Shown here one piece after another: positions 1 through 64,000 of a stretch of DNA of 64,000 nucleotides. The position numbers and the translations under genes are program-made. This DNA is from Shimia aestuarii (GTDB lineage: Bacteria; Pseudomonadota; Alphaproteobacteria; Rhodobacterales; Rhodobacteraceae): contig NZ_JAKVRD010000004.1 of assembly GCF_022814865.1 (NCBI RefSeq), forward strand, positions 62,001-126,000, read 5' to 3'. How positions within the stretch are numbered: the first letter of the stretch is position 1; the number at the start of each line of letters is the position of its first letter. The notes under the pieces are model-generated. The model was not told the DNA's origin, ran no database searches, and worked only from the letters and a program-made list of their open reading frames with translations.

Positions 1-1071
1 GGCGCGGCGGCTCTCTTCAAGTTTGCGCACCACGTCGATCTCGGTGATGCCGGTTTCGGCCGCGTCGTCAAACCAAGCGAGGAAATCGCACATGGCCGCA
101 CCGTCGCGCAAATGCGCCTCGGTTGTGCCGGCGATCTCGGTGGCGTTCTTGCGCGCCTTGGGCAGGGCGCAAAGATCGCTGCCCCACTGGAGCGTGATCC
201 CGGCCTCAACCAATGTTTCGGCCAGCAGCACGGGTGTTGTCACCTTGTCGAGGCGGACAGGCCCGTCGAGGCTTCGCAGTGTCGGGCGTAGCACGTCGGG
301 TGCGTGCACGCGTACCGCGTCGCCGAGATGATCCTCGAGCGTCTCGAGCTTGACCGGGTCCATAAAGAGGTCGACTGAGCTGTCGCTGTGCAGGAGCGCG
401 AAACTATGCGCGATCGGGTTGCGGGGAATATCCTGGCCGCGAATGTTAAGAAGCCAGGCGATGGAATCCGGTTGGGTCAGGAGGGTGCAGGCCTGCCCGG
501 CGTCGGCCAACTGCGCCGCGAGGCGGGCGCGCTTTTCGGAATGCGGCTCGCCTGCGAACTCGAGCGGTTGCGCGATGGCAGGGGCGGTGGGCGGATCAGG
601 CTGGTCCTCCCAGATACGGTCGACCATGTTGGCGCTTCCAACGAGCGCGATCCCACTATCTCGGAGCGTTTTTTCGAGAGACTCGATCTGGCCCACGGTA
701 TGTAGCCACGGGTCAAAGCCGATACGGGCGCTGCCTTGCACTTCGCGCAGGAGCCAATCGCCCAGAGTCAGTTCGGGCCAATCGAGCGGTGTAAAGCAGT
801 CAGCGACCTGTGCCTTGACCTGTTCTCGGTAGCGCCCATCGACAAAGACACCGGCCTTGTCGGCAAGGATCACGGCAAACCCCGCCGAGCCGGTAAACCC
901 TGTGAGCCAGGCAAGGCGTTCGTCATGGGCGGCGACGTATTCCCCCTGATGGGCGTCGGCGCGTGGTACGATGAACCCGTCAAGCCCTTCTTGGGTCAGC
1001 GTCTCGCGCAGGCGGGCGAGACGGGGCGGGCCTTGATCCGGGCGGGTGGTTGCGGTGAAATCCTGGAACAT
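1..1071 (-). CDS. pepP: Xaa-Pro aminopeptidase (M24B family), C-terminus cut by window edge
   Basis: Cytosolic metallopeptidase that removes an N-terminal residue preceding proline. The 357 residues visible are the creatinase-type N-terminal domains of an aminopeptidase P of roughly 600 residues. The translation opens MFQDFTATTRPDQGPPRLAR and contains LTGFTGSAGFAV and VDGRYREQ, typical of this family. The metal-binding pita-bread domain should start near the left edge and is mostly missing, so catalytic ligands cannot be checked. The ATG at 1069-1071 has a GGAG Shine-Dalgarno upstream. It lies 91 bp after cobT on the same strand, with a repeated hairpin element between them. The family call is secure; the gene symbol follows family convention. 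Confidence 0.9.
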   Translation of the reverse strand, partial: MFQDFTATTRPDQGPPRLARLRETLTQEGLDGFIVPRADAHQGEYVAAHDERLAWLTGFTGSAGFAVILADKAGVFVDGRYREQVKAQVADCFTPLDWPELTLGDWLLREVQGSARIGFDPWLHTVGQIESLEKTLRDSGIALVGSANMVDRIWEDQPDPPTAPAIAQPLEFAGEPHSEKRARLAAQLADAGQACTLLTQPDSIAWLLNIRGQDIPRNPIAHSFALLHSDSSVDLFMDPVKLETLEDHLGDAVRVHAPDVLRPTLRSLDGPVRLDKVTTPVLLAETLVEAGITLQWGSDLCALPKARKNATEIAGTTEAHLRDGAAMCDFLAWFDDAAETGITEIDVVRKLEESRRA

Positions 1072-1095
1072 CTGTCTTTCTCCAGAGCCGGTTTG

Positions 1096-1162
1096 CTCTT
1101 CCTCTTGCCCAAAATATCCCGGGGTGAATGGCCGCTTCTGCGGCCAGAGGGGCTGGCCCCTT
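1096..1162 (-). repeat. Copy A of a dispersed 3'-end hairpin element
   Basis: Read on the minus strand, downstream of the cobT stop, there is GGGG-ccag-CCCC, then a perfect 7-bp hairpin TGGCCGC/GCGGCCA (1129-1146), then TTCACCCCGGGATATTTT followed by AGAGGAAG. The same order of two hairpins, a CACCCC-GAGTATTT-like stretch and an AGAGAAGAAG tail recurs at about 19765, 43323 and 53544. This is the most diverged copy. All copies are 3' of a gene in the direction of transcription. It may act as a terminator or RNA-stability element; that is inference. Confidence 0.6.
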
Positions 1163-3037
1163 CTACCCCGCCTTGCGCATCCCGAGCACGCGGGCGCGTT
1201 TGCGCGGATCGCTGTCAAACAGGCTGGCAAGCTGTTCGGTCATCGCCCCGGCAAGTTGTTCGACATCCGTGATGGTGACCGCGCGTTCATAATAGCGCGT
1301 CACGTCATGTCCGATGCCGATGGCGAGAAGCTCAACCGCCTTGCGTTTCTCAACCATGGCGATGACATCGCGCAGGTGTTTTTCGAGGTAGTTGGCCGGG
1401 TTGACCGAAAGCGTCGAGTCGTCGACCGGCGCCCCGTCCGAAATCACCATGAGGATCTTACGCGCCTCGCGGCGGGCGACCATGCGGCGGTGCGCCCATT
1501 CAAGCGCCTCGCCGTCGATGTTTTCCTTCAGAAGCCCCTCTTTCATCATCAGACCGAGGTTCACATGGCTGCGCCGCCAAGGGGCGTCGGCGGATTTGTA
1601 GATGATGTGGCGCAGGTCGTTGAGGCGGCCCGGTTGTTGCGGACGGCCTTCGTTAAGCCATTTCTCACGGCTCTGGCCGCCTTTCCACGCGCGTGTGGTG
1701 AAGCCGAGGATCTCGACCTTGACGTTGCAGCGTTCAAGCGTGCGGGCCAGAACGTCGGCGCAGATGGCCGCGATGGAGATTGGGCGGCCGCGCATGGAAC
1801 CGGAGTTGTCGAGCAGCAGCGTCACCACCGTGTCGCGGAACTCGGTGTCTTTCTCGACCTTAAAGGAAAGCGGCGTCGTCGGGTTGGCGACCACGCGGGC
1901 AAGACGGCCCGCATCGAGGATGCCTTCCTCGAGGTCGAATTCCCACGAGCGGTTCTGTTGTGCCTGAAGGCGGCGCTGGAGCTTGTTGGCAAGACGGCCC
2001 ACGGCGCCCTTGAGCGGTTCGAGCTGCTGGTCGAGATAGGCGCGCAGGCGTTCAAGCTCTACATGTTCTGCGAGATCTTCAGCGGCGATTTCCTCGTCGA
2101 AATCAGTCGCGAAGACCGAGTAATTCGGGTCGGCATCCGAGATCGGCTGTGGGGCGGGCGGCTCGAGCGGCGCTTCGCCGTCGGGCATTTCCACGTCATC
2201 GCCCATCTCGTCCTCGGCCATCTCGTCCATCGAGACTTGGGCCTCGGACATGTCCTGTTGTTCTTCTTGGGACTGTTCGGGGTTGGCCTCGTTCTCGTCG
2301 TCCTGGCTGTCGTCTTGGCCGGAGCTGTCGGGATCTTCGTTGTCTTCCTGCTCTTCGGCTTCGTCTTCTTGGTCGTCGTCCTCGGCATCGGGGTCTTCGC
2401 CAAGCTGATCGCCATAGCCAAGGTCTTCGATGACCTTGCGGGCAAGTTTGGCAAAGCTCTGTTGGTCGGACAGCAGCGCGTTGATATCGCCAAGCGTGTC
2501 GGCGGCTTGTTGTTCGATGTAGCCCTGCCAGAGATTCATCACGTTGCGCGCGGCCGGGGGAAGGTCACGACCGGTGGCAAGGTGGCGGACGAGATAGCCC
2601 GCCGCGGTTGCGAGCGGCGCCTCGGCGGAGTTGGTGATCTGGTCGTAGCCGCGGCTCAGGGCTTCGTTCTCGATCTTGGCGTCGATGTTTGTTGCGGTGC
2701 CGGGCATGTCGCGGGCGCCCATGGCCTCGCAGCGGGCGGTCTCCATGGCTTCGTAGAGATCGCGGGCGATGCCTTGGGCCGGGGCGTATTTCGCGTGGGT
2801 GCCATCGTCATGGTAGCGACGTTTCATGGCGAGCGCATCCGCCGTGCCGCGCGCCAAGAGCACTTCGTCGCGGCTCATCCGGCGGCTAACTTGCGGTAGG
2901 CGCATTTGTTCGCCCGACACGCCGGATGGATCAGCGCTATAGCTGACCGATAGCTCCGGATCATGGGCCATTACCTTGGTGGCCTCGGCAAGAGCCTTTT
3001 TGAACGGATCGGCGGGGTTGTCGGACTTCTTGGTCAT
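1163..3037 (-). CDS. cobT: Aerobic cobaltochelatase subunit CobT
   Basis: Subunit of the ATP-dependent CobNST chelatase that inserts cobalt into hydrogenobyrinic acid a,c-diamide in aerobic cobalamin synthesis. The 624-residue protein begins [20 protein letters not shown], the usual CobT N-terminus. It has a very acidic linker at about residues 212-292 (runs of D and E). A C-terminal von Willebrand A domain carries the MIDAS motif DNSGSM near residue 409. Length and architecture match the family. cobS lies upstream on the same strand, separated by two small genes, which suggests one transcription unit. The Shine-Dalgarno is weak, but the start is fixed by family alignment. No cobN is in the window. 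Confidence 0.97.
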
Positions 3038-3120
3038 GGCAACGATAAATCACGCATCAGCCGGAAAAGGCAAGGTGGGAATGTGTCGGAACGGCGCGTC
3101 GCGCACCCAAGGATCAGGCT

Positions 3121-3522
3121 TTAGCCCAAGAGCAATGCGGTGCAGCTTTTGAGCTTCTGCACGGAGAGGCGACGGGCTTGCATCTGAATGCGGGAATCGT
3201 CGGAGAAGGTCGTGCGCTGGAGCAGGGAGCTATGAGCCATCTTGGCCTCGATCCGCCAGTTGAGCACGTCGCGGACCTGCGTCGGCGGCGTCATTGCGTC
3301 GAGGATGTCGAGCACCTCGCCACGCCGATCTTGTGTGACCTCGGAAGCGGCGCCATCGAACATCCATTCGAATTCCATCTGTGCCGAAAGGCGGCCTGCG
3401 CAGGTTGCAAAGGTGCGTAGGGGATCGGAGGGAGGCATGGTTTCGGCCTGTGCGCAGATCGGTGCCGCGCATAGCGCCAAGGAGAGGGGTAGTCGGCGAA
3501 AATATGTTCTCAAACCGCTCAT
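3121..3522 (-). CDS. Small secreted protein of unknown function between cobS and cobT
   Basis: A 133-residue protein I do not recognise. Starting at the ATG ending at 3522 gives MSGLRTYFRRLPLSLALCAA then ...CAQAET, a convincing Sec signal peptide, so the mature protein should be periplasmic. The mature part has two cysteines (TCAGR and SCTAL, far apart) that could form a disulfide, and is otherwise helical and charged. Upstream in-frame ATGs at 3552 and 3621 would bury the signal peptide inside the protein. None of the starts has a strong Shine-Dalgarno. It sits between the racemase-like gene and cobT on the same strand and is probably cotranscribed, but nothing links it directly to cobalt insertion. 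Confidence 0.65.
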   Translation of the reverse strand: MSGLRTYFRRLPLSLALCAAPICAQAETMPPSDPLRTFATCAGRLSAQMEFEWMFDGAASEVTQDRRGEVLDILDAMTPPTQVRDVLNWRIEAKMAHSSLLQRTTFSDDSRIQMQARRLSVQKLKSCTALLLG

Positions 3523-3593
3523 GAAATCATCTTTGAGCAGAAATAACCGCATATCAAGTGTGCGGTTTGAAAACTTTCTCGGGTGTTTGCTGT

Positions 3594-4301
3594 CTAGGAC
3601 GTGAGATCCGAGAGGTTGCACTGGCCTGTGGCGAGGTCGGCGAGGAGCGCGACATGCACGTCGAGCGCGTCGATGACACGGTAGCCGGGGGATTGACCAT
3701 CAAAGGCAAGGTTGAGGTCTGTTCCGGCTAGGACGACCGCATCTGCGCCCTTGTCTCGCACCATCCGCGCCCCGGCATCAAGGAAGAGGGCGCGTTGCGC
3801 TTCGCTACACATCCCGGCAACGGCCATGTCCTGATAGCTTTGGCCGAGTGTTTCGATGTCGTCCTCAAGCGCGACGGCGCGTGTCTTCGTCAGCTGCCCG
3901 TAGAGGCCGGTCCGCATCACAACCCGTGTGCCCAATAGACCGACCGTGCCGAGCCCTTCGGCGGCGAAATAGGAATCAAGCGGTGTCACGGCGGAAATGA
4001 GCGGCAGGGCGGAAATGGCCTTAGTTTCCTCGAAACAGAAATGCCCGCCCAGCGAGGTAATGGCCGCGCAGTCACAGCCCGCGGCCTTGAGGCGGTCGAT
4101 CAGCGGCGCATAGAGAGCGGCCTGTGCGGTGCGATTGTCGGCGAGGTTGTTGCGGATCAGGTCCTGCACATCGGCATGAACAATCGTCAGCTCGAGCTTG
4201 CCGCCACGCGCCTCGACCGCCTTGGTCAAACGTTGATAGTAGACGACGGTCGCGGCAACGCCGATCCCGCCGATCAGGCCGATATGAAGCGGTTTAACCA
4301 A
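3594..4301 (-). CDS. Aspartate/glutamate racemase-family protein lacking both catalytic cysteines
   Basis: The 235-residue protein has the fold and length of Asp/Glu racemases: N-terminal [17 protein letters not shown] and two related halves. In active family members the two catalytic cysteines lie near residues 82 and 194, in CNT-A-H and GCTE contexts. Here the corresponding segments are ITSLGGHF (Ser83) and [10 protein letters not shown] (Gly193), so both are replaced. It is therefore unlikely to racemise amino acids by the standard two-base mechanism. The start appears to be a TTG at 4299-4301 that overlaps the cobS stop by 8 bp, implying translational coupling to cobS. The role is unknown; the position suggests a link to cobaltochelatase, which is inference. 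Confidence 0.8.
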
Positions 4302-5280
4302 GGCTCACGCTTGCGGCGCTTTCCGGCAGTTCCTCGTCAAACAGGCGTTGGTAGAACTCGGCCACGGTCTGACGTTCGAGCTCGTCACATTTGTTGAGGA
4401 AGGTCAGGCGGAAGGCATAGCCCACGTCGCGGAACACCTCGGCGTTCTCGGCCCATGTAATTACCGTGCGCGGCGACATCACGGTCGAGAGATCACCATT
4501 CATAAAGGCGGTGCGGGTGAGGTCGGCGACGGTCACCATTTGCTTGACCGTCTTGCGGCCTGCCTCGGTGTTGAAATGCGGGTTCTTGGCGAGCACGATA
4601 TTGGTCTCGGCGTCGATCGAGAGATAGTTCAGCGTCGCGACGAGGGACCAGCGGTCCATCTGTGCCTGGTTGATCTGTTGCACGCCGTGGTAGAGGCCGG
4701 TGGTGTCACCAAGGCCGACCGTGTTGGCCGTGGCGAAGAGGCGGAAGTGCTTGTGCGGGGTGATGATCTCGTTCTGGTCGAGCAGCGTCAGCTTGCCGTC
4801 AGTTTCCAGAACACGCTGGATCACGAACATCACGTCGGCGCGGCCTGCGTCGTATTCGTCAAAAACGATCGCGACGGGGTTGCGCAGTGCCCAAGGCAGG
4901 ATGCCTTCATGGAACTCGGTGACCTGCTTGCCATCGCGCAGCTTGATCGCGTCCTTGCCGATCAGGTCGATCCGGGAGATGTGGCTGTCGAGATTGACGC
5001 GCACAGCGGGCCAATTGAGGCGTGCAGCGACCTGTTCGATGTGGGTCGACTTGCCGGTGCCGTGATAGCCTTGGATCATGACGCGGCGGTTGCGGGCAAA
5101 ACCCGCGAGAATGGCCATGGTGGTGTCGGGATCGAATTTGTAGGTGGGATCGATCTCGGGGACGCGGGCGCTTTTTTCTTCGAAGCCGTGGACCACCATA
5201 TCGGTGTCGATCCCAAAGACGTCACGCACCGAAATCGCTTCGGTTGGTTTCGCGTTGATGTCGAGCAAGCCATCGTCCAT
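4294..5280 (-). CDS. cobS: Aerobic cobaltochelatase subunit CobS (AAA+ ATPase)
   Basis: AAA+ partner of CobT in the CobNST cobalt chelatase. The 328-residue protein starts [20 protein letters not shown]. It has Walker [10 protein letters not shown] at residues 71-79 and Walker B IVFDEYD near 138-144, followed by the sensor-type segment [11 protein letters not shown]. The ATG at 5278-5280 has an AGAAGGA Shine-Dalgarno; an ATG 39 bp further upstream adds an unconserved extension and was not used. It is first of the group cobS, racemase-like gene, secreted protein, cobT. A hairpin lies in its leader at 5312-5335. I looked for a cobalamin riboswitch upstream and saw none. Confidence 0.97.
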
Positions 5281-5311
5281 GGAATTCGTCCTTCTTCTCT
5301 GCGCCCCGCCG

Positions 5312-5335
5312 GGCACCAAACCCGCACTTGGTGCC
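5312..5335. other. Hairpin in the cobS leader
   Basis: GGCACCAA and TTGGTGCC form a perfect 8-bp stem with an 8-nt loop, about 30-55 nt upstream of the cobS ATG. It could be the tail of the preceding unit or a leader structure. No U-tract follows on either strand. Confidence 0.4.
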
Positions 5336-5438
5336 TTATCTTGCGCGCAAGGGCAAGAGGCTCTGGCCGGAATATCGCCTCGTCACAACGACAAGGGTTG
5401 AACCGGCCTCGGCTTGCATGTCGAACAGGCGTTCGGGA

Positions 5439-6050
5439 TCAGAAGGCTTCGCGCAGTGTGGCCTTGGCGCGCAGGAGGCTACGGGCGTCGACAAAGCGCG
5501 GTGTGCTCTTCATGTAGTCGCGGAAGGCTTGGCCATAGCCGGAGATGAGCCAGCGTTCTTCGTTGAGGACGAACAGGAAGTAGAGCGCAAAGAGCGCCAG
5601 TGCGAAGAGGCCGGTCAGGGGAGAGCCGCAGGTGATGGCGAGGCCGATCGTGGCGATGACCGAGGTGACATATTGCGGGTTGCGGGAATAGGCATACATG
5701 CCGCCGGTCACGAGGCCCCCGCTTTCGCAATAGGTATTGTCGAGGCCGAGGAAGCGATAGCCGCGCAGGGTCAGGCCGAAGGCGAAGATCATGATCGGCA
5801 GGCCAAGGGCGAACTGGCCCCAGTGCGTCACACCATGCACCGCCAGCGCGCAAAGCGCAAAAACCACAGTACCACCACAAAACAATCGAAACAGCCCAAA
5901 GGCCAGATGGTGCCGCCAGCCGGAGGAGGCGGGCCAGAGTCCGAGATCCGGACGCGCGAGGCTCAGCGCAAGATGCGCGGCCAGCGCAAGGCCGGAAAGG
6001 CCGGTCAGAGCAAAGGAAAGAGCGTGTAGCGAGGCGAGCGTGAGGATCAT
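5439..6050 (-). CDS. Integral-membrane methyltransferase-like protein (ICMT/PEMT superfamily)
   Basis: A 203-residue membrane protein with about five hydrophobic segments. Its C-terminal half contains YSRNPQYV, then a membrane segment, then NEERWLISGYGQAFRDYM. These are the SAM-binding RNP-x-Y and NEE...YG...Y features of the isoprenylcysteine and phospholipid methyltransferase superfamily. The substrate is unknown. The ATG at 6048-6050 is chosen because TGGAG lies 8 nt upstream and the first hydrophobic segment starts at once. A longer reading frame would run across the oppositely oriented fasciclin gene and is not supported. It is divergent from that gene. A second, unrelated member of this superfamily is at 25451-25903. 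Confidence 0.8.
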   Translation of the reverse strand: MILTLASLHALSFALTGLSGLALAAHLALSLARPDLGLWPASSGWRHHLAFGLFRLFCGGTVVFALCALAVHGVTHWGQFALGLPIMIFAFGLTLRGYRFLGLDNTYCESGGLVTGGMYAYSRNPQYVTSVIATIGLAITCGSPLTGLFALALFALYFLFVLNEERWLISGYGQAFRDYMKSTPRFVDARSLLRAKATLREAF

Positions 6051-6146
6051 AACGGCAACTCCAGCGATGTGCTTGGCCTCGGCTACAGATTTTTTGTGAC
6101 AGGTGTGCTGCGGTTTGTTGACGGTTTCGTTGGCACCGCTGCGCGC

Positions 6147-6163
6147 GGGCGCGTAGCGCGCCC
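6147..6163. other. Perfect hairpin in the divergent region before the fasciclin gene
   Basis: GGGCGCG-tag-CGCGCCC, a 7-bp perfect inverted repeat in the 255-bp region between two divergent genes. A repressor site or an RNA hairpin are both possible. The rest of this region shows only weak promoter-like sequence, including GGAAAC at 6236 and GTT 17 bp later, loosely like an EcfG-type promoter. Confidence 0.3.
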
Positions 6164-6305
6164 CTGCTCGGCGGCAAGTCAGGAAGTCTGACGATGAGGT
6201 GAACGCTTGTGATCGACGAACCTTGATCCGCGGCGGGAAACGGGGCGTAACCCCCACAGTTCCGGCGATCAGGCCGGTCCTGAAAACCTGAACATGGAGG
6301 ATAAC

Positions 6306-6854
6306 ATGAAACTCTCGAAGCTGAATATCATCGCCGCCCTGACCCTGACCGCCGGTGCAGCACTTGCTGCGAACCCGATGGTTGGTGGTGCTCCGATGTA
6401 TGAAAACAAGAACATCGTTGAGAACGCCGTGAATTCGGCTGACCACGAGACGCTGGTTGCTGCCGTCCAGGCCGCTGGTCTCGTCGAGACCCTGCAAAGC
6501 GAAGGTCCGTTCACCGTCTTTGCGCCGACCGATGATGCCTTTGCCATGCTGAAGCCCGGCACAGTTGAAACGCTTCTGAAGCCCGAGAACAAAGACGCAC
6601 TGACCAAGGTTCTGACCTGTCACGTTGTGTCGGCCAACGCGATGTCGGATGCGATCATGGGCATGATCGACGACGATGGCGGCGTGCATGATGTGCCGAC
6701 CGTCGGTGGCTGTACCCTCAAGGCAAGCTATGACAACGGCGAGATCACCCTCACCGACGAGCGCGGCCGTGATGCGACCGTGACCATCGCTGACGTGAAA
6801 CAGTCGAACGGTGTGATCCACGTGATCGACACGGTGCTCCTGCCGGCCATGTAA
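6306..6854 (+). CDS. Secreted fasciclin (FAS1) domain protein
   Basis: A 182-residue exported protein with one FAS1 domain, a fold usually involved in adhesion or cell-surface interaction. The N-terminus MKLSKLNIIAALTLTAGAAL followed by AANP is a clear signal peptide. The FAS1 domain covers about residues 35-180, with the conserved FTVFAPTDDAFAML and, at the end, NGVIHVIDTVLLP. Two cysteines (LTCHVV and GGCTL) may pair. The start at 6306 is placed by GGAGG 6 nt before the ATG; an in-frame ATG at 6294 lies ahead of that site. A hairpin at 6877-6901 follows. The protein is highly expressed-looking (strong Shine-Dalgarno, regular codons), but its function here is not known. Confidence 0.9.
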   Translation: MKLSKLNIIAALTLTAGAALAANPMVGGAPMYENKNIVENAVNSADHETLVAAVQAAGLVETLQSEGPFTVFAPTDDAFAMLKPGTVETLLKPENKDALTKVLTCHVVSANAMSDAIMGMIDDDGGVHDVPTVGGCTLKASYDNGEITLTDERGRDATVTIADVKQSNGVIHVIDTVLLPAM

Positions 6855-6876
6855 GCCCGTGTGAGACGCGCGAACA

Positions 6877-6901
6877 GAGGCCGTCCCATCGGGGCGGCCT
6901 C
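6877..6901 (+). terminator. Hairpin terminator after the fasciclin gene
   Basis: GAGGCCGTCCC and GGGGCGGCCTC pair over 11 positions with one G-T wobble and a 3-nt loop, 23 bp after the stop codon. There is no clean U-tract, so termination strength is uncertain. Confidence 0.55.
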
Positions 6902-6996
6902 ATGCGTTTCGACACAAAGCTCGCAACACTGTGGGTAGGTTTGATTTGAGACGCGGGGGGATTCCCTCCAAAGTGAAGAAGAAAAGGAGGACGACC

Positions 6997-7473
6997 ATGC
7001 TAAGACGACAGGTTCTTTTGACAGGAGGCACCGCGCTCGGGGCTGCGATGTTTGGCCTGCGCCCGGCGGCGGCCTCGGACGAGGTTTTCGAGGTCACGCG
7101 CACCGAGGCGGAATGGCGCGAAATGCTGACGCCGTTGCAATATGAGGTGATGCGCAACGAAGGCACCGAACGGGCCGGGACATCGCCGCTCGACAAGCTT
7201 TATGACAAGGGCACGTATCATTGCCGCGGGTGTGATCTGCGACTTTATTCGTCGCGCCACAAGTATGACAGCGGCACAGGCTGGCCGAGCTTCTGGAAAG
7301 CGCTGCCCAATGCGATTGAAACGAAGCCCGACCGCAAACTCTTTGCCGTGCGCACCGAATGCCATTGCCGCCGTTGCGGGAGCCACCTTGGGCATATCTT
7401 TGATGACGGACCGAAGCCTACCGGCAAACGCCATTGCCTGAACGGCGTGAGCCTCGTGTTCCGCGCCGCCTGA
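6997..7473 (+). CDS. msrB: Exported peptide-methionine (R)-S-oxide reductase
   Basis: Reduces methionine-R-sulfoxide in oxidised proteins. The catalytic cysteine is in RHCLNGVSLVF near residue 147. Two zinc-binding CxxC pairs are present (HCRGC near 75 and CRRC near 125), followed by GSHLGHIFDDG. The first 30 residues, MLRRQVLLTGGTALGAAMFG, look like a twin-arginine signal, so the enzyme probably works in the periplasm. AAGGAGG precedes the chosen ATG; an upstream in-frame start at 6931 would mask the signal. It lies downstream of the fasciclin gene but behind a hairpin. No resolving-cysteine partner or MsrA is fused or adjacent. Confidence 0.93.
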   Translation: MLRRQVLLTGGTALGAAMFGLRPAAASDEVFEVTRTEAEWREMLTPLQYEVMRNEGTERAGTSPLDKLYDKGTYHCRGCDLRLYSSRHKYDSGTGWPSFWKALPNAIETKPDRKLFAVRTECHCRRCGSHLGHIFDDGPKPTGKRHCLNGVSLVFRAA

Positions 7474-7504
7474 CGGTTTCGCCCACAGCGAGGATAGAGA
7501 AAGC

Positions 7505-7528
7505 AAAAGGCCCCGGAAGGGGCCTTTT
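7505..7528. terminator. Bidirectional intrinsic terminator
   Basis: AAAAGGCCCC-GGAA-GGGGCCTTTT is a perfect 10-bp stem with A and T tracts on both sides. It lies between the convergent msrB and J-domain genes and can serve both. Confidence 0.9.
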
Positions 7529-7536
7529 CTTTTTGG

Positions 7537-8160
7537 TTATTTGAAGTTGCGGCTTTCCTTGATCTGATCCCAGGCCCAGACCACCTCTTGCAATTGTTCT
7601 TCCTGGCTCCGATCGCCGCCATTCATGTCCGGGTGCAGAACCTTGATGAGCTTCTTATAGGCCTTGCGCACCTCGGCCTTGCTCCAGCTGTCCTTCGCCT
7701 CGAGAATCTCGATGGCACGGCGTTCTGTGGGGGGGAGGCGTCGTCCGGCGGCAGCGCCTTTGCCGGGGTTCTGGGTCGCGTTGGCGCCCAAGACTTGATG
7801 CGGATCTTCGATGCCAAGTCGTGCCCAGGCGCGGGCCTCGGGATCGGAGAAGGACTTGGTTTCCCGCTCCCAGACCTTGTCCTTGGATTTCTGGGCGTTC
7901 ATTTCTGCTTCGGTCTGACCGTCGAAGAAATTCCACTTAAGATTATACTCCCGCACGTGTTCCTTGCAGAACCATTTGAACTCATCAAGGACGTCGGGGG
8001 CACGCGGTGCGCGGTATTTGCCCGCCTCTGTACAGCCCGGATGCTCGCATTCGCGGGTCGAGGTTTCGCTTGCCCCGGACATGCCACGACGGCCACGCGG
8101 GTTTTTCTTCTTCGCGGTCGATACTGACATATCAAAACCGAAGGGATCTGGTTTGCGCAT
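7537..8160 (-). CDS. J-domain (DnaJ-like) co-chaperone
   Basis: A 207-residue protein with a C-terminal J domain. The HPD motif that stimulates Hsp70 ATPase is in KVLHPDMNGGD near residue 175, and the preceding helix WSKAEVRKAYKKLIK fits helix II. The N-terminal half is charged and contains CEHPGCTEAGKYRAP and WFCKEHVREYN, a possible small metal-binding cysteine/histidine cluster. The ATG ending at 8160 has AAGGTGAG upstream. It is divergent from bolA, an arrangement common in Rhodobacterales. It is not a full-length DnaJ: there is no G/F region and no CxxCxGxG zinc repeats after the J domain. The client or partner Hsp70 role is inferred. Confidence 0.88.
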   Translation of the reverse strand: MRKPDPFGFDMSVSTAKKKNPRGRRGMSGASETSTRECEHPGCTEAGKYRAPRAPDVLDEFKWFCKEHVREYNLKWNFFDGQTEAEMNAQKSKDKVWERETKSFSDPEARAWARLGIEDPHQVLGANATQNPGKGAAAGRRLPPTERRAIEILEAKDSWSKAEVRKAYKKLIKVLHPDMNGGDRSQEEQLQEVVWAWDQIKESRNFK

Positions 8161-8233
8161 GAACTCACCTTTTCGACTCGAGGCGGAGAGTTTAGTCTAA
8201 CCATCGGCAGATTGAAGAGGCTCAGAGAAAAAA

Positions 8234-8491
8234 ATGTCCGTGACACAGGAAATTCATGATCAGATCGAAGCGGCGTTTCAGCCAGCAACCTTGCAGGTGA
8301 TCGACGACAGCGAACGCCACCGCGGGCATGCGGGCTATCAAGAAGGCGGGGAAAGCCATTTTATCGTGGAAATCCAATCGGATAAATTCGATGGGATGAG
8401 CCGGATCGCGCGCCACCGCGCTGTGCATGATGCGATTGGCAAGCCGCTCTTGGCACGCATTCACGCGCTTGAGCTCCGGTTCGGTAACTAA
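8234..8491 (+). CDS. bolA: BolA family protein
   Basis: An 85-residue protein spanning a complete BolA domain. BolA proteins partner monothiol glutaredoxins in iron-sulfur or iron handling. The central RHRGHAGY stretch and GMSRIARHRAVHDAIGKPL match the family, including the conserved histidines that bind the shared Fe-S cluster. The start at 8234 is close to an A-rich AGAGAAAA stretch rather than a strong Shine-Dalgarno. It is divergent from the J-domain gene with about 73 bp between starts, so the two probably share a promoter region. The stop is 3 bp from the stop of the convergent DUF4177 gene. Confidence 0.93.
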   Translation: MSVTQEIHDQIEAAFQPATLQVIDDSERHRGHAGYQEGGESHFIVEIQSDKFDGMSRIARHRAVHDAIGKPLLARIHALELRFGN

Positions 8492-8494
8492 GCG

Positions 8495-8947
8495 CTATTC
8501 TGCCGCCACGTCCGATTTCTTGTCGTCTTCGGGTTTATCGTCCGCGATCTGACGGGCGCGTTGCAAAAGAGCCATCGGCAGCACGTTGTCCAATTCCGGC
8601 TCGTCGATCTCGTCAGCGGCCTGGTCGGCGGTGGCGACCACTTGCGGCATGAAGGGTGTCTCGCCGGGGGGCGGCAATTGCTGCACTGGTGGCGCGGGCT
8701 TGGCCTCGGCGGTCGCTGTCGGGCGGCGGAACACGAGGATGGAGCGAAAAGTCGTCTGCACCGATGTCAGGCCGGTTCGCTCGTCATTGGGCAGGGTGTC
8801 AGAGCGCAGGTATTCCCAGCCCTCGGCGGCGAGCGCGTTCATCACCTCTTGCAAGGCATGTGCGAAACGTCCATCCGGACCCTTGACGCCACGTGCCCGT
8901 TTTCCCCGGCTTGGGGCCGGCACGACCTTGTATTCATACTCGACCAT
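8495..8947 (-). CDS. DUF4177-domain protein
   Basis: A 150-residue cytosolic protein. Residues 1-70 form a DUF4177-like domain, with YEYKVVPAPSRGKRARGVKG and AAEGWEYLRSDTLP. The C-terminal half is proline- and acid-rich, looks disordered, and ends in a charged tail. The function of the domain is unknown. I chose the ATG at 8945-8947 because the conserved domain starts immediately after it. An ATG at 8983 would add 12 unconserved residues. Neither has a clear Shine-Dalgarno. It is convergent with bolA and on the same strand as the thioesterase upstream. Confidence 0.75.
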   Translation of the reverse strand: MVEYEYKVVPAPSRGKRARGVKGPDGRFAHALQEVMNALAAEGWEYLRSDTLPNDERTGLTSVQTTFRSILVFRRPTATAEAKPAPPVQQLPPPGETPFMPQVVATADQAADEIDEPELDNVLPMALLQRARQIADDKPEDDKKSDVAAE

Positions 8948-9028
8948 CAAACTAATACAGCTTTGTTTCCAATACTCTGACATTAGCAGGCAATCTGCGC
9001 TGCGTCAGCATTGGATTTTGCCATATTT

Positions 9029-9508
9029 TCAAGGGGATTTGCCGGGTATCCCCATCTTGCGCCCGACCCGTTCGGGAAGCGGCAGGGTGGCGTGGGCGGC
9101 GGCGAGTTTGTCGACGTTGGCGAGGATGTCGGGGGGCATGGGGGCGACTCGGGGTCCAGACATGTCGATATGCAGCGCCAGACCTTCGCCTGTCGCCGAG
9201 ATCCAGCCGTCCTCGTGGATCAGTTCCTGATAGAAGTGAAAGCGCTTCTCGTCATGGGCCAGAAGTTGAAACGACACCCGCACCTTGGCGCCGAGATGCA
9301 ATTCTCGCAGGTAACAGAGATGGAACTCGGCCGAGAAGGTCGAAAGGTTGCGCGCCTCGCGGTACTCCGGGCCAAAGCCAAGCGCGGTCCAGATCTCATC
9401 GACGCCACGGTCGAAAAGCACGTTGTAGAACGCCATGTTGAGATGGCCGTTATAGTCGATCCAGGACGGATCAAGCTCCATAGGGGCAGAGAGAAAAGGT
9501 CCGGTCAT
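9029..9508 (-). CDS. Hotdog-fold acyl-CoA thioesterase
   Basis: A 159-residue single hotdog domain that should hydrolyse an acyl-CoA. The active-site helix motif is WIDYNGHLNMAFYNVLFD near residues 20-37, like 4-hydroxybenzoyl-CoA thioesterase and FadM/YbgC-type enzymes, with the catalytic aspartate in D-x-N-G-H. The substrate is unknown. The ATG ending at 9508 follows the stop of the HemJ-like gene by 10 bp, with GAGG in that gap, so the two genes are translationally close and probably cotranscribed. An upstream reading extension overlaps that gene and is not used. Confidence 0.85.
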   Translation of the reverse strand: MTGPFLSAPMELDPSWIDYNGHLNMAFYNVLFDRGVDEIWTALGFGPEYREARNLSTFSAEFHLCYLRELHLGAKVRVSFQLLAHDEKRFHFYQELIHEDGWISATGEGLALHIDMSGPRVAPMPPDILANVDKLAAAHATLPLPERVGRKMGIPGKSP

Positions 9509-9518
9509 TGGGGGTGCC

Positions 9519-9932
9519 TCAGAACGGTTTGACGACCACGACCCACAGGATCGCGATGGTGATGAAGACGGATACTTCGTTGAAAATACGAAGGAAAACC
9601 TCGCTCTCGCGGAATTCGCCACGGCGGGCGCGCAGCACGATGCGGCCGGTCCAGATATAGTGCGCGGCGAGGATCGCGACGGCGGTGATCTTCACGTGGG
9701 TCCACGTGGCGAAATCCCACACGGACCAAGCGAGCCAGAGGCCGGTGATGACACCAATGACAGCGAGCATGGCGGAGAAGCGGTAGAGGCGCACGGTGAG
9801 GTCGCCGGTGGGGCCGAACTCGCCAAGGCGGTCATGCTCTTTCTTCCAGTAGATGATGGCGCGGGGGACGGCGAAGACGGAGGTCATCCAGCCCATGACG
9901 CAGAGAAGATGGATGATCTTGACCCAATCCAT
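9519..9932 (-). CDS. HemJ/CopD-like four-helix membrane protein
   Basis: A 137-residue inner-membrane protein with four transmembrane helices. It begins MDWVKIIHLLCVMGWMTSVF and ends FLRIFNEVSVFITIAILWVV followed by VVKPF. Both ends resemble HemJ (UPF0093), which oxidises protoporphyrinogen IX in many bacteria, including the early histidine (His8) and the NE-V...VKP ending. HemJ proper is usually slightly longer and often sits near hemE or rho. Here it is paired with a thioesterase, so it could be the true HemJ or a paralogue. The ATG at 9930-9932 has AAAGGATC upstream. The upstream region is packed with repeats. Confidence 0.75.
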   Translation of the reverse strand: MDWVKIIHLLCVMGWMTSVFAVPRAIIYWKKEHDRLGEFGPTGDLTVRLYRFSAMLAVIGVITGLWLAWSVWDFATWTHVKITAVAILAAHYIWTGRIVLRARRGEFRESEVFLRIFNEVSVFITIAILWVVVVKPF

Positions 9933-10029
9933 GAGGGATCCTTTCGCGGTTCGATTTGGCCGCAGCCTAGCGCCGAAAAAGGGGATGTGCCAGATCGTGA
10001 CGGGAAGAATTAACGCGGCAAAAGGGCGA

Positions 10030-10067
10030 TCTGTATCACGTCGGTATGACGTCGGTATTGCGTCGGT
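10030..10067 (+). repeat. CGTCGGTAT-type repeat, copy 1
   Basis: A 38-nt segment made of three near-direct 10-nt units, ACGTCGGTAT, GACGTCGGTAT and TGCGTCGGT. It matches the segment at 58043-58080 at 35 of 38 positions. It lies between two genes on the minus strand, about 100 bp upstream of the HemJ-like start. Function is unknown; see findings. Confidence 0.75.
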
Positions 10068-10121
10068 CTGGATCGCGCAGATCGCATGATGAACGGAGCG
10101 CACGGGTTAACGGGCGGGTCA

Positions 10122-10167
10122 CGATTTCTTTTGAAGAAATCGGGGCGGAATTTTTTGAAAATTCCGC
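10122..10167. repeat. Two adjacent perfect hairpins
   Basis: CGATTTCTT-ttg-AAGAAATCG (10122-10142, 9-bp stem) is followed by GCGGAATTTT-ttg-AAAATTCCGC (10145-10167, 10-bp stem). Both have the same TTG loop on the plus strand. They lie just downstream of the Sel1-like gene and could terminate it, but the matched pair looks like a repeat family rather than a simple terminator. Confidence 0.7.
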
Positions 10168-10182
10168 GCGGGGAGAGGCAGG

Positions 10183-11205
10183 TTAGCTTTTCGACAGATG
10201 CTCGAGGTAATGGCAGGACATGATCTCGCCGAGGTCGCAGGCCTTGGTGAAGTATTCCGTGGCCCGCAAGAGGGTTTCGGCGTCTTGCGACTTGCCATAG
10301 GCGCGGTAGGCGGCCGTGGCGATATCGTCGCAAGCCTCTGCGTGGTCGTGGGCGCAGGCCTTTTCGAGAATGGGGGTGCGCCTCTCTTCTCTCTCTCCCA
10401 ACGAGAGTTGCCCTAGGTAGGCCATGCAAGAGGGGCCGAAGCCCGCATTGCAGCCGTTGGAAAGGTGATCCATCATTTCCTCGTAGGCAGCCCCTTTACT
10501 GGGAAAGCGGGATAGCCAGCTGATCCGGGAACAGGCGTGCGCGTTACCGTTCGCGCAATATGTGACAATCGCCTTCTGGGAGGCAGCTTCTTCGTCGGTG
10601 TCATCGGAATAGAAAGCGCGGGTTTCATGGTAGTCGATACATGAGAGATCATTCCCCGCGTCGCAGGTGGCTTTCAGGGATTTAAGAGAGGCAGCAACCG
10701 CGCGGTTGGTCTGCTCATCCCAGTATGCGGCGTCTGCATCGGGATCGGTGGGGATGTCCTCTGGAGAAAGGGCTTTCCTGAGATACTGTGGGTAGTCGGA
10801 GCCGAGGTATTCCAACCAGAGGATCGCGCGCTTAGAGCAAGCTTTCGGTTCATTCCCCGCACATCGTTTTTCCAACATAGTCTTGGCTTTGACTGCTGCC
10901 TCTATTTTCTCTGCTTCTGAGTATTTTTGCCAAATACGGAAATGCGCGAAATATTGTGTGCAGTTCCCGATCGGGCCTTGTTCGCAAGCCGCTCTCAGAC
11001 CTTTCAGATAGATCGCTTCAAGTTTGTTGGCGCGCGCCTCATCTTTGGGGAATGGCGGGGTGCCCTGAGCGTAGTAAAGGCTCAACGATCCACAAGAGTC
11101 GTAGTCCTCTACTCTACAATCTTCACTATAAGCATTTTCGGCGCTGGCCATCGGGAGCAGCAGCAGAAAAAGTGCAAGCGATAGAAAAGTTAGAACAGAT
11201 TTCAC
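10183..11205 (-). CDS. Secreted Sel1-like, cysteine-paired repeat protein
   Basis: A 340-residue exported protein. The likely start is a GTG at 11203-11205, giving (M)KSVLTFLSLALFLLLLPMAS and AEN, a clear signal peptide. An ATG at 11283 would overlap gatB. The mature part is about seven helical repeats, each with a cysteine pair about 7-8 residues apart: CEQGPIGNC, CAGNEPKAC, CDAGNDLSC, CANGNAHAC, CNAGFGPSC, CAHDHAEAC, CDLGEIMSC. This is the layout of Sel1/Hcp-type solenoids stabilised by disulfides. Such proteins bind partners; no catalytic motif is visible. It is downstream of gatB but separated from it by a terminator. AT content is higher than in its neighbours. Confidence 0.8.
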   Translation of the reverse strand: MKSVLTFLSLALFLLLLPMASAENAYSEDCRVEDYDSCGSLSLYYAQGTPPFPKDEARANKLEAIYLKGLRAACEQGPIGNCTQYFAHFRIWQKYSEAEKIEAAVKAKTMLEKRCAGNEPKACSKRAILWLEYLGSDYPQYLRKALSPEDIPTDPDADAAYWDEQTNRAVAASLKSLKATCDAGNDLSCIDYHETRAFYSDDTDEEAASQKAIVTYCANGNAHACSRISWLSRFPSKGAAYEEMMDHLSNGCNAGFGPSCMAYLGQLSLGEREERRTPILEKACAHDHAEACDDIATAAYRAYGKSQDAETLLRATEYFTKACDLGEIMSCHYLEHLSKS

Positions 11206-11222
11206 GGCACAACCCCAATAAG

Positions 11223-11250
11223 AAAAAAGGCGGGGCAATGCCCGCCCTTC
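11223..11250 (-). terminator. Intrinsic terminator after gatB
   Basis: On the minus strand GGGCGGGC-att-GCCCCGCC is followed by TTTTTTCT. The stem has one bulged base. It lies within 40 bp of the gatB stop and just upstream of the GTG of the Sel1-like gene. Confidence 0.8.
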
Positions 11251-11260
11251 TTGAGGTGTA

Positions 11261-12772
11261 TCAGCCGAGTTTTTTCTGAACAAGCTCGTTGACGGCCTTG
11301 GGGTTGGCCTTGCCGCCGGTGGCTTTCATCACCTGACCGACGAACCAGCCAGCGAGCTTGGGGTTCACCTTGGCCTTTTCGACCTGGGCCGGGTTGGCGG
11401 CGATGATTTCGTCAAGGGCGGTCTCGATGGCGCCGGTGTCGGTCACCTGTTTCATGCCGCGCTCTTCGACGATCGCCTCGGGGTCGCCGCCTTCGGTGTA
11501 GACGATCTCGAACAGGTCCTTGGCGATCTTGCCGGAGATGGCGTCGGACTTGATGAGCTTGATGATGCCCGCGAGTTGCGCAGGCGAGACGGGCGAGGAT
11601 TTGATGCCAAGGTCGTCCTTGTTGAGACGGCCGAAAAGCTCGTTGATGACCCAGTTCGCGGCAAGCTTGCCGTCGCCCGCCTCGGCGGCCACTGCTTCGA
11701 AGAAGGCGGCGTTCTCGGCTTCGGCGGTCAGGACGGAGGCGTCATAGTCCGACAGGCCGAAATCACCGATGAAGCGGGCCTTTTTCTGATCCGGGAGTTC
11801 CGGCAGGCCTTTGGCGATGTCATCCACCCAGTCCTGTTCGATCTCGAGCGGCAGGAGGTCGGGGTCGGGGAAGTAGCGGTAATCGTGGGCTTCTTCCTTG
11901 GAGCGCATCGACCGGGTTTCGTTCTTGTCCGGATCGTAGAGGCGGGTTTCCTGATCGACGGAGCCGCCGGCCTCGACGATTTTGATCTGGCGTTCGGCCT
12001 CGATCATGATCGCGGCCTGAATAAAGCGCATGGAGTTCATATTCTTGATCTCGCAGCGGGTGCCGAGATGCGAGAAATCCTGCGTTTCCATGTATTTCTC
12101 GTAAGCGCCGGGGCGGCAGATCGAGACGTTCACGTCGGCACGCAGGTTGCCGTTTTGCATGTTGCCGTCGCATGTCCCGAGATAGCGCATGATCTGGCGC
12201 AGCTTGGCGATATAGGCGGCGGCCTCTTCGGGGCCACGGATATCGGGGCGCGAGACGATTTCCATCAGCGCGACGCCCGTGCGGTTGAGGTCCACGAAAG
12301 ACATGTGCGGGTCCATGTCGTGGATGGATTTCCCGGCATCCTGTTCGAGGTGGATGCGTTCGATGCGCACGTTGCGCGCGGTGCCGTCGCCCATTTCCAC
12401 CAGCACTTCGCCTTCACCGACGATGGGGTGGTAGAGCTGGGAAATCTGGTAGCCTTGCGGCAGGTCGGGATAGAAGTAGTTCTTGCGGTCGAAGGCCGAG
12501 AACAGGTTGATATCGGCCTTGAGGCCAAGACCGGTGCGCACGGCCTGAGCGATGCATTCCTCGTTGATCACCGGCAGCATGCCGGGCATGCCCGCATCGA
12601 CGAAGGCGACGTTGGAGTTCGGCTCGGCACCGAATTGCGTCGAGGCGCCGGAGAAGAGCTTGGCACGGGTCGCAACCTGGGCATGGACCTCCATGCCGAT
12701 GACCAGTTCCCAGTCATGCTTGGCGCCCGCGATCACCTTGGGCTTGGGGGCATCATATGTCAGGTCGAGCAT
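11261..12772 (-). CDS. gatB: Asp-tRNA(Asn)/Glu-tRNA(Gln) amidotransferase subunit B
   Basis: The B subunit of GatCAB binds mischarged tRNA and carries out the ATP-dependent kinase step of transamidation. The 503-residue length is typical. The N-terminus contains [20 protein letters not shown], followed by [10 protein letters not shown] and [13 protein letters not shown], all signature segments. The C-terminal YqeY-like tail domain is present and ends in [11 protein letters not shown]. The ATG ending at 12772 has AAAGGAG upstream. gatA and gatC are not adjacent, as in many alphaproteobacteria. An inverted repeat lies immediately before the Shine-Dalgarno. A U-rich terminator follows the gene. 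Confidence 0.98.
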
Positions 12773-12787
12773 CTGCCGGACTCCTTT

Positions 12788-12809
12788 GAACGCGTATTGG
12801 GACGCGTTC
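12788..12809. promoter_or_regulatory. Inverted repeat overlapping the predicted gatB promoter/leader
   Basis: GAACGCGT-attggg-ACGCGTTC is a perfect 8-bp inverted repeat ending 16 nt before the gatB ATG and abutting its AAAGGAG. On the minus strand TTGCTC, 17 nt, TAGAAC could be -35 and -10 boxes, which would put the repeat over the -10 and transcript start. It may be an operator or a leader hairpin. Confidence 0.4.
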
Positions 12810-12846
12810 TAGGCCAGAGGCCGAAAAGGAGCAAGGGGGCAGGGAG

Positions 12847-14154
12847 TCAGGAGGGCCCGTGATGGATGCCGTCGGGGCCGAAGGTCACGGTCTGGCCATC
12901 TTGTAGGCGTTTGAGGAACGGCATGGCGATGGCGGAGAGCGCGGTCTCGCGGCCCTTTTCGGCTAGGCGGGAGTGCGAAATGATGCGGGCGGTGTTTTCA
13001 AAGCCGATCTCGGCATGGCCCCAGATCATTGGGTGAACCTCGCGGAGGTGGTGTTCGACCACGGTTTCAAAGCCGCGCCGCAGGGCCGGGGGCAGGTCGG
13101 GGCGATAGCCTGTCTCGTTGTAGCGTTCGCGCGCGGTCTGCCAGCATTGGTAGAGATGTGCGGCGGTGAGGTTGGCTGTGTGTTGATCGCGGCATGCGTC
13201 GAGGATGTCGTAGATGCCTTCGAGGAAATACTCGGGCTCGAAGATGGAGAGGCCTTCGGGATCGACGAGCAGCGCATCGAACCAGACCCAAGTATAGCCC
13301 GCGGCGCCCCAGTCCTCGTAGGTGCGCGCGGCGGTGCGGCGGGCTTCGAGGTCGAGGGCCTGAAAGTCGCCATACCAGCGCGGCAGGAGGTAGTTGCCGA
13401 GCGCCCGCATATGGCGCGGGTTCATCGGGTCGAGGGAAACGAGTTGCTCGAACTCGCGGATGATATGCAGCTCGGGGCTATGGCGACCGGGCAGCAGGGC
13501 ACAGCGCGCTGCCGCAAGCGCCGGCGAGTCGAGGTCAACCGGGCAAAATGCGTCGAGAATATCGCTGGCGCGGTCGAAATGGGCGTGGAAGGCCTCGCGG
13601 TTGGTCGCCCGCAGCTCCTCGGTGGCGGACGCCCCGCGCCAAGCCCAGCCGATGTCGATATGCATATTGGCGACGATCAGCGCGAGCGGGTAGTTGTCGG
13701 GCGCTTCGTCGAGCACGAACTCGAGTGCCTCGACGCCGGAGAAGAAGTTCGACCCTTTTGCCGCGCGTCCATGCAAGAGGGCGTGCTCGGCGGCCTGCAC
13801 CACGTCGGCCCGGCCACCGTAGGACAGGAGGTCGGCGATGGGTTGGCCTGCGTCGGTGGTGCGGCGGGCGCGGTCCGCCTCGCGGATGAGATCGGCAAGT
13901 TCGTCCCAGCGATCCTGACGAGCGAGAAAGGTGCCGTGTTCACGTGCGTCATCGGCCTCGGTCTGGTCAGGGGGCATGACATTGACGGCGATGTGCAGAC
14001 GGTCGAGCAAATTGCGATAGGTTTCGCCGCCCAGACGCTGAACCTCGGGGGGGCGGCGCTTGGTTTCGAAAGATTTTGTCAGCGCCTTCAAGGACGGGGG
14101 AATCATGCTCTTGAAAGACGGTGGCTTGGGCGGGAAAACAGACATTCGCGACAT
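12847..14154 (-). CDS. Conserved cytosolic protein of unknown function
   Basis: A 435-residue soluble protein that I cannot assign to a named family. The N-terminus is basic and proline-rich (MSRMSVFPPKPPSFKSMIPP). The rest is helical and rich in paired aromatic/alanine helices, suggesting a TPR-like solenoid, for example LLSYGGRADVVQAAEHALLH and ...RHMRALGNYLLPRWYGDFQA. It contains no signal peptide, membrane helix or recognisable catalytic motif. The ATG ending at 14154 has AAGGAG at good spacing. It stands alone between gatB and a small membrane protein on the same strand. I recall similar proteins from Rhodobacterales, but that is from memory. Confidence 0.7.
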   Translation of the reverse strand: MSRMSVFPPKPPSFKSMIPPSLKALTKSFETKRRPPEVQRLGGETYRNLLDRLHIAVNVMPPDQTEADDAREHGTFLARQDRWDELADLIREADRARRTTDAGQPIADLLSYGGRADVVQAAEHALLHGRAAKGSNFFSGVEALEFVLDEAPDNYPLALIVANMHIDIGWAWRGASATEELRATNREAFHAHFDRASDILDAFCPVDLDSPALAAARCALLPGRHSPELHIIREFEQLVSLDPMNPRHMRALGNYLLPRWYGDFQALDLEARRTAARTYEDWGAAGYTWVWFDALLVDPEGLSIFEPEYFLEGIYDILDACRDQHTANLTAAHLYQCWQTARERYNETGYRPDLPPALRRGFETVVEHHLREVHPMIWGHAEIGFENTARIISHSRLAEKGRETALSAIAMPFLKRLQDGQTVTFGPDGIHHGPS

Positions 14155-14258
14155 TCACTCCTTGATTGAGAGCAAATGTGCAGAGGCATTCGGGCCGAAA
14201 GAAGGCACCCTTTGGGAAAGAAGCGGACGGTTTTGCGAAGCGGCAGAAAGGTGCCGGG

Positions 14259-14687
14259 TCAGATCACCCTGAAGTGGTGCCGTTCGACGGGGATGTTGAG
14301 GGATTTAAAAGCGTTTTCAAGGGCTTGATGCGGCGGCAGGACATCTTGAGGGATGCGCAGTTTCTTGCCGTCATGGAGGATCAAGGTCACGCGGACCGAG
14401 AAATCCCAGCGCGTGTCGAAGCGCGCCTTGGCAATGCGCGCGACCGGCAGGGCTGCGGAGAGGCGCGGGGTGTCCCATTTGAGGTCCGTCTCGGTCAGTT
14501 CGAAATGCCCTTTTGGATCGCGCAGGAGGTCAAGCAGCGCCGGGAGCAAGAAGAGCGAGAACACCGCCAGAAGCCACAGGAGCGTGCCGACGAGGTATAG
14601 CCCGATCAGCACCACAAGCGCGGCAGCAACGGCGAGGGCGGTGCGCAGGGACCGCCCCCGGGTTTGATGGCGGAACGGCAGGCTCAT
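14259..14687 (-). CDS. Small membrane protein, translationally coupled to pepN
   Basis: A 142-residue protein with a hydrophobic hairpin at about residues 16-55 (AVAAALVVLIGLYLVGTLLW and the following leucine-rich segment). A soluble C-terminal domain follows, with LTETDLKWDTPRLSAALPVA and VRVTLILHDGKKLRIPQDVL. The soluble part reads like a small beta-rich membrane-associated domain (PH-like). No function is known. Its ATG overlaps the pepN stop by 4 bp (ATGA), so it is almost certainly translated from the pepN mRNA. There are no cysteines or catalytic motifs of note. Confidence 0.75.
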   Translation of the reverse strand: MSLPFRHQTRGRSLRTALAVAAALVVLIGLYLVGTLLWLLAVFSLFLLPALLDLLRDPKGHFELTETDLKWDTPRLSAALPVARIAKARFDTRWDFSVRVTLILHDGKKLRIPQDVLPPHQALENAFKSLNIPVERHHFRVI

Positions 14688-17236
14688 GCGCCGAGGATGC
14701 GCGAGACCATTTCATTTGTGTCGCGGCTCAGGTTCGGGGTGGCGAGGATGCGTTCAAGTTCCGTCTTGATCGCGGCCTGCCGGTCTGCATCGTAGCGCCG
14801 CCATGTCTGGAACGCGGAGCACATGCGTGCCGTGGTTTGCGGGTTGAGCGGATCGAGGCGGATAAGCCAATCGGCGAGAAGGGTATACGCCGCGCCGCTT
14901 TCGTGATGGAAGCCCGCGTGGCTCATGGCGAGCGCGCCAAAGACGGCGCGGAAGCGGTTGGGGTTCTTCATGCTGAAATCGGGATGGTCCGTCAGGCGCG
15001 CGGCGGTGGCGGCGGTGTCCTTGGGCGCAGCCTGCATGATCTGAAGGCCGAACCATTTGTCCATGACGAGGCGATCATGGGACCATTGTTTTTCAAATGC
15101 CGCCAATTGCTCTTCGCCTTTGCCCGCATCCAATAGCGCCGAGAGCGCGGCAAGTTGCAGGGTCATGTTGTCGGCCACGGCGTATTGGTTCGCCGCCGCC
15201 GTGCCGCCATCGAGACGGGTCAGGAGCGAGAGCGCGGCATTGGCGAGCGTGCGCTTGCCGGCAGCGTCGGCATCGGGCGAGAAGGGGCCGTCGACCTGAT
15301 TGTTGGCGTAAAGGCCGGGCAGGAGGTCGGCGAGCGCCTGTGCCTTGGCATCGCGCAAGGCTTCCGAGGCGTCGTGGATCGCTTGCGGATCGGGGGTATG
15401 ACCTTGTTCGTGCAGCAGACCGACGAGTTCCGATTGCGTCGGCTGGCCGAGCATCAGGGCGCGGTAGGCGGGATCAAGCGTTTCGTCGCGCATGAGCGTG
15501 GTGAGCGCCTCGAGATAGGCCGCATCCGGCGCGGCATCTTCGAGGATCATGCGTAGGAGCGCATCACGCGCCAGCATCCGGCCGGATTCCCAGCGGTTGA
15601 AGGCGTCTGTGTCATGGGCGAGGAGGAAGGCGCGGCGGGCGTTGTCGATGTCCTGTTCAAGGACCACGGGAGCCGAGAAACCGCGCAGGACCGAGGGGAT
15701 CGGGCGCGTGGCATGGCCGGGGAAGGAAAAGCTCTGTTCCGCCTCTGTCAGCTCCAAGATTTGTGTCTCCATCACCTCGTCGCCATTGGGGTTGAGGAGA
15801 CCGACGGCGATCGGGATGACGCGCGGGTCTTTCTCGTCCTGACCCGGGGTGGGCGGCGTCATTTGCGAGATGTGCAGGGTCAGCGTGTCGCCCTCGAATG
15901 CCTCGCGCACCGTGACGCGAGGCGTGCCGGATTGCGAATACCAGCGCGCGAATTGCGTCAGGTCACGGCCCGTGGCGTCCTCGAACACCTTGAGCCAGTC
16001 TTCGATGGTGGCGGCGTCGCCATCATGGCGGTCGAAATAGAGGTCGAGCGCGCGTTTGTAGGCGTCATCGCCCACGAGGGTCTTGAGCATGCGGATCAGC
16101 TCGGCCCCTTTCTCATAGACCGTCGCGGTATAGAAGTTGTTGATTTCCTGAAAGCTCTCCGGGCGGACCGGGTGCGAGAGCGGGCCTTGGTCCTCGGGGA
16201 ACTGACGGGCGCGCAGGTCGATCACGTCGGTGATGCGCTTGACCTCGGCCGAGCGCATGTCGGCGGTGAACTGGCTATCGCGGAAGACGGTCAGGCCTTC
16301 CTTGAGGCACAGTTGGAACCAGTCGCGGCAGGTGATGCGGTTTCCGGTCCAGTTGTGAAAATACTCATGCGCGATGATCGCCTCGACACGTTCGAAATTG
16401 GCGTCTGTGCTGGTTTCGGGGCTGGCCAGCACGCAGGAGGAGTTGAAGATGTTGAGGCCTTTGTTCTCCATCGCGCCCATATTGAAATCGTCCACGGCGA
16501 CGATGTTGAAGAGGTCGAGGTCATATTCACGGCCATAGACGTCTTCGTCCCATTTCATCGAATCCTTGAGCGCCTGCATCCCGAAGGCGCATTTGCCCTC
16601 GTCGCCGGGGCGGACCCAGATGTTGAGATCGACTTTGCGACCCGATTTGGTGGTGAATGTGTCGGGGTGATTGACGAGATCGCCCGCGACGAGGGCAAAG
16701 AGATAGGCGGGTTTCTTCCACGGATCATGCCATTCGGCAAAGCCTGCGCCGGAGGTGCCGGGGTTGCCGTTGGACAAGAGGACCGGCTCGGTGCCTTCGA
16801 TACGCACATGGAAGGGCGCCATGACATCGGGGCGGTCGGGGTAATAGGTGATCTTGCGGAAACCCTCGGCCTCGCATTGGGTGCAATACATGCCGTTTGA
16901 CATGTAGAGGCCCTCGAGCGCGGTATTGGAGGCGGGGGCGATTTCGACCTCGGCCTCCCAGATGAAGGGGGCGTCGGGGGCATCGGCCTCGATCCCGCCG
17001 TCTACGGCGTGGGTCTCGATATCCTTGCCGTCGATACGCGCCGAGATCAGGGTCAGGTTTTCGCCATGTAGAAAGAAGCGGCGGTCGGGAGCGTCGGGGT
17101 TCGGGCGGAAGGCGATGCGGGAGAGGACGCGGGTCTTGCCGGGATCAAGGCGGAAGGTCAGCGACACCTCGTCGATCAGGTAGGCGAAGGGGGTGTAATC
17201 CTTGAGGTAGATCGTGGTCGGGGCGGCGTCGCGCAT
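14684..17236 (-). CDS. pepN: Aminopeptidase N (M1 family)
   Basis: Zinc aminopeptidase that removes N-terminal residues from peptides in the cytosol. The 850-residue protein is of the Escherichia coli PepN type. The exopeptidase motif GAMENKGLNIF is near residue 253, and the zinc motif HEYFHNWTGNR starts near residue 289, with the third ligand glutamate in LKEGLTVFRD. The C-terminal Ig-like and helical (DUF3458-type) domains are present. The ATG ending at 17236 has GCAGGAG upstream; earlier in-frame ATGs at 17251 and 17293 are less well placed. It is divergent from the DUF2256 gene and coupled to the small membrane protein downstream. Confidence 0.97.
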   Translation of the reverse strand: MRDAAPTTIYLKDYTPFAYLIDEVSLTFRLDPGKTRVLSRIAFRPNPDAPDRRFFLHGENLTLISARIDGKDIETHAVDGGIEADAPDAPFIWEAEVEIAPASNTALEGLYMSNGMYCTQCEAEGFRKITYYPDRPDVMAPFHVRIEGTEPVLLSNGNPGTSGAGFAEWHDPWKKPAYLFALVAGDLVNHPDTFTTKSGRKVDLNIWVRPGDEGKCAFGMQALKDSMKWDEDVYGREYDLDLFNIVAVDDFNMGAMENKGLNIFNSSCVLASPETSTDANFERVEAIIAHEYFHNWTGNRITCRDWFQLCLKEGLTVFRDSQFTADMRSAEVKRITDVIDLRARQFPEDQGPLSHPVRPESFQEINNFYTATVYEKGAELIRMLKTLVGDDAYKRALDLYFDRHDGDAATIEDWLKVFEDATGRDLTQFARWYSQSGTPRVTVREAFEGDTLTLHISQMTPPTPGQDEKDPRVIPIAVGLLNPNGDEVMETQILELTEAEQSFSFPGHATRPIPSVLRGFSAPVVLEQDIDNARRAFLLAHDTDAFNRWESGRMLARDALLRMILEDAAPDAAYLEALTTLMRDETLDPAYRALMLGQPTQSELVGLLHEQGHTPDPQAIHDASEALRDAKAQALADLLPGLYANNQVDGPFSPDADAAGKRTLANAALSLLTRLDGGTAAANQYAVADNMTLQLAALSALLDAGKGEEQLAAFEKQWSHDRLVMDKWFGLQIMQAAPKDTAATAARLTDHPDFSMKNPNRFRAVFGALAMSHAGFHHESGAAYTLLADWLIRLDPLNPQTTARMCSAFQTWRRYDADRQAAIKTELERILATPNLSRDTNEMVSRILGA

Positions 17237-17356
17237 GGAAGTCTCCTGCATTGTCGTTCTGAACAGATGTAGACAATCGTGGCGGCGCTGCAAGCAGGCT
17301 TTCCTTTCAGGGGGGGCTTGCTAGCTCTTGGGAGAGGAGAGACGGAGACCCAGAGC

Positions 17357-17503
17357 ATGGCGCATAAGAAACCAAGCTTGCCGCAAAAGACCTGTGCGAC
17401 CTGTGGGCGGCCGTTCACATGGCGGCGCAAGTGGCGTGCGGTGTGGGACGAGGTGCGGTTCTGCTCTGAGCGTTGCAGGCGGAACAAGAAAGCAGGCAGG
17501 TGA
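17357..17503 (+). CDS. DUF2256 zinc-ribbon-like small protein
   Basis: A 48-residue protein spanning a whole DUF2256 domain: MAHKKPSLPQKTCATCGRPF, then a WRRKWRAVWDEV core, then FCSERCRR. The CxxC and CxxxC pairs probably bind one metal. Function is unknown, though the family is widespread in proteobacteria. GGAGACC lies before the ATG. An upstream in-frame start at 17279 would add an unconserved extension. It sits in the divergent gap between pepN and glcB and probably has its own promoter. Confidence 0.85.
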   Translation: MAHKKPSLPQKTCATCGRPFTWRRKWRAVWDEVRFCSERCRRNKKAGR

Positions 17504-17594
17504 TTATTCGGCTTTCCGTGCAAGTGTTTTTGTCCGGGCGGGGGCGCGGGCTTGTTGCCTATAGGAAACTTCCGTTCTAATTCGTTGGTGTGCC

Positions 17595-17606
17595 TTGGTA
17601 TACAAA
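17595..17606. promoter_or_regulatory. GTATAC palindrome ahead of glcB, GntR-type operator candidate
   Basis: TTGGTATACAAA, centred on GTATAC, lies 22 bp upstream of the glcB ATG. The 10-mer TGGTATACAA here is the exact reverse complement of TTGTATACCA at 29620-29629. It fits the loose GT-N-AC pattern of FadR-subfamily GntR regulators. The site would overlap the leader rather than the core promoter. Confidence 0.35.
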
Positions 17607-17627
17607 ACGCAAAGCGGGGAACGGCAA

Positions 17628-19760
17628 ATGGCGGAACGGATCGAAAAATCGGGGTTGCAGGTCGATGCGCGACTCGTGGAGTTCATCGAGGCGCAGGCGT
17701 TGCCCGGCACCGGGGTGCCCGCCGCGGCGTTCTGGGAGGGGATGAGCCAGCTTGCACATGAGTTGGGGCCGGAGAACCGCCGCCTGCTTGCCGTGCGCGA
17801 GGAGATGCAGCAGAAGATCGACGGCTGGCACATGGCGCGCAAGGGGCAGGCGCATGATGCGGAGGCCTATACCGCGTTCCTGCGCGAGATCGGCTATCTC
17901 TTGCCGGAAGGCGCGGATTTCGAGGTTGAGACCGCCAATGTCGATCCCGAGATTGCAAACGTGCCGGGGCCGCAGCTTGTCGTGCCGATCACCAATGCGC
18001 GTTTTGCGCTCAACGCAGCGAATGCGCGGTGGGGGTCTTTGTATGATGCGCTCTATGGCACGGATGCCTTGGGCGACCTGCCAGAGGGCAAAGGTTATGA
18101 CGTCGCGCGCGGCGCGCGGGTGATTGCCTGGGCGAAAGCATTTCTTGATGAGGCGGTGCCGCTTGCGGGCGGGTCTTGGGCCGAGGCAGGCGCGCTTTCC
18201 GTGACGGGCGGGGACCTTGTGCCCGCGCTGGCAAATCCGGCGCAATTCGCAGGCTATGTCGGCGCGGAAGATGCGCCGTCGCGTGTCCTCCTGAAGCACA
18301 ACGGTCTGCACGTGATCCTTGAGATCGACACGGAGGGCCAGATCGGTGCCTCCGATCCGGCGGGGATCAACGATGTGACGCTCGAAAGCGCGCTTTCAAC
18401 GATCATGGATTGTGAGGATTCGGTCGCTTGCGTGGATGCCGAGGACAAGGTTGTCGCCTATGGCAACTGGCTCGGCCTGATGCGGCGCGATTTGGCTGAG
18501 GCGGTCAGCAAGGGCGGCAAGCGTTTCACCCGGACCCTCAACGCGGATATCTCCTACTGCGCGCCGGACGGCAGTGCGGCGGTGCTCAAGGGGCGGTCGC
18601 TCATGCTTGTGCGCAATGTGGGACATCTGATGACCAACCCTGCGATCCTTGATCGCGACGGCGCCGAGATCGGCGAGGGGCTGATGGATGCGCTGATCAC
18701 GGTGATGATCGCGATGCATGACTTGCAGGCCGAGGGCGGCAATTCGCTTCATGGATCGGTCTATGTGGTGAAGCCGAAGATGCACGGGCCGGAGGAGGTC
18801 CAGTTCACCGATCGGATTTTTGACACGGTGGAGGATATCCTCGGCCTGCCACGCCATACGGTGAAAATCGGGATTATGGATGAGGAACGGCGTACCAGCG
18901 CGAACCTCAAGGCATGTATCCGCGCCGCCAAGCATCGTGTGGCCTTTATCAACACCGGGTTCCTTGATCGCACGGGCGACGAAATTCACACCTCGATGGA
19001 GGCGGGGCCGTTCCTGCGCAAGGGCGAGATGAAGGCGACGCCGTGGATTGCCTCTTATGAGGATCGCAATGTCGATATCGGTCTGGCTTGTGGCCTTCAG
19101 GGCAAGGCGCAGATCGGCAAGGGGATGTGGGCCATGCCGGACCGGATGGCGGATATGCTCGACCAGAAGATCGGCCATCCGATGTCGGGCGCGAACTGTG
19201 CCTGGGTGCCGAGTCCGACGGCGGCGACGCTGCACGCGACGCATTATCACAAGGTCGACGTTCTGGCGCGGCAGGGCGAGATCAAGGCGGGCGGGGCACG
19301 CGGCACGCTGGACGATCTGCTCACCATCCCGGTGATGGCGGGCGAGAACTTGTCGGACGAGGCCATCCAGCAGGAGATCGAGAACAACGCGCAGGGCATC
19401 CTTGGCTATGTGGTGCGTTGGGTCGATCAGGGCGTGGGCTGTTCCAAGGTGCCGGATATCCATGACGTGGGCCTTATGGAAGATCGGGCGACCTGCCGGA
19501 TCTCGAGCCAGGCGTTGGCGAACTGGCTCCATCACGGCGTGGTGAGTGAGGCGCAGGTCATGGCCGCGATGCAAAAGATGGCCGCCGTGGTCGACCGTCA
19601 GAACGCAGGCGATCCGGACTATCGCCCGATGGCGCCGGATTTCGCGGGCGTCGCGTTTCAGGCGGCCTGTGATCTTGTCTTTAAGGGGCGGGTGCAGCCC
19701 TCGGGCTATACCGAGCCTGTGTTGCACGCGCGGCGCCTTGAATTGAAAGCGCTGAAATAA
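17628..19760 (+). CDS. glcB: Malate synthase G
   Basis: Condenses glyoxylate with acetyl-CoA to malate. The 710-residue length is right for the monomeric G isoform (about 720). Signature segments include [20 protein letters not shown] and [20 protein letters not shown], with the C-terminal domain carrying [18 protein letters not shown]. The ATG at 17628 is preceded by GGGGAACGG; an alternative TTG at 17595 falls within a palindrome and was not chosen. No isocitrate lyase gene is nearby. In this bacterial group glyoxylate often comes from glycolate oxidation or the ethylmalonyl-CoA pathway, so the source here is open. A repeat element with a strong hairpin follows the gene. Confidence 0.97.
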
Positions 19761-19764
19761 GTGG

Positions 19765-19828
19765 CAGGGGTGAGGGGGCTGTCTGCCCCCTCACACTCCC
19801 CCGAGAAGTATTTTCACAGAGAAGAAGA
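19765..19828 (+). repeat. Copy B of the dispersed 3'-end hairpin element
   Basis: It begins with a perfect 10-bp hairpin, GTGAGGGGGC-tgtct-GCCCCCTCAC (19770-19794), 10 bp after the glcB stop. Then come CTCCCCCGAGAAGTATTTTC and ACAGAGAAGAAG. This copy has one large hairpin instead of two small ones, but the tail matches the copies at 43323 and 53544. The hairpin probably also terminates glcB. Confidence 0.75.
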
Positions 19829-19912
19829 GGGGGCGTCACGTCCCTAAGGGAACCCTTTGCCATTCGTCGGGCGCGCGCCTATGTTACCGCCAAGGACAAG
19901 CGCGAGGACAGC

Positions 19913-20689
19913 ATGGCACGGCCCGTCGTTGGCATTATCGGCAACCAGTATCTCATCAACGATCAATACCCGGCCCATGCCGGGGGCACGATGAATTCCG
20001 AGGCGGTGGCGTCGGTGTCGGGCTGTATGCCGCTTCTGGTGCCGGCGGATCCGAGATTCGTCTCAGTCGCGGAATTGATGGAGCGCTGTGATGGCTTCCT
20101 TCTCACCGGTGGCCGCCCCAACGTGCATCCCGAGCATTATGGCGAGGAGGCCACGGCGGCGCATGGCGATTTCGACCGGGCGCGCGATGCGATCGCGCTG
20201 CCGCTGGTGCGGGAATGTGTCGAACGGGGGCAGCCATTCCTTGGCATTTGCCGCGGCTTTCAAGAGGTCAATGTGGCGATGGGGGGCTCGCTCTACCCGG
20301 AGATCCGCGACCTGCCGGGGCGCGACAATCACCGGATGCCGCCAGATGGCACGTTGGAAGAGAAATTCGCCCTGCGCCATTGCGTGACCTTCAGCGAGGG
20401 TGGGGTGTTCCACCGGCTGATGGGGTCAGAGAAGGTCATGACCAACACGCTTCACGGTCAAGGCATCAAGCGCGCGGGCGCACGGGTGGTCATCGACGGC
20501 TATGCCCCCGATGGCACGCCCGAGGCGATCTATATCAAGGACGCGCCGGGCTTTACCCTGTCGGTGCAGTGGCACCCGGAATGGGACGCGGCCAATGATC
20601 CGGTCTCGCGTCCTCTGTTCGAGGCGTTTGGCGATGCGGTGCGCGCCTGGGCCGAGGGGCGGCAGGGCGCGGCGTTGAAATCGGCCTGA
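19913..20689 (+). CDS. Class-I glutamine amidotransferase-like hydrolase (peptidase C26, PuuD-like)
   Basis: A 258-residue enzyme related to gamma-glutamyl-gamma-aminobutyrate hydrolase. The nucleophile elbow GICRGFQEVNVAMGG has the cysteine at about residue 113, and the catalytic histidine and glutamate are in VQWHPEW near residue 221. The oxyanion glycines LLTGGRPNVHPEHYG are present. PuuD-type enzymes release gamma-glutamyl groups in polyamine breakdown. No other polyamine gene is here, so the substrate is only a family-based guess. AGGACAGC precedes the ATG. It lies downstream of glcB behind a hairpin and is convergent with kynA. Confidence 0.85.
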   Translation: MARPVVGIIGNQYLINDQYPAHAGGTMNSEAVASVSGCMPLLVPADPRFVSVAELMERCDGFLLTGGRPNVHPEHYGEEATAAHGDFDRARDAIALPLVRECVERGQPFLGICRGFQEVNVAMGGSLYPEIRDLPGRDNHRMPPDGTLEEKFALRHCVTFSEGGVFHRLMGSEKVMTNTLHGQGIKRAGARVVIDGYAPDGTPEAIYIKDAPGFTLSVQWHPEWDAANDPVSRPLFEAFGDAVRAWAEGRQGAALKSA

Positions 20690-20701
20690 TCCACGCCGGG
20701 A

Positions 20702-21541
20702 TTAGAGATCGGTGCGCAGGTGCCAGAGTTCGGGGAACAGCTCGACCTCGAGCATGCGCTTGAGGTAGGAGATGCCGCCGGTGCCGCCTGTGCCGCGTTT
20801 GAAGCCGATGACGCGTTCCACCGTGGTCACGTGGTTGAAGCGCCAGCGGCGGAAGTAATCCTCGAAATCGACCAATTTCTCGGCCAACTCGTAGAGTTCC
20901 CAATGGTGTTCCGGGTCGCGGTAGACCTGCGCCCATGCCGCGGCGACGGCGGGGGTGGCGGCGTGCGCTTTGTCGCGCGGGCGGTTCAGAACCTCGGGTG
21001 GAAGGGCGATGCTCTCGTTCAGGGCCGTGAGTGCTACATCGTAGAGCGAGGGCTGGGTCAGTTCTTCCTCCAGTAGCGCGACGAGATCGGCGCGGTGGGC
21101 ATGGGGTTTGAGCATGGCGCGGTTGCGGTTGCCGAGGATGAATTCGATCAGGCGGTATTGATGCGATTGAAAGCCCGAGCTTTGCCCGAGCGCGTCGCGG
21201 AAGCGCGTGTAGTCCGAGGGGGTCATGGTGCGCAGCACGTCCCAAGCCGAGTTCAGTTGCTCGAAGATGCGGGCGACGCGGGCGAGCATCTTGAAGGCGG
21301 GGCGGGTTTCGCCTTTGGCCAGAAGGGTGCGGGCGGCGGTTAGTTCGTGAATGGCGAGACGCATCCAAAGCTCGGAGGTCTGATGCTGTACGATGAAGAG
21401 CATCTCGTCATGGGCATCGGAGAGTGGGGCTTGTGCGGTCAGGATCTTGTCGAGAGACAGGTAGTCGCCATAGGACATGCGCCCGTCAAAGGACATCTGG
21501 GCGCCGTGGTCTTCGGGGTTTGCGGAAGTGGGGGTGGTCAT
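20702..21541 (-). CDS. kynA: Tryptophan 2,3-dioxygenase
   Basis: Haem enzyme that opens the indole ring of tryptophan to N-formylkynurenine, the first kynurenine-pathway step. At 279 residues it matches bacterial enzymes. The active-site segment [14 protein letters not shown] contains the catalytic histidine (about residue 53), and [20 protein letters not shown] contains the axial haem histidine near 237 and the substrate-loop GTGGTGG. AAAGGAGACC precedes the ATG. It is on the same strand as kynU with a 144-bp gap, so the two are likely coexpressed. A kynurenine formamidase gene (kynB) is not visible in the window. Confidence 0.97.
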
Positions 21542-21685
21542 GGAGGTCTCCTTTGTCTTGGGATGAGCGTATCACAGGGACAAGGAGACTCCGGTGGTTG
21601 AGCGTGCCGAACGCCGCCAGCCGCCGCCAAAGGGCGACCCAGCCTGCGGGGCGACAAAGAGGGATATGCGGGGTGCGCGGGTGCA

Positions 21686-22879
21686 TTAGGTGACGGCGGC
21701 GCGGGTTTGATAGGCGGGATCGTCCCAGAGGCGGTTTGTCATCACGTCTTCGAGGATTTCGGCGGCGGCGCGCACGTCGTCGGCGTCGATATAGAGCGGC
21801 GTGAAGCCGAAGCGCATGATATCGGGGGCGCGGAAATCGCCGATCACGCCGCGCGCGATCAGGGCCTGCATGGCGGCGTAGCCGTGTTCGAAACGGAAAG
21901 AGACCTGCGAGCCGCGCTGGGCGGGGTCGCGAGGCGTGGCGAGCGCGAGGTCGGGGCAACGGCGCTCGACCTCTTCGATGAAGAGAGTGGTCAGATCCTG
22001 CGAGGCGGCGCGGATTTCGGTCATCGTGGTCATGTCCCAGATGTCGAGCGCCTGTTCGAGGGCAGCGAGGGCGAGAACCGGGGGCGTGCCAACGCGCATA
22101 CGTTCGATGCCTGCACCGGGGCGGTAGTCGAGGTCGAAGGCGAAGGGCGCCTCGTGGCCGAGCCAGCCGGAGAGCGCGGGGCGCGCTGCGTCGGCGTGGC
22201 GAGGGGCGACGTAGATGAAGGCAGGGGAGCCGGGGCCGCCATTGAGGTATTTGTAGGTGCAGCCGACAGCGAAATCGGCGTTGCACTCGGCGAGGTGCAC
22301 ATCTGTTGCGCCCGCGGTATGGGCGAGATCCCAGACTGTCAGCGCGCCGTGGGCGTGGGCCTTCTCGGTCAGGGCCTTCATGTCGTGAAGGCGACCGGTG
22401 CGATAGTCGACCTCGGTAATCATCAGAACGGCGATCTCGTCGGTAATGTTGTCGGACACATCTTCAGGGGCGACGACGCGGAGTTCGTAGTCGTCACCGA
22501 GGGATTTCAGGAGCCCCTGGGCCATGTAGAGATCGGAGGGGAAGTTGCCAGAATCCGACAGGACCACGTGGCGGTCGGGGCGCATCTCAAGGGCGGAGGC
22601 GAGGGCCTGATAGACCTTGATCGAGAGCGTGTCACCCATGACGACATGGCCCGGCTCGGCCCCGATCAGGCGGGCGATGCGGTTGCCGACGCGGGCGGGC
22701 TGGGCCATCCAGCCGGCCTTGTTCCAGCCTGTGATGAGCATCTCGCCCCATTCGCTGCGCATGACCTGCTCCATCGCGGCAGGTGCGGCGGAGGGGAGGG
22801 GACCGAGAGAGTTGCCATCGAGGTAAATGACGCCCTCGGGCAGGTCGAACATGGCTTTGGTGGCGGTGAAATCGGTCAT
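21686..22879 (-). CDS. kynU: Kynureninase
   Basis: PLP enzyme that cleaves kynurenine to anthranilate and alanine. The 397-residue protein begins MTDFTATKAMFDLPEGVIYL, followed by DGNSLGPLP. The PLP lysine is in GCTYKYLNGGPGSPAF near residue 209, after VWDLAHTAGA. The start with CAGGAGACG upstream was preferred to an ATG 30 bp earlier. It lies upstream of kynA. Two identical 13-bp direct repeats 72-106 bp before the start codon suggest regulation by an Lrp/KynR-like protein, though no such regulator gene is in the window. Confidence 0.97.
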   Translation of the reverse strand: MTDFTATKAMFDLPEGVIYLDGNSLGPLPSAAPAAMEQVMRSEWGEMLITGWNKAGWMAQPARVGNRIARLIGAEPGHVVMGDTLSIKVYQALASALEMRPDRHVVLSDSGNFPSDLYMAQGLLKSLGDDYELRVVAPEDVSDNITDEIAVLMITEVDYRTGRLHDMKALTEKAHAHGALTVWDLAHTAGATDVHLAECNADFAVGCTYKYLNGGPGSPAFIYVAPRHADAARPALSGWLGHEAPFAFDLDYRPGAGIERMRVGTPPVLALAALEQALDIWDMTTMTEIRAASQDLTTLFIEEVERRCPDLALATPRDPAQRGSQVSFRFEHGYAAMQALIARGVIGDFRAPDIMRFGFTPLYIDADDVRAAAEILEDVMTNRLWDDPAYQTRAAVT

Positions 22880-22950
22880 GGCGCGTCTCCTGTGGGGCAG
22901 GTGTTTCAAAACGCTTTAGCGGATCGAATTTTTCCGCGCACCAGCAATTC

Positions 22951-22985
22951 TTGTGATTTCAGCCATCAAGTTTTGTGATTTCAGC
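22951..22985 (-). promoter_or_regulatory. Direct-repeat operator candidate upstream of kynU
   Basis: TTGTGATTTCAGC occurs at 22951-22963 and again, identical, at 22973-22985. The start-to-start spacing is 22 bp, about two helical turns, so a protein could bind both on one DNA face. On the minus strand each copy reads GCTGAAATCACAA. They lie 72-106 bp before the kynU ATG and just beyond the terminator of the SDR gene. Confidence 0.6.
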
Positions 22986-22992
22986 AAAGAAG

Positions 22993-23019
22993 AACGCCCG
23001 CCGGGGTCGGGCGGGCGTT
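22993..23019 (-). terminator. Terminator after the SDR gene
   Basis: AACGCCCGCC and GGCGGGCGTT form a perfect 10-bp stem with a 7-nt loop. On the minus strand it is followed by CTTCTTTGC. It is 25 bp after the SDR stop codon and separates that gene from kynU. Confidence 0.8.
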
Positions 23020-23043
23020 TGATTTCTTATCGGTGGTGAGGGC

Positions 23044-23799
23044 CTACATCTCGCCGCCGGAGATTTGGATGGTCTGGCCGTTCATGCTGCCGGAGTGGGC
23101 GCCGCAGAGGAACATCGCCGCCTCGGCCACTTCTTCGGCAGTAATCAGGCGGCCATGGGGGTTCACGCCAACCATCATGTGCCGGGCTTCTTCCTTGCTC
23201 ACGCCGGCGCGGGCAGAGATGCTTTCGACATTACGGGCGATGATGTCGGTGTCGACATAGGCCGGGCAGAGCGAATTGAAGGTATAGGGTTTGGTCGCGT
23301 AGTCGGCAGAGAGCGCCTTGATCATACCGTTGAGCGCGTGTTTCGAGGTCGAATAGCAAGGCGCGCCTTTGAGGCCACGCAGGCCCGCGATGGAGGAGAT
23401 GCCGATGACGCGGCCCCAATCCGTCGTGACCATAGACTTGAGGCTTTCGCGGATGGTCAGGAAGGCGCCGTCCACGTTGATCGACATCATGTGCCGCCAT
23501 TCGGCGAGGGACGATTTGTGCAGGGCACGGCCCTCGGCCACCCCGGCATTGGCGACGCAGATCTGCACCGGGCCACGGGCCTCGACGGCGGCGGCGACAC
23601 CGTTCACCACCGACTCCTCGTCAGCCACGTCCATTTGCACTGCAAAAAGACCGTCGCCTGCCTGTTCCTCGAGCACGTCGCGGCGGCGGCCCGTTATGGT
23701 CACGTTGGCGCCTTCGGCGGCGAGCGCGCGGGCAATGGCGAGACCGATTCCCGTTCCGCCGCCCGTGATGAGCGCGTGTTTTCCTTTGAGATGATCCAT
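23044..23799 (-). CDS. Short-chain dehydrogenase/reductase
   Basis: A 251-residue classical SDR. The Rossmann motif GGGTGIG is near residues 13-19. NAG is present in CVANAG. Ser and the YxxxK pair are in ISSIAG and YSTSKHALNG. The C-terminal region (VNPHGRLITAEEVAEAAMFL) resembles 3-hydroxybutyrate or related hydroxyacyl dehydrogenases. The substrate cannot be fixed from sequence. I chose the ATG at 23797-23799 because GGGAGG lies 7 nt upstream; another ATG 6 bp earlier is too close to that site. It is upstream of kynU but behind a terminator, so a role in tryptophan breakdown is not implied. Confidence 0.85.
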   Translation of the reverse strand: MDHLKGKHALITGGGTGIGLAIARALAAEGANVTITGRRRDVLEEQAGDGLFAVQMDVADEESVVNGVAAAVEARGPVQICVANAGVAEGRALHKSSLAEWRHMMSINVDGAFLTIRESLKSMVTTDWGRVIGISSIAGLRGLKGAPCYSTSKHALNGMIKALSADYATKPYTFNSLCPAYVDTDIIARNVESISARAGVSKEEARHMMVGVNPHGRLITAEEVAEAAMFLCGAHSGSMNGQTIQISGGEM

Positions 23800-23962
23800 G
23801 TTCATTCCTCCCTTTGCCCCGACCGTATCAAGGCATGGCCATGGGGCAAGAAGGTCGTACCGTCACTTTGGGATCAGAGAGGACATCTAAAACAATTCAC
23901 ATTTATGAATTTGTTCTGTATGGCTGTTGGGCAGATGTGTTGAACCGCAGGGAGGAGCGTTC

Positions 23963-24922
23963 ATGACTCGTTTTATCAGTATTGCCTCTGCCGCCGCGCT
24001 GGTGCTTGGGGCCGGAGCCGCGATGGGCTTTGAGGACATTGCAGACCAGTACCCGCAGTCGGAGCTTTATGCGAAGCCTTACGAGGTCATTCCGGGGGTC
24101 TATTCAGCGATTGGAGCGACCGCGCCGCCGACCTATGAGAACTCGGGCCATAACAACAACCTGAGCTTTATCGTCACCGGCGATGGCGTCGTGGTCGTCA
24201 ATGGCGGTGCGTCGGCGCGCCTTGCCAAGGCGCTTCATGATGAGATCAAGGCGGTCACGGATCAGCCTGTGAAACTCGTCATCAACGAGAACGGGCAGGG
24301 CCATGCCATGCTTGGCAATTCCTATTGGGTCGATCAGGGGGTGGATGTCCTTGCCCATGTGGACGCGATCGACGCGTTCACCGAAGAGGCGGATTTCATC
24401 CTTCAGGGCATGCAGCGCTACAACCGCGACAAGGCGGAAGGGACGCGCACCGTCACCCCGAACCTCAGCTTTGAGGACACGTATGAGATCGAGATGGGCG
24501 GCGTCAAAATCGAGGCGCTGCATCTTGGCCCTGCGCATGATCCGGGTGACGTGCAGGTCTGGATTCCCGAATGGGACATCGTGATCGCGGGCGATATTGC
24601 CTTCCATGAACGGATGCCGCCGATTTTTGAGGGGATCTGCACCTCTTGTTGGATCGAGACCTTCGAGGGACCGTTCACGGATCTTGCCGCGACTTATGTC
24701 ATACCGGGCCATGGGCATCCTACGAACATGGCAATGGTGCGTGAGGAGACCACTGGCTATCTCAGCGACCTGCGCGAGAAGATCGGCGCGCATATCGACG
24801 AGGGCGGCGACCTTGCCGGGGCCTATTACGTCGATCAGGAGAAATGGAAATACCTCGATACATTTGAAGAACTGGCAACAAAGAACGCCGGGCGCGTGTT
24901 CGAAGAGATGGAATGGGAATGA
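23963..24922 (+). CDS. Exported MBL-fold protein with an altered zinc motif
   Basis: A 319-residue protein with a signal peptide (MTRFISIASAAALVLGAGAA) and a metallo-beta-lactamase fold. The canonical HxHxDH motif is replaced: the aligned segment is VINENGQGHAMLGNSYW, putting Asn110, Gln112, His114 and Ala115 at the ligand positions. Later elements remain, including LGPAHDPGDVQVW, IAGDIAF and VIPGHGHPT. The first zinc site is therefore probably lost or remodelled. It may be a binding protein or use a different metal. GGGAGGAG precedes the ATG. The periplasmic rhodanese gene follows after about 110 bp, in a group reminiscent of sulfur or quinoprotein accessory genes. Confidence 0.85.
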   Translation: MTRFISIASAAALVLGAGAAMGFEDIADQYPQSELYAKPYEVIPGVYSAIGATAPPTYENSGHNNNLSFIVTGDGVVVVNGGASARLAKALHDEIKAVTDQPVKLVINENGQGHAMLGNSYWVDQGVDVLAHVDAIDAFTEEADFILQGMQRYNRDKAEGTRTVTPNLSFEDTYEIEMGGVKIEALHLGPAHDPGDVQVWIPEWDIVIAGDIAFHERMPPIFEGICTSCWIETFEGPFTDLAATYVIPGHGHPTNMAMVREETTGYLSDLREKIGAHIDEGGDLAGAYYVDQEKWKYLDTFEELATKNAGRVFEEMEWE

Positions 24923-25034
24923 TTTCCTAGGGGATTGTTCCAAGGGGCCGGGAGTTTGTGACAAATCGTCCTTTTTTCGGCCTTTTGCGACATGACGCGT
25001 TGCGAACGGGATCGGCTACTGTAAAGAAATGTCC

Positions 25035-25454
25035 ATGAAACAACTTATTGCCATGTTGGTTGCGGCGACGCTTGCCTTGCCCGCCTTCGCGGATGAAGAG
25101 GCCGTGGCCGAAGCGATCACCGACTACATGGATTTCGCAACCTACGAGGCGGGGATCATTCTGCCGCAGCAACTCGATAGGGACGTGTTCGAGGCGGCGA
25201 CCTTTGTCGATACACGCAGCGCGGACCAGTTCGAGGCCGGGCATATTCCGGGTGCGACGCATATCGAATGGCGCGAGGTGCCGGGGCGGATTGATGAATT
25301 GCCTGAGAGCGGCCTTGTCATCCTATATTGCAACACGGGATCGCTTTCGGCGCAGGCCGCCTTTTCGGCGCGCCTGATGGGGCGCGAGAATGTGGTGGTG
25401 CTCCAGTCTGGGATCATCGGGTGGCAGGAAACAGCGGCGTATAAACCGGAATGA
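25035..25454 (+). CDS. Periplasmic single-domain rhodanese
   Basis: A 139-residue exported rhodanese that probably transfers sulfane sulfur or binds a sulfur-carrying partner. The signal peptide is MKQLIAMLVAATLALPAFAD. The domain has VDTRSADQFEAGHIPGATHI and the active loop ILYCNTGSLSAQAA with the catalytic cysteine. ATGs at 25029 and 25035 are both possible. An AAAGAA stretch is better spaced for the second. The stop overlaps the next ATG by 4 bp, so it is coupled to the membrane methyltransferase-like gene. The proximity to the altered MBL protein suggests a shared periplasmic task. Confidence 0.88.
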   Translation: MKQLIAMLVAATLALPAFADEEAVAEAITDYMDFATYEAGIILPQQLDRDVFEAATFVDTRSADQFEAGHIPGATHIEWREVPGRIDELPESGLVILYCNTGSLSAQAAFSARLMGRENVVVLQSGIIGWQETAAYKPE

Positions 25455-25903
25455 AGAACTGGATTGATATTCCGCCAATGTGGCTTCTTGCGGCGCTTGG
25501 CCTCGCCTGGGCGCAAGCGACATTCTATCCGCTCGGCCTCAGCTTTGGCGGGGTTTGGGCGGATTTCCTTGGGGGCATCCTTGCCGGGGGCGGGGTCGTC
25601 CTCATGCTTCTGGCCTTTTACGAGATGCGTCGGATGAAAACGACGCTTATCCCGCACCGCGACGCCGAACGGCTTGTCACGAGCGGGATCTATAGCCGCA
25701 CCCGCAACCCGATCTATGTCGGGGACACGCTTTTCCTTGCGGGGCTTATCCTGAACATGGACGCGGTTCTTTCGCTGCCGCTCGTGCCGATCTTCGTCTG
25801 GATCATCGAGCGGCGTTTCGTCATCCCGGAGGAGAACCGGCTTCGGCGCAAGTTCCGCGCCGACTTTTTCCGCTACACGCAGAAAACGAGGCGCTGGGTC
25901 TGA
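25451..25903 (+). CDS. Integral-membrane methyltransferase-like protein (ICMT family)
   Basis: A 150-residue membrane protein with about four hydrophobic segments. It has the superfamily signature YSRTRNPIYVGDTLFLAGL followed by IPEENRLRRKFRADFFRY, the likely SAM-binding region of isoprenylcysteine carboxyl methyltransferase-like proteins. The substrate is unknown, since bacteria lack prenylated CaaX proteins. It overlaps the rhodanese stop by 4 bp. Its own TGA overlaps the ATG of a possible 47-codon reading frame running to pntA. Confidence 0.82.
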   Translation: MKNWIDIPPMWLLAALGLAWAQATFYPLGLSFGGVWADFLGGILAGGGVVLMLLAFYEMRRMKTTLIPHRDAERLVTSGIYSRTRNPIYVGDTLFLAGLILNMDAVLSLPLVPIFVWIIERRFVIPEENRLRRKFRADFFRYTQKTRRWV

Positions 25904-26046
25904 TGACGTTACGAACAAAGACGCCCCGAATGGCTTACTTTGCTTGTGCAGCATTCGCGGTGACGTTAGAACTTTCCGCAACCGCAACAGGGTTTGCGCG
26001 AAATAAAATTTCGAGCTCTTTGAACGAAGGGGGACTGAAAACGTGA
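25903..26046 (+). CDS. Possible 47-residue protein or leader peptide before pntA (tentative)
   Basis: An open frame of 47 codons begins at an ATG that overlaps the preceding stop (TGATG) and ends in a TGA that overlaps the GTG start of pntA (GTGA). The product would read [20 protein letters not shown] and continue with a short hydrophobic stretch. Both junctions have coupling geometry, which favours translation. Against it, codon use is unlike its neighbours (TTA, CGA, TCT) and the DNA is AT-richer, as expected for a promoter region. I rate it as unproven. Confidence 0.25.
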
Positions 26047-27617
26047 AGATCGGAACACCAAAAGAGGTGTTTGACGGAGAGAACCGTGTCGCGATGACGC
26101 CGGATTCCGCCAAGCAACTTCAAAAACTGGGCTATGACTGCGCCATCGAAAGCGGCGCGGGTGAGAAGGCTGGTTTCTCGGACGCAGATTATGAGGCTGC
26201 GGGCGTAGAGATCGTCAAAACGGCGGCGGCGCTCTGGAAAGACGCCGACATTATCGCCAAGGTGCGTCAGCCCAATGAGACGGAACTCAAGCGTCTGAAT
26301 AAGAACAAGACATTGATTTCGTTCTTTAATCCGGGCGGCAACGAGGAAGGCCTCGAGCTTGCCAAGTCCAAGGGCGGCAATGTGATCGCCATGGAAATGG
26401 TGCCACGTATCAGCCGCGCGCAGAAAATGGACGCGCTGTCGTCCATGGCCAATATCGCGGGCTACCGTGCCGTGATTGAGGCAGGCAACAACTTTGGTCG
26501 CTTCTTCACGGGTCAGATCACCGCCGCGGGCAAGGTTCCGCCGGCGAAGGTTCTTGTCGTGGGCGCCGGTGTGGCCGGTCTTGCGGCGATCGGCACCTCG
26601 ACCAGCCTTGGCGCGATCACGCTCGCCTTTGATGTGCGTCCGGAAGTGGCCGAACAGGTCGAATCGATGGGTGCCGAGTTCGTCTATCTCGACTTTGAAG
26701 AGGAAACGCAGGACGGTGCAGCGACGGGCGGTTATGCCTCGGTGCAGTCGGAAGAATTCCGCAATGCCCAGCTTGCCAAGTTCCGTGAGTTGGCGCCGGA
26801 AGTCGACATCGTGATCACCACGGCCCTCATCCCCAACCGCGAAGCGCCTGAGCTTTGGACCAAGGACATGGTCGAAGCGATGAAGCCGGGCTCGGTCATT
26901 GTTGACCTCGCGGCGGAGAAGGGCGGCAACTGTAAGCTGACCGTGGCAGACGAGAAGATCGTGACCGACAATGGCGTGACCATCATCGGCTACACCGATT
27001 TCCCGAGCCGCATGGCGACGCAGGCCTCGACGCTTTACGCGACGAACATCCGTCACATGATGACCGACCTGACCCCCGAGAAAGACGGTCAGATCGTGCA
27101 TGACATGGAAGACGACGTGATCCGCGGCGCGACCGTGACCCATCAGGGCGAGATCACCTTCCCGCCGCCGCCGCCGAAGGTTCAGGCCATCGCGGCGCAG
27201 CCGAAGAAGGAAGAGCCCAAAGAGCTTACCGCCGAAGAGAAGCGCGCGCAGGAAGTGGCCGCGTTCAAGGCACAGACCAAACAGCAGGTGACCCTGCTTG
27301 CGGTTGGGGCTGCTATTCTTCTTGGTGTCGGTCTTGTGGCGCCTGCGAGCTTCATGCAGCACTTTATCGTGTTCGTCCTCGCCGTGTTCGTCGGTTTCCA
27401 GGTGATCTGGAATGTGTCGCACTCGCTGCACACGCCGCTCATGGCCGTGACCAACGCCATCTCGTCGATCATCATTCTTGGCGCCCTGATGCAAATCGGA
27501 TCGGGCTCCTTCCTGGTGATCCTCCTCGCTGCCGCCTCGGTCTTTATGGCCGGGATCAACATCTTCGGCGGCTTCCTCGTAACACGGCGCATGCTCGCCA
27601 TGTTCCAGAAATCGTAA
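26043..27617 (+). CDS. pntA: NAD(P) transhydrogenase subunit alpha
   Basis: Proton-translocating transhydrogenase, which uses the proton gradient to reduce NADP+ with NADH. The 524-residue subunit combines the NAD(H)-binding domain and membrane helices, as in Escherichia coli PntA. It starts [20 protein letters not shown]. The nucleotide fold [16 protein letters not shown] is near residue 175, and [14 protein letters not shown] follows. A proline-rich linker (FPPPPPKV) is followed by four C-terminal transmembrane helices. The start is a GTG at 26043 with AAGGGGG upstream. pntB follows after 13 bp. Confidence 0.98.
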
Positions 27618-27630
27618 GGAGTAGAGGCAA

Positions 27631-29073
27631 ATGGAATACGGATTTACTACGGCAGCCTATGTGGTTGCGGCTGTCCTCTTCATCCTGTCGCTCGGCGGGC
27701 TTTCGGGCCAGGAAAGCGCAAAGCGCGCCGTATGGTACGGCATCGTCGGTATGGCGCTGGCGGTCTTCGCGACCCTGATCGGCCCCGGCGTTGGGCTTTG
27801 GTGGCTCTCGATCCCGCTTATCCTTGCGGGGGGTCTCATTGGCTATCAACTCGCCTCCAAGGTCGAGATGACGCAGATGCCCGAGCTTGTCGCGGGGATG
27901 CACGCGCTTGTCGGTCTGGCGGCGGTCTTCGTCGGCTTTAACGCGCATTTCGAGATCGGCAACGCAGCCGCAGCCCTTGTGGCGGGCGGTGACGCGGTGA
28001 AAGAGCTTGGCGCCTTTGGCAAGCTGATCGCGAAGAAAGAGCCGATCGAGATCAATATCCTTCTGGTCGAACTGTCGCTCGGCGTCTGGATCGGTGCCGT
28101 GACCTTTACCGGCTCGGTCATTGCCTATGGCAAGCTGTCGGGCAAGGTCACTTCGGCGGCGACGAAACTGCCGGGTGGTCATGCGCTCAACGCGGGCGCG
28201 GCGCTCCTGTCGCTGGTCTGTCTGATCTGGTACCTCAACACGAGCGCGATGCTGCCGCTTGCGATCCTCACCATCGCGGCGCTGTTCATTGGCTATCACC
28301 TCATCATGGGGATCGGTGGCGCGGACATGCCCGTGGTTGTCTCGATGCTCAACTCCTACTCGGGTTGGGCCGCGGCGGCGATTGGTTTCTCGCTTGGCAA
28401 CGACCTCCTGATCGTGGTCGGCGCGCTTGTCGGTTCCTCGGGTGCGATCCTGTCTTACATCATGTGTAAGGCGATGAACCGCTCGTTCATCAGCGTGATC
28501 CTCGGTGGCTTTGGTGGCACGACGGGTCCGGCGATGGAAGTCGAGGGCGAGCAAGTCGCGATCGACGCCGAGGGCGTGGCCCAGGCGCTCGACGAGGCCG
28601 ACTCGGTCATCATCATCCCGGGCTACGGTATGGCTGTGGCACAGGCACAGCAGAACGTGGCCGAGCTGACCAAGCGTCTGCGCGCCAAGGGTAAGACCGT
28701 GCGTTTTGCGATCCACCCGGTCGCAGGCCGTCTGCCGGGGCACATGAACGTGCTTCTGGCCGAAGCCAAGGTGCCCTATGACATCGTGATGGAGATGGAC
28801 GAGATCAACGACGACTTCCCGGAAACGGACGTGGCCATCGTGATCGGCTCCAACGACATCGTGAACCCGGCCGCACAGGAAGACCCGAACTCGCCCATCG
28901 CGGGGATGCCGGTTCTTGAGTGCTGGAAGGCGAAGCAGGTCTTTGTCTCCAAGCGGGGCCAAGGCACCGGTTACTCGGGGATCGAGAATCCGCTGTTCTT
29001 CAAGGAGAACACGCGCATGTTCTATGGCGATGCGAAACAGTCGCTCGACACCCTTCTGACCATGGTCAACTGA
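27631..29073 (+). CDS. pntB: NAD(P) transhydrogenase subunit beta
   Basis: Partner of PntA. The 480-residue protein has about eight to nine N-terminal membrane helices that complete the proton channel. The C-terminal NADP(H)-binding domain contains [34 protein letters not shown] and [15 protein letters not shown]. Length and order are typical. AAGGAGTAGAGG precedes the ATG. It is in one operon with pntA and ends in a strong intrinsic terminator. Confidence 0.98.
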
Positions 29074-29094
29074 TCCCAGTCACGTGAGAGTTTG

Positions 29095-29123
29095 AAAGGC
29101 GCCCTTCGGGGCGCCTTTTTTTT
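29095..29123 (+). terminator. Intrinsic terminator of pntAB
   Basis: AAAGGCGCCC-TTCG-GGGCGCCTTT, a 10-bp stem with a stable TTCG tetraloop, runs into a tract of eight T, 22 bp after the pntB stop. Confidence 0.95.
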
Positions 29124-29199
29124 AATGCACGCCTTGCCGTCACGTCGGTTTTGACAGGGCCGCGCGCGGCGTGGTCGGATCAGCGCAGGAGGAAAGCGC

Positions 29200-29613
29200 A
29201 TGACCGATATGATGGAAATGGGAAAGGCGGTTCTGGCCGCACAACCTTTCAGTGCGTTGTTGGGCGCAGAGCTCACAGAGTTCGAGCCGGGGCGGGCGGA
29301 ATTGCGCCTTGTGCTGAGCGAGGAGCACAAACAGCAGCACGGTTTCGCGCATGGCGGCGTGCTGAGCTACCTTGCGGACAATGCGATTACCTATGCGGGG
29401 GGATCGGTGCTTGGCAATGTGCTCACGCAGGAGATGAAGATCAATTACACCCGCCCGGCGATTGGCGAGGTGTTGATTGCGCGGGCCGAGGTCGTTTCCT
29501 ACGGGAAACGCCAAGCGGTGTGTCGTTGTGATGTCTTTGCATTGCGAGAGGGGGAGGAGCTTCTCTGTGCAGCGGCGCAGGGCACGATCCTGACGGTGGA
29601 GACGCGGGGCTAG
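29200..29613 (+). CDS. PaaI-type hotdog thioesterase
   Basis: A 137-residue hotdog-fold acyl-CoA thioesterase. It shows the PaaI pattern HGFAHGGVLSYLADNAITYA at about residues 47-66, with the HGG and the acidic residue on the central helix, then MKINYTRPAIGEVLIARAEV. PaaI-family enzymes usually hydrolyse aryl- or hydroxyphenylacetyl-CoA; the actual substrate is unknown and no phenylacetate genes are nearby. AGGAGG lies 7 nt before the ATG. A TTGACA box is seen at 29153 upstream. Confidence 0.88.
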   Translation: MTDMMEMGKAVLAAQPFSALLGAELTEFEPGRAELRLVLSEEHKQQHGFAHGGVLSYLADNAITYAGGSVLGNVLTQEMKINYTRPAIGEVLIARAEVVSYGKRQAVCRCDVFALREGEELLCAAAQGTILTVETRG

Positions 29614-29619
29614 AGGGGT

Positions 29620-29629
29620 TTGTATACCA
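29620..29629. promoter_or_regulatory. GTATAC motif upstream of the DUF3422 gene
   Basis: TTGTATACCA is the exact reverse complement of TGGTATACAA ahead of glcB. It lies about 90 bp upstream of the DUF3422 start in an AT-rich stretch. A GntR-type regulator is possible, but a ten-base match also occurs by chance. Confidence 0.3.
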
Positions 29630-29716
29630 TTGTATTCCGCTAACACATTGAAATAACTCACTTCTTTACTTTTGGGGAAAAAGGCGTAGGTTGGCCTGAA
29701 GTTCAGGAGCCGCGCC

Positions 29717-30997
29717 ATGCCGCCAATCGAAGACCATCCGCTGCGCTATAAGCTCACCAATGAGCTTCATGCCCGTCCGTTTCCCTCGCTTGAAGTGCCT
29801 TGCACCGCGGTGTTTCTTGCCATCAAGCAGCCGCATGATGCCGTGGCGCGGGACCGGTCGCAGGATTTGGCGCATCTGTGCAAGCTGCTCGACCGGCACG
29901 GGGGGACGCATCCGCAACCTGGGGCAACGCATTACTCGGGCAAAATCGGGCGGCATCTTCTCAAATGGGAACAGCATACCGAGTTCGTCACCTATACGGT
30001 GTTCACCCATGGGCTTGGGGCACGGGCGTTTGATCCGGCGGAGTTCGAAGTCTTTCCTGAAGACTGGCTTGCCGAAGTGCCGGGCGTGCGGATCACCTCG
30101 GCGCTTATCCGGATTGGTGAGACACCGGCCAAGGAGGTTTTGCGCGAGAACCTCAGGGACTGGTTCGTGCCGGAGAGCCTTGCGGCCTCGGCGGTCCTTG
30201 ATGGGGCGGCGGTCATTGCGACTGATTTCCGCATCAACCCGGCAGGGCATATGCGTATGGCATGTTTCGTGCAGCCGGGCACAGGGGCGCGGCGCGTCGG
30301 ACGGATCGTGCAGCGGCTTTGTGAGATCGAAACCTACAAGAGCATGTCGATGCTCGGCTTTAGCCGGGCGCGTGGCCTTTCTGCGAGCCTTGGAGCTCAG
30401 GACACCAGCCTGACGCAGCTCATGGGCAATATTCGCAAGGAAGATGAAGCGCCGGAAAGAACTTTGGACAGGCTTCTACAGGTCTCTGCAGAGCTTGAGA
30501 ATATGATTGCGGAAAGCGCGTTCCGGTTTGGCGCGACGGGGGCGTATGAGGCGATTGTGCACCAACGGATTGAGGTATTGCGCGAGGAGCGCGTGGACGG
30601 GCGGCAGACCTTCCGCGAGTTCATGATGCGGCGCTATGATCCGGCAATGCGCACCGTGACCTCGACGCAAAAACGGTTGCACGAGTTGTCGGAACGCGCG
30701 GCGCGGGCAGGCGATCTGCTCCGGACCAAGGTCGATGTGGCGCGCTCGGCGCAGAACCAGGCGCTTCTTGAGAGCATGGATCGGCGGGCCGATCTTGCGC
30801 TTCGCTTGCAAGAGACAGTCGAGGGGCTTTCGGTCGTGGCGATCAGCTATTACGCGCTCTCGCTGGCGGCCTATCTGGCCTATCCGGTGGCAGGGTGGAT
30901 CGGGATCAGCAAGGGAGAGCTAACGGCGATCCTTGTGCTTCCGGTGGTGCTTGCCGTGTGGGCGATGGTGCGCCGGATCAAGAAGAAGATGCATTGA
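29717..30997 (+). CDS. DUF3422 family membrane protein
   Basis: A 426-residue member of DUF3422. It opens with PIEDHPLRYKLTNELHARPF, the family hallmark. The large soluble domain ends with coiled-coil-like helices at about residues 250-370. The C-terminus has two transmembrane segments (VVAISYYALSLAAYLAYPVA and LTAILVLPVVLAVWAMV) and a lysine-rich tail. This layout, with coiled coil before two C-terminal helices, recalls some membrane-anchored metal-transport-like proteins, but no function is established. It has its own upstream region of about 100 bp with a GTATAC motif. Confidence 0.85.
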   Translation: MPPIEDHPLRYKLTNELHARPFPSLEVPCTAVFLAIKQPHDAVARDRSQDLAHLCKLLDRHGGTHPQPGATHYSGKIGRHLLKWEQHTEFVTYTVFTHGLGARAFDPAEFEVFPEDWLAEVPGVRITSALIRIGETPAKEVLRENLRDWFVPESLAASAVLDGAAVIATDFRINPAGHMRMACFVQPGTGARRVGRIVQRLCEIETYKSMSMLGFSRARGLSASLGAQDTSLTQLMGNIRKEDEAPERTLDRLLQVSAELENMIAESAFRFGATGAYEAIVHQRIEVLREERVDGRQTFREFMMRRYDPAMRTVTSTQKRLHELSERAARAGDLLRTKVDVARSAQNQALLESMDRRADLALRLQETVEGLSVVAISYYALSLAAYLAYPVAGWIGISKGELTAILVLPVVLAVWAMVRRIKKKMH

Positions 30998-31013
30998 GGC
31001 GCTGAAACGAAAT

Positions 31014-31041
31014 GCGCCGGACCGTGGGGACGATCCGGCGC
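31014..31041. terminator. Inverted repeat between convergent genes
   Basis: GCGCCGGA and TCCGGCGC form a perfect 8-bp stem with a 12-nt loop, between the convergent DUF3422 and YeeE-family genes. No U-tract is seen, so factor-independent termination would be weak. Confidence 0.5.
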
Positions 31042-31080
31042 GTGCGCGACGTCTATGGCGGCAAACGCCGCGCGGTGGGA

Positions 31081-32118
31081 TTATTCCGCCGGGACGGCTG
31101 CGCCACGCGGGGCGGCGTTGAGCAGGCGCTGGGTTGCCAGCGTGCCGACGACGATCGACGCAATGGCGGCAAGCGCGGAGAGCGAGAGTGTCGGGATACC
31201 CGAGAGACCCGCGCCGACGGTGCAGCCACCGGCCAGCACACCCCCGAAGCCCATCAGCACGGCACCGAAGAGGTAGCGGCCGGTCTCGGCAGGGGCGGTG
31301 AAGCTCTGCCAGCGGAAGGAGCCGAAGGCGAGGGAGGCGATGAGCGACCCTACGACCACACCACCGATGAGGCCGATACCGAAGTTGGCGGAGACGGCGG
31401 TCGAGGCCGCGGTGAAGAAGAGCGTGTCTGCGGCAGGCGCAGTGAACGACAGGCCCTGTAGCGCGATCGGGTCGAAATCATCATAGAGCACATAGCCGGT
31501 GCCAACCCATGCGAGCGGCACGAGCGCGCCGATGAGGGCGCCGCCGAGCAATGCGCGGGGGCGGTTGCCCGAACGCAGGATCACGGCGATGGCGGCCACG
31601 GCGATGAGCGCGGTCCACAGCAGCGGGGTGCCCGGCAGGGTCGCGGACTCGAGTGGCAACGTGACCGAGCCGAGGCCGGTGCGCAGCGACGAGAGCACGC
31701 CTTTGAGGGTGGCATGTGCGGTCAGCGCGAAAACGAGGATCACGGTCAGAGCGCGCAGGTTGCCCGTCCCGGTCAGGACGGTCAGACGCGAGGCACAGCC
31801 ACGCGCGAGCACCATGCCGGCCCCGAACAGCAACCCGCCCACCACGATGGCGAGGAGCGGCAGATCGGCGGCAAAGAAGCGGTGTTCGCCAAAGTCAATC
31901 AGCCCGGCTTGGGCAATGGCTTGGGTGCCAAGAAGGGCGACGACGAGCGCCGAGAGCCAGACACCAGCAGCAGCGCGACGATCTTCACCAATCAGCGAGC
32001 GACGCAGGCAGAAGCCCGTGCGTTCAGCGAGCACGCCATAGACAAGGCCGATCAGGAGGGCAAAGCCAACAGCGACCTGCGGGGCGGTGTAATTTTCAAA
32101 GCCAAGGGATTCAAACAT
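31081..32118 (-). CDS. YeeE/YedE-family sulfur (thiosulfate-type) transporter
   Basis: A 345-residue polytopic membrane protein of the YeeE/YedE family, whose TsuA members import thiosulfate. It has the cysteine motifs that relay the sulfur anion: TGFCLRRSL near residue 40, ARGCASR near 110 and GGCTVGAGLSG near 300. About nine to ten hydrophobic helices are visible. The ATG at 32116-32118 has GAGGAAGA upstream; longer readings are not supported. There is no TusA-like YeeD partner beside it. It lies downstream of the ABC permease genes on the same strand but behind a hairpin, so it is probably a separate unit. Confidence 0.88.
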   Translation of the reverse strand: MFESLGFENYTAPQVAVGFALLIGLVYGVLAERTGFCLRRSLIGEDRRAAAGVWLSALVVALLGTQAIAQAGLIDFGEHRFFAADLPLLAIVVGGLLFGAGMVLARGCASRLTVLTGTGNLRALTVILVFALTAHATLKGVLSSLRTGLGSVTLPLESATLPGTPLLWTALIAVAAIAVILRSGNRPRALLGGALIGALVPLAWVGTGYVLYDDFDPIALQGLSFTAPAADTLFFTAASTAVSANFGIGLIGGVVVGSLIASLAFGSFRWQSFTAPAETGRYLFGAVLMGFGGVLAGGCTVGAGLSGIPTLSLSALAAIASIVVGTLATQRLLNAAPRGAAVPAE

Positions 32119-32340
32119 GGGTCTTCCTCGCGCGGGATTAGAACATCGTTCCAGATGGCGCAGGGGAGGCGCAGAATCAAGTGAGGTTTCCTTGAGGAAT
32201 GCGGTGCTTTGCGGGACATTTTCCCTGCTGTTCTGTTCGGGCAGAACGCTTGTCCCGATTTGAGTTGATGCGGGAAACGGGCGGTGTGGAGACCAATGAT
32301 GGCGGTGAGGGATGTTCTTATTTTCGCACAGGCGCGAGGT

Positions 32341-32368
32341 GCCAAGGGCCTTTGAGCAGGCCCTTGGC
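32341..32368 (-). terminator. Perfect hairpin at the end of the ABC permease operon
   Basis: GCCAAGGGCC-tttgagca-GGCCCTTGGC is a perfect 10-bp inverted repeat that ends 9 bp from the second permease stop codon. There is no U-run. Confidence 0.7.
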
Positions 32369-32377
32369 GGGTGTGTT

Positions 32378-33349
32378 TCAGCGTCCGCGGATGCGCGGGT
32401 CGAGCGCGTCGCGCAGACCGTCACCGAGGTAGTTCACCGAGAGCACAGTGAGCGAGATCGCGAGACCGGGCAACATGACGCGCTCGGGGAATTGATCCAT
32501 GCGTGGCACGGCGTCTGCAAGCATCTTGCCCCATGTCGGGAAGTCCGGCGGGAAGCCGACCCCGAGGAAGGACAGGGCGCTTTCGGTGATGATCGCCGTG
32601 GCAAGGCCAAGTGTGGCCGAGACCATGATCGGCGAGATCACGTTCGGGAGCAGATGCCGACGGATGATCGCACCGGGCGTGGTGCCGATGGAGCGGGCGG
32701 CGAGGATGAACTCTCGTTCCTTGAGGGCGAGCACCTCGGAGCGCACGATGCGCGCGGTCTGCATCCAAGAGGTCACGCCGACCACGCCGACGATCAGGAG
32801 GAACATACCGGTCTCCGGGCCGAGCTGAGCCCTGAGTGCATCGCGAAACAGGGTCACGGCGACAAGCAGCAGGGGCAGGATCGGAAGCGACAGGACGAGA
32901 TCCGTGAAGCGCATCAGTGGGCCATCGAGCTTGCGGAAGAAGCCCGCGAGCACGCCGATGGTTGTTCCGATGGACAGCGCCAGAAGCATCGCCACCCAGC
33001 CGACAGCCATGGAGGTGCGTCCGCCGACGATCATGTTGGCGAGTGCATCGCGCCCAAGGTTGTCGGTGCCGAGCGGGTGGCCCCATTGGACCTTGGCACC
33101 ACTATCCCAGAGGATCGTGTAGATCGGTCGGATGTCCTTGTTGCGGATGTCGAGCTTTTGCGGATCGAGGGTCCAGATATATTCGCCAAACAGCACACCA
33201 AGGGTAATCAGGAGGAGGAATGACCCGCCCATGAGGGCGCCCTTATGCTTTTTGAACTGGTCCCAGACGTCCTTCCATTGCGAATGGGGCGGCTCGGAGG
33301 GTTCGAGATCCTGAAGCGGCTCGATTTTCTTTTCAAGCGTCTCAGTCAT
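32378..33349 (-). CDS. Peptide-type ABC transporter permease (DppC-like)
   Basis: A 323-residue inner-membrane permease with an N-terminal OppC-type extension and six helices. The conserved EAA loop is at ALKEREFILAARSIGTTPGA, and the C-terminus is YLGDGLRDALDPRIRGR, typical of the family. The ATG at 33347-33349 overlaps the end of the first permease gene by 8 bp and has GAGGATT upstream. It is third in the operon after the binding protein and DppB-like genes. The ATPase partner is encoded divergently at 36475. The substrate class (peptide or acylated amino acid) is inferred. Confidence 0.92.
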   Translation of the reverse strand: MTETLEKKIEPLQDLEPSEPPHSQWKDVWDQFKKHKGALMGGSFLLLITLGVLFGEYIWTLDPQKLDIRNKDIRPIYTILWDSGAKVQWGHPLGTDNLGRDALANMIVGGRTSMAVGWVAMLLALSIGTTIGVLAGFFRKLDGPLMRFTDLVLSLPILPLLLVAVTLFRDALRAQLGPETGMFLLIVGVVGVTSWMQTARIVRSEVLALKEREFILAARSIGTTPGAIIRRHLLPNVISPIMVSATLGLATAIITESALSFLGVGFPPDFPTWGKMLADAVPRMDQFPERVMLPGLAISLTVLSVNYLGDGLRDALDPRIRGR

Positions 33350-34349
33350 AACGAATCCTCGGGTCGAGCACGCCGTAGAGCACATCGGCGATGAGGTTGA
33401 AGAGGACGATGAGCACCGCAATCATGAAGGCGAGTGTCTGCACCGATGGCAGGTCATTGGCAAAGAGCGCGTTGAGGAGCTGATCGCCGATGCCGTTCAC
33501 CTTGAACACCACCTCGGTAATGATCGCGCCACCAAAGATGCCGGGGATGCCAAGCGCAATCGCGGTGATCACCGGAATCATGGAGTTGCGCAGCACGTGG
33601 ACAAGCACAACGATCTTTTCCGGTAGGCCCTTGGCGCGCGCGGTACGCACGTAGTCCTGATTGAGGTTGTCGAGCATGGAGGCGCGCATGAAGCGGCTGA
33701 TCTGCGCCGTGGTTTGCAGGGCGAGCACCATGACCGGCATGATCATCTGGCGCAGCTGGACCATGAAGCTATCCCAGTCGTTGACCACGTGGGTGGTGTC
33801 ATAGACCGATGGGAACCAGCCGAGTTGCACCGCGAAGATCATCACCAGAAGTGGGCCGGTGAAGAAGGGCGGGATCGAGAAGCCGATCATTGTCACGAAT
33901 GTCCCGGCCTGATCGAACATCGAATACTGGCGGTAGGCCGAGTAGATGCCGATCGGCAGCGCGATCAGGATACCGACGATATAGGACATGCCGACAACCC
34001 AGAGGGTCTGGGGCAGGCGCTGCACGACCATATCCATGACCGGCGAGCGGGTCTGCCAGGACAGGATGCGTTGTTTGCCTTCGGCGAAAGAGGTGTCGAA
34101 GATCGAGTCGATGAGAACTTGGGGTTCAATCCAGAAGAATTGCACCAGCCATTTCCAGTAGCGGATATGGAGGGGCTCCCCGAGACCAAGCGCCTCGCGC
34201 ATCTTCATCTTGACGTCAGGGGGGACGGTGAGGGGGACCTGCGCCATAGGGTCGCCGGGGGCGAGTTCGAGCAGCAGGAAGATCACAAGGCTGATGAACA
34301 GCAGTGTCGGCACTGCGAGGATCAGCCTGCGGATCGTGAATGTCAGCAT
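33342..34349 (-). CDS. Peptide-type ABC transporter permease (DppB-like)
   Basis: A 335-residue permease beginning MLTFTIRRLILAVPTLLFIS, the standard DppB/OppB N-terminus. The EAA loop is DYVRTARAKGLPEKIVVLVH, and GGAIITEVVF and DPRIRYD lie near the end. It has an unusually long loop after the first helix (about residues 30-110) with aromatic-rich WKWLVQFFW. It is translated just before the DppC-like gene, which it overlaps. Together they form the membrane channel of the importer whose binding protein is encoded immediately upstream. Confidence 0.93.
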   Translation of the reverse strand: MLTFTIRRLILAVPTLLFISLVIFLLLELAPGDPMAQVPLTVPPDVKMKMREALGLGEPLHIRYWKWLVQFFWIEPQVLIDSIFDTSFAEGKQRILSWQTRSPVMDMVVQRLPQTLWVVGMSYIVGILIALPIGIYSAYRQYSMFDQAGTFVTMIGFSIPPFFTGPLLVMIFAVQLGWFPSVYDTTHVVNDWDSFMVQLRQMIMPVMVLALQTTAQISRFMRASMLDNLNQDYVRTARAKGLPEKIVVLVHVLRNSMIPVITAIALGIPGIFGGAIITEVVFKVNGIGDQLLNALFANDLPSVQTLAFMIAVLIVLFNLIADVLYGVLDPRIRYD

Positions 34350-34472
34350 GGGCGTCGCCTTTATGAGGGCTTATTATTGGTGCAACCCGCCCCAGTGCGA
34401 TAACCGGGGCCTTCCACCGTGACGGGCGGGAGGCCCCGGGTCAAGCCTCGGGACGGGTTGATGGTGCAGCGG

Positions 34473-36176
34473 TTACTTGATGCGATACCAGTCAGCTGCG
34501 TTCCAAAGCTCGGAGTCCCAAGTGTTCAGAACCACACCGCCAAGGGTATTGGAGTGGGCCGACACGCGACCACGGTCCACCAGCGGAACGATGGTGTAGG
34601 TTTCCTTGGTCAGGATCTCGTTCATCTTCTTGGCAAGCTCATAGCGCTTTTCAAGTTCCGAGGTTTTGGACAGTTCGGCGACGAGTTTGTCATACTCGGG
34701 GTCACAGAAGCGGTTGATGTTCTCACCCTGCCACTGCGATTCCGGCTTCGGCTCGTTGCCACAGCGATACATCGCAAGGTAGGCCTGCGGATCGGTGCCG
34801 TCGAAGTTGTTGGCATACATTTCCACGTCTGCGTAGAACTTCTGGAACGTGTCCGGCGAGCCGGGGTCGCCACCGAAGAACACCGAAGCGTTCAGGTTGC
34901 GCAGTTCGGTTTCAACACCGATTTCCGACCACCACTGTTTGATGAGGGCCTGGAAGTCCTGACGCACGGCGTTGGTCGAGGTCTGGTAGAGGATCGAGAG
35001 TTCAACGCCGTCCTTGTCGCGGATGCCGTTGCCATCGCTATCCACCCAACCGGCTTCGTCGAGAAGCGCTTTGGCGCCTTCGATGTCCTGCGTGAAGCAC
35101 TCGGTGTTGTCGGAGGCATAGACTGCCGGACCCGGCACGAGGTTACAGGTCGGGCGACCTGCCTGGCCGTAGCCGATCTCGACGAGGAGTTCACGGTCGA
35201 TCGCCATCGACAGAGCCTTACGCACGTTGAGGTCGGTCAGGAACGGGTGCGGAGCCTTGCGCGTTGCGCGCACGTCAGGCGCGAGATCCGGGCTCGGGTC
35301 AGTCATGTTCATTTCAAGACGTTCCACGAGCGAACCGAAGGCTGCCACGGTCTTGCCCTTGCCGCCTTCTGCCATCTTGGCGAGGACGTCGGGGGCGAGC
35401 TGGAGGTTCCAAGCGTAGTCAAATTCGCCGGTCTCGAGAACCGCGCGGCCTGCTGCAGTCGCGTCACCGCCGCCTTTGAAGGTCAGCGTGGCGAAGGCCG
35501 GTCTGGCCGGGTCGCGGTAGTTCGGGTTGGCCGACATGGAAATCACGTCGTTCGGCTTGAATTCATCCACCTTGAAGGGGCCGGTGCCGATCGGCATGAA
35601 GTTTGCCGAGGTACATTCCGGAGCCTTGGCGCCAAGGCAATCGGCAAACTGGGCCGCTTGGATGATCGGCGACTGGCCACCCATGAAGGCCGAATAGGGG
35701 TTCGGCTTGGGTTCAGAGAAGTTCACCTTGACGGTCAGGTCGTCAATCACCTCAACGGTGTCCACGCCTTCGAACTTGGCGAACTGCGCACAGCCACCTT
35801 CCGGGTGCATGCAGTATTCGGCAGTGAACTGCACGTCGCGCGCGGTCACGTCGGTGCCGTCAGACCACTTCAGCCCTTCTTTGAGCTTCCAAGTGATCGA
35901 GGTCAGGTCTTCGGACACGCCACCGTTGGCGACGGTCGGAATCTCTTCGGCGAGGTAAGGCACCAGAGCGCCGTCCGGGGCGAAGCGCGCAAGCGGTTCG
36001 ATCACCAGCGACGACGATTCGATGTCCTTGGTCCCGCTCGACAGATACGGGTTCAGGATCGACGGCGCCTGCCAGTAGATGATGTTTACGTGGCCATCCG
36101 ATCCGCGCTCGGCCATGGCCGCAGGGGCCATTGCAAAGGCGGCCGCAGCCCCAAGCATAAGGGTTTTAACCTTCAT
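34473..36176 (-). CDS. Periplasmic substrate-binding protein, peptide/nickel family 5
   Basis: A 567-residue solute-binding protein of the DppA/OppA type. The signal peptide is MKVKTLMLGAAAAFAMAPAA, with cleavage after MA. The family-5 signature is LKEGLKWSDGTDVTARDVQF near residue 97. It has cysteine pairs in CMHPEGGC and CNLVPG, probably disulfides. It is the first gene of the minus-strand transport operon, about 300 bp from the divergent ATPase gene. The neighbouring hydrolases suggest it captures N-acylated amino acids or small peptides, but the ligand cannot be read from sequence. Confidence 0.93.
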   Translation of the reverse strand: MKVKTLMLGAAAAFAMAPAAMAERGSDGHVNIIYWQAPSILNPYLSSGTKDIESSSLVIEPLARFAPDGALVPYLAEEIPTVANGGVSEDLTSITWKLKEGLKWSDGTDVTARDVQFTAEYCMHPEGGCAQFAKFEGVDTVEVIDDLTVKVNFSEPKPNPYSAFMGGQSPIIQAAQFADCLGAKAPECTSANFMPIGTGPFKVDEFKPNDVISMSANPNYRDPARPAFATLTFKGGGDATAAGRAVLETGEFDYAWNLQLAPDVLAKMAEGGKGKTVAAFGSLVERLEMNMTDPSPDLAPDVRATRKAPHPFLTDLNVRKALSMAIDRELLVEIGYGQAGRPTCNLVPGPAVYASDNTECFTQDIEGAKALLDEAGWVDSDGNGIRDKDGVELSILYQTSTNAVRQDFQALIKQWWSEIGVETELRNLNASVFFGGDPGSPDTFQKFYADVEMYANNFDGTDPQAYLAMYRCGNEPKPESQWQGENINRFCDPEYDKLVAELSKTSELEKRYELAKKMNEILTKETYTIVPLVDRGRVSAHSNTLGGVVLNTWDSELWNAADWYRIK

Positions 36177-36474
36177 GTCTCACTCCTTGTTGGTGCGCAA
36201 TTTGCGCTTCGATGCGACGGCATTGCCTGCCGTTCGCGGTTGAGTGTCTTGTTGAGAAAACGGCAATTGGCACACGCCCCACATGCGGCGCAGACCTGAC
36301 ATCCCCTCTCGACTGGTCCCACTATCAATCTAAGGATTTGCAAAATGCAAGTCTCTCCGACAAGTTTACCCAACGCCAGTGTCGTCGCCTCTTGCGGGTG
36401 TTTGACATGCGGGCAAAGCTGTCGTTAGCGTCAAGCTATTGACCAAATAGAAAAATCAGCAGGGAAGCCGCCAG
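36177..36474. promoter_or_regulatory. Divergent control region of the ABC importer locus
   Basis: This 298-bp region separates the start codons of the binding protein (minus) and the ATPase (plus). It is clearly AT-richer than the flanking genes. It contains TTGCA-aaa-TGCAA at 36338-36350, a small palindrome that could bind a regulator. TTGACA at 36402 lies 17 bp before TTAGCG, and TTGACC at 36440 is close to the ATPase gene. No regulator gene is adjacent. Confidence 0.5.
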
Positions 36475-38295
36475 ATGTTGGACAACACGATCGCCTCGGT
36501 CGAAAATCTGCGAGTCGAGTTCGAAACCAAGAACGGTAAAGTTGTCGGGGTGGAGGATGTTTCCTTTGCCGTGAAGCCGGGGGAAACCGTTTGTATCGTT
36601 GGCGAATCCGGTTCTGGGAAATCGGTGTCGAGCCTGTCTCTGATGCGGCTGATCGAGTATGGCGGTGGCGAGATTTCGGGCGGGCGCCTGCTTTTTGATC
36701 GCAAGGAAGGCGGCGAGGTCGATCTTGCCAAAACCGACCAAGGTCTCATGCGAACGATTCGCGGAAATGAGATCGGGATGATCTTCCAAGAGCCGATGAC
36801 GGCGCTCAATCCGGTGTTCACGGTGGGCAGACAGCTTACAGAAGGGCTTCGTCTGCACAAAAAACTGTCACGCGAGCAAGCCGAGGCTCGGGCACTCGAA
36901 TTGTTGCAGCAGGTGCGGATCCCCGAGCCGGAGCGGCGCCTCAAGCAATATCCGCATGAACTCTCGGGCGGGATGCGGCAGCGCGTGGTGATCGCGATGG
37001 CCATGGCCTGTGAGCCGCGCCTGTTGATTGCAGATGAGCCGACGACGGCGCTCGACGTGACGATTCAGGCGGAAATTCTTGCGCTGATGGACCGCCTCAA
37101 GCGCGAGACGGGCACCGCGGTGATGTTCATCACCCATGATATGGCAGTGGTGGCGCAAATGGCGGACCGGGTTGTCGTGATGTTCCGCGGCAATAAGGTC
37201 GAGGAAGGTCCGGTCGAGGAGATCTTCGAGAACCCCAAGCATGACTACACCAAGGCGCTTTTGGCGGCGGTGCCGAAACTTGGCGAGATGACCGGCACCG
37301 ACCTGCCGCGCCCGATGAAGCTCTTTGGGGTGGAGGGGCAGACGCTTGATCCGATTCCAGGTGAAGAGACCCCAATCCTTGAGGTGAGAAACCTTGTGAC
37401 GCGCTTTCCGGTGCAGGGCGGCCTATTGCGCCGCACGGTGGCACGGGTCCATGCCGTCGAGGACGTGTCCTTTACGGTGAATAAGGGGCAGACCCTGTCG
37501 CTCGTGGGCGAGTCGGGCTGCGGCAAGTCGACAGTAGGGCGGTCCTTGATGCGGCTCGTGGAACCGGAATCGGGGCATGTCGAGTTTGACTGCTGCGATG
37601 TTCTTTCCTTGTCGCAGAAAGAAATGCACAAGGTGCGCCGCGATTTACAGATGATCTTTCAGGATCCGTTCGCCTCGCTCAATCCGCAGATGCAGCTCAT
37701 GGAGCAGGTCGCGGAACCGATGCGCAACTACGGCACCCACAAGGGCAGCGAGATGCAGGATCGAGTCGCGCATTTGTTCGACCGGGTGGAATTGCCGCGC
37801 AGTTTCATGAAGAGATTCCCGCATGAGCTTTCGGGAGGGCAGCGGCAGCGGATCGCGATTGCCCGCGCGCTTGCTCTTAACCCCAAGTTGATCGTGGCGG
37901 ATGAAGCGGTCTCGGCGCTTGATGTGTCTGTGCAGGCGCAGGTGTTGAACCTGATGATGGAATTGCAGGCGGAACTGGGCCTGAGCTACTTGTTCATCAG
38001 CCATGACATGGCGGTGGTCGAACGGGTGAGCCATTATGTCGGGGTGATGTATCTTGGCCGGATCGTGGAGATCGGACCGCGCCGGGCCGTGTTCGAAGAC
38101 CCGCAACACCCGTACACGCGGGCGCTTATGAAGGCTGTGCCAGTGGCCGATCCGCGTCAGCGCAAGAGCGAGAGAGATCTCAATTTCAAGCCGATCCCGT
38201 CGCCCATCCATCCGGTTGGCTATGAGGCCGCGCCGAGCGAATACCGAGAGGTTTCGCCGGGACACAAGATCCTGACGACGGATAGCGGATACTGA
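36475..38295 (+). CDS. Two-domain ABC ATPase of the peptide importer (DppD-DppF fusion type)
   Basis: A 606-residue ATPase made of two fused nucleotide-binding domains, as in GsiA. The first domain has Walker A GESGSGKS at 43-50, signature LSGGMRQR and Walker B LLIADEPTTALD. The second has GESGCGKST near 345, signature LSGGQRQR and LIVADEAVSALD, where alanine replaces the usual proline after the catalytic glutamate. Each domain ends with an oligopeptide-transport C-terminal extension (HDYTKALLAAVP and HPYTRALMKAVP). It is divergent from the other transporter genes and heads the plus-strand group of hydrolases. CAGGGAAG precedes the ATG. Confidence 0.95.
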   Translation: MLDNTIASVENLRVEFETKNGKVVGVEDVSFAVKPGETVCIVGESGSGKSVSSLSLMRLIEYGGGEISGGRLLFDRKEGGEVDLAKTDQGLMRTIRGNEIGMIFQEPMTALNPVFTVGRQLTEGLRLHKKLSREQAEARALELLQQVRIPEPERRLKQYPHELSGGMRQRVVIAMAMACEPRLLIADEPTTALDVTIQAEILALMDRLKRETGTAVMFITHDMAVVAQMADRVVVMFRGNKVEEGPVEEIFENPKHDYTKALLAAVPKLGEMTGTDLPRPMKLFGVEGQTLDPIPGEETPILEVRNLVTRFPVQGGLLRRTVARVHAVEDVSFTVNKGQTLSLVGESGCGKSTVGRSLMRLVEPESGHVEFDCCDVLSLSQKEMHKVRRDLQMIFQDPFASLNPQMQLMEQVAEPMRNYGTHKGSEMQDRVAHLFDRVELPRSFMKRFPHELSGGQRQRIAIARALALNPKLIVADEAVSALDVSVQAQVLNLMMELQAELGLSYLFISHDMAVVERVSHYVGVMYLGRIVEIGPRRAVFEDPQHPYTRALMKAVPVADPRQRKSERDLNFKPIPSPIHPVGYEAAPSEYREVSPGHKILTTDSGY

Positions 38296-38404
38296 ACCTC
38301 ATGACGATTTTACAAGGGATGCGGGTTGTGCCGCAGCGGAGCGCGTTGGCCTCGTCGGGCGAACGCGATAGGAGCGCGGCAACACGTATCGAAAGGCCGA
38401 ACCG

Positions 38405-39568
38405 ATGAGCGAGACACTTTCCGCACGCGAGATCATGGAGAAGCTTGTGAGCTTTCCCTCGGTCAGCGATGTCAGCAACCTGCCCCTGATCGAGTGGGTT
38501 GATGACTATCTCAGTGGGCATGGCATCACCGTGCATCGCCACTACAACGAGACCAACGAGAAAGCCGCGGTCTTTGCCCATGTCGGGCCAGAGATTGAGG
38601 GCGGGATCGTGTTGTCGGGACATACGGATGTCGTGCCGGTTGAGGGACAGCCATGGTCATCGGACCCGTTCGAAGTCGTCGAGCGCGATGGCAAGCTCTA
38701 CGGGCGCGGTGTCTGCGACATGAAGAGTTTCGACGCGCTGGCGATCTGGGCCTTAGTGGAGGCTCATTCCGCAGAGGTGCAGCGTCCGCTGCAGATCGCG
38801 CTAAGCTATGACGAGGAAATCGGCTGCACCGGTGCGCCGCCGCTTATCGCGGCGATGGATGGCAAGGTGCCGAAAGCCAGTTCGGTGATCGTGGGCGAGC
38901 CGTCGATGATGCAGGCGGTGACGGGCCACAAGGGCGGCACGGGGTTCGAGGTGCATGTGCGCGGTTTCGAGGTGCATAGCTCGATCATGCACACCGGCGT
39001 CAACGCGATCATGTACGGGGCCAAGCTCATCGAGTGGGCCAACGAGATGAATGAGGAAAACCGCGCCAAGGTGCCGAGCGAGATCGATGCGATGTTCGAG
39101 CCCCCCTGGACGACGGTGCATGTTGGCAAGATCGAAGGCGGCACGGCGCATAATATCACGGCGCTCGACTGCCGGTTCGCGCTCACCTTCCGGGTCGTGC
39201 CGGGGGAAAGCGCCGAGGGGTGGGCCAACCGATTCCGCGAGAAGGTGGCCGAGGTCGAGGCCGAGATGCAGGCGGTGCGCCCGGAGGCGCATATCGTGCT
39301 TGAGGAAATGTTCGACGTGCCGGGCCTTGTACCTGAGAAAGACGGCGAGGCCGAACAGATTGTGCGCCGCCTCACCGGGGATAATGCGCCGCGTGTTGTC
39401 AGCTATGGCACCGAAGCCGGGCACTTCCAGAATGGCGGGTATTCCGGTGTGGTTTGTGGCCCCGGGAATATCGAACAGGCGCATCAGCCGGATGAGTTCC
39501 TGACCGTGGCACAGTTCGAAGCTGGCGAAGCCTTTATGCGACGATTGGTCGACATGCTGCGGGGCTGA
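38405..39568 (+). CDS. argE: Acetylornithine deacetylase-like M20 metallohydrolase
   Basis: A 387-residue di-zinc deacetylase of the ArgE subfamily. Metal and catalytic motifs are visible: SGHTDVVPVEGQPW, YGRGVCDMKSFDA, SYDEEIGCTGAPP with the general-base glutamate, and GTEAGHFQNGGY near the C-terminus. The dimerisation insert occupies about residues 180-290. ArgE deacetylates N2-acetylornithine, but in this catabolic setting it may act on another N-acylated amino acid. Its ATG follows the ATPase by about 110 bp. It is followed closely by the FAD oxidoreductase (5 bp). Confidence 0.9.
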   Translation: MSETLSAREIMEKLVSFPSVSDVSNLPLIEWVDDYLSGHGITVHRHYNETNEKAAVFAHVGPEIEGGIVLSGHTDVVPVEGQPWSSDPFEVVERDGKLYGRGVCDMKSFDALAIWALVEAHSAEVQRPLQIALSYDEEIGCTGAPPLIAAMDGKVPKASSVIVGEPSMMQAVTGHKGGTGFEVHVRGFEVHSSIMHTGVNAIMYGAKLIEWANEMNEENRAKVPSEIDAMFEPPWTTVHVGKIEGGTAHNITALDCRFALTFRVVPGESAEGWANRFREKVAEVEAEMQAVRPEAHIVLEEMFDVPGLVPEKDGEAEQIVRRLTGDNAPRVVSYGTEAGHFQNGGYSGVVCGPGNIEQAHQPDEFLTVAQFEAGEAFMRRLVDMLRG

Positions 39569-39573
39569 GGCAT

Positions 39574-40914
39574 ATGGCGTTTGTGATCCATATGGGCCTT
39601 GCCGCCGAACATACCGGGCCGCTTCCGAAAGAGGCGGACGTGGTTATCATCGGCGGAGGGATCATCGGGATCACGGCGGCATATTATCTTGCCAAGAAGG
39701 GGCTTCGCCCGGTCGTCCTCGAGAAAGGGCGGATCGCGGGCGAACAATCCTCGCGCAACTGGGGCTGGATTCGGCAGCAGGGGCGCGACCTCGCGGAATT
39801 GCCGATCATGATGGAGGCGAACCGTCTCTGGAAAGACCTCGCGGCGGAGGTTGGCGAGGATCTTGGGCTTACAACCTGTGGGCTGACCTATCTGGCGAAA
39901 GATGAAGCTGATGAGGCGCGCTACGAGGCGTGGCTGAAAGGGGCGCGCGAGATCGGGGTCGATAGCCGGATGCTCTCCGGGGCCGACGTCGGCGAGATGT
40001 TTCCCGGCATAGCAAAGACGTTCCGGGGTGCGCTTCATACGGCATCGGACATGAGGGCCGAACCGTTCATCGCGGTGCCGGCACTGGCGCGGGCGGCGGT
40101 GCGCGAGGGCGCGGTGATCCTCGAGGGCTGCGCGGCGCGGGTCTTGGATCGCGAGGGCGGCAAGGTCGCGGGCGTCGTCACCGAGAAAGGCCGTATTCGC
40201 GCGCCGGAGGTGATTGTCGCGGGCGGCGCGTGGTCGTCGCTTTTCCTGCGCAATGAGGGGATCAAGATCCCGCAGCTTTCGGTGCGCGCAACCGTGGCGG
40301 CGACAAATGCCCTTCCGGATGTGCATCAGGGCGGCGCGAATGGCGACGGTCTTGCGTTTCGGCGGCGGCAGGACGGGGGCTATACGCTCGCCTCGGCGGG
40401 GTATCATGAACTTTATATCGGGCCGGATGCGTTTCGCCATTTCCCGGCCTATATCCCAGAGCTGATCCGCGATCCGTTCGGACGGACCTACAGGCCGCGC
40501 GCGCCTAAGGGCTACCCGGACGGTTGGGGGACGAAACGGCGGTTCGGCGCGGATGCGCCAACGCCGTTTGAGGCGATGCGGATATTGGACCCATTGCCGA
40601 ACACGGCGATTGTCGAGAAGATCCGAGCGGATTTCGAGGCGCTTTTCCCGGCGCTCGGCAAGGTCGAGATCAGGACGAGCTGGGCCGGGATGATCGACTC
40701 GCTTCCCGATATTGTGCCGGTGGTGGATCGCGCGCCGCTCGAAGGGCTTTCGATCTGCACGGGGATGTGTGGGCATGGGTTTGGGATTGGTCCGGCGTTT
40801 GGGCGGATTATGGCGGATTTGGTGTCGGGCGGTGAGCTTGGCCACGCTCTGAACCGCTTCCGGGTCACACGGTTTTCAGACGGGTCGAAGCTTGAGCTTG
40901 GGCCGGATATCTGA
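39574..40914 (+). CDS. FAD-dependent amine/D-amino-acid oxidoreductase (DadA-like)
   Basis: A 446-residue DAO-family flavoenzyme. The dinucleotide-binding motif VVIIGGGIIGITAAYYLAKK is at about residues 23-42. SSRNWGWIRQQGRDLAELP follows, and the C-terminal FAD-binding GMCGHGFGIGPAFG is present. Such enzymes oxidise secondary amines or amino acids to imino acids. The gene starts 5 bp after argE and precedes two amidohydrolases, so it probably oxidises an amino acid released by them. Whether it is an oxidase or uses a membrane acceptor is unclear. Confidence 0.88.
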   Translation: MAFVIHMGLAAEHTGPLPKEADVVIIGGGIIGITAAYYLAKKGLRPVVLEKGRIAGEQSSRNWGWIRQQGRDLAELPIMMEANRLWKDLAAEVGEDLGLTTCGLTYLAKDEADEARYEAWLKGAREIGVDSRMLSGADVGEMFPGIAKTFRGALHTASDMRAEPFIAVPALARAAVREGAVILEGCAARVLDREGGKVAGVVTEKGRIRAPEVIVAGGAWSSLFLRNEGIKIPQLSVRATVAATNALPDVHQGGANGDGLAFRRRQDGGYTLASAGYHELYIGPDAFRHFPAYIPELIRDPFGRTYRPRAPKGYPDGWGTKRRFGADAPTPFEAMRILDPLPNTAIVEKIRADFEALFPALGKVEIRTSWAGMIDSLPDIVPVVDRAPLEGLSICTGMCGHGFGIGPAFGRIMADLVSGGELGHALNRFRVTRFSDGSKLELGPDI

Positions 40915-40943
40915 CGAGTTTTGCGAGACAGAGGGGTGGCGTC

Positions 40944-42116
40944 ATGCCGATACGCAATCGTATTGCAGAAATGCAGGAAAATATCACGGAGTGGCGGCGC
41001 CACCTGCACCAGCATCCAGAGCTTCTCTATGATGTGCACAAGACGGCGGGCTTTGTTGTCGAGCGCCTTGAAGGCTTTGGCGTGGACGAAATCACGCCGG
41101 GGATCGGGCAGACCGGGGTTGTTGCCGTCATCAAGGGCAAGAGCGACACAAAAGGCCGCGTGATCGGGTTGCGCGCGGATATGGACGCGCTGCCGATCGA
41201 GGAGGCTTCGGGTGTGGACTATGCCAGCACGGTGCCGGGTAAGATGCACGCCTGTGGCCATGATGGGCATACGGCGATCCTTCTCGGGACGGCACAATAC
41301 CTTTCGGAGACGCGCAATTTCGACGGCACGGTGGTGTTGATCTTCCAGCCCGCCGAAGAGGGCGGCGCGGGTGGCAAGGCGATGTGTGACGATGGGCTTA
41401 TGGAGCGTTGGGGGATTCAGGAGGTCTATGGGCTGCACAATATGCCGGGCCTGCCTGTCGGATCTTTTGCGACGCGGCCCGGTCCGCTTCTTGCCTCGGC
41501 GGACGAGTTCGAGATCGTGGTGACAGGCAAGGGCGGCCATGCGGCGGCCCCGCATGAGGCAGTCGACACGACCTTGGTCGCGGCACAGATCGTTGTGGCG
41601 CTTCAATCCATCGTGTCGCGCAGCGTCAACCCGATCCATCGTGTGGTGCTCACCGTGGGCACATTCGAGAGCGACAGCAACGCCTCTAACGTCATTGCGC
41701 ACCGGGTGCGGATGAAGGGGACAGTGCGCACGCTTGACCCTGAGGGGCGGGGGCTTGCCGAGATGCGTATCCGGCAAATCGCAGAGCACACGGCACAGGC
41801 CTATGGCGCAGAGGCCGAGGTCACGTGGGATGAGGGCTATCCGGTCACCATCAACACCGAGGCGGAAACCGCCTATGCGGTTGATGCGGCGCGGGCGGTC
41901 TCGGACAATGTGGACGAGGTGACGGACCCGATCATGCCGGCGGAAGATTTCTCTTTCATGCTGCAGGAGCGGCCCGGAGCCTATATCTTTCTGGGCAATG
42001 GGGATGGGCCGATGTGCCACCACCCGGCCTATATCTTCGAAGATGACGCGATCCCGTTTGGGTGTAGCTGGTTCGCGGAACTGGTCGAGCGGCGGATGCC
42101 GCTGACCAACAACTAG
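40944..42116 (+). CDS. M20 amidohydrolase (hippurate hydrolase-like), first tandem copy
   Basis: A 390-residue metalloamidase of the hippurate/indoleacetyl-amino-acid hydrolase group. Motifs include WRRHLHQHPELLYD, GLRADMDALPI, MHACGHDGHTA, QPAEEGGAGGKAM and GNGDGPMCHHPAY. These enzymes cleave N-acyl-amino acids. It is more than half identical to the next gene over the N-terminal 60 residues, so the pair is a tandem duplication. GAGGGGTGGCGTC precedes the ATG at 40944. It is cotranscribed with the FAD oxidoreductase in all likelihood. Confidence 0.92.
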   Translation: MPIRNRIAEMQENITEWRRHLHQHPELLYDVHKTAGFVVERLEGFGVDEITPGIGQTGVVAVIKGKSDTKGRVIGLRADMDALPIEEASGVDYASTVPGKMHACGHDGHTAILLGTAQYLSETRNFDGTVVLIFQPAEEGGAGGKAMCDDGLMERWGIQEVYGLHNMPGLPVGSFATRPGPLLASADEFEIVVTGKGGHAAAPHEAVDTTLVAAQIVVALQSIVSRSVNPIHRVVLTVGTFESDSNASNVIAHRVRMKGTVRTLDPEGRGLAEMRIRQIAEHTAQAYGAEAEVTWDEGYPVTINTEAETAYAVDAARAVSDNVDEVTDPIMPAEDFSFMLQERPGAYIFLGNGDGPMCHHPAYIFEDDAIPFGCSWFAELVERRMPLTNN

Positions 42117-42146
42117 AGACAACGTGCAAGAACAGGAGCGAGAGAC

Positions 42147-43310
42147 ATGCCCGTTAAGAACAGATTTGCAGAATTGCAGGACGAGATCACCGCATGGCGG
42201 CGCGATCTTCATGAGAACCCGGAGATCCTCTTTGAGACCCACCGCACCAGCGCGATCGTGGCGGAAAAGCTCGAAGCATTCGGCTGTGATGAGGTCGTGA
42301 CCGGGATTGGCCGCACCGGTGTCGTAGGTGTCATCAAGGGCAAGACGACAGGATCAGGCAAGGTCATTGGCTTGCGCGCGGATATGGACGCGTTGCCGAT
42401 CCATGAACAGACCGGGCTCGACTATGCTTCCAAGACCGATGGCGCGATGCACGCCTGCGGCCATGACGGCCATACGGCGATGCTTTTGGGCGCGGCGAAA
42501 TACCTGTCCGAGACGCGCAATTTCGACGGCACCGTGGTTGTCATTTTCCAGCCCGCCGAAGAAGGCGGCGGCGGCGGCAAGGAAATGTGCGACGATGGTA
42601 TGATGGAGCGCTGGGGCATTCAGGAAGTCTATGGGATGCACAATTGGCCGGGCAAACCGGTTGGCTCCTTCGCGATCCGCTCGGGGCCGTTCTTTGCCGC
42701 AACGGACCAGTTCGACATTCATTTCGAGGGCAAGGGGGGGCACGCTGCGAAACCGCATGAGACCATCGACACCACGGTGATGGGGGCGCAGGCGGTGACC
42801 GCGCTTCAGACCATCGCCAGCCGCAATGCCGATCCGATCGATCAGGTGGTTGTCTCGGTGACTTCGTTCGAGACCTCCTCGAAGGCGTTCAACGTTATTC
42901 CGCAGAAAGTCCATCTCAAGGGCACGGTGCGCACGCTCAGCCCTGAGATGCGCGATTTGGCGGAAGGACGGATCAAGGGGATTTGCGACGGTATCGCAGC
43001 GACTTTTGGCGGCACGGTCGAGGTCATCTATCACCGCGGCTACCCGGTCATGGTCAACTCGGACGAGCAGACCGATTTTGCCGTGGACGTGGCGAAGGCT
43101 GTGAGCGGCGATTGCGAAGAGGCGCCGCTTGTCATGGGCGGCGAGGATTTCGCCTTCATGCTCGAAGAGCGGCCCGGTGCCTATATCCTTGTCGGCAATG
43201 GCGACACGGCGATGGTGCACCACCCGGAATACAACTTTAACGACGAGGCCATCCCGGCGGGTTGTAGCTGGTGGGCGGAGATCGTCGAACAGCGGATGCC
43301 CGCGGCGTGA
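42147..43310 (+). CDS. M20 amidohydrolase (hippurate hydrolase-like), second tandem copy
   Basis: A 387-residue paralogue of the preceding gene. It keeps the same metal motifs (GLRADMDALPI, MHACGHDGHTA, QPAEEGGGGGKEM, GGEDFAFMLEERPGAYI). It differs in the substrate-lining segment, for example YGMHNWPGKPVGSFAIRSGP instead of NMPGLPVGSFATRPGP. That suggests a shifted acyl or amino-acid preference. AGGAGCGAGAG precedes its ATG. It is the last gene of the plus-strand group and is followed by repeat copy C and an intrinsic terminator. Confidence 0.92.
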   Translation: MPVKNRFAELQDEITAWRRDLHENPEILFETHRTSAIVAEKLEAFGCDEVVTGIGRTGVVGVIKGKTTGSGKVIGLRADMDALPIHEQTGLDYASKTDGAMHACGHDGHTAMLLGAAKYLSETRNFDGTVVVIFQPAEEGGGGGKEMCDDGMMERWGIQEVYGMHNWPGKPVGSFAIRSGPFFAATDQFDIHFEGKGGHAAKPHETIDTTVMGAQAVTALQTIASRNADPIDQVVVSVTSFETSSKAFNVIPQKVHLKGTVRTLSPEMRDLAEGRIKGICDGIAATFGGTVEVIYHRGYPVMVNSDEQTDFAVDVAKAVSGDCEEAPLVMGGEDFAFMLEERPGAYILVGNGDTAMVHHPEYNFNDEAIPAGCSWWAEIVEQRMPAA

Positions 43311-43322
43311 CGTGACGGGGCG

Positions 43323-43389
43323 GAGGGGCGTTGCCCCTCTTGGCCGCACACGGCCAATTCACCCCAGAGTATTTGTCACAGAGAAGAAG
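43323..43389 (+). repeat. Copy C of the dispersed 3'-end hairpin element
   Basis: It starts 12 bp after the amidohydrolase stop. Hairpin one is GAGGGGC-gtt-GCCCCTC (43323-43339). Hairpin two is TTGGCCG-caca-CGGCCAA (43340-43357). The tail is TTCACCCCAGAGTATTTGTC then ACAGAGAAGAAG. With copy D it is the best-preserved pair. A separate U-tailed terminator follows immediately, so the element is not needed for termination here. Confidence 0.8.
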
Positions 43390-43390
43390 A

Positions 43391-43416
43391 AAGGGGCGCT
43401 CTTGGGCGCCCTTTTT
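43391..43416 (+). terminator. Intrinsic terminator of the hydrolase operon
   Basis: AAGGGGCGC-tcttgg-GCGCCCTT, with one bulged G, is followed by TTT. It abuts the stop codon of the convergent waaA gene. Confidence 0.8.
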
Positions 43417-44696
43417 CATGCCTCGATCAGGGCGCGCAGGCGGGCGGCGATGTCGTCCTGAAGGTTCTTGGCAGAGGTGACATAGGCGCGGGCGTTGTCC
43501 TGTAGCGGAGCGAGGCGCGGGGTCTGAAAGAGGCCCGCAACCGTGAGCCCGAGCGCTGTCGCGTCTTCGACTTCGAGGCAGGCGTCGCGGCGGGTCATTT
43601 CGCCATAGGCCAGCGCGAAATTGGCGTAGAGGGGGCCGTGCAGGATCGCGCAGCCGAAATGCGCGGGCTCGTAGGGGTTATGGCCACCGACAGGGGCGAA
43701 GGAGCCTGCGACGAAGACCACAGGCGCGAGGTGATACCAGAGACCGGTCTCTCCGAGCGTGTCGGCGAGGTAGATCTGGGTGTCTGGACCGGGGTCCTGA
43801 CCCGCGCTGCGGCGGGCGATTTGCCAACCTTCCTCGGCCAGTTGGTGCGCGATGGCATTGGCGCGCTCGGGGTGGCGCGGCACGAGAATGAGGAGGCTTT
43901 CGCGGGAGGTGCCAGTGACGATGCGATGAGCGGCGGACACCTGTTCTTCTTCGCCCTCGTGGGTCGAGGCGGCGACCCAGAGCGGGCGGTCCCCGATCAA
44001 TGCAGATAAGCGCGCGGCCTCGTCCGGGTCGATAGGCAAGGCGTCGGCATCGGCCTTGAGATCGCCGGTTGTCGAGGTCACCATGGCATCCGCGCCGAGC
44101 AGGGCCAAGGCCTGTTCCGTGCCCTTTACCTGGCACAGGATCAGGGAGAAACGGGCAAAGAGGCTTTCAGCCGTGGCAGAGAGTTTCTGCCAGCGTTTGA
44201 GGGAGCGCGCCGAGAGGCGGGCATTCAAGAGCACGAGCGGCAGGCCGCGACGGTGAGCGGCGACGATCTGGTTGGGCCAGATTTCGCTTTCGACAAAGGC
44301 GACAAGGTCGGGGCGCCAGTGATCGAGGAAACGCCGGGTCGCCTGCGGTGTGTCGAGCGGCGAGAACTGATGCAAGGCCCCGTCGGGCAAGCGTTCGGCC
44401 GCGAGGGTGGCGGAGGTGGCGGTGGTCGTGGTCACGAGGACGTGGACGCCATCGGCGACAAGCCGGTCGACAAGGCCGAGGATCGAGCGAAACTCGCCGA
44501 CGCTGACCGCGTGTATCCAGACCAGACGTCCTTCTGGGCGTGCCACGCTAGTGCGTCCGGCGCGTTCGCTCAGGCGGTCGAGAGGGCCATTGGTTTCGAC
44601 AAAGCGCTTGCGTGCTTCGCGCATCGCCAATGGTGCGCCAAGGGCTGTCAGCGCCTGATACAGGCGGTAGGTCAAGGTCAGCGCGGGCGCGGCCAT
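43416..44696 (-). CDS. waaA: 3-deoxy-D-manno-octulosonic-acid (Kdo) transferase
   Basis: Membrane-associated glycosyltransferase that adds Kdo to lipid IV-A in lipopolysaccharide synthesis. The 426-residue protein has the N-terminal WIHAVSVGEFRSILGLVDRL, the acceptor-side LVAFVESEIWPNQI and the C-terminal nucleotide-sugar site FVAGSFAPVGGHNPYEPAHF. All are WaaA signatures. The length is normal. It starts 7 bp after the moaA stop on the same strand, so both are probably on one mRNA despite unrelated pathways. The GGAG directly before the ATG is too close to be a good ribosome site, so translation may depend on moaA. Confidence 0.95.
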   Translation of the reverse strand: MAAPALTLTYRLYQALTALGAPLAMREARKRFVETNGPLDRLSERAGRTSVARPEGRLVWIHAVSVGEFRSILGLVDRLVADGVHVLVTTTTATSATLAAERLPDGALHQFSPLDTPQATRRFLDHWRPDLVAFVESEIWPNQIVAAHRRGLPLVLLNARLSARSLKRWQKLSATAESLFARFSLILCQVKGTEQALALLGADAMVTSTTGDLKADADALPIDPDEAARLSALIGDRPLWVAASTHEGEEEQVSAAHRIVTGTSRESLLILVPRHPERANAIAHQLAEEGWQIARRSAGQDPGPDTQIYLADTLGETGLWYHLAPVVFVAGSFAPVGGHNPYEPAHFGCAILHGPLYANFALAYGEMTRRDACLEVEDATALGLTVAGLFQTPRLAPLQDNARAYVTSAKNLQDDIAARLRALIEA

Positions 44697-44703
44697 CTCC
44701 GGA

Positions 44704-45711
44704 TCAGCCGCCCGTATGGCTCATGTGGCGGGTCATCTGGCCGTCGGGGCGTTGGCGCGAATAATCGAAATCATGCCCTTTGGGCTTGAGTGCGATGGCG
44801 GCGCGGATGGCGTCCTTGAGGGCGGTGTCGTCACTGCTGCCGCGCAGGGCGGGACGCAGATCATACATGTCTTCCTGTCCAAGGCACATGAAGAGTTCCC
44901 CGGTGCACGTCAGGCGCACGCGGTTGCAACTTTCGCAAAAGTTATGCGTCAGCGGCGTGATGAAGCCGATCTTTTGGCCGGTTTCTTCAAGCCGGACATA
45001 GCGGGCCGGCCCCCCGGAGCGTTCGGAAAGATCGGTGACTGTGTAGCGTTCTGCGAGGCGGGCGCGCAGGTCTTTCAGCGACCAGTATTGATCCAGCCGG
45101 TCCTCGTTGCCGAGGTCACCCATCGGCATGACTTCGATCCAAGTGAGGTCCATGTCGCGGGAGGCGCACCATTCGGTGAGGTCAAAGAGCTCGGACTCGT
45201 TAAACCCCTTGAGAGCGACGGCATTGATCTTGACGCGCATGCCAACACGCTGGGCCGCGTCAATGCCGCGCAACACTTGCGGCAGACGGCCCCACCGGGT
45301 CACCTCGGCAAATTTGGCCTCATTGATCGTGTCGAGCGAGATATTGACCCGGCGCACACCTGCCGCCCAGAGATCATCGGCAAAGCGCTCGAGCTGCGAC
45401 CCGTTGGTTGTCAGCGTCAATTCGCGCAGAGCGCCGCTTTCGAGGTGTCGGGACATGGAATCGAAGAAGGTCATGATCCCGCGCCGCACCAGCGGTTCTC
45501 CGCCGGTGATGCGCAGTTTCTCGACCCCGAGTTCGACGAAATTCGTGCAGACCCGGTCCAGTTCTTCCAGTGTAAGCAGCTCTTTCTTGGGCAGAAATGT
45601 CATGTTTTCCGCCATGCAATAGACACAGCGGAAGTCGCAACGGTCAGTCACGGACACGCGCAGGTAATTGACAGCGCGTTGGAAGGGGTCGATCAATGGG
45701 GCATCGGTCAT
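44704..45711 (-). CDS. moaA: GTP 3',8-cyclase (molybdenum cofactor biosynthesis)
   Basis: Radical-SAM enzyme for the first step of molybdopterin synthesis. The SAM cluster motif is CDFRCVYC (Cys25, Cys29, Cys32). The second cluster motif is [19 protein letters not shown] near residue 258, and [11 protein letters not shown] is the glycine-rich SAM site. The C-terminus ends in Gly-Gly, required for activity in MoaA. At 335 residues it is full length. It precedes waaA and is divergent from the lipoprotein gene; their upstream regions overlap within about 40 bp. moaC is not in the window. Confidence 0.97.
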
Positions 45712-45752
45712 ATCTCTTAGGTAGTCTTAGAAACAAGAGGGGGCAAGGGCGG

Positions 45753-46199
45753 ATGCTTGTGTTGCAAGGTCGGAAATGGGTCTTCGGGGCGGTCGCATTG
45801 GCGTTTCTGGCGGGGTGCGATGAGGTGCCGCGCGTGAAAATGCCGGACTGGGATCTTTTCAACCGATCAGAGCGGGCGCCAGACAACCCGACACCTGATG
45901 CACCCGAAGTCGAAGAGATAACTCCCGAGGTCGAAGAGACACCGCCACCGCTTCGTGGCGAGCTTGGCACCACGGTTGTATCGCTTGGTGCGGCGAGCGA
46001 ACCGGGGATGTGGCTCAAGACGCCGCTCGTCACCCGAGAGGGCAAGGGGCGTGTGTATTATAACGGGCTATGGCTCGCGGTGACGTTGATCCCGATCGAA
46101 GGTGCATCCACGGCGGGATCGCGGATGTCGCTTGCAGCGATGCGTGCCTTGGAGATGCCGCTGACTGAGTTGAGCGAAGTGCGGGTGACCGCAAACTAA
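45753..46199 (+). CDS. Lipoprotein of unknown function
   Basis: A 148-residue lipoprotein. The lipobox is ALAFLAGC with cysteine at about residue 22 of MLVLQGRKWVFGAVALAFLA. A proline/glutamate-rich spacer follows, then a compact domain with LKTPLVTREGKGRVYYNGLW and AGSRMSLAAMRALEMPLTEL. I recall related Rhodobacterales lipoproteins being labelled as D-galactarate dehydratase in databases; nothing here supports that activity. The ATG at 45753 is chosen because it places the signal at the N-terminus; GGGGGCAAGGGCGG lies before it. It is divergent from moaA. Confidence 0.75.
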   Translation: MLVLQGRKWVFGAVALAFLAGCDEVPRVKMPDWDLFNRSERAPDNPTPDAPEVEEITPEVEETPPPLRGELGTTVVSLGAASEPGMWLKTPLVTREGKGRVYYNGLWLAVTLIPIEGASTAGSRMSLAAMRALEMPLTELSEVRVTAN

Positions 46200-46242
46200 A
46201 GCCATACGAAATCCATCTAAGGCACTGCGTCTCGCGAAGGCG

Positions 46243-46920
46243 CTAGGCGAGGTATTTTGAGGCTTCCTTGACGGCAAAGGGCTTCATGCGGTTCTGATAC
46301 GCGTCAAGGAATGCTCGGCTGCGCGCGGGATCGTGCTTGGAGAGATCGCGTAGCCACCAAGCGATGGCCTTTTGGATAAACCACTCAGGATCGTCTATGT
46401 AAGACGCCGCCCAGCCGAGGACGCGGTCGCGGATCACGAGGTCGGCGGGTTTGGGATTGTTCTGTTTCGTCCAGGGCAACGTGATGACCAAGGCGGCTCG
46501 ACGTGTCCACATATCTGCGGAGTTGGTCCATGTTTCGACCGTGTCGAGGCGGGACGGATCGGCGAGCAGGCGTTTCTGCCCAGCCATGCAGACATGATCT
46601 GCGATGGCCCAGCTATCGAAGTCGGGCACCCATGAGACGATAAGGTCCCATGCGGCGGTGTCGGGGCGGATGCGCGCCTGTGTCAGGAGCTTGGCCGCCG
46701 CGATACGCGCCTCGAAGATATCGGTCTGCCAGAGCGCGTCCGCGAGGAGGACACGTTCCTCGACCGTTAGGCTTTGACGCCAGTCCTTGGTCAGGTCATT
46801 GAGCGCGGGGTTTGGGATGCCCAGAACCTCGCGCGTCTGTTTGTGATACTTCGCCTGTCCTTCGGCGCGGCCCGGTTCGATCCGGGCGCGCAGGGCGGCC
46901 AGTGCGTCATCTAGCGTCAT
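46243..46920 (-). CDS. DNA alkylation repair protein (AlkD-like HEAT-repeat)
   Basis: A 225-residue helical-repeat protein of the DNA alkylation repair family (AlkC/AlkD superfamily), which excises alkylated bases. The core contains VPDFDSWAIADHVCM, matching the conserved W-D element, and later WTRRAALVITLPWTK and WFIQKAIAWWLRDLSKHDP. The length is typical. The ATG follows the glmS stop with 1 bp between, so it is the third gene of the glmU-glmS unit. Its presence there has no obvious functional reason. Confidence 0.88.
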   Translation of the reverse strand: MTLDDALAALRARIEPGRAEGQAKYHKQTREVLGIPNPALNDLTKDWRQSLTVEERVLLADALWQTDIFEARIAAAKLLTQARIRPDTAAWDLIVSWVPDFDSWAIADHVCMAGQKRLLADPSRLDTVETWTNSADMWTRRAALVITLPWTKQNNPKPADLVIRDRVLGWAASYIDDPEWFIQKAIAWWLRDLSKHDPARSRAFLDAYQNRMKPFAVKEASKYLA

Positions 46921-46921
46921 G

Positions 46922-48745
46922 CTACTCTACAGTCACGGATTTCGCGAGGTTGCGCGGCTGGTCCACGTCAGTGCCCTTGGCCTCGGCCGTGTGGTAGGCG
47001 AGGAGCTGGGCCGGGACGGCATAGAGGACCGGCGTCAGGATCGGGTCGATCTCGGGCAGGATGATGGTGTCCCAGACACCATGGCCGCCTTCTTCTGCGC
47101 CCTTGCTATCGGTCACGAGAAGCACCTTTCCGCCGCGCGCCATGACTTCCTGCATGTTGCTCACGGTCTTGTCGAAGAGTGCATCGCGCGGGGCGAGCAC
47201 CACCACGGGCACATGCTTGTCGATCAACGCGATGGGGCCGTGTTTGAGTTCACCGGACGCATAAGCCTCGGCGTGGATGTAGCTGATTTCTTTGAGTTTC
47301 AGCGCGCCCTCGAGTGCGAGTGGATACATAAGGCCGCGGCCTAGGAACAGGATATCGCGCGCCTCGGAAAGTTTGCGGGCAGCACGGGTCAGCTTGGTCT
47401 CAATCTCAAGCGCGTTGTTGAGGATGCCCGGCAAGGTTTGCAGCGATGCGAGTTTTTCTTGCAGGTCTTCCGTGCTCAGCGTGCCGCGTTCATGCCCGGC
47501 TTTGAGCGCGAGCAGGAGAAGCACGGTCAACTGACAGGTAAAGGCCTTGGTCGAGGCAACGCCGATCTCCACGCCGGCATAGATCGGAAGGGCAAGATCG
47601 CTTTCGCGTGCGATCGAGCTCTCGGGGACATTTACGACTGAGACGATCTTGTCGGCCTTGCCGGCGCAGTAGCGCAGCGCCGCGAGTGTATCGGCGGTCT
47701 CGCCGGATTGGCTTACGAAAAGGGCGACAGTGCCTTTGCTCATCGGCGGTTCGCGGTAGCGAAATTCTGAGGCGATATCGACTTCGACCGGAATACGCGC
47801 GATCTGTTCGAACCAGTACTTGGCCGTCAGGCAGGCATAGAAGGCCGTGCCGCAAGCCACCATGGTCAGGCGTTCGATCTTGGTAAAATCGAGGCCGGCA
47901 TCAGGGAGCACGATATCGCTTTCGCCGCCGCCGAGGTAATGACGGATCGCGTTGGCAAGGACGCTCGGCTGCTCCGCGATTTCCTTGGCCATAAAGTGTT
48001 TGTGGCCGCCTTTGTCGACATGCGCCTGATCAATGGCGATCTCGCGCAGTTCGCGGGTCACGCGGGTTCCGTCAACGTCTTGGATCTCAAGCGAGTTGCG
48101 CGTCAGAACGGCGCTATCGCCTTCTTCGAGATAGGTGATCCGGTGGGTCATCGGTGCAAGCGCGATGGCGTCCGAGCCGACATACATCTCGTTGTCACCG
48201 TGGCCAATCGCGAGGGGAGACCCTTTGCGGGCGGCGACGATCAGATCGTCCTCGCCCTCGAACAGGAAGGCCAGGGCGAACGCCCCATCAAGGCGCGAGA
48301 GCGTCTTGCGGGCGGCCTCGACGGGTGGAAGGCCTTCGTCGAGATAGCGCTGGGTCAGAAGTGCGACGGTCTCGGTGTCGGTTTCCGTGCAGCATTCAAA
48401 ACCCGCTTCGGCGAGTTCTTGGCGTAGGTCGCGGAAATTTTCGATAATACCGTTATGCACCACGGCGACAGGGCCAGCCTTGTGCGGGTGAGCGTTGCCG
48501 ACCGAGGGGGCGCCGTGGGTGGCCCAGCGTGTATGACCAATCCCGGCACGGCCCCGCAGCGGTTCATGGACGAGAAGATCAGAGAGGTTCACCAGCTTGC
48601 CAACTGCGCGACGGCGATCCAAAGCACCGTCGTTCACTGTTGCGATCCCGGCGCTGTCATACCCACGATATTCAAGGCGTTTCAGCGCCTCGACGAGGAT
48701 CGGAGCGGCCTCGTGTTTACCAAGTACACCAACAATTCCGCACAT
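46922..48745 (-). CDS. glmS: Glutamine-fructose-6-phosphate aminotransferase (isomerising)
   Basis: Makes glucosamine-6-phosphate for peptidoglycan and lipopolysaccharide. The 607-residue protein has the N-terminal nucleophile Cys2 (MCGIVGVLG), a glutaminase domain with GHTRWATHG, and two SIS domains (VACGTAFYACL and FLGRGLMYPLALEGALKLKE). It ends in the conserved NLAKSVTVE. Its ATG overlaps the glmU stop (TAATG). No glmS ribozyme-like leader exists because the gene starts inside the glmU end. The next gene, alkD-like, starts 1 bp after its stop. Confidence 0.98.
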   Translation of the reverse strand: MCGIVGVLGKHEAAPILVEALKRLEYRGYDSAGIATVNDGALDRRRAVGKLVNLSDLLVHEPLRGRAGIGHTRWATHGAPSVGNAHPHKAGPVAVVHNGIIENFRDLRQELAEAGFECCTETDTETVALLTQRYLDEGLPPVEAARKTLSRLDGAFALAFLFEGEDDLIVAARKGSPLAIGHGDNEMYVGSDAIALAPMTHRITYLEEGDSAVLTRNSLEIQDVDGTRVTRELREIAIDQAHVDKGGHKHFMAKEIAEQPSVLANAIRHYLGGGESDIVLPDAGLDFTKIERLTMVACGTAFYACLTAKYWFEQIARIPVEVDIASEFRYREPPMSKGTVALFVSQSGETADTLAALRYCAGKADKIVSVVNVPESSIARESDLALPIYAGVEIGVASTKAFTCQLTVLLLLALKAGHERGTLSTEDLQEKLASLQTLPGILNNALEIETKLTRAARKLSEARDILFLGRGLMYPLALEGALKLKEISYIHAEAYASGELKHGPIALIDKHVPVVVLAPRDALFDKTVSNMQEVMARGGKVLLVTDSKGAEEGGHGVWDTIILPEIDPILTPVLYAVPAQLLAYHTAEAKGTDVDQPRNLAKSVTVE

Positions 48746-50100
48746 TATGCGCTCTCCTTATCGCGTTTAACCTTCTTGGATTTTAACAATTCGAACAATT
48801 TCCGCGCCATGCCGGCTTTGTTGACCTGTTTCGCGCGTGCCAGAGCCAAGGCTTCCGCCGGGACATCTTGTGTGATCACCGAACCGCTTGCTGTCATGGC
48901 GCCATCACCAACCGTAACGGGGGCGACGAGCATTGTGTCGGATCCGATGAAGGCCGACTTGCCGATGGTCGTCTTGTGCTTCATCACCCCATCATAGTTG
49001 CAGGTCACGGTGCCCGCGCCGATGTTGGACGCGGCTCCGACGGAGGCATCGCCGATATAAGACAGGTGATTGACCTTGGCCCCCTCATCGAGGGTTGCGT
49101 TCTTGATCTCGACGAAATTCCCGATCCGCACATCTTCGGCCAGTTCCGCGCCCGGACGCAGGCGGGCATAGGGGCCGACGATGGCGCCGCGCGAAACGTG
49201 GCAGCCTTCAAGGTGCGAGAAGGCGCGAATGTGCGCGCCGCTTTCAATCGTCACGCCGGGGCCAAAATAGACGTTCGGCTCGATGATCGTGTCGCGCCCA
49301 ATGACCGTATCATGCGAAAGCATGACGGTTGCGGGTTGCTGCATGGTCACGCCGAGTTCCATCAGAGCGCGACGGGCGCGGGTCTGGAAGATCTCTTCCG
49401 CGTCAGCAAGGTGGAGACGAGAATTGATGCCGAGGGTTTCTTCTTCGTCGCAGGCAACGGCGGTCACGGACAGGCCACGATCGCGGGCAATGCCGACGAC
49501 GTCGGTGAGGTAGTATTCCTCTTGCGCGTTGTCGGATTCGATTTCGGCGATCATCGAGAAAAGAGATTTGCTATCTGCTAGCATTACGCCGCTATTACAG
49601 AAGGTTATCGCGCGTTGCTCATCTGTTGCGTCAGCATATTCCACGATGGCTTCGAGGCTGTTTCCTTGCATCACAAGCCGGCCATACTTGCCCGGGTCAG
49701 CGGCCTCGAACCCGAGCACTACAACTGCGTTTTCGCCCCGCGCGTCGGCCATGCGGGCGAGTGTTTCAGGGCGCACAAAGGGCGTATCTCCGAAGAGGAC
49801 GATCACGTCGCCTTCGAAATCGGCGAGTGCTTCGCGGGCGGCATCGACGGCGTGGGCCGTGCCTTTCTGTTCTTCCTGAAGCACAACCGTGGCGTCGGGA
49901 TCGTGGTCGGCGACGGTGGCCTTCACAGTGTCAAACCCGTGTCCGGCGACGATCACCACGCGTGCTGGATCGAGAGCGGCCCCAGATTGCATGGCATGGA
50001 CCAGCATCGGCGCACCGGCGATCTCGTGTAGCACTTTCGGAAGATCGGACTTCATCCGGGTGCCTTTGCCAGCCGCGAGGATGACGAGTGCAATATTCAT
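48745..50100 (-). CDS. glmU: Bifunctional GlcNAc-1-P uridylyltransferase / GlcN-1-P acetyltransferase
   Basis: Catalyses the last two steps to UDP-GlcNAc. The 451-residue protein begins MNIALVILAAGKGTRMKSDL, the pyrophosphorylase signature. The C-terminal left-handed beta-helix has hexapeptide repeats such as VGPYARLRPGAELAEDVRIG and the acetyltransferase segment GAGTVTCNYDG. The C-terminal tail is basic (LKSKKVKRDKE). It is the first gene of the glmU-glmS-alkD unit and is divergent from gph. GGGAAACCCG precedes the ATG. Confidence 0.98.
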   Translation of the reverse strand: MNIALVILAAGKGTRMKSDLPKVLHEIAGAPMLVHAMQSGAALDPARVVIVAGHGFDTVKATVADHDPDATVVLQEEQKGTAHAVDAAREALADFEGDVIVLFGDTPFVRPETLARMADARGENAVVVLGFEAADPGKYGRLVMQGNSLEAIVEYADATDEQRAITFCNSGVMLADSKSLFSMIAEIESDNAQEEYYLTDVVGIARDRGLSVTAVACDEEETLGINSRLHLADAEEIFQTRARRALMELGVTMQQPATVMLSHDTVIGRDTIIEPNVYFGPGVTIESGAHIRAFSHLEGCHVSRGAIVGPYARLRPGAELAEDVRIGNFVEIKNATLDEGAKVNHLSYIGDASVGAASNIGAGTVTCNYDGVMKHKTTIGKSAFIGSDTMLVAPVTVGDGAMTASGSVITQDVPAEALALARAKQVNKAGMARKLFELLKSKKVKRDKESA

Positions 50101-50179
50101 CGGGTTTCCCTTTGAAATGACGTTGCGGCCGTTTTATCGGTTCGCGGTATTGGTGCAAGGGCGATATCTATCAATTCGC

Positions 50180-50194
50180 GTTACCGGGTGTAAC
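50180..50194. promoter_or_regulatory. GTTAC-N5-GTAAC palindrome between glmU and gph
   Basis: GTTAC-cgggt-GTAAC lies in the 132-bp divergent region, 39 bp before the gph ATG. It could be an operator for either gene. Evidence is limited to the symmetry. Confidence 0.3.
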
Positions 50195-50232
50195 AGCGGT
50201 GGGCGATTCATTGCCAAGGTGAAAGGAACGGT

Positions 50233-50904
50233 ATGCGAACAGTGGTTTTCGATCTCGATGGGACGTTGGCAGATACGAGCGGAGACTTGCTCGCGGCGGC
50301 GAATGCCTGTTTTCGGGACATGGGGTTTGGCGATGTTCTCGGGGTAGGACGAGACGAGGCGATCGCGCTACGCGGAGGACGGGCGATGCTCACCGCAGGG
50401 CTCGAGAGGCTCGGGCGCATGGATGCTGTCGTTGTCGATCGGTATTACCCTATGTTGCTTGAGGCCTACGGTCGCGCAATTGCCGATCACACGGTGCTGT
50501 ATCCCGGCGCGCTTGAGGCGGTCGAGGTGCTGGCGTCGCGTGGCTATGGCGTGGGGATCTGTACGAACAAGCCTGAGGCATTGGCTGAACAACTCATGCA
50601 GGCGCTTGGAGCGCGAGACGCGTTCGGGGCGCTTGTCGGAGCGGACACGCTTCCGGTGCGCAAGCCTGATCCGGAACCGCTGCGCGAAACGGCGCGCCGT
50701 CTTGGGGGGGATCCGGCCAAAACGATCCTCATTGGGGATAGCGACACCGACCGCAACACAGCGCGCGCCGCTGGTGTGCCGTCTGTCCTTGTGACCTTCG
50801 GGCCGAGTGGTGCGGATATGGCGGCGTTGGAGCCGGAGGCGCTACTTGAAGACTATGCCGATCTGCCGGACCTTGTTCAGGAGTTGATCGGGCGGAATAG
50901 CTGA
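50233..50904 (+). CDS. gph: HAD-family phosphoglycolate phosphatase-like enzyme
   Basis: A 223-residue HAD hydrolase of the Gph type, which dephosphorylates 2-phosphoglycolate. All four HAD motifs are visible: VFDLDGTLADT at residues 5-15, ICTNKPEAL, the lysine in VRKPDPEPL and LIGDSDTDRNTA. The cap-domain insert is helical. It is divergent from glmU and convergent with the PrpD-family gene, overlapping its 3' end by 28 bp. The specific substrate is assigned by family resemblance only. GAAAGGAACGGT precedes the ATG. Confidence 0.88.
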   Translation: MRTVVFDLDGTLADTSGDLLAAANACFRDMGFGDVLGVGRDEAIALRGGRAMLTAGLERLGRMDAVVVDRYYPMLLEAYGRAIADHTVLYPGALEAVEVLASRGYGVGICTNKPEALAEQLMQALGARDAFGALVGADTLPVRKPDPEPLRETARRLGGDPAKTILIGDSDTDRNTARAAGVPSVLVTFGPSGADMAALEPEALLEDYADLPDLVQELIGRNS

Positions 50905-52187
50905 TCCGTGAGCGGCGCGAGCCCGGTTTCGGGCAGCGCGTCGATGGCGGTTTCGAGCGCGGTGGCGCGGTCCCGTCCGAGGACGGGATCGGCGTAGGCG
51001 TGGAACTTCGAGCGGATCTCACCAGGCGAGGGTGGGGCGGTCGCGTCCCAGCGCGGCTCGTGCCAGTCGCTTTGATGTGTTGTGCCATCGGCGAGGGTCA
51101 GCGTTGCGCGCGCAAAACGGCGCAACGGGAAGGCATCGTTGGCGTGGTCGCTCTCGCGCATGATCATGGCGGCGGAAAGACGGAGCACTTCGGGATCCGA
51201 AAGCGCGGCATCAACAAGGTGTTCGGGGCGCACATCGCCATGGACGAGGGCAACGGCGGTTGGGAAGCTCGTGGAATATTGCGCTTCGTCGCCGCGCTTT
51301 GGGTGTGACGTCGCGAGGCGGATGGATTCGTGGAACGTCTCGACCTCGATTCGGGCGATGTCGGCGGCGGCAATCCTATGGCTGCGTTGCAGGGACAGGG
51401 CGGCCTCTATCGGGGGTTGGGCCCAGCGGCAAACAGGATAGGGCTTGAAGTATTGCTCGAGCATATACCAGCGCGTGCCAAGATCGGCCCAAGGCTCAGT
51501 CACCTCTTCGACGATGAGCGCTGGTGCGCCGGTAAAGCCCTTGGCGGCGAGGCGGGCGGCGGAGATGCCTGCCATCGCGCCCCAGCCCGCGCCGTCCTTG
51601 ACCATGGTCGGGTGGTCGATGCAGCGCATCATCTGGCTTCGAGGGCCGTGGTATTCGGCGATGCCAAGGGCGTGGCGAGTTTGGTGCGGGGAAAGCTGCA
51701 TGATCCGGGAGGCTACGGCTGCGGCGGCCACGGCGCCCCAGCTTCCCGACGTATGATAATCCGGTGCCGTGGCGTGTTGGGCGATGGCGGCGCGGGCGCC
51801 AATTTCGTAGCCCACGACAACGGCGGTTAGGAAATCACGGCCTGTCGCGCCTGCCTCATGCGCGGCATAGAGCGCGGCCGGGATCATCGGCGCTCCGATA
51901 TGGCCCTTGGAGGGGTTGAACCCGTCATGGCCGTCTATGGAGTCGATGGTGATCCCGGCGGCGAGGGCTGCGCCAAGGGGGCTTGCTCCGCGGCCATCAT
52001 AGAGGAGGGGCATCTCACCGCCGAAATCCTCATACGCGTGATCGCGAATGATGCGGGACATGTTGGTGCGCATCCCTGCCGCGCCGATACCGAATAGATC
52101 AAGCAGGTGCAGCGGCACTTGCGCGCGCACGGTTTCGGGCAGGGTCTCCCACGTCAGGTCATGTAGAAAGGCGATCGGGTCGTGCAT
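50877..52187 (-). CDS. MmgE/PrpD family protein
   Basis: A 436-residue protein related to 2-methylcitrate dehydratase PrpD and cis-aconitate decarboxylase. It has LLDLFGIGAAGMRTN at the N-terminus, then DGHDGFNPSKGHIGAPMIPA and YHTSGSWGAVAAAAVASRIM, where conserved active-site histidines lie. No other methylcitrate-cycle gene is near, so the exact reaction is uncertain. The ATG at 52185-52187 has GGGAGGAC upstream; a longer reading from 52259 is not needed. Its 3' end overlaps gph. It is divergent from the DegT-family gene. Confidence 0.85.
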   Translation of the reverse strand: MHDPIAFLHDLTWETLPETVRAQVPLHLLDLFGIGAAGMRTNMSRIIRDHAYEDFGGEMPLLYDGRGASPLGAALAAGITIDSIDGHDGFNPSKGHIGAPMIPAALYAAHEAGATGRDFLTAVVVGYEIGARAAIAQHATAPDYHTSGSWGAVAAAAVASRIMQLSPHQTRHALGIAEYHGPRSQMMRCIDHPTMVKDGAGWGAMAGISAARLAAKGFTGAPALIVEEVTEPWADLGTRWYMLEQYFKPYPVCRWAQPPIEAALSLQRSHRIAAADIARIEVETFHESIRLATSHPKRGDEAQYSTSFPTAVALVHGDVRPEHLVDAALSDPEVLRLSAAMIMRESDHANDAFPLRRFARATLTLADGTTHQSDWHEPRWDATAPPSPGEIRSKFHAYADPVLGRDRATALETAIDALPETGLAPLTDQLFRPINS

Positions 52188-52339
52188 CTTGTCCTCCCTT
52201 TGCGTGTTAGCGTGGCACGGCGTGGTCTCTGTAAATCGTCCGTTCGCGACATTTTGCACGGGTGCCGGGCCGCCTTTAGGGGATCGGGGGGCGCATTCCG
52301 GCGTTGACGGGCGCGCGGGGGCAGGTCAAGGATCAGCCC

Positions 52340-53545
52340 ATGACAGAGCGTTTCCCAGAACATTTCACTGGTAATTTCACCCAACAAGAGCCGATCCCCG
52401 ACGAAGGGATCGCGGCGGCGCTCGAGGTGCTGCAAAGCGGGCGATTGCATCGCTACAATTTGGTCGGGGATGCGCCAGGCGAGGTTTCCCTTCTTGAACA
52501 GGAGTTCGCGGCGCAAATGGGGGCAAAGTATTGCCTTGCCGTCGCTTCGGGGGGATATGCGCTTGCCTGTGCTTTGCGTGCGTTCGGGGTTGGGCCGGGG
52601 GATAGAGTTCTGACCAATGCCTTCACCCTGGCGCCGGTGCCGGGGGCGATTGCCAGCGTCGGGGCCGAGCCTGTCTTTGTTGGGGTGACCGAGGACCTTG
52701 TGATCGACCTCGAAGATCTCGCGGCCAAGGCCGACCGCGCGGATGTGCTGATGCTTTCCCATATGCGGGGGCATATCTGTGACATGGATCGGCTTATGGA
52801 GATCTGTGACGCGGCGGGCATTCGTGTGATTGAGGATTGCGCGCATACGATGGGCGCGAAGTGGCGCGGCACGTGGTCAGGGCGGCATGGTGTCATGGCG
52901 TGCTATTCGACGCAGACCTATAAGCACGCGAATTCCGGCGAGGGCGGGCTGCTCATAAGTGATGATGATGCTTTGATGGCGCGGGCGATCATGCTGTCGG
53001 GGTCCTATATGCTCTATGAACGCCACCTTGCGCGGCCTCCGGTGGAGGCCTTTGAGGCGGTGAAATACGTCACCCCCAACATTTCGGGGCGGATGGATCA
53101 TTTGCGCGCCGCGATCCTGCGGCCGCAATTGCGCGATCTTGACCAGCAGGTTGCACGGTGGAATGCGCTTTACTGGGTCGTGGAAGACGGCTTGCGGGGC
53201 ACGCCGGGATTGACCGTCGTGGAGCGGCCCGAGGCGGAGAGCTATGTCGGCTCGTCGATCCAGTTTCTTCTTCTGGATTGGGGCGAGGGACAGGTCGAAG
53301 AGGTCTTGCGGCGCTGTGCGGCGCGGGGCGTGGAACTCAAATGGTTTGGTGGTGCCGAACCTGTGGCGTTCACCTCGCGCTATGACTCGTGGCGCTATGC
53401 GGCGGCAGAGCGGATGCCGGAGAGCGACCGTGTCTTGGCGGGCATTGTCGATATGCGCTTGCCTTTGACTTTCACGGAAGCAGATTGTGCTCTGATTGCG
53501 CGGATCATTCGGTCCGAGGTTGGCACGGTTTATCAAGGGGGGTAG
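52340..53545 (+). CDS. DegT/DnrJ/EryC1-family PLP aminotransferase
   Basis: A 401-residue fold-type-I PLP enzyme of the sugar/AHBA aminotransferase family. The PLP lysine is Lys195 in STQTYKHANSGEGGLL, and the phosphate-binding and ring-stacking residues are in VASGGYALACALRAF and IEDCAHTMGAKW. These enzymes usually aminate keto-sugars. No nucleotide-sugar or glycosyltransferase genes lie nearby, so the substrate is open. AAGGATC precedes the ATG; an in-frame start 36 bp earlier is less likely. Repeat copy D follows. Confidence 0.87.
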   Translation: MTERFPEHFTGNFTQQEPIPDEGIAAALEVLQSGRLHRYNLVGDAPGEVSLLEQEFAAQMGAKYCLAVASGGYALACALRAFGVGPGDRVLTNAFTLAPVPGAIASVGAEPVFVGVTEDLVIDLEDLAAKADRADVLMLSHMRGHICDMDRLMEICDAAGIRVIEDCAHTMGAKWRGTWSGRHGVMACYSTQTYKHANSGEGGLLISDDDALMARAIMLSGSYMLYERHLARPPVEAFEAVKYVTPNISGRMDHLRAAILRPQLRDLDQQVARWNALYWVVEDGLRGTPGLTVVERPEAESYVGSSIQFLLLDWGEGQVEEVLRRCAARGVELKWFGGAEPVAFTSRYDSWRYAAAERMPESDRVLAGIVDMRLPLTFTEADCALIARIIRSEVGTVYQGG

Positions 53546-53599
53546 GGGCGTTGCCCCTCGGCCTGCGGCCTCACCCCAGAGTATTTTCCAGAGAAGAAG
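53544..53599 (+). repeat. Copy D of the dispersed 3'-end hairpin element
   Basis: It overlaps the end of the DegT-family gene by one or two bases. Hairpin one is AGGGGC-gtt-GCCCCT (53544-53558). Hairpin two is GGCC-tgc-GGCC. The tail is TCACCCCAGAGTATTTTCC then AGAGAAGAAG. It stops next to the stop codon of the convergent APC transporter gene. Confidence 0.8.
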
Positions 53600-53601
53600 C
53601 C

Positions 53602-54888
53602 CTAGCGTAGGCGCGTGTAGAGGCGTGCGCCGAAGCTCAGGGCTGCGTAGAGCGCCAGTACGAAGGCGAGCTGTGCCGGGGCGTGGCGGGCTTCGAAAAT
53701 CAGGATCAGGACGGCGCCTGTAGAGAGACCGAAGATCGACAGGAGCGTCATGGCGGGATGTGCGCCCGTCTTGCCGCGATGGACGTGGTTTGCCCAAGCC
53801 ATGAGGATCGACACCAAGAGGAAGGTAATCGAGCCGAACTCGAGGATCAGGCGCAGATCGCCAATGAGGATCAGGAGCGCGGCAAAGCCCGCCATCGTCA
53901 AGACGGCCGTGCGGGGGATGCCAGAGCGCCGTTTCTCAAGGCGGGCGGGAAAGAAACCGTCGCGTGCGATCACCGACATGAGGCGTGAGGCGCCAAAGAG
54001 TGTGCCGGAGATGGCGCTCATGGTGGCGAGAAGGGCGCCCGCGATGACAAGCTGTGTGCCGATCGGGCCGAGGATGTCCCCGGCCCCTGCGGCGAGGGCG
54101 TGTTCCTGATTGGCGATGATGTCAGCGAACGGGATGGCGAGCACTGCGCCGATGGCGATCACCACATAGACCAGAGTTGCCAGCGCCACGGCGGTATAGA
54201 TCGCGCGGGGAATGTTTTTCTCGGGCGCGGTCATCTCGCCCATGGCGTGGATCACAAGCTGAAACCCCTCATAGGCGACAAAGGTCACGGCAGCGATGGT
54301 GACGATTCCGAAGAGCGGCAGGGCAGGGTCCGGTCCCGCGAGGTCGGGGAGTGAGGCGCGGGCATTGCCCCAAAGCACGCCCGCGACGATCAGGAGGATC
54401 ACGATCTTGGAATAAACCATGAGATCTTCGATGCGGCCCATGCCACGGGTCGACCAGATGTTGATCCCGGCGAATGCGGCGATGACGGCAATTGCCACAA
54501 CGCGGCGGAGAGTGTCGTCGTCGGAAAAAGGGGCGATGGCGTAGGAGGCAAAGGTAAAGGCATAAAGCGCAATGGTCGCGATATAGCCGAACACCACCCA
54601 CCAACCGATTAGTGCGGCAGCAAAATCATGTCCGGGGAAGCTCAGCTTGAAGAACGCGTAGGTGGCGCCCTCGTCGCGAAAATAGAGCGCCAGCTTGACA
54701 TAGGAATAGGCCGCGAGTGCCGCCACTGCGCCACCGAGGGCGATGGCAAGGGGTGTCCAGACACCGATTGTCGCCACACCAAGGCCAAGCACCGTGAAGA
54801 TTCCGCCCCCGACCATGCCGCCCAAGGCGATCGCGATCAGTTCCGTCAGGCGGAGAGGTGGGGCGTCAATCGGGCGGTCAGGGCGCAT
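53602..54888 (-). CDS. APC-superfamily amino-acid permease
   Basis: A 428-residue inner-membrane transporter with about twelve helices. The N-terminus has LTELIAIALGGMVGGGIFTV, the unwound first helix with the GGGIF substrate-binding turn. The EMTAPEKNIPRAI loop and GASRLMSVIARDGFFP are characteristic of amino acid-polyamine-organocation carriers. Substrate specificity cannot be read from sequence. It is convergent with the DegT gene and divergent from the leucine-degradation operon, 257 bp away, so it might import a branched-chain or related amino acid; that is inference from position only. Confidence 0.9.
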   Translation of the reverse strand: MRPDRPIDAPPLRLTELIAIALGGMVGGGIFTVLGLGVATIGVWTPLAIALGGAVAALAAYSYVKLALYFRDEGATYAFFKLSFPGHDFAAALIGWWVVFGYIATIALYAFTFASYAIAPFSDDDTLRRVVAIAVIAAFAGINIWSTRGMGRIEDLMVYSKIVILLIVAGVLWGNARASLPDLAGPDPALPLFGIVTIAAVTFVAYEGFQLVIHAMGEMTAPEKNIPRAIYTAVALATLVYVVIAIGAVLAIPFADIIANQEHALAAGAGDILGPIGTQLVIAGALLATMSAISGTLFGASRLMSVIARDGFFPARLEKRRSGIPRTAVLTMAGFAALLILIGDLRLILEFGSITFLLVSILMAWANHVHRGKTGAHPAMTLLSIFGLSTGAVLILIFEARHAPAQLAFVLALYAALSFGARLYTRLR

Positions 54889-55024
54889 GGCATCGCATTT
54901 CTCAGGGCCGTTGCAAGAGGTTTGGCATGAAGGGTCCGGCGGGGCAAGCGCGTGTACGCAGACCTGTAGAAATGCGGGGTGGGTGGAAAACTATTGACCG
55001 GAATCGGTGTGCGGCGTAGTTATA

Positions 55025-55038
55025 TGAACAAGTGTTCA
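55025..55038. promoter_or_regulatory. TetR-like palindromic operator candidate upstream of ivd
   Basis: TGAACA-AG-TGTTCA is a perfect 14-bp palindrome 108 bp before the ivd ATG. A TTGACC at 54995 and TAGTTA 17 bp later would make a promoter whose start overlaps it. The symmetry and position suggest a repressor site controlling the leucine operon. No regulator gene is adjacent. Confidence 0.55.
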
Positions 55039-55145
55039 ATAAAGTGCCGGGCGGGAGGCCCTTAAGGCGCTTTGGGAGAGATGGCGGTTTTCGCAAGTCC
55101 AATCGGCGGGTTTTCGTGAAACGCTTTAATGGGAGAGTTTGAACG

Positions 55146-56309
55146 ATGTTCATGCACACGATGAGTTTCGACCTCGGAGAAGACGTCAACGCGATGCGCG
55201 AGATGGTGCACCGTTTTGCACAAGAGCGGATCAAGCCGATGGCGGCAGAGATTGATCAGAAGAACGAGTTTCCGAACGAGCTTTGGAAAGAGTTTGGCGA
55301 TCTTGGTCTTCTCGGCATCACCACGCCAGAGGAATATGGCGGGGCGGGCATGTCCTACCTTGCGCATGTGATTGCGGTCGAAGAGATCGCGCGGGCTTCG
55401 GCGTCAGTGTCGCTCAGCTATGGCGCGCATTCGAACCTTTGCGTCAATCAGATCAAGCTCAACGCGACGCATGAGCAGAAGCAGAAATACCTTCCCGGCC
55501 TGATCTCGGGCGAGAAGGTCGGGGCGCTTGCCATGTCCGAGCCGTCCGCCGGGTCCGACGTGGTCAGCATGAAGCTGCGCGCTGAGAAGAAGAACGACCG
55601 CTATGTGCTCAACGGGAATAAGTATTGGATCACCAATGGCCCGGATGCCGATACGCTTGTCGTTTATGCCAAGACCGATCCGGACGCAGGGCCCAAAGGC
55701 ATCACCGCTTTCATCATTGAGAAAGAGATGAAGGGCTTCTCGACCTCGAACCATTTCGACAAGCTCGGGATGCGTGGGTCGAACACGGCAGAGCTCGTCT
55801 TTGAAGATGTGGAAGTGCCTTTCGAGAACGTGCTTGGCGAAGAAGGCAAGGGCGTGCGCGTCTTGATGTCTGGCCTCGATTATGAGCGCGTGGTGTTGGC
55901 AGGCATTGGTACCGGCATCATGGCGGCCTGTCTCGATGAGGTCATGCCCTACATGGTCGAGCGCAAGCAGTTCGGCCAGCCGATCGGGAACTTCCAGCTC
56001 ATGCAGGGCAAGATTGCCGATATGTACACCAAGATGAACTCGGCACGCGCCTATGTCTACGAAGCGGCCAAGGCCTGTGATCGCGGCGAGATCACGCGTC
56101 AGGACGCGGCGGCTTGCTGTCTTTACGCGTCTGAAGAAGCGATGGTCGTGGCGCACCAGGCGGTGCAAGCCTTTGGCGGTGCGGGATATTTGAGCGACAA
56201 CCCTGTGGGTCGGATTTTCCGCGATGCCAAGTTGATGGAGATCGGCGCGGGCACCTCGGAAATCCGCCGCATGCTCGTCGGTCGCGAGATGATGAACAAG
56301 ATGAGCTGA
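55146..56309 (+). CDS. ivd: Isovaleryl-CoA dehydrogenase
   Basis: FAD enzyme oxidising isovaleryl-CoA to 3-methylcrotonyl-CoA in leucine breakdown. The 387-residue protein has acyl-CoA dehydrogenase signatures ([20 protein letters not shown] and [20 protein letters not shown]). The catalytic glutamate is in [12 protein letters not shown], about residue 247. That internal position distinguishes isovaleryl-CoA dehydrogenase from enzymes with a C-terminal catalytic base. GGGAGAG precedes the ATG. It is first in the operon leading to mccB. Confidence 0.96.
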
Positions 56310-56429
56310 TCTGTTTGGCTCGCAGCTCGCGGGCCAAATCGACAAGATGGGCGCCTATCTAGGGCGCCGTGGGAGACATGTTCGATGGGGCGCGCGACGG
56401 CGTCTTGCGGACACATAGGAGACGCGGCA

Positions 56430-58034
56430 ATGAAACTAGAGTCCAAATTCATCCCGACCAGCGACGATGCGCGCCAGAACCGGGAGGCGCATCTCGAGGC
56501 GCTGGGCGTGGCGGCCGAGGCGGCTGCGGCAGCGACGGCGGGTGGCGGGGAGCGTGCGCGCGAACGCCATGTGAGCCGGGGCAAGATGTTGCCGCGTGAA
56601 CGGGTGGCGAACCTGCTCGATCCGGGTGCGCCGTTTCTCGAGATCGGGGCGACGGCTGCGCATGATATGTATGACAACGCTGCGCCGGGCGCAGGGGTCA
56701 TTGCCGGGATTGGCCGGGTGCAGGGGCAGGAAGTCATGGTGGTGTGCAACGACGCGACCGTGAAGGGCGGCACCTATTTCCCGATGACCGTCAAGAAACA
56801 CCTGCGCGCGCAGGAGATCGCAGAGCAGTGTCAATTGCCTTGTATCTATCTCGTGGACTCGGGCGGGGCGAACCTGCCGCAGCAGGATGAGGTTTTTCCG
56901 GACCGCGATCACTTCGGCCGTATCTTCTTTAATCAGGCCAATATGAGCGCCAAGGGCATTCCGCAGATTGCCGTGGTGATGGGGTCTTGTACGGCGGGTG
57001 GCGCCTATGTTCCGGCGATGTCGGATGTGACGATTATCGTGAAAGAACAAGGCACTATCTTCCTTGCCGGGCCGCCGCTTGTAAAGGCGGCGACGGGGGA
57101 GGTCGTCTCTGCCGAAGACCTTGGGGGCGGCGATGTGCATACGCGGCTTTCGGGTGTGGCGGATTACCTTGCCGAGGACGACGCGCATGCGCTGGCGCTG
57201 GCGCGGCGTGCGGTGGGGCATCTCAACCGGTCCAAGCCGAGCACCGTGACTTGGCAGAGCCCAGAAGAGCCGGCCTATGACCCGGAAGAAATCCTTGGCG
57301 TGGTGCCTGCAGGGCTGCGCACGCCCTATGACATTCGCGAGGTGATTGCGCGTGTGGTCGATGGGTCGCGGTTCGATGAATTCAAGCCGCGCTTTGGCGA
57401 GACGCTGGTCACCGGCTTTGCCCATGTGAAGGGTTGTCCGGTGGGGATCGTGGCCAACAATGGCGTGCTCTATTCCGAAAGCGCAGCAAAGGGCGCGCAT
57501 TTCGTAGAGCTTTGCTCGCAACGCGGTATTCCTCTGGTATTTCTGCAAAATATCACTGGCTTCATGGTCGGGCAGAAATACGAGGCGGAAGGGATCGCGC
57601 GGCATGGGGCCAAGATGGTCACCGCTGTGGCGACCACGAAAGTGCCGAAAATCACCATGCTTGTCGGCGGCTCCTTTGGGGCAGGGAACTATGGCATGGC
57701 CGGGCGCGCCTATAGCCCGCGGTTCCTGTGGACATGGCCCAACAGCCGCATCTCGGTGATGGGCGGAGAGCAGGCGGCGGGGGTCTTGGCCACCGTGAAA
57801 CGCGACGCGATCGAGCGCCAAGGCGGGGAATGGTCGGCCGAGGAAGAGGCGGATTTCAAGAAGCCGACGCTCGATATGTTCGAGCATCAGAGCCATCCTC
57901 TCTATGCTTCGGCACGGCTTTGGGATGACGGGATTGTCGACCCGCGCAAGACCCGCGACGTGCTTGCGCTGAGCCTGTCGGCCTCGCTCTGCGCGCCCGT
58001 GGAAGAGACGAAATTCGGCGTGTTCCGGATGTAA
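56430..58034 (+). CDS. mccB: Methylcrotonyl-CoA carboxylase carboxyltransferase subunit
   Basis: Beta subunit that transfers CO2 from biotin to 3-methylcrotonyl-CoA. The 534-residue protein has two crotonase-like halves with oxyanion glycines ([17 protein letters not shown] and [20 protein letters not shown]). It contains [20 protein letters not shown], typical of MccB rather than PccB. The ATG at 56430 has AGGAGACG upstream; an in-frame start 45 bp earlier adds an unconserved leader. It is second after ivd. The mccA gene follows after 93 bp, with a CGTCGGTAT-type repeat in the gap. Confidence 0.97.
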
Positions 58035-58042
58035 AACCGGGG

Positions 58043-58080
58043 TCTGCATCGCGTCGGTATCACGTCGGTATTGCGTCGGT
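58043..58080 (+). repeat. CGTCGGTAT-type repeat, copy 2
   Basis: Three near-direct units, GCGTCGGTAT, CACGTCGGTAT and TGCGTCGGT, lie between mccB and mccA, inside an operon. It matches 10030-10067 at 35 of 38 positions and in the same strand sense. It cannot be a complete transcription stop if mccA is cotranscribed. Confidence 0.75.
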
Positions 58081-58127
58081 GCGCCTCAAGGCCCGGACAA
58101 GGCCAAACCAGATAGGGAGTTGAAATC

Positions 58128-60080
58128 ATGTTCAACAAGATCCTGATTGCGAACCGGGGCGAGATCGCCTGCCGGGTGATGGAAACGGCCCGGAGCATGG
58201 GCGTTAAGACCGTGGCGGTTTATTCCGATGCGGATGCCGAGGCCAAGCATGTGGCAATGGCGGACGAAGCGGTGCACATCGGCGGCGCGGCGCCGGCGGA
58301 AAGCTACCTCAAGGGCGATGTGATCATTGCGGCGGCCAAGGAAACGGGGGCCGAGGCGATCCATCCGGGCTATGGCTTCCTGTCGGAGAACCCGGATTTC
58401 GTGGATGCGGTCGAGAAAGCCGGTTTGGTCTTTATCGGCCCATCGGCGGAGGCGATCCGCAAGATGGGTCTCAAGGATGCGGCCAAGGCGTTGATGGAAG
58501 AAGCCGGTGTGCCGGTCGTACCGGGCTATCACGGGGACAATCAGGATGCGGCGTTCCTTGCCGAGCAGGCGGGCAAGATCGGCTATCCGGTGCTCATCAA
58601 AGCCGTGGCGGGCGGCGGCGGCAAGGGGATGCGCCTTGTCGAGGACGCGAAGGACTTTGCCGATGCACTGGCCAGCGCACAGGGAGAGGCGACGACGGCC
58701 TTTGGCAATCCGGACGTGCTCATCGAGAAATATGTGACCCAGCCGCGTCATATCGAGGTGCAGGTCTTTGGCGATGGCACCCACGCGGTGCATCTTTTTG
58801 AGCGAGATTGCTCGCTTCAGCGGCGTCACCAAAAGGTCATCGAAGAAGCGCCCGCACCGGGCATGAGCCTTGAGGTGCGTGAGGCGATGGGGCAAGCGGG
58901 CGTGCGCGCGGCCGAGGCCATCGGCTACAAGGGCGCGGGCACGGTCGAATTCATCGTGGACGGCTCGGACGGGCTGCGCACGGATGGGTTCTGGTTCATG
59001 GAGATGAACACGCGACTACAGGTGGAGCATCCGGTGACCGAGGCGATCACGGGCGTGGACCTCGTGGAGTGGCAGCTCCGTGTGGCGGCAGGCGAGAGCC
59101 TTCCGGCAGCGCAGGATGAGCTTGCCATTTATGGCCATAGTTTCGAGGTCCGTCTTTATGCCGAGGATGTGCCGAAGGGCTTCCTTCCGGCGACCGGGAC
59201 GCTCTCGCATCTGCAATTCCCGGACGGGGCGCGTTCGGACAGCGGCGTGCGCTCGGGTGACACGATCAGCCCCTTCTACGATCCGATGATCGCCAAGATC
59301 ATCACCCACGGGCCGACCCGTGCCGTGGCGCTGTCGCGGATGAAGACCGCGCTTTCGGAGACGCAGGTCGGCGGTACGGTGACGAACCTTGCGTTCCTCG
59401 GGGCGCTTTGCGGCCATGAGGGCTTTGCTGCCGGGGAGGTCGATACCGGCCTCATCGCGCGTGATCTCGACAGTCTTGTGCAGGATATCACCCCGAACGC
59501 GGCGCAGGTGGCCTGGGCCGGAATGGCTGCGCTTGGGCTTGATACGCTGGCACCGGTCGAAGGGGGGTTCACCCTTTGGGCGCCGCTCGCCCGCGCGGTC
59601 AAGATGTCCCATGGCGAAGAGGTGTTCGACGTGAAGGTCATGATGGACGGCGCGCACCGGGCCGAGGTTCTGGTCGGTGAGACGACAGTCAAGGCAGAGC
59701 GGATCGGTGGCGGTTGGCATTTCGACGGCAAGCGCGCGGCGCCGGTCGTGGTCAAGGGGGGCAAGGTCAGCCTTTTTGCCAACTACGGGATCGAGTTTGA
59801 CGTGGTGGATCCGCTTCAGGTCGCGACGGAAGCCGGGGCGGGAGGCAATGTGATCGCCGCGCCGATGCCGGGCCTTGTGAAGGCGATTTTCGCGGAAGCC
59901 GGCCAAGAGGTCAAAGAGGGCGACCGCCTTGCGATCCTCGAAGCGATGAAGATGGAACACTCGCTTCTTGCGGTGCGCGACGGGGTGGTGGCCGAGGTTC
60001 TGGCCCATGCCGGCGATCAGGTGCAGGAAGGTGCGGCGCTGATCCAGCTTGTGGAGGAAGAAGAGGACGCGGCGGCATGA
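58128..60080 (+). CDS. mccA: Methylcrotonyl-CoA carboxylase biotin-containing subunit
   Basis: Alpha subunit with biotin carboxylase and biotin carrier domains. The 650-residue protein begins MFNKILIANRGEIACRVMET. The ATP-grasp core has KAVAGGGGKGMRLVED, ERDCSLQRRHQKVIEEAPAP and FMEMNTRLQVEHPVTEAITG. The biotinyl lysine is in LEAMKMEHSLLAV, about residue 608. The domain order is that of acyl-CoA carboxylases. Its stop overlaps the GST ATG by 4 bp. GGGAGTTG precedes its start. Confidence 0.98.
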   Translation: MFNKILIANRGEIACRVMETARSMGVKTVAVYSDADAEAKHVAMADEAVHIGGAAPAESYLKGDVIIAAAKETGAEAIHPGYGFLSENPDFVDAVEKAGLVFIGPSAEAIRKMGLKDAAKALMEEAGVPVVPGYHGDNQDAAFLAEQAGKIGYPVLIKAVAGGGGKGMRLVEDAKDFADALASAQGEATTAFGNPDVLIEKYVTQPRHIEVQVFGDGTHAVHLFERDCSLQRRHQKVIEEAPAPGMSLEVREAMGQAGVRAAEAIGYKGAGTVEFIVDGSDGLRTDGFWFMEMNTRLQVEHPVTEAITGVDLVEWQLRVAAGESLPAAQDELAIYGHSFEVRLYAEDVPKGFLPATGTLSHLQFPDGARSDSGVRSGDTISPFYDPMIAKIITHGPTRAVALSRMKTALSETQVGGTVTNLAFLGALCGHEGFAAGEVDTGLIARDLDSLVQDITPNAAQVAWAGMAALGLDTLAPVEGGFTLWAPLARAVKMSHGEEVFDVKVMMDGAHRAEVLVGETTVKAERIGGGWHFDGKRAAPVVVKGGKVSLFANYGIEFDVVDPLQVATEAGAGGNVIAAPMPGLVKAIFAEAGQEVKEGDRLAILEAMKMEHSLLAVRDGVVAEVLAHAGDQVQEGAALIQLVEEEEDAAA

Positions 60081-60736
60081 TCCGCCTGCATCATATCCCG
60101 TTCTCTCGCTCTTTCCGGATTCTCTGGCTTCTCGAAGAGATGGGGCTTCGGGCCGAGCTCAAGAGCTATGCGATTACCGATGGCTCGTTGCGCGCCGCCG
60201 AGTTCAAGGCGATCTCGCCCGTGGGGCGGGTGCCTGCGCTCGAGATTGACGGGCAGACGATCTATGAGAGCGGGGCGATTGTTGAATACCTGACCGAGAC
60301 GCGGCCCGAACATGGGTTGGGGCGGCTGCCGGGGGATGCGGAGCGCGTGCCCTATCTTGAGTGGCTGGGCTTTGCCGAGACGCAGGCGAGCATCATCGGC
60401 TCGCTCAATATGCAACAGCTCTTCATGGGGGATCCGACGCCCGCAGCACCGGAGACGATCCAGCTTGAGACCGCGCGGCTTGCCTCGACGATCAAGGCGA
60501 TGGACCGGGTGCTTGAGGCGCGCGACTGGCTCTTGCCGTCAGGGTTCTCAGCCGCGGATACAATGATGGGGTTCAATCTCTTTGCTGCGCCTTATTATGT
60601 GCGGTTCGACAAATACCCGAATGTTGCGGCCTATGTAGAACGGATCGCGGCACGGCCTGCTTATCGCGAGGCGCGCGCGCTTGATGGCGAGCAGAGTTTT
60701 TACCGCAAGGATTTCTATGAGGTGCCCAATGGCTGA
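60077..60736 (+). CDS. Glutathione S-transferase family protein embedded in the leucine operon
   Basis: A 219-residue GST with an N-terminal thioredoxin-like domain (MIRLHHIPFSRSFRILWLLE), the glutathione-site GRVPALEIDG and YESGAIVEYL, and an all-helical C-terminal domain. A serine (PFSRS) is the probable catalytic residue. It overlaps mccA by 4 bp and the HMG-CoA lyase start by 8 bp, so it is translated within the operon. No GST step is known in leucine degradation. It might detoxify a reactive enoyl-CoA intermediate such as 3-methylcrotonyl-CoA; that is inference. Confidence 0.9.
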   Translation: MIRLHHIPFSRSFRILWLLEEMGLRAELKSYAITDGSLRAAEFKAISPVGRVPALEIDGQTIYESGAIVEYLTETRPEHGLGRLPGDAERVPYLEWLGFAETQASIIGSLNMQQLFMGDPTPAAPETIQLETARLASTIKAMDRVLEARDWLLPSGFSAADTMMGFNLFAAPYYVRFDKYPNVAAYVERIAARPAYREARALDGEQSFYRKDFYEVPNG

Positions 60737-61586
60737 GACGGTTGAGATTTTCGAGATGGGGCCGCGCGATGGCCTGCAGAATGAAAAGCGGCTGATCCCG
60801 ACGGATGAAAAAATCGCCTTGGTCGATTGCCTCAGCCGGGCCGGGTTTCGCCGGATCGAGATTGCGAGTTTCGTGAGCCCGAAATGGGTGCCGCAGATGG
60901 CCGATAGTGCGGATGTGCTTGCCGGGATCACGCGGGCCGAGGGCGTTTCTTATGCGGCGCTGACGCCGAATATGCGCGGCTTTGAGGGCGCGGTGGCGGC
61001 CAAGGCGGATGAAATCGCGGTGTTCGGGTCGGCCTCGGAAGGGTTTTCCAAGGCCAATATCAACGCCAGCATCGCGGAATCGATCGAACGCTTTGTGCCA
61101 GTGATCGAGGCTGCCAAGGCGATTGGGCTGCCGGTGCGGGGCTATGTGTCTTGCGTCACGGACTGTCCCTATGACGGCAAGGTTGCGCCGGAGAGCGCGG
61201 CGCGGGTGGCGAAGATGCTTTTTGATCTTGGGTGTTACGAGGTTTCCCTTGGCGACACGATCGGACAGGGCACGCCGGAGAGCATTGGAGCGATGCTTGA
61301 TGCGGTGATTGCGGAGGTGCCAGCCGAGAAGCTTGCCGGACACTATCACGACACGAGCGGCCGGGCGCTCCTCAATATCGAGGCCTCGCTTGAAAAGGGC
61401 TTGCGCGTCTTTGATGCGGCGGTCGGCGGTCTGGGGGGATGCCCCTATGCGCCGGGCGCCAAGGGCAACGTGGCGACGGAAGCGGTTCATGAGCGGCTGA
61501 CGGCGCTTGGCTATGAGACAGGCCTTGATGCGACGGTCCTTGCCGAAGCGGCGGGGATGGCGCGCGAGATGCGGAAGGGAGACTGA
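60729..61586 (+). CDS. mvaB: Hydroxymethylglutaryl-CoA lyase
   Basis: Cleaves HMG-CoA to acetoacetate and acetyl-CoA, the last leucine step. The 285-residue TIM-barrel enzyme has EMGPRDGLQNEKRLIP, FVSPKWVPQMADS, SCVTDCPYDG and the signature GGLGGCPYAPGAKGN with the active-site cysteine at about 238. The ATG at 60729 overlaps the GST stop. An ATG further upstream, inside the GST gene, is not used. The methylglutaconyl-CoA hydratase gene follows after 2 bp. Confidence 0.96.
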   Translation: MAETVEIFEMGPRDGLQNEKRLIPTDEKIALVDCLSRAGFRRIEIASFVSPKWVPQMADSADVLAGITRAEGVSYAALTPNMRGFEGAVAAKADEIAVFGSASEGFSKANINASIAESIERFVPVIEAAKAIGLPVRGYVSCVTDCPYDGKVAPESAARVAKMLFDLGCYEVSLGDTIGQGTPESIGAMLDAVIAEVPAEKLAGHYHDTSGRALLNIEASLEKGLRVFDAAVGGLGGCPYAPGAKGNVATEAVHERLTALGYETGLDATVLAEAAGMAREMRKGD

Positions 61587-61588
61587 AC

Positions 61589-62374
61589 ATGTTTGAGACA
61601 GTGACGATCGAGACGGATGCGCGGGGCGTCGCGACGCTGACGCTCAACCGCCCGGAAAAGCACAATGCGATGTCGGGGCAGATGCTCGACGATCTGAAAG
61701 CCGCGGCAGAACAGCTTGCGGCGGATGACGCGGTGCGGGTGGTGATCCTGACCGGTGCGGGCAAGAGTTTCTGTGCGGGTGGTGATCTTGCGTGGATGCG
61801 GGCGCAGATGGATATGGACCCAGAGACGCGGGGCCGTGAGGCGCGCAAGCTCGCTGAGATGCTTCAGGCGCTGAACACGTTGCCCAAACCGTTGATCGGC
61901 AAGGTGCAGGGCAATGCCTTTGGCGGCGGTGTCGGGATGGCAAGCGTTTGCGACGTGACCATTGGGGCGGACACGGTTCTCATGGGGCTGACCGAGACCA
62001 AGCTGGGCCTGATCCCGGCCACGATTGGGCCCTATGTCGTCTCACGCATGGGCGAAGCGATGGCGCGGCGGGTGTTTATGTCAGCGCGCCTCTTCAAGGC
62101 GGAGGAGGCGGTGACACTTGGCCTTCTCGCCAAGGCGGTTCCGGCAGAAGAGCTCGATGCGGCGGTCGAGGCGGAAGTGGCCCCTTATATGAACTGTGCC
62201 CCCGGCGCGGTGGCCTCGGCCAAGGCGCTGACCCGTGCGCTTGGACCGCGGATTGATGACGAGATCATCGACATGACCATCCAGGCGCTGGTCAATGCGT
62301 GGGAAGGCGACGAGGCGCCGGAGGGCATTTCGGCCTTCTTTGAAAAACGCAAAGCGTCTTGGGTCCGCAGCTAG
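61589..62374 (+). CDS. liuC: Enoyl-CoA hydratase family, probable methylglutaconyl-CoA hydratase
   Basis: A 261-residue crotonase-fold enzyme. Oxyanion-hole segments are SFCAGGDLAWM and GNAFGGGVGMASVCD. The catalytic glutamate context LTETKLGLIPATIGPYV is typical of 3-methylglutaconyl-CoA hydratase-type members. The operon position between HMG-CoA lyase and the terminator supports that role, completing MCC to HMG-CoA. Without biochemical data, a general enoyl-CoA hydratase role cannot be excluded. It starts 2 bp after the lyase stop. Confidence 0.9.
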   Translation: MFETVTIETDARGVATLTLNRPEKHNAMSGQMLDDLKAAAEQLAADDAVRVVILTGAGKSFCAGGDLAWMRAQMDMDPETRGREARKLAEMLQALNTLPKPLIGKVQGNAFGGGVGMASVCDVTIGADTVLMGLTETKLGLIPATIGPYVVSRMGEAMARRVFMSARLFKAEEAVTLGLLAKAVPAEELDAAVEAEVAPYMNCAPGAVASAKALTRALGPRIDDEIIDMTIQALVNAWEGDEAPEGISAFFEKRKASWVRS

Positions 62375-62796
62375 GGCGCAGGTCAGACGCACTGAGATTC
62401 TTGCTAGCGCAAACATCGTTTCGCCCGCCCTGCAGTTTTTGCCGGGCGGGTTTTCTTTTTGATCGGCAGACAATACCGCCAGCGCGCTTTTGGCGCAGTT
62501 CACGCGATTCGAGACGAATCCAAGGTGACAGATGCATGTTTTCGCATCTGCGGAATTTTCCCTTTGCAAGCGCGGCAAGGGCCGGAAAGGGAAAGAAAAT
62601 ATTTCCTGCCACATTTTCTTGCGGCGCGCAAAACGCTGCGCATACCGTTGTATATGTTGAAAAATCGCAACGATTTCATGAATGTGAATATGTCCTGTGC
62701 GAGTTGACCCCCAAGGGGGGCAGGATTAAACCCTTCCTTAGTCACATCAGCCATTTGACTGCGCACCCTCGGGCACGCGCATGAAAGGAGCCACAC
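62375..62796. other. 422-bp structured non-coding region before nuoA
   Basis: This is the only gap over 300 bp. After the leucine-operon terminator it becomes AT-rich. It holds CAGATGC-atgtttt-c-GCATCTG (62529-62550), TTTCCCTTT...AAAGGGAAA (62557-62594) and AAATCG-caa-CGATTT (62662-62676). CCCCC-aa-GGGGG (62708-62719) overlaps a TTGACC that could be the nuo -35 box, with TTAAAC 16 bp later. The second structure can pair in two alternative ways. I see no convincing protein gene or known RNA family. Confidence 0.5.
62424..62460 (+). terminator. Intrinsic terminator of the leucine operon
   Basis: CCCGCCC and GGGCGGG form a perfect 7-bp stem with a 13-nt loop, followed by TTTTCTTTTT. It lies 50 bp after the liuC-like stop. 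Confidence 0.9.

Positions 62797-64000
<1,204 letters not shown>

Follow-up and report, generated by a model that had tools for sequence, protein, structure and literature searches.

Members of the Asp/Glu racemase superfamily are known for altering their reaction through a change at one catalytic position, as in arylmalonate decarboxylase (AMDase) and the Escherichia coli L-Asp/Glu racemase (EcL-DER). EcL-DER, with threonine at the first catalytic position (Thr83), is reported to be an active racemase (PMC12838360), and so is a RacX of Flavobacteriales, which has alanine there (Ala79; PMC8142540). At the second position, replacement of the cysteine by serine reportedly inactivates EcL-DER (work cited in PMC12838360) and leaves OpaE with 0.3% or less of its activity (PMC12661438). 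In a RacX the same replacement markedly reduced the activity without abolishing it, and the authors suggest a binding role for this cysteine (PMC12838360).

The gene considered here, labeled X, is a new variant inside this known superfamily. It was found in a 64,000-nucleotide stretch of the Shimia aestuarii genome, referred to as the window, and its coordinates and those of its neighbors are listed in Table 1. The open reading frame comprises 235 codons with zero internal stops and is thus intact. The TTG start and its 8-nt overlap with the end of cobS (4294-4301), as originally predicted, are borne out.

Table 1. Gene X, its diagnostic codons and the neighboring features in the window.
Feature	Position	Strand	Remarks
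Gene X, Asp/Glu-racemase-fold protein	3594..4301	minus	235 aa, TTG start, Pfam match, predicted model
Overlap of X start (TTG) and cobS end	4294..4301	minus	8 nt
Ser83 codon of X (racemase cysteine 1 position)	4053..4055	minus	alignment
His87 codon of X, common to canonical racemases	4041..4043	minus	alignment
Cys89 codon of X, invariant in the sampled X family	4035..4037	minus	alignment
Gly193 codon of X (racemase cysteine 2 position)	3723..3725	minus	alignment
cobS, cobaltochelatase AAA+ subunit	4294..5319	minus	TIGR01650, 585.1 bits (cut-off 558.55)
cobT, cobaltochelatase VWA subunit	1163..3037	minus	TIGR01651, 811.8 bits (cut-off 759.05)
Short ORF between X and cobT	3121..3621	minus	start likely 3522 or 3552

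X is flanked upstream by cobS and downstream by cobT, all on the same strand. The description of X as a gene between two cobaltochelatase genes thus holds for the flanks, but X and cobT are not adjacent in the window, because a separate ORF (3121 to about 3522) intervenes. Judged by eye, this ORF encodes a short secreted-looking protein with a signal-peptide-like start, and Pfam and NCBIfam profile searches with it returned zero matches. Among 20 genomes that lack X, 4 have a relative of this ORF (38-40% identity) within or close to the cobS-cobT interval, indicating that this interval collects genes. The window gave no Rfam match at the gathering score, and so no cobalamin riboswitch. Elsewhere the genome encodes an ordinary MurI and a further relative with two cysteines, both named from their motifs, and X is therefore not the sole member of the superfamily there. 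The two-cysteine relative (locus L003, 1414-2175, minus strand) is what we take to be a EutA-like gene; it adjoins an M24-peptidase-like gene, presumably as in ectoine-use clusters.

The membership of X in the superfamily follows from its match to the Pfam family Asp_Glu_race (PF01177), which reaches 73.4 bits at a cut-off of 31. None of the NCBIfam racemase models reaches its cut-off with the window protein: the score is 64.4 bits for the cysteate racemase CuyB (NF052483; cut-off 190), 58.8 for TIGR00035 (cut-off 93.1) and 40.6 for PRK10200 (cut-off 417). The 14 members of X from other bacterial families (see below) likewise matched these three and no further families, the bit scores given being those of the window protein only. 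An AlphaFold2 model of X, built from 14 sequences, has a mean pLDDT of 92.8. Its best solved match is 5hra_A, EcL-DER with D-aspartate (Z 28.6, rmsd 2.0, 225 residues), and other aspartate/glutamate racemases of similar size give Z values of 22-25. In this predicted model the two-domain racemase fold is retained, so that the Pfam score and the model together uphold the original prediction on this point. A profile search of the PDB sequences (E 0.001) returned nine proteins that are racemases or putative racemases by name, and no solved structure inside the X family.

In an alignment to the E. coli L-DER and a Yersinia relative, Ser83 of X stands opposite Thr and Gly193 opposite Cys (T83 and C197 as numbered in PMC12838360); the two residues do occupy the catalytic positions of racemases, as had been proposed. 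The further claim, that two essential cysteines are lost, stands for the second position and needs a correction for the first. The comparison used 36 canonical, YgeA-type relatives scoring 60-100 bits against the X profile, 35 of which gave complete rows after a wrong fragment (L168) had been left out. Position 193 is Cys in 35/35. Position 83 carries no universal cysteine (Thr 25, Ala 5, Ser 4, Cys 1), and the four relatives with Ser83 retain C193. Ser83 is thus a weak argument for altered catalysis, because active relatives have Thr or Ala at this place, and Gly193 is the telling change, since the cysteine is present in all 35 relatives and the glycine is invariant in X.

The differences extend beyond these two positions. 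The canonical relatives have S14 (35/35), N84 (33/35), T85 (31/35) and H87 (35/35); X has Leu84-Gly85 and no Asn-Thr loop after position 83. As Ser14, Asn84 and Thr85 are also lost, the cleft of X differs by more than one side chain. Position 89 is mostly hydrophobic in the canonical relatives (Val 20, Leu 6 and Met 4 among the 36 rows), and the cysteine that X has there may, to judge from the alignment, be buried.

X does not have the cysteine at the second catalytic position that characterizes a two-base racemase. It might still be a racemase or epimerase in which another residue, Cys89 or His87, replaces Cys193. Compatible with this are the shared fold, the best matches, which are racemases, the invariance of Cys89 and the tolerance of Thr or Ala at position 83 in active enzymes (PMC12838360); furthermore, the serine variant of RacX kept some activity, and the loss of the second cysteine is for that reason not proof of lost racemization. 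The corresponding changes in EcL-DER and OpaE (PMC12838360, PMC12661438) and the additional loss of Asn84-Thr85 speak against it, however, and we consider it very improbable.

The conservation of X was followed in an evenly sampled set of 390 genomes of the order, in which X was called at E values up to 1e-25 in a profile search, and in 385 genomes of the class, where 217 bits or more defined X proper; no more than 7 candidates per genome were scored in a first pass. X is carried by 60/390 genomes of the order, the window genome included, and by 14 genomes of other alphaproteobacterial families in the class sample. Both counts come from profile searches that did not use the G193 pattern, although the profiles were built from G193-bearing members. 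G193, T194, D195, C89, Y156, Q60, F200, D211 and H216 are each present in 60/60 genomes of the order and in 14/14 of the other families, and His87 in 58/60 and 13/14, respectively. Residue 83 is Ser in 54/60 and Ala in 6/60 in the order, and Ser in 14/14 elsewhere. The six Ala83 copies (G104, G158, G270, G305, G369 and G404) are all among the 12 copies that lie away from cobS, so that Ser83 is found in 48/48 at the cob locus. The cobS-adjacent copies, the window's included, thus have S83 and G193 in 48/48, which is the conservation that an alignment of cobS-linked orthologues had been proposed to reveal. In addition, G193 occurs in 86/86 members of a set of loci that includes the best 80 of 294, a figure that is partly the outcome of selection because the search pattern behind these 80 loci ([AG]GTD) itself contains G193. 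A wider set of 133 sequences contains repeated copies of the same genomes.

For 18 close pairs (>86% identity) among 27 sequences, dN/dS ranged from 0.064 to 0.208; the window gene enters one of these pairs only, over a 77-aa fragment. X is under purifying selection and is maintained where it is present. The view that it is simply a decaying racemase copy could draw on the loss of the catalytic cysteines, on the absence of X from 330/390 genomes, and on a remnant in one genome (G004) and a split copy in another (G497). Yet the reading frame is intact in the window copy and in its orthologues, with the dN/dS values just given, the set of residues is invariant across many genera, and the locus yielded no orthologue that bears the cysteines. 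Decay of the window copy is ruled out by dN/dS and residue invariance, and this alternative retains practically no probability; other copies (G004, G497) have decayed. The same observations favor the original prediction of a catalytically altered and fixed, hence non-racemase, member.

The position of X next to cobS has led to the proposal that it assists the chelatase. In 48/60 X-bearing genomes of the order, X follows cobS in the same orientation at a distance of at most 1 kb, with a spacing of 11-860 nt measured from profile end to profile start. Among the best 80 of 294 named loci, which were kept by identity and so lean to the lineage of the window, X is flanked by cobS upstream and by cobT downstream in 68/80, all on one strand. 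A possible start of X falls within 15 nt of the cobS stop in 24 of these 68 loci, and the start of cobT, as extrapolated from the alignment, lies -15 to +10 nt from the X stop in 34/68, 23 of them with a 4-nt overlap. Such tight junctions hint that the link to CobT is more than casual, and a link to cobalamin may exist in those lineages that keep X at cob. A racemase-like gene between cobS and cobT was not the subject of any paper among the literature matches listed, as judged from titles and the beginnings of abstracts.

These data would suit a role in which X assists the aerobic cobaltochelatase or cobalamin synthesis and is produced in a fixed ratio with CobS and CobT. However, CobS is encoded by 390/390 genomes of the order and X by 60, so that X is not present wherever CobS and CobT are; a cobaltochelatase requirement for X was rejected on the 330 CobS genomes without it, such a need being unlikely. 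Furthermore, X lies away from cobS in 12/60 genomes of the order, and in the 14 genomes of other families it is never near cobS: in 13/14 cobS is on another contig or >200 kb away, and the remaining genome (78% complete) gave no CobS match. The presence of CobS in these 13/14 genomes was dropped as evidence of a link because the class background is 173/221, which renders the co-occurrence uninformative. Copies of X that left the cob locus nest in the tree among the cob-linked ones, other genes occupy the cobS-cobT interval too, and in G004 X is reduced to a remnant. Chelatase assistance as the main role of X was accordingly not supported, and an accessory of this kind is distinctly unlikely. 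An examination of 20 cobS loci from X-less genomes, a non-random choice made mostly from the best CobS scores, gave no match to the X and canonical racemase profiles in 19; the twentieth is the locus of the G004 remnant.

This remnant, in a genome of the same genus that is without X, is a 37-residue stretch directly behind cobS that is 49% identical to X residues 188-224 (locus L234, match at about 5110-5220). It is likely a relic of X loss, to judge from this match and its place, and the loss of X would thus be tolerated. X is patchy within the genus as well: 3/24 other genomes matched at the X level, namely G001, G005 and, with a fragment, G021. The X of G497 (L209, G497:C1:2159966-2160632) consists of two overlapping match pieces and looks split.

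In a phylum sample of 398 genomes, X-level matches were restricted to the same class, and the best match outside reached 97 bits. A tree of 103 sequences recovered X as a clade (SH-aLRT 99) and separated X plus a small sister group from the canonical relatives (SH-aLRT 100); it was built by a quick method that carries a long-branch warning, and the canonical input was the first 26 rows over 200 aa. The sister group (L160, L161 and L162) has neither catalytic cysteine, shows the motifs IGA..PHI and AG[ST]E and lacks Cys89 in 2/3 members. No family name was found for these three sequences, and five sister-group loci, one of them without aligned residues, were left out of the residue counts.

Within X, 12/14 copies of other families branch outside the cob-linked ones; two (L146 and L147) fall among the cob-linked copies, as do several relocated ones of Rhodobacterales, and one further copy from Rhodobacterales (L239) diverges at the base of X. 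With the root set by the chosen outgroup, this branching order suggests that the position between cobS and cobT was gained later and was then left again. Four Boseaceae/Rhizobiales copies (L070, L083, L087 and L103) are 69-73% identical to the window protein and have a shared context of their own; their closeness suggests transfer between orders. An X with 71% identity was also met in a metagenome-assembled genome labeled Gammaproteobacteria (L099), possibly on a mis-binned contig. Spread of X by plasmids was considered and set aside, since 72,556 plasmid records contained no tblastn match at E 1e-10.

Outside the cob operon the neighbors of X are diverse. In two genomes of the same genus (L242, L244) X is immediately followed by a Ser/Thr dehydratase gene, and a choline-dehydrogenase-like GMC oxidoreductase is nearby in two genomes (L097, L238; L097 and L264 represent the same genome). 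trpA is found near one copy (L236), a methyltransferase near X at four Boseaceae/Rhizobiales loci, and regulators at several others (AraC-type at L214, L240 and L239, TetR at L237, LysR at L209); the assignments at L238 and L244 and those of three of the four methyltransferases come from BLAST clustering only. Further neighbors include an integrase, IF-3, a glyoxalase-family gene and genes without a Pfam match. No common partner gene emerged among these loci, the recurrent families being mostly confined to close relatives, and because the neighbors vary by lineage they do not point to a single pathway. They would be more in keeping with an inducible or metabolic function than with a structural one.

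The explanation that we favor, with a probability of roughly 55%, is that X is a repurposed member of the fold that acts on, or specifically binds, a small acid or amino acid, and that the chelatase is independent of it. X forms an alphaproteobacterial subfamily of its own within the Asp/Glu racemase fold, with Ser or Ala at 83 and an invariant Gly at 193 in place of the two-base cysteine pair. Gln60, Cys89, Tyr156, Asp195 and Phe200 make up another, invariant set, and His87, Thr194, Asp211 and His216 are shared with the racemases. The site of action would be the interdomain cleft, no 1,1-proton transfer by two thiols would take place, and the candidate acting residues are His87, Asp195, His216 and perhaps Cys89. 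The location between cobS and cobT is probably derived within Rhodobacterales, as an operon position that would give co-expression, and the chelatase would not need X.

The two changed classical positions, the second invariantly Gly, and the retained fold could also describe a non-catalytic protein, that is, a pseudoenzyme that binds a ligand or regulates on a racemase scaffold. We regard this as unlikely, because X keeps polar residues common to the enzymes (T194, D211 and H216, with H87 in 58/60) and because D195 and others are invariant. X is probably catalytic. A more specific and doubtful proposal is an unrecognised enzyme family of alphaproteobacteria, with the fold rebuilt around His87, Cys89, Asp195 and His216, without the thiol pair, for a new reaction whose substrate would be a small acid or amino acid; in many Rhodobacterales, co-translation with the cobaltochelatase ATPase subunits would tie the supply of its product to B12 synthesis.

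Genomes probably carry X annotated as "Asp/Glu racemase", a name against which its residues argue. The frequent position of X between cobS and cobT offers a simple genetic test of the cobalamin link.

Among the known systems, EcL-DER/YgeA (PDB 5ELL, 5HRA) is like X in its fold over 225 residues and in the non-cysteine residue 83, and most YgeA-type relatives share His87, Thr194, Asp211 and His216 with it. In contrast, EcL-DER uses Cys197 where X has Gly193, the identity is about 20%, and the YgeA-type Asn84-Thr85 and Ser14 are missing in X. CuyB (NF052483) is the best NCBIfam model with a nearly full-length match, but X scores far below the cut-off noted above (64.4 versus 190). EutA-type proteins, which serve in ectoine use, belong to the same superfamily, whereas the EutA-like paralogue of L003 has, by eye, Cys-Thr motifs at both places. 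Another parallel is AMDase, a superfamily member in which one cysteine is replaced by Gly and the reaction is a different one, as described in PMC4996985. Unlike X, AMDase has the Gly at the first position and keeps Cys188 at the second (PMC4996985); X, with Ser at the first and Gly at the second, does not show the AMDase residue pattern, and a conserved clade that lacks both cysteines would widen the known scope of the racemase fold.
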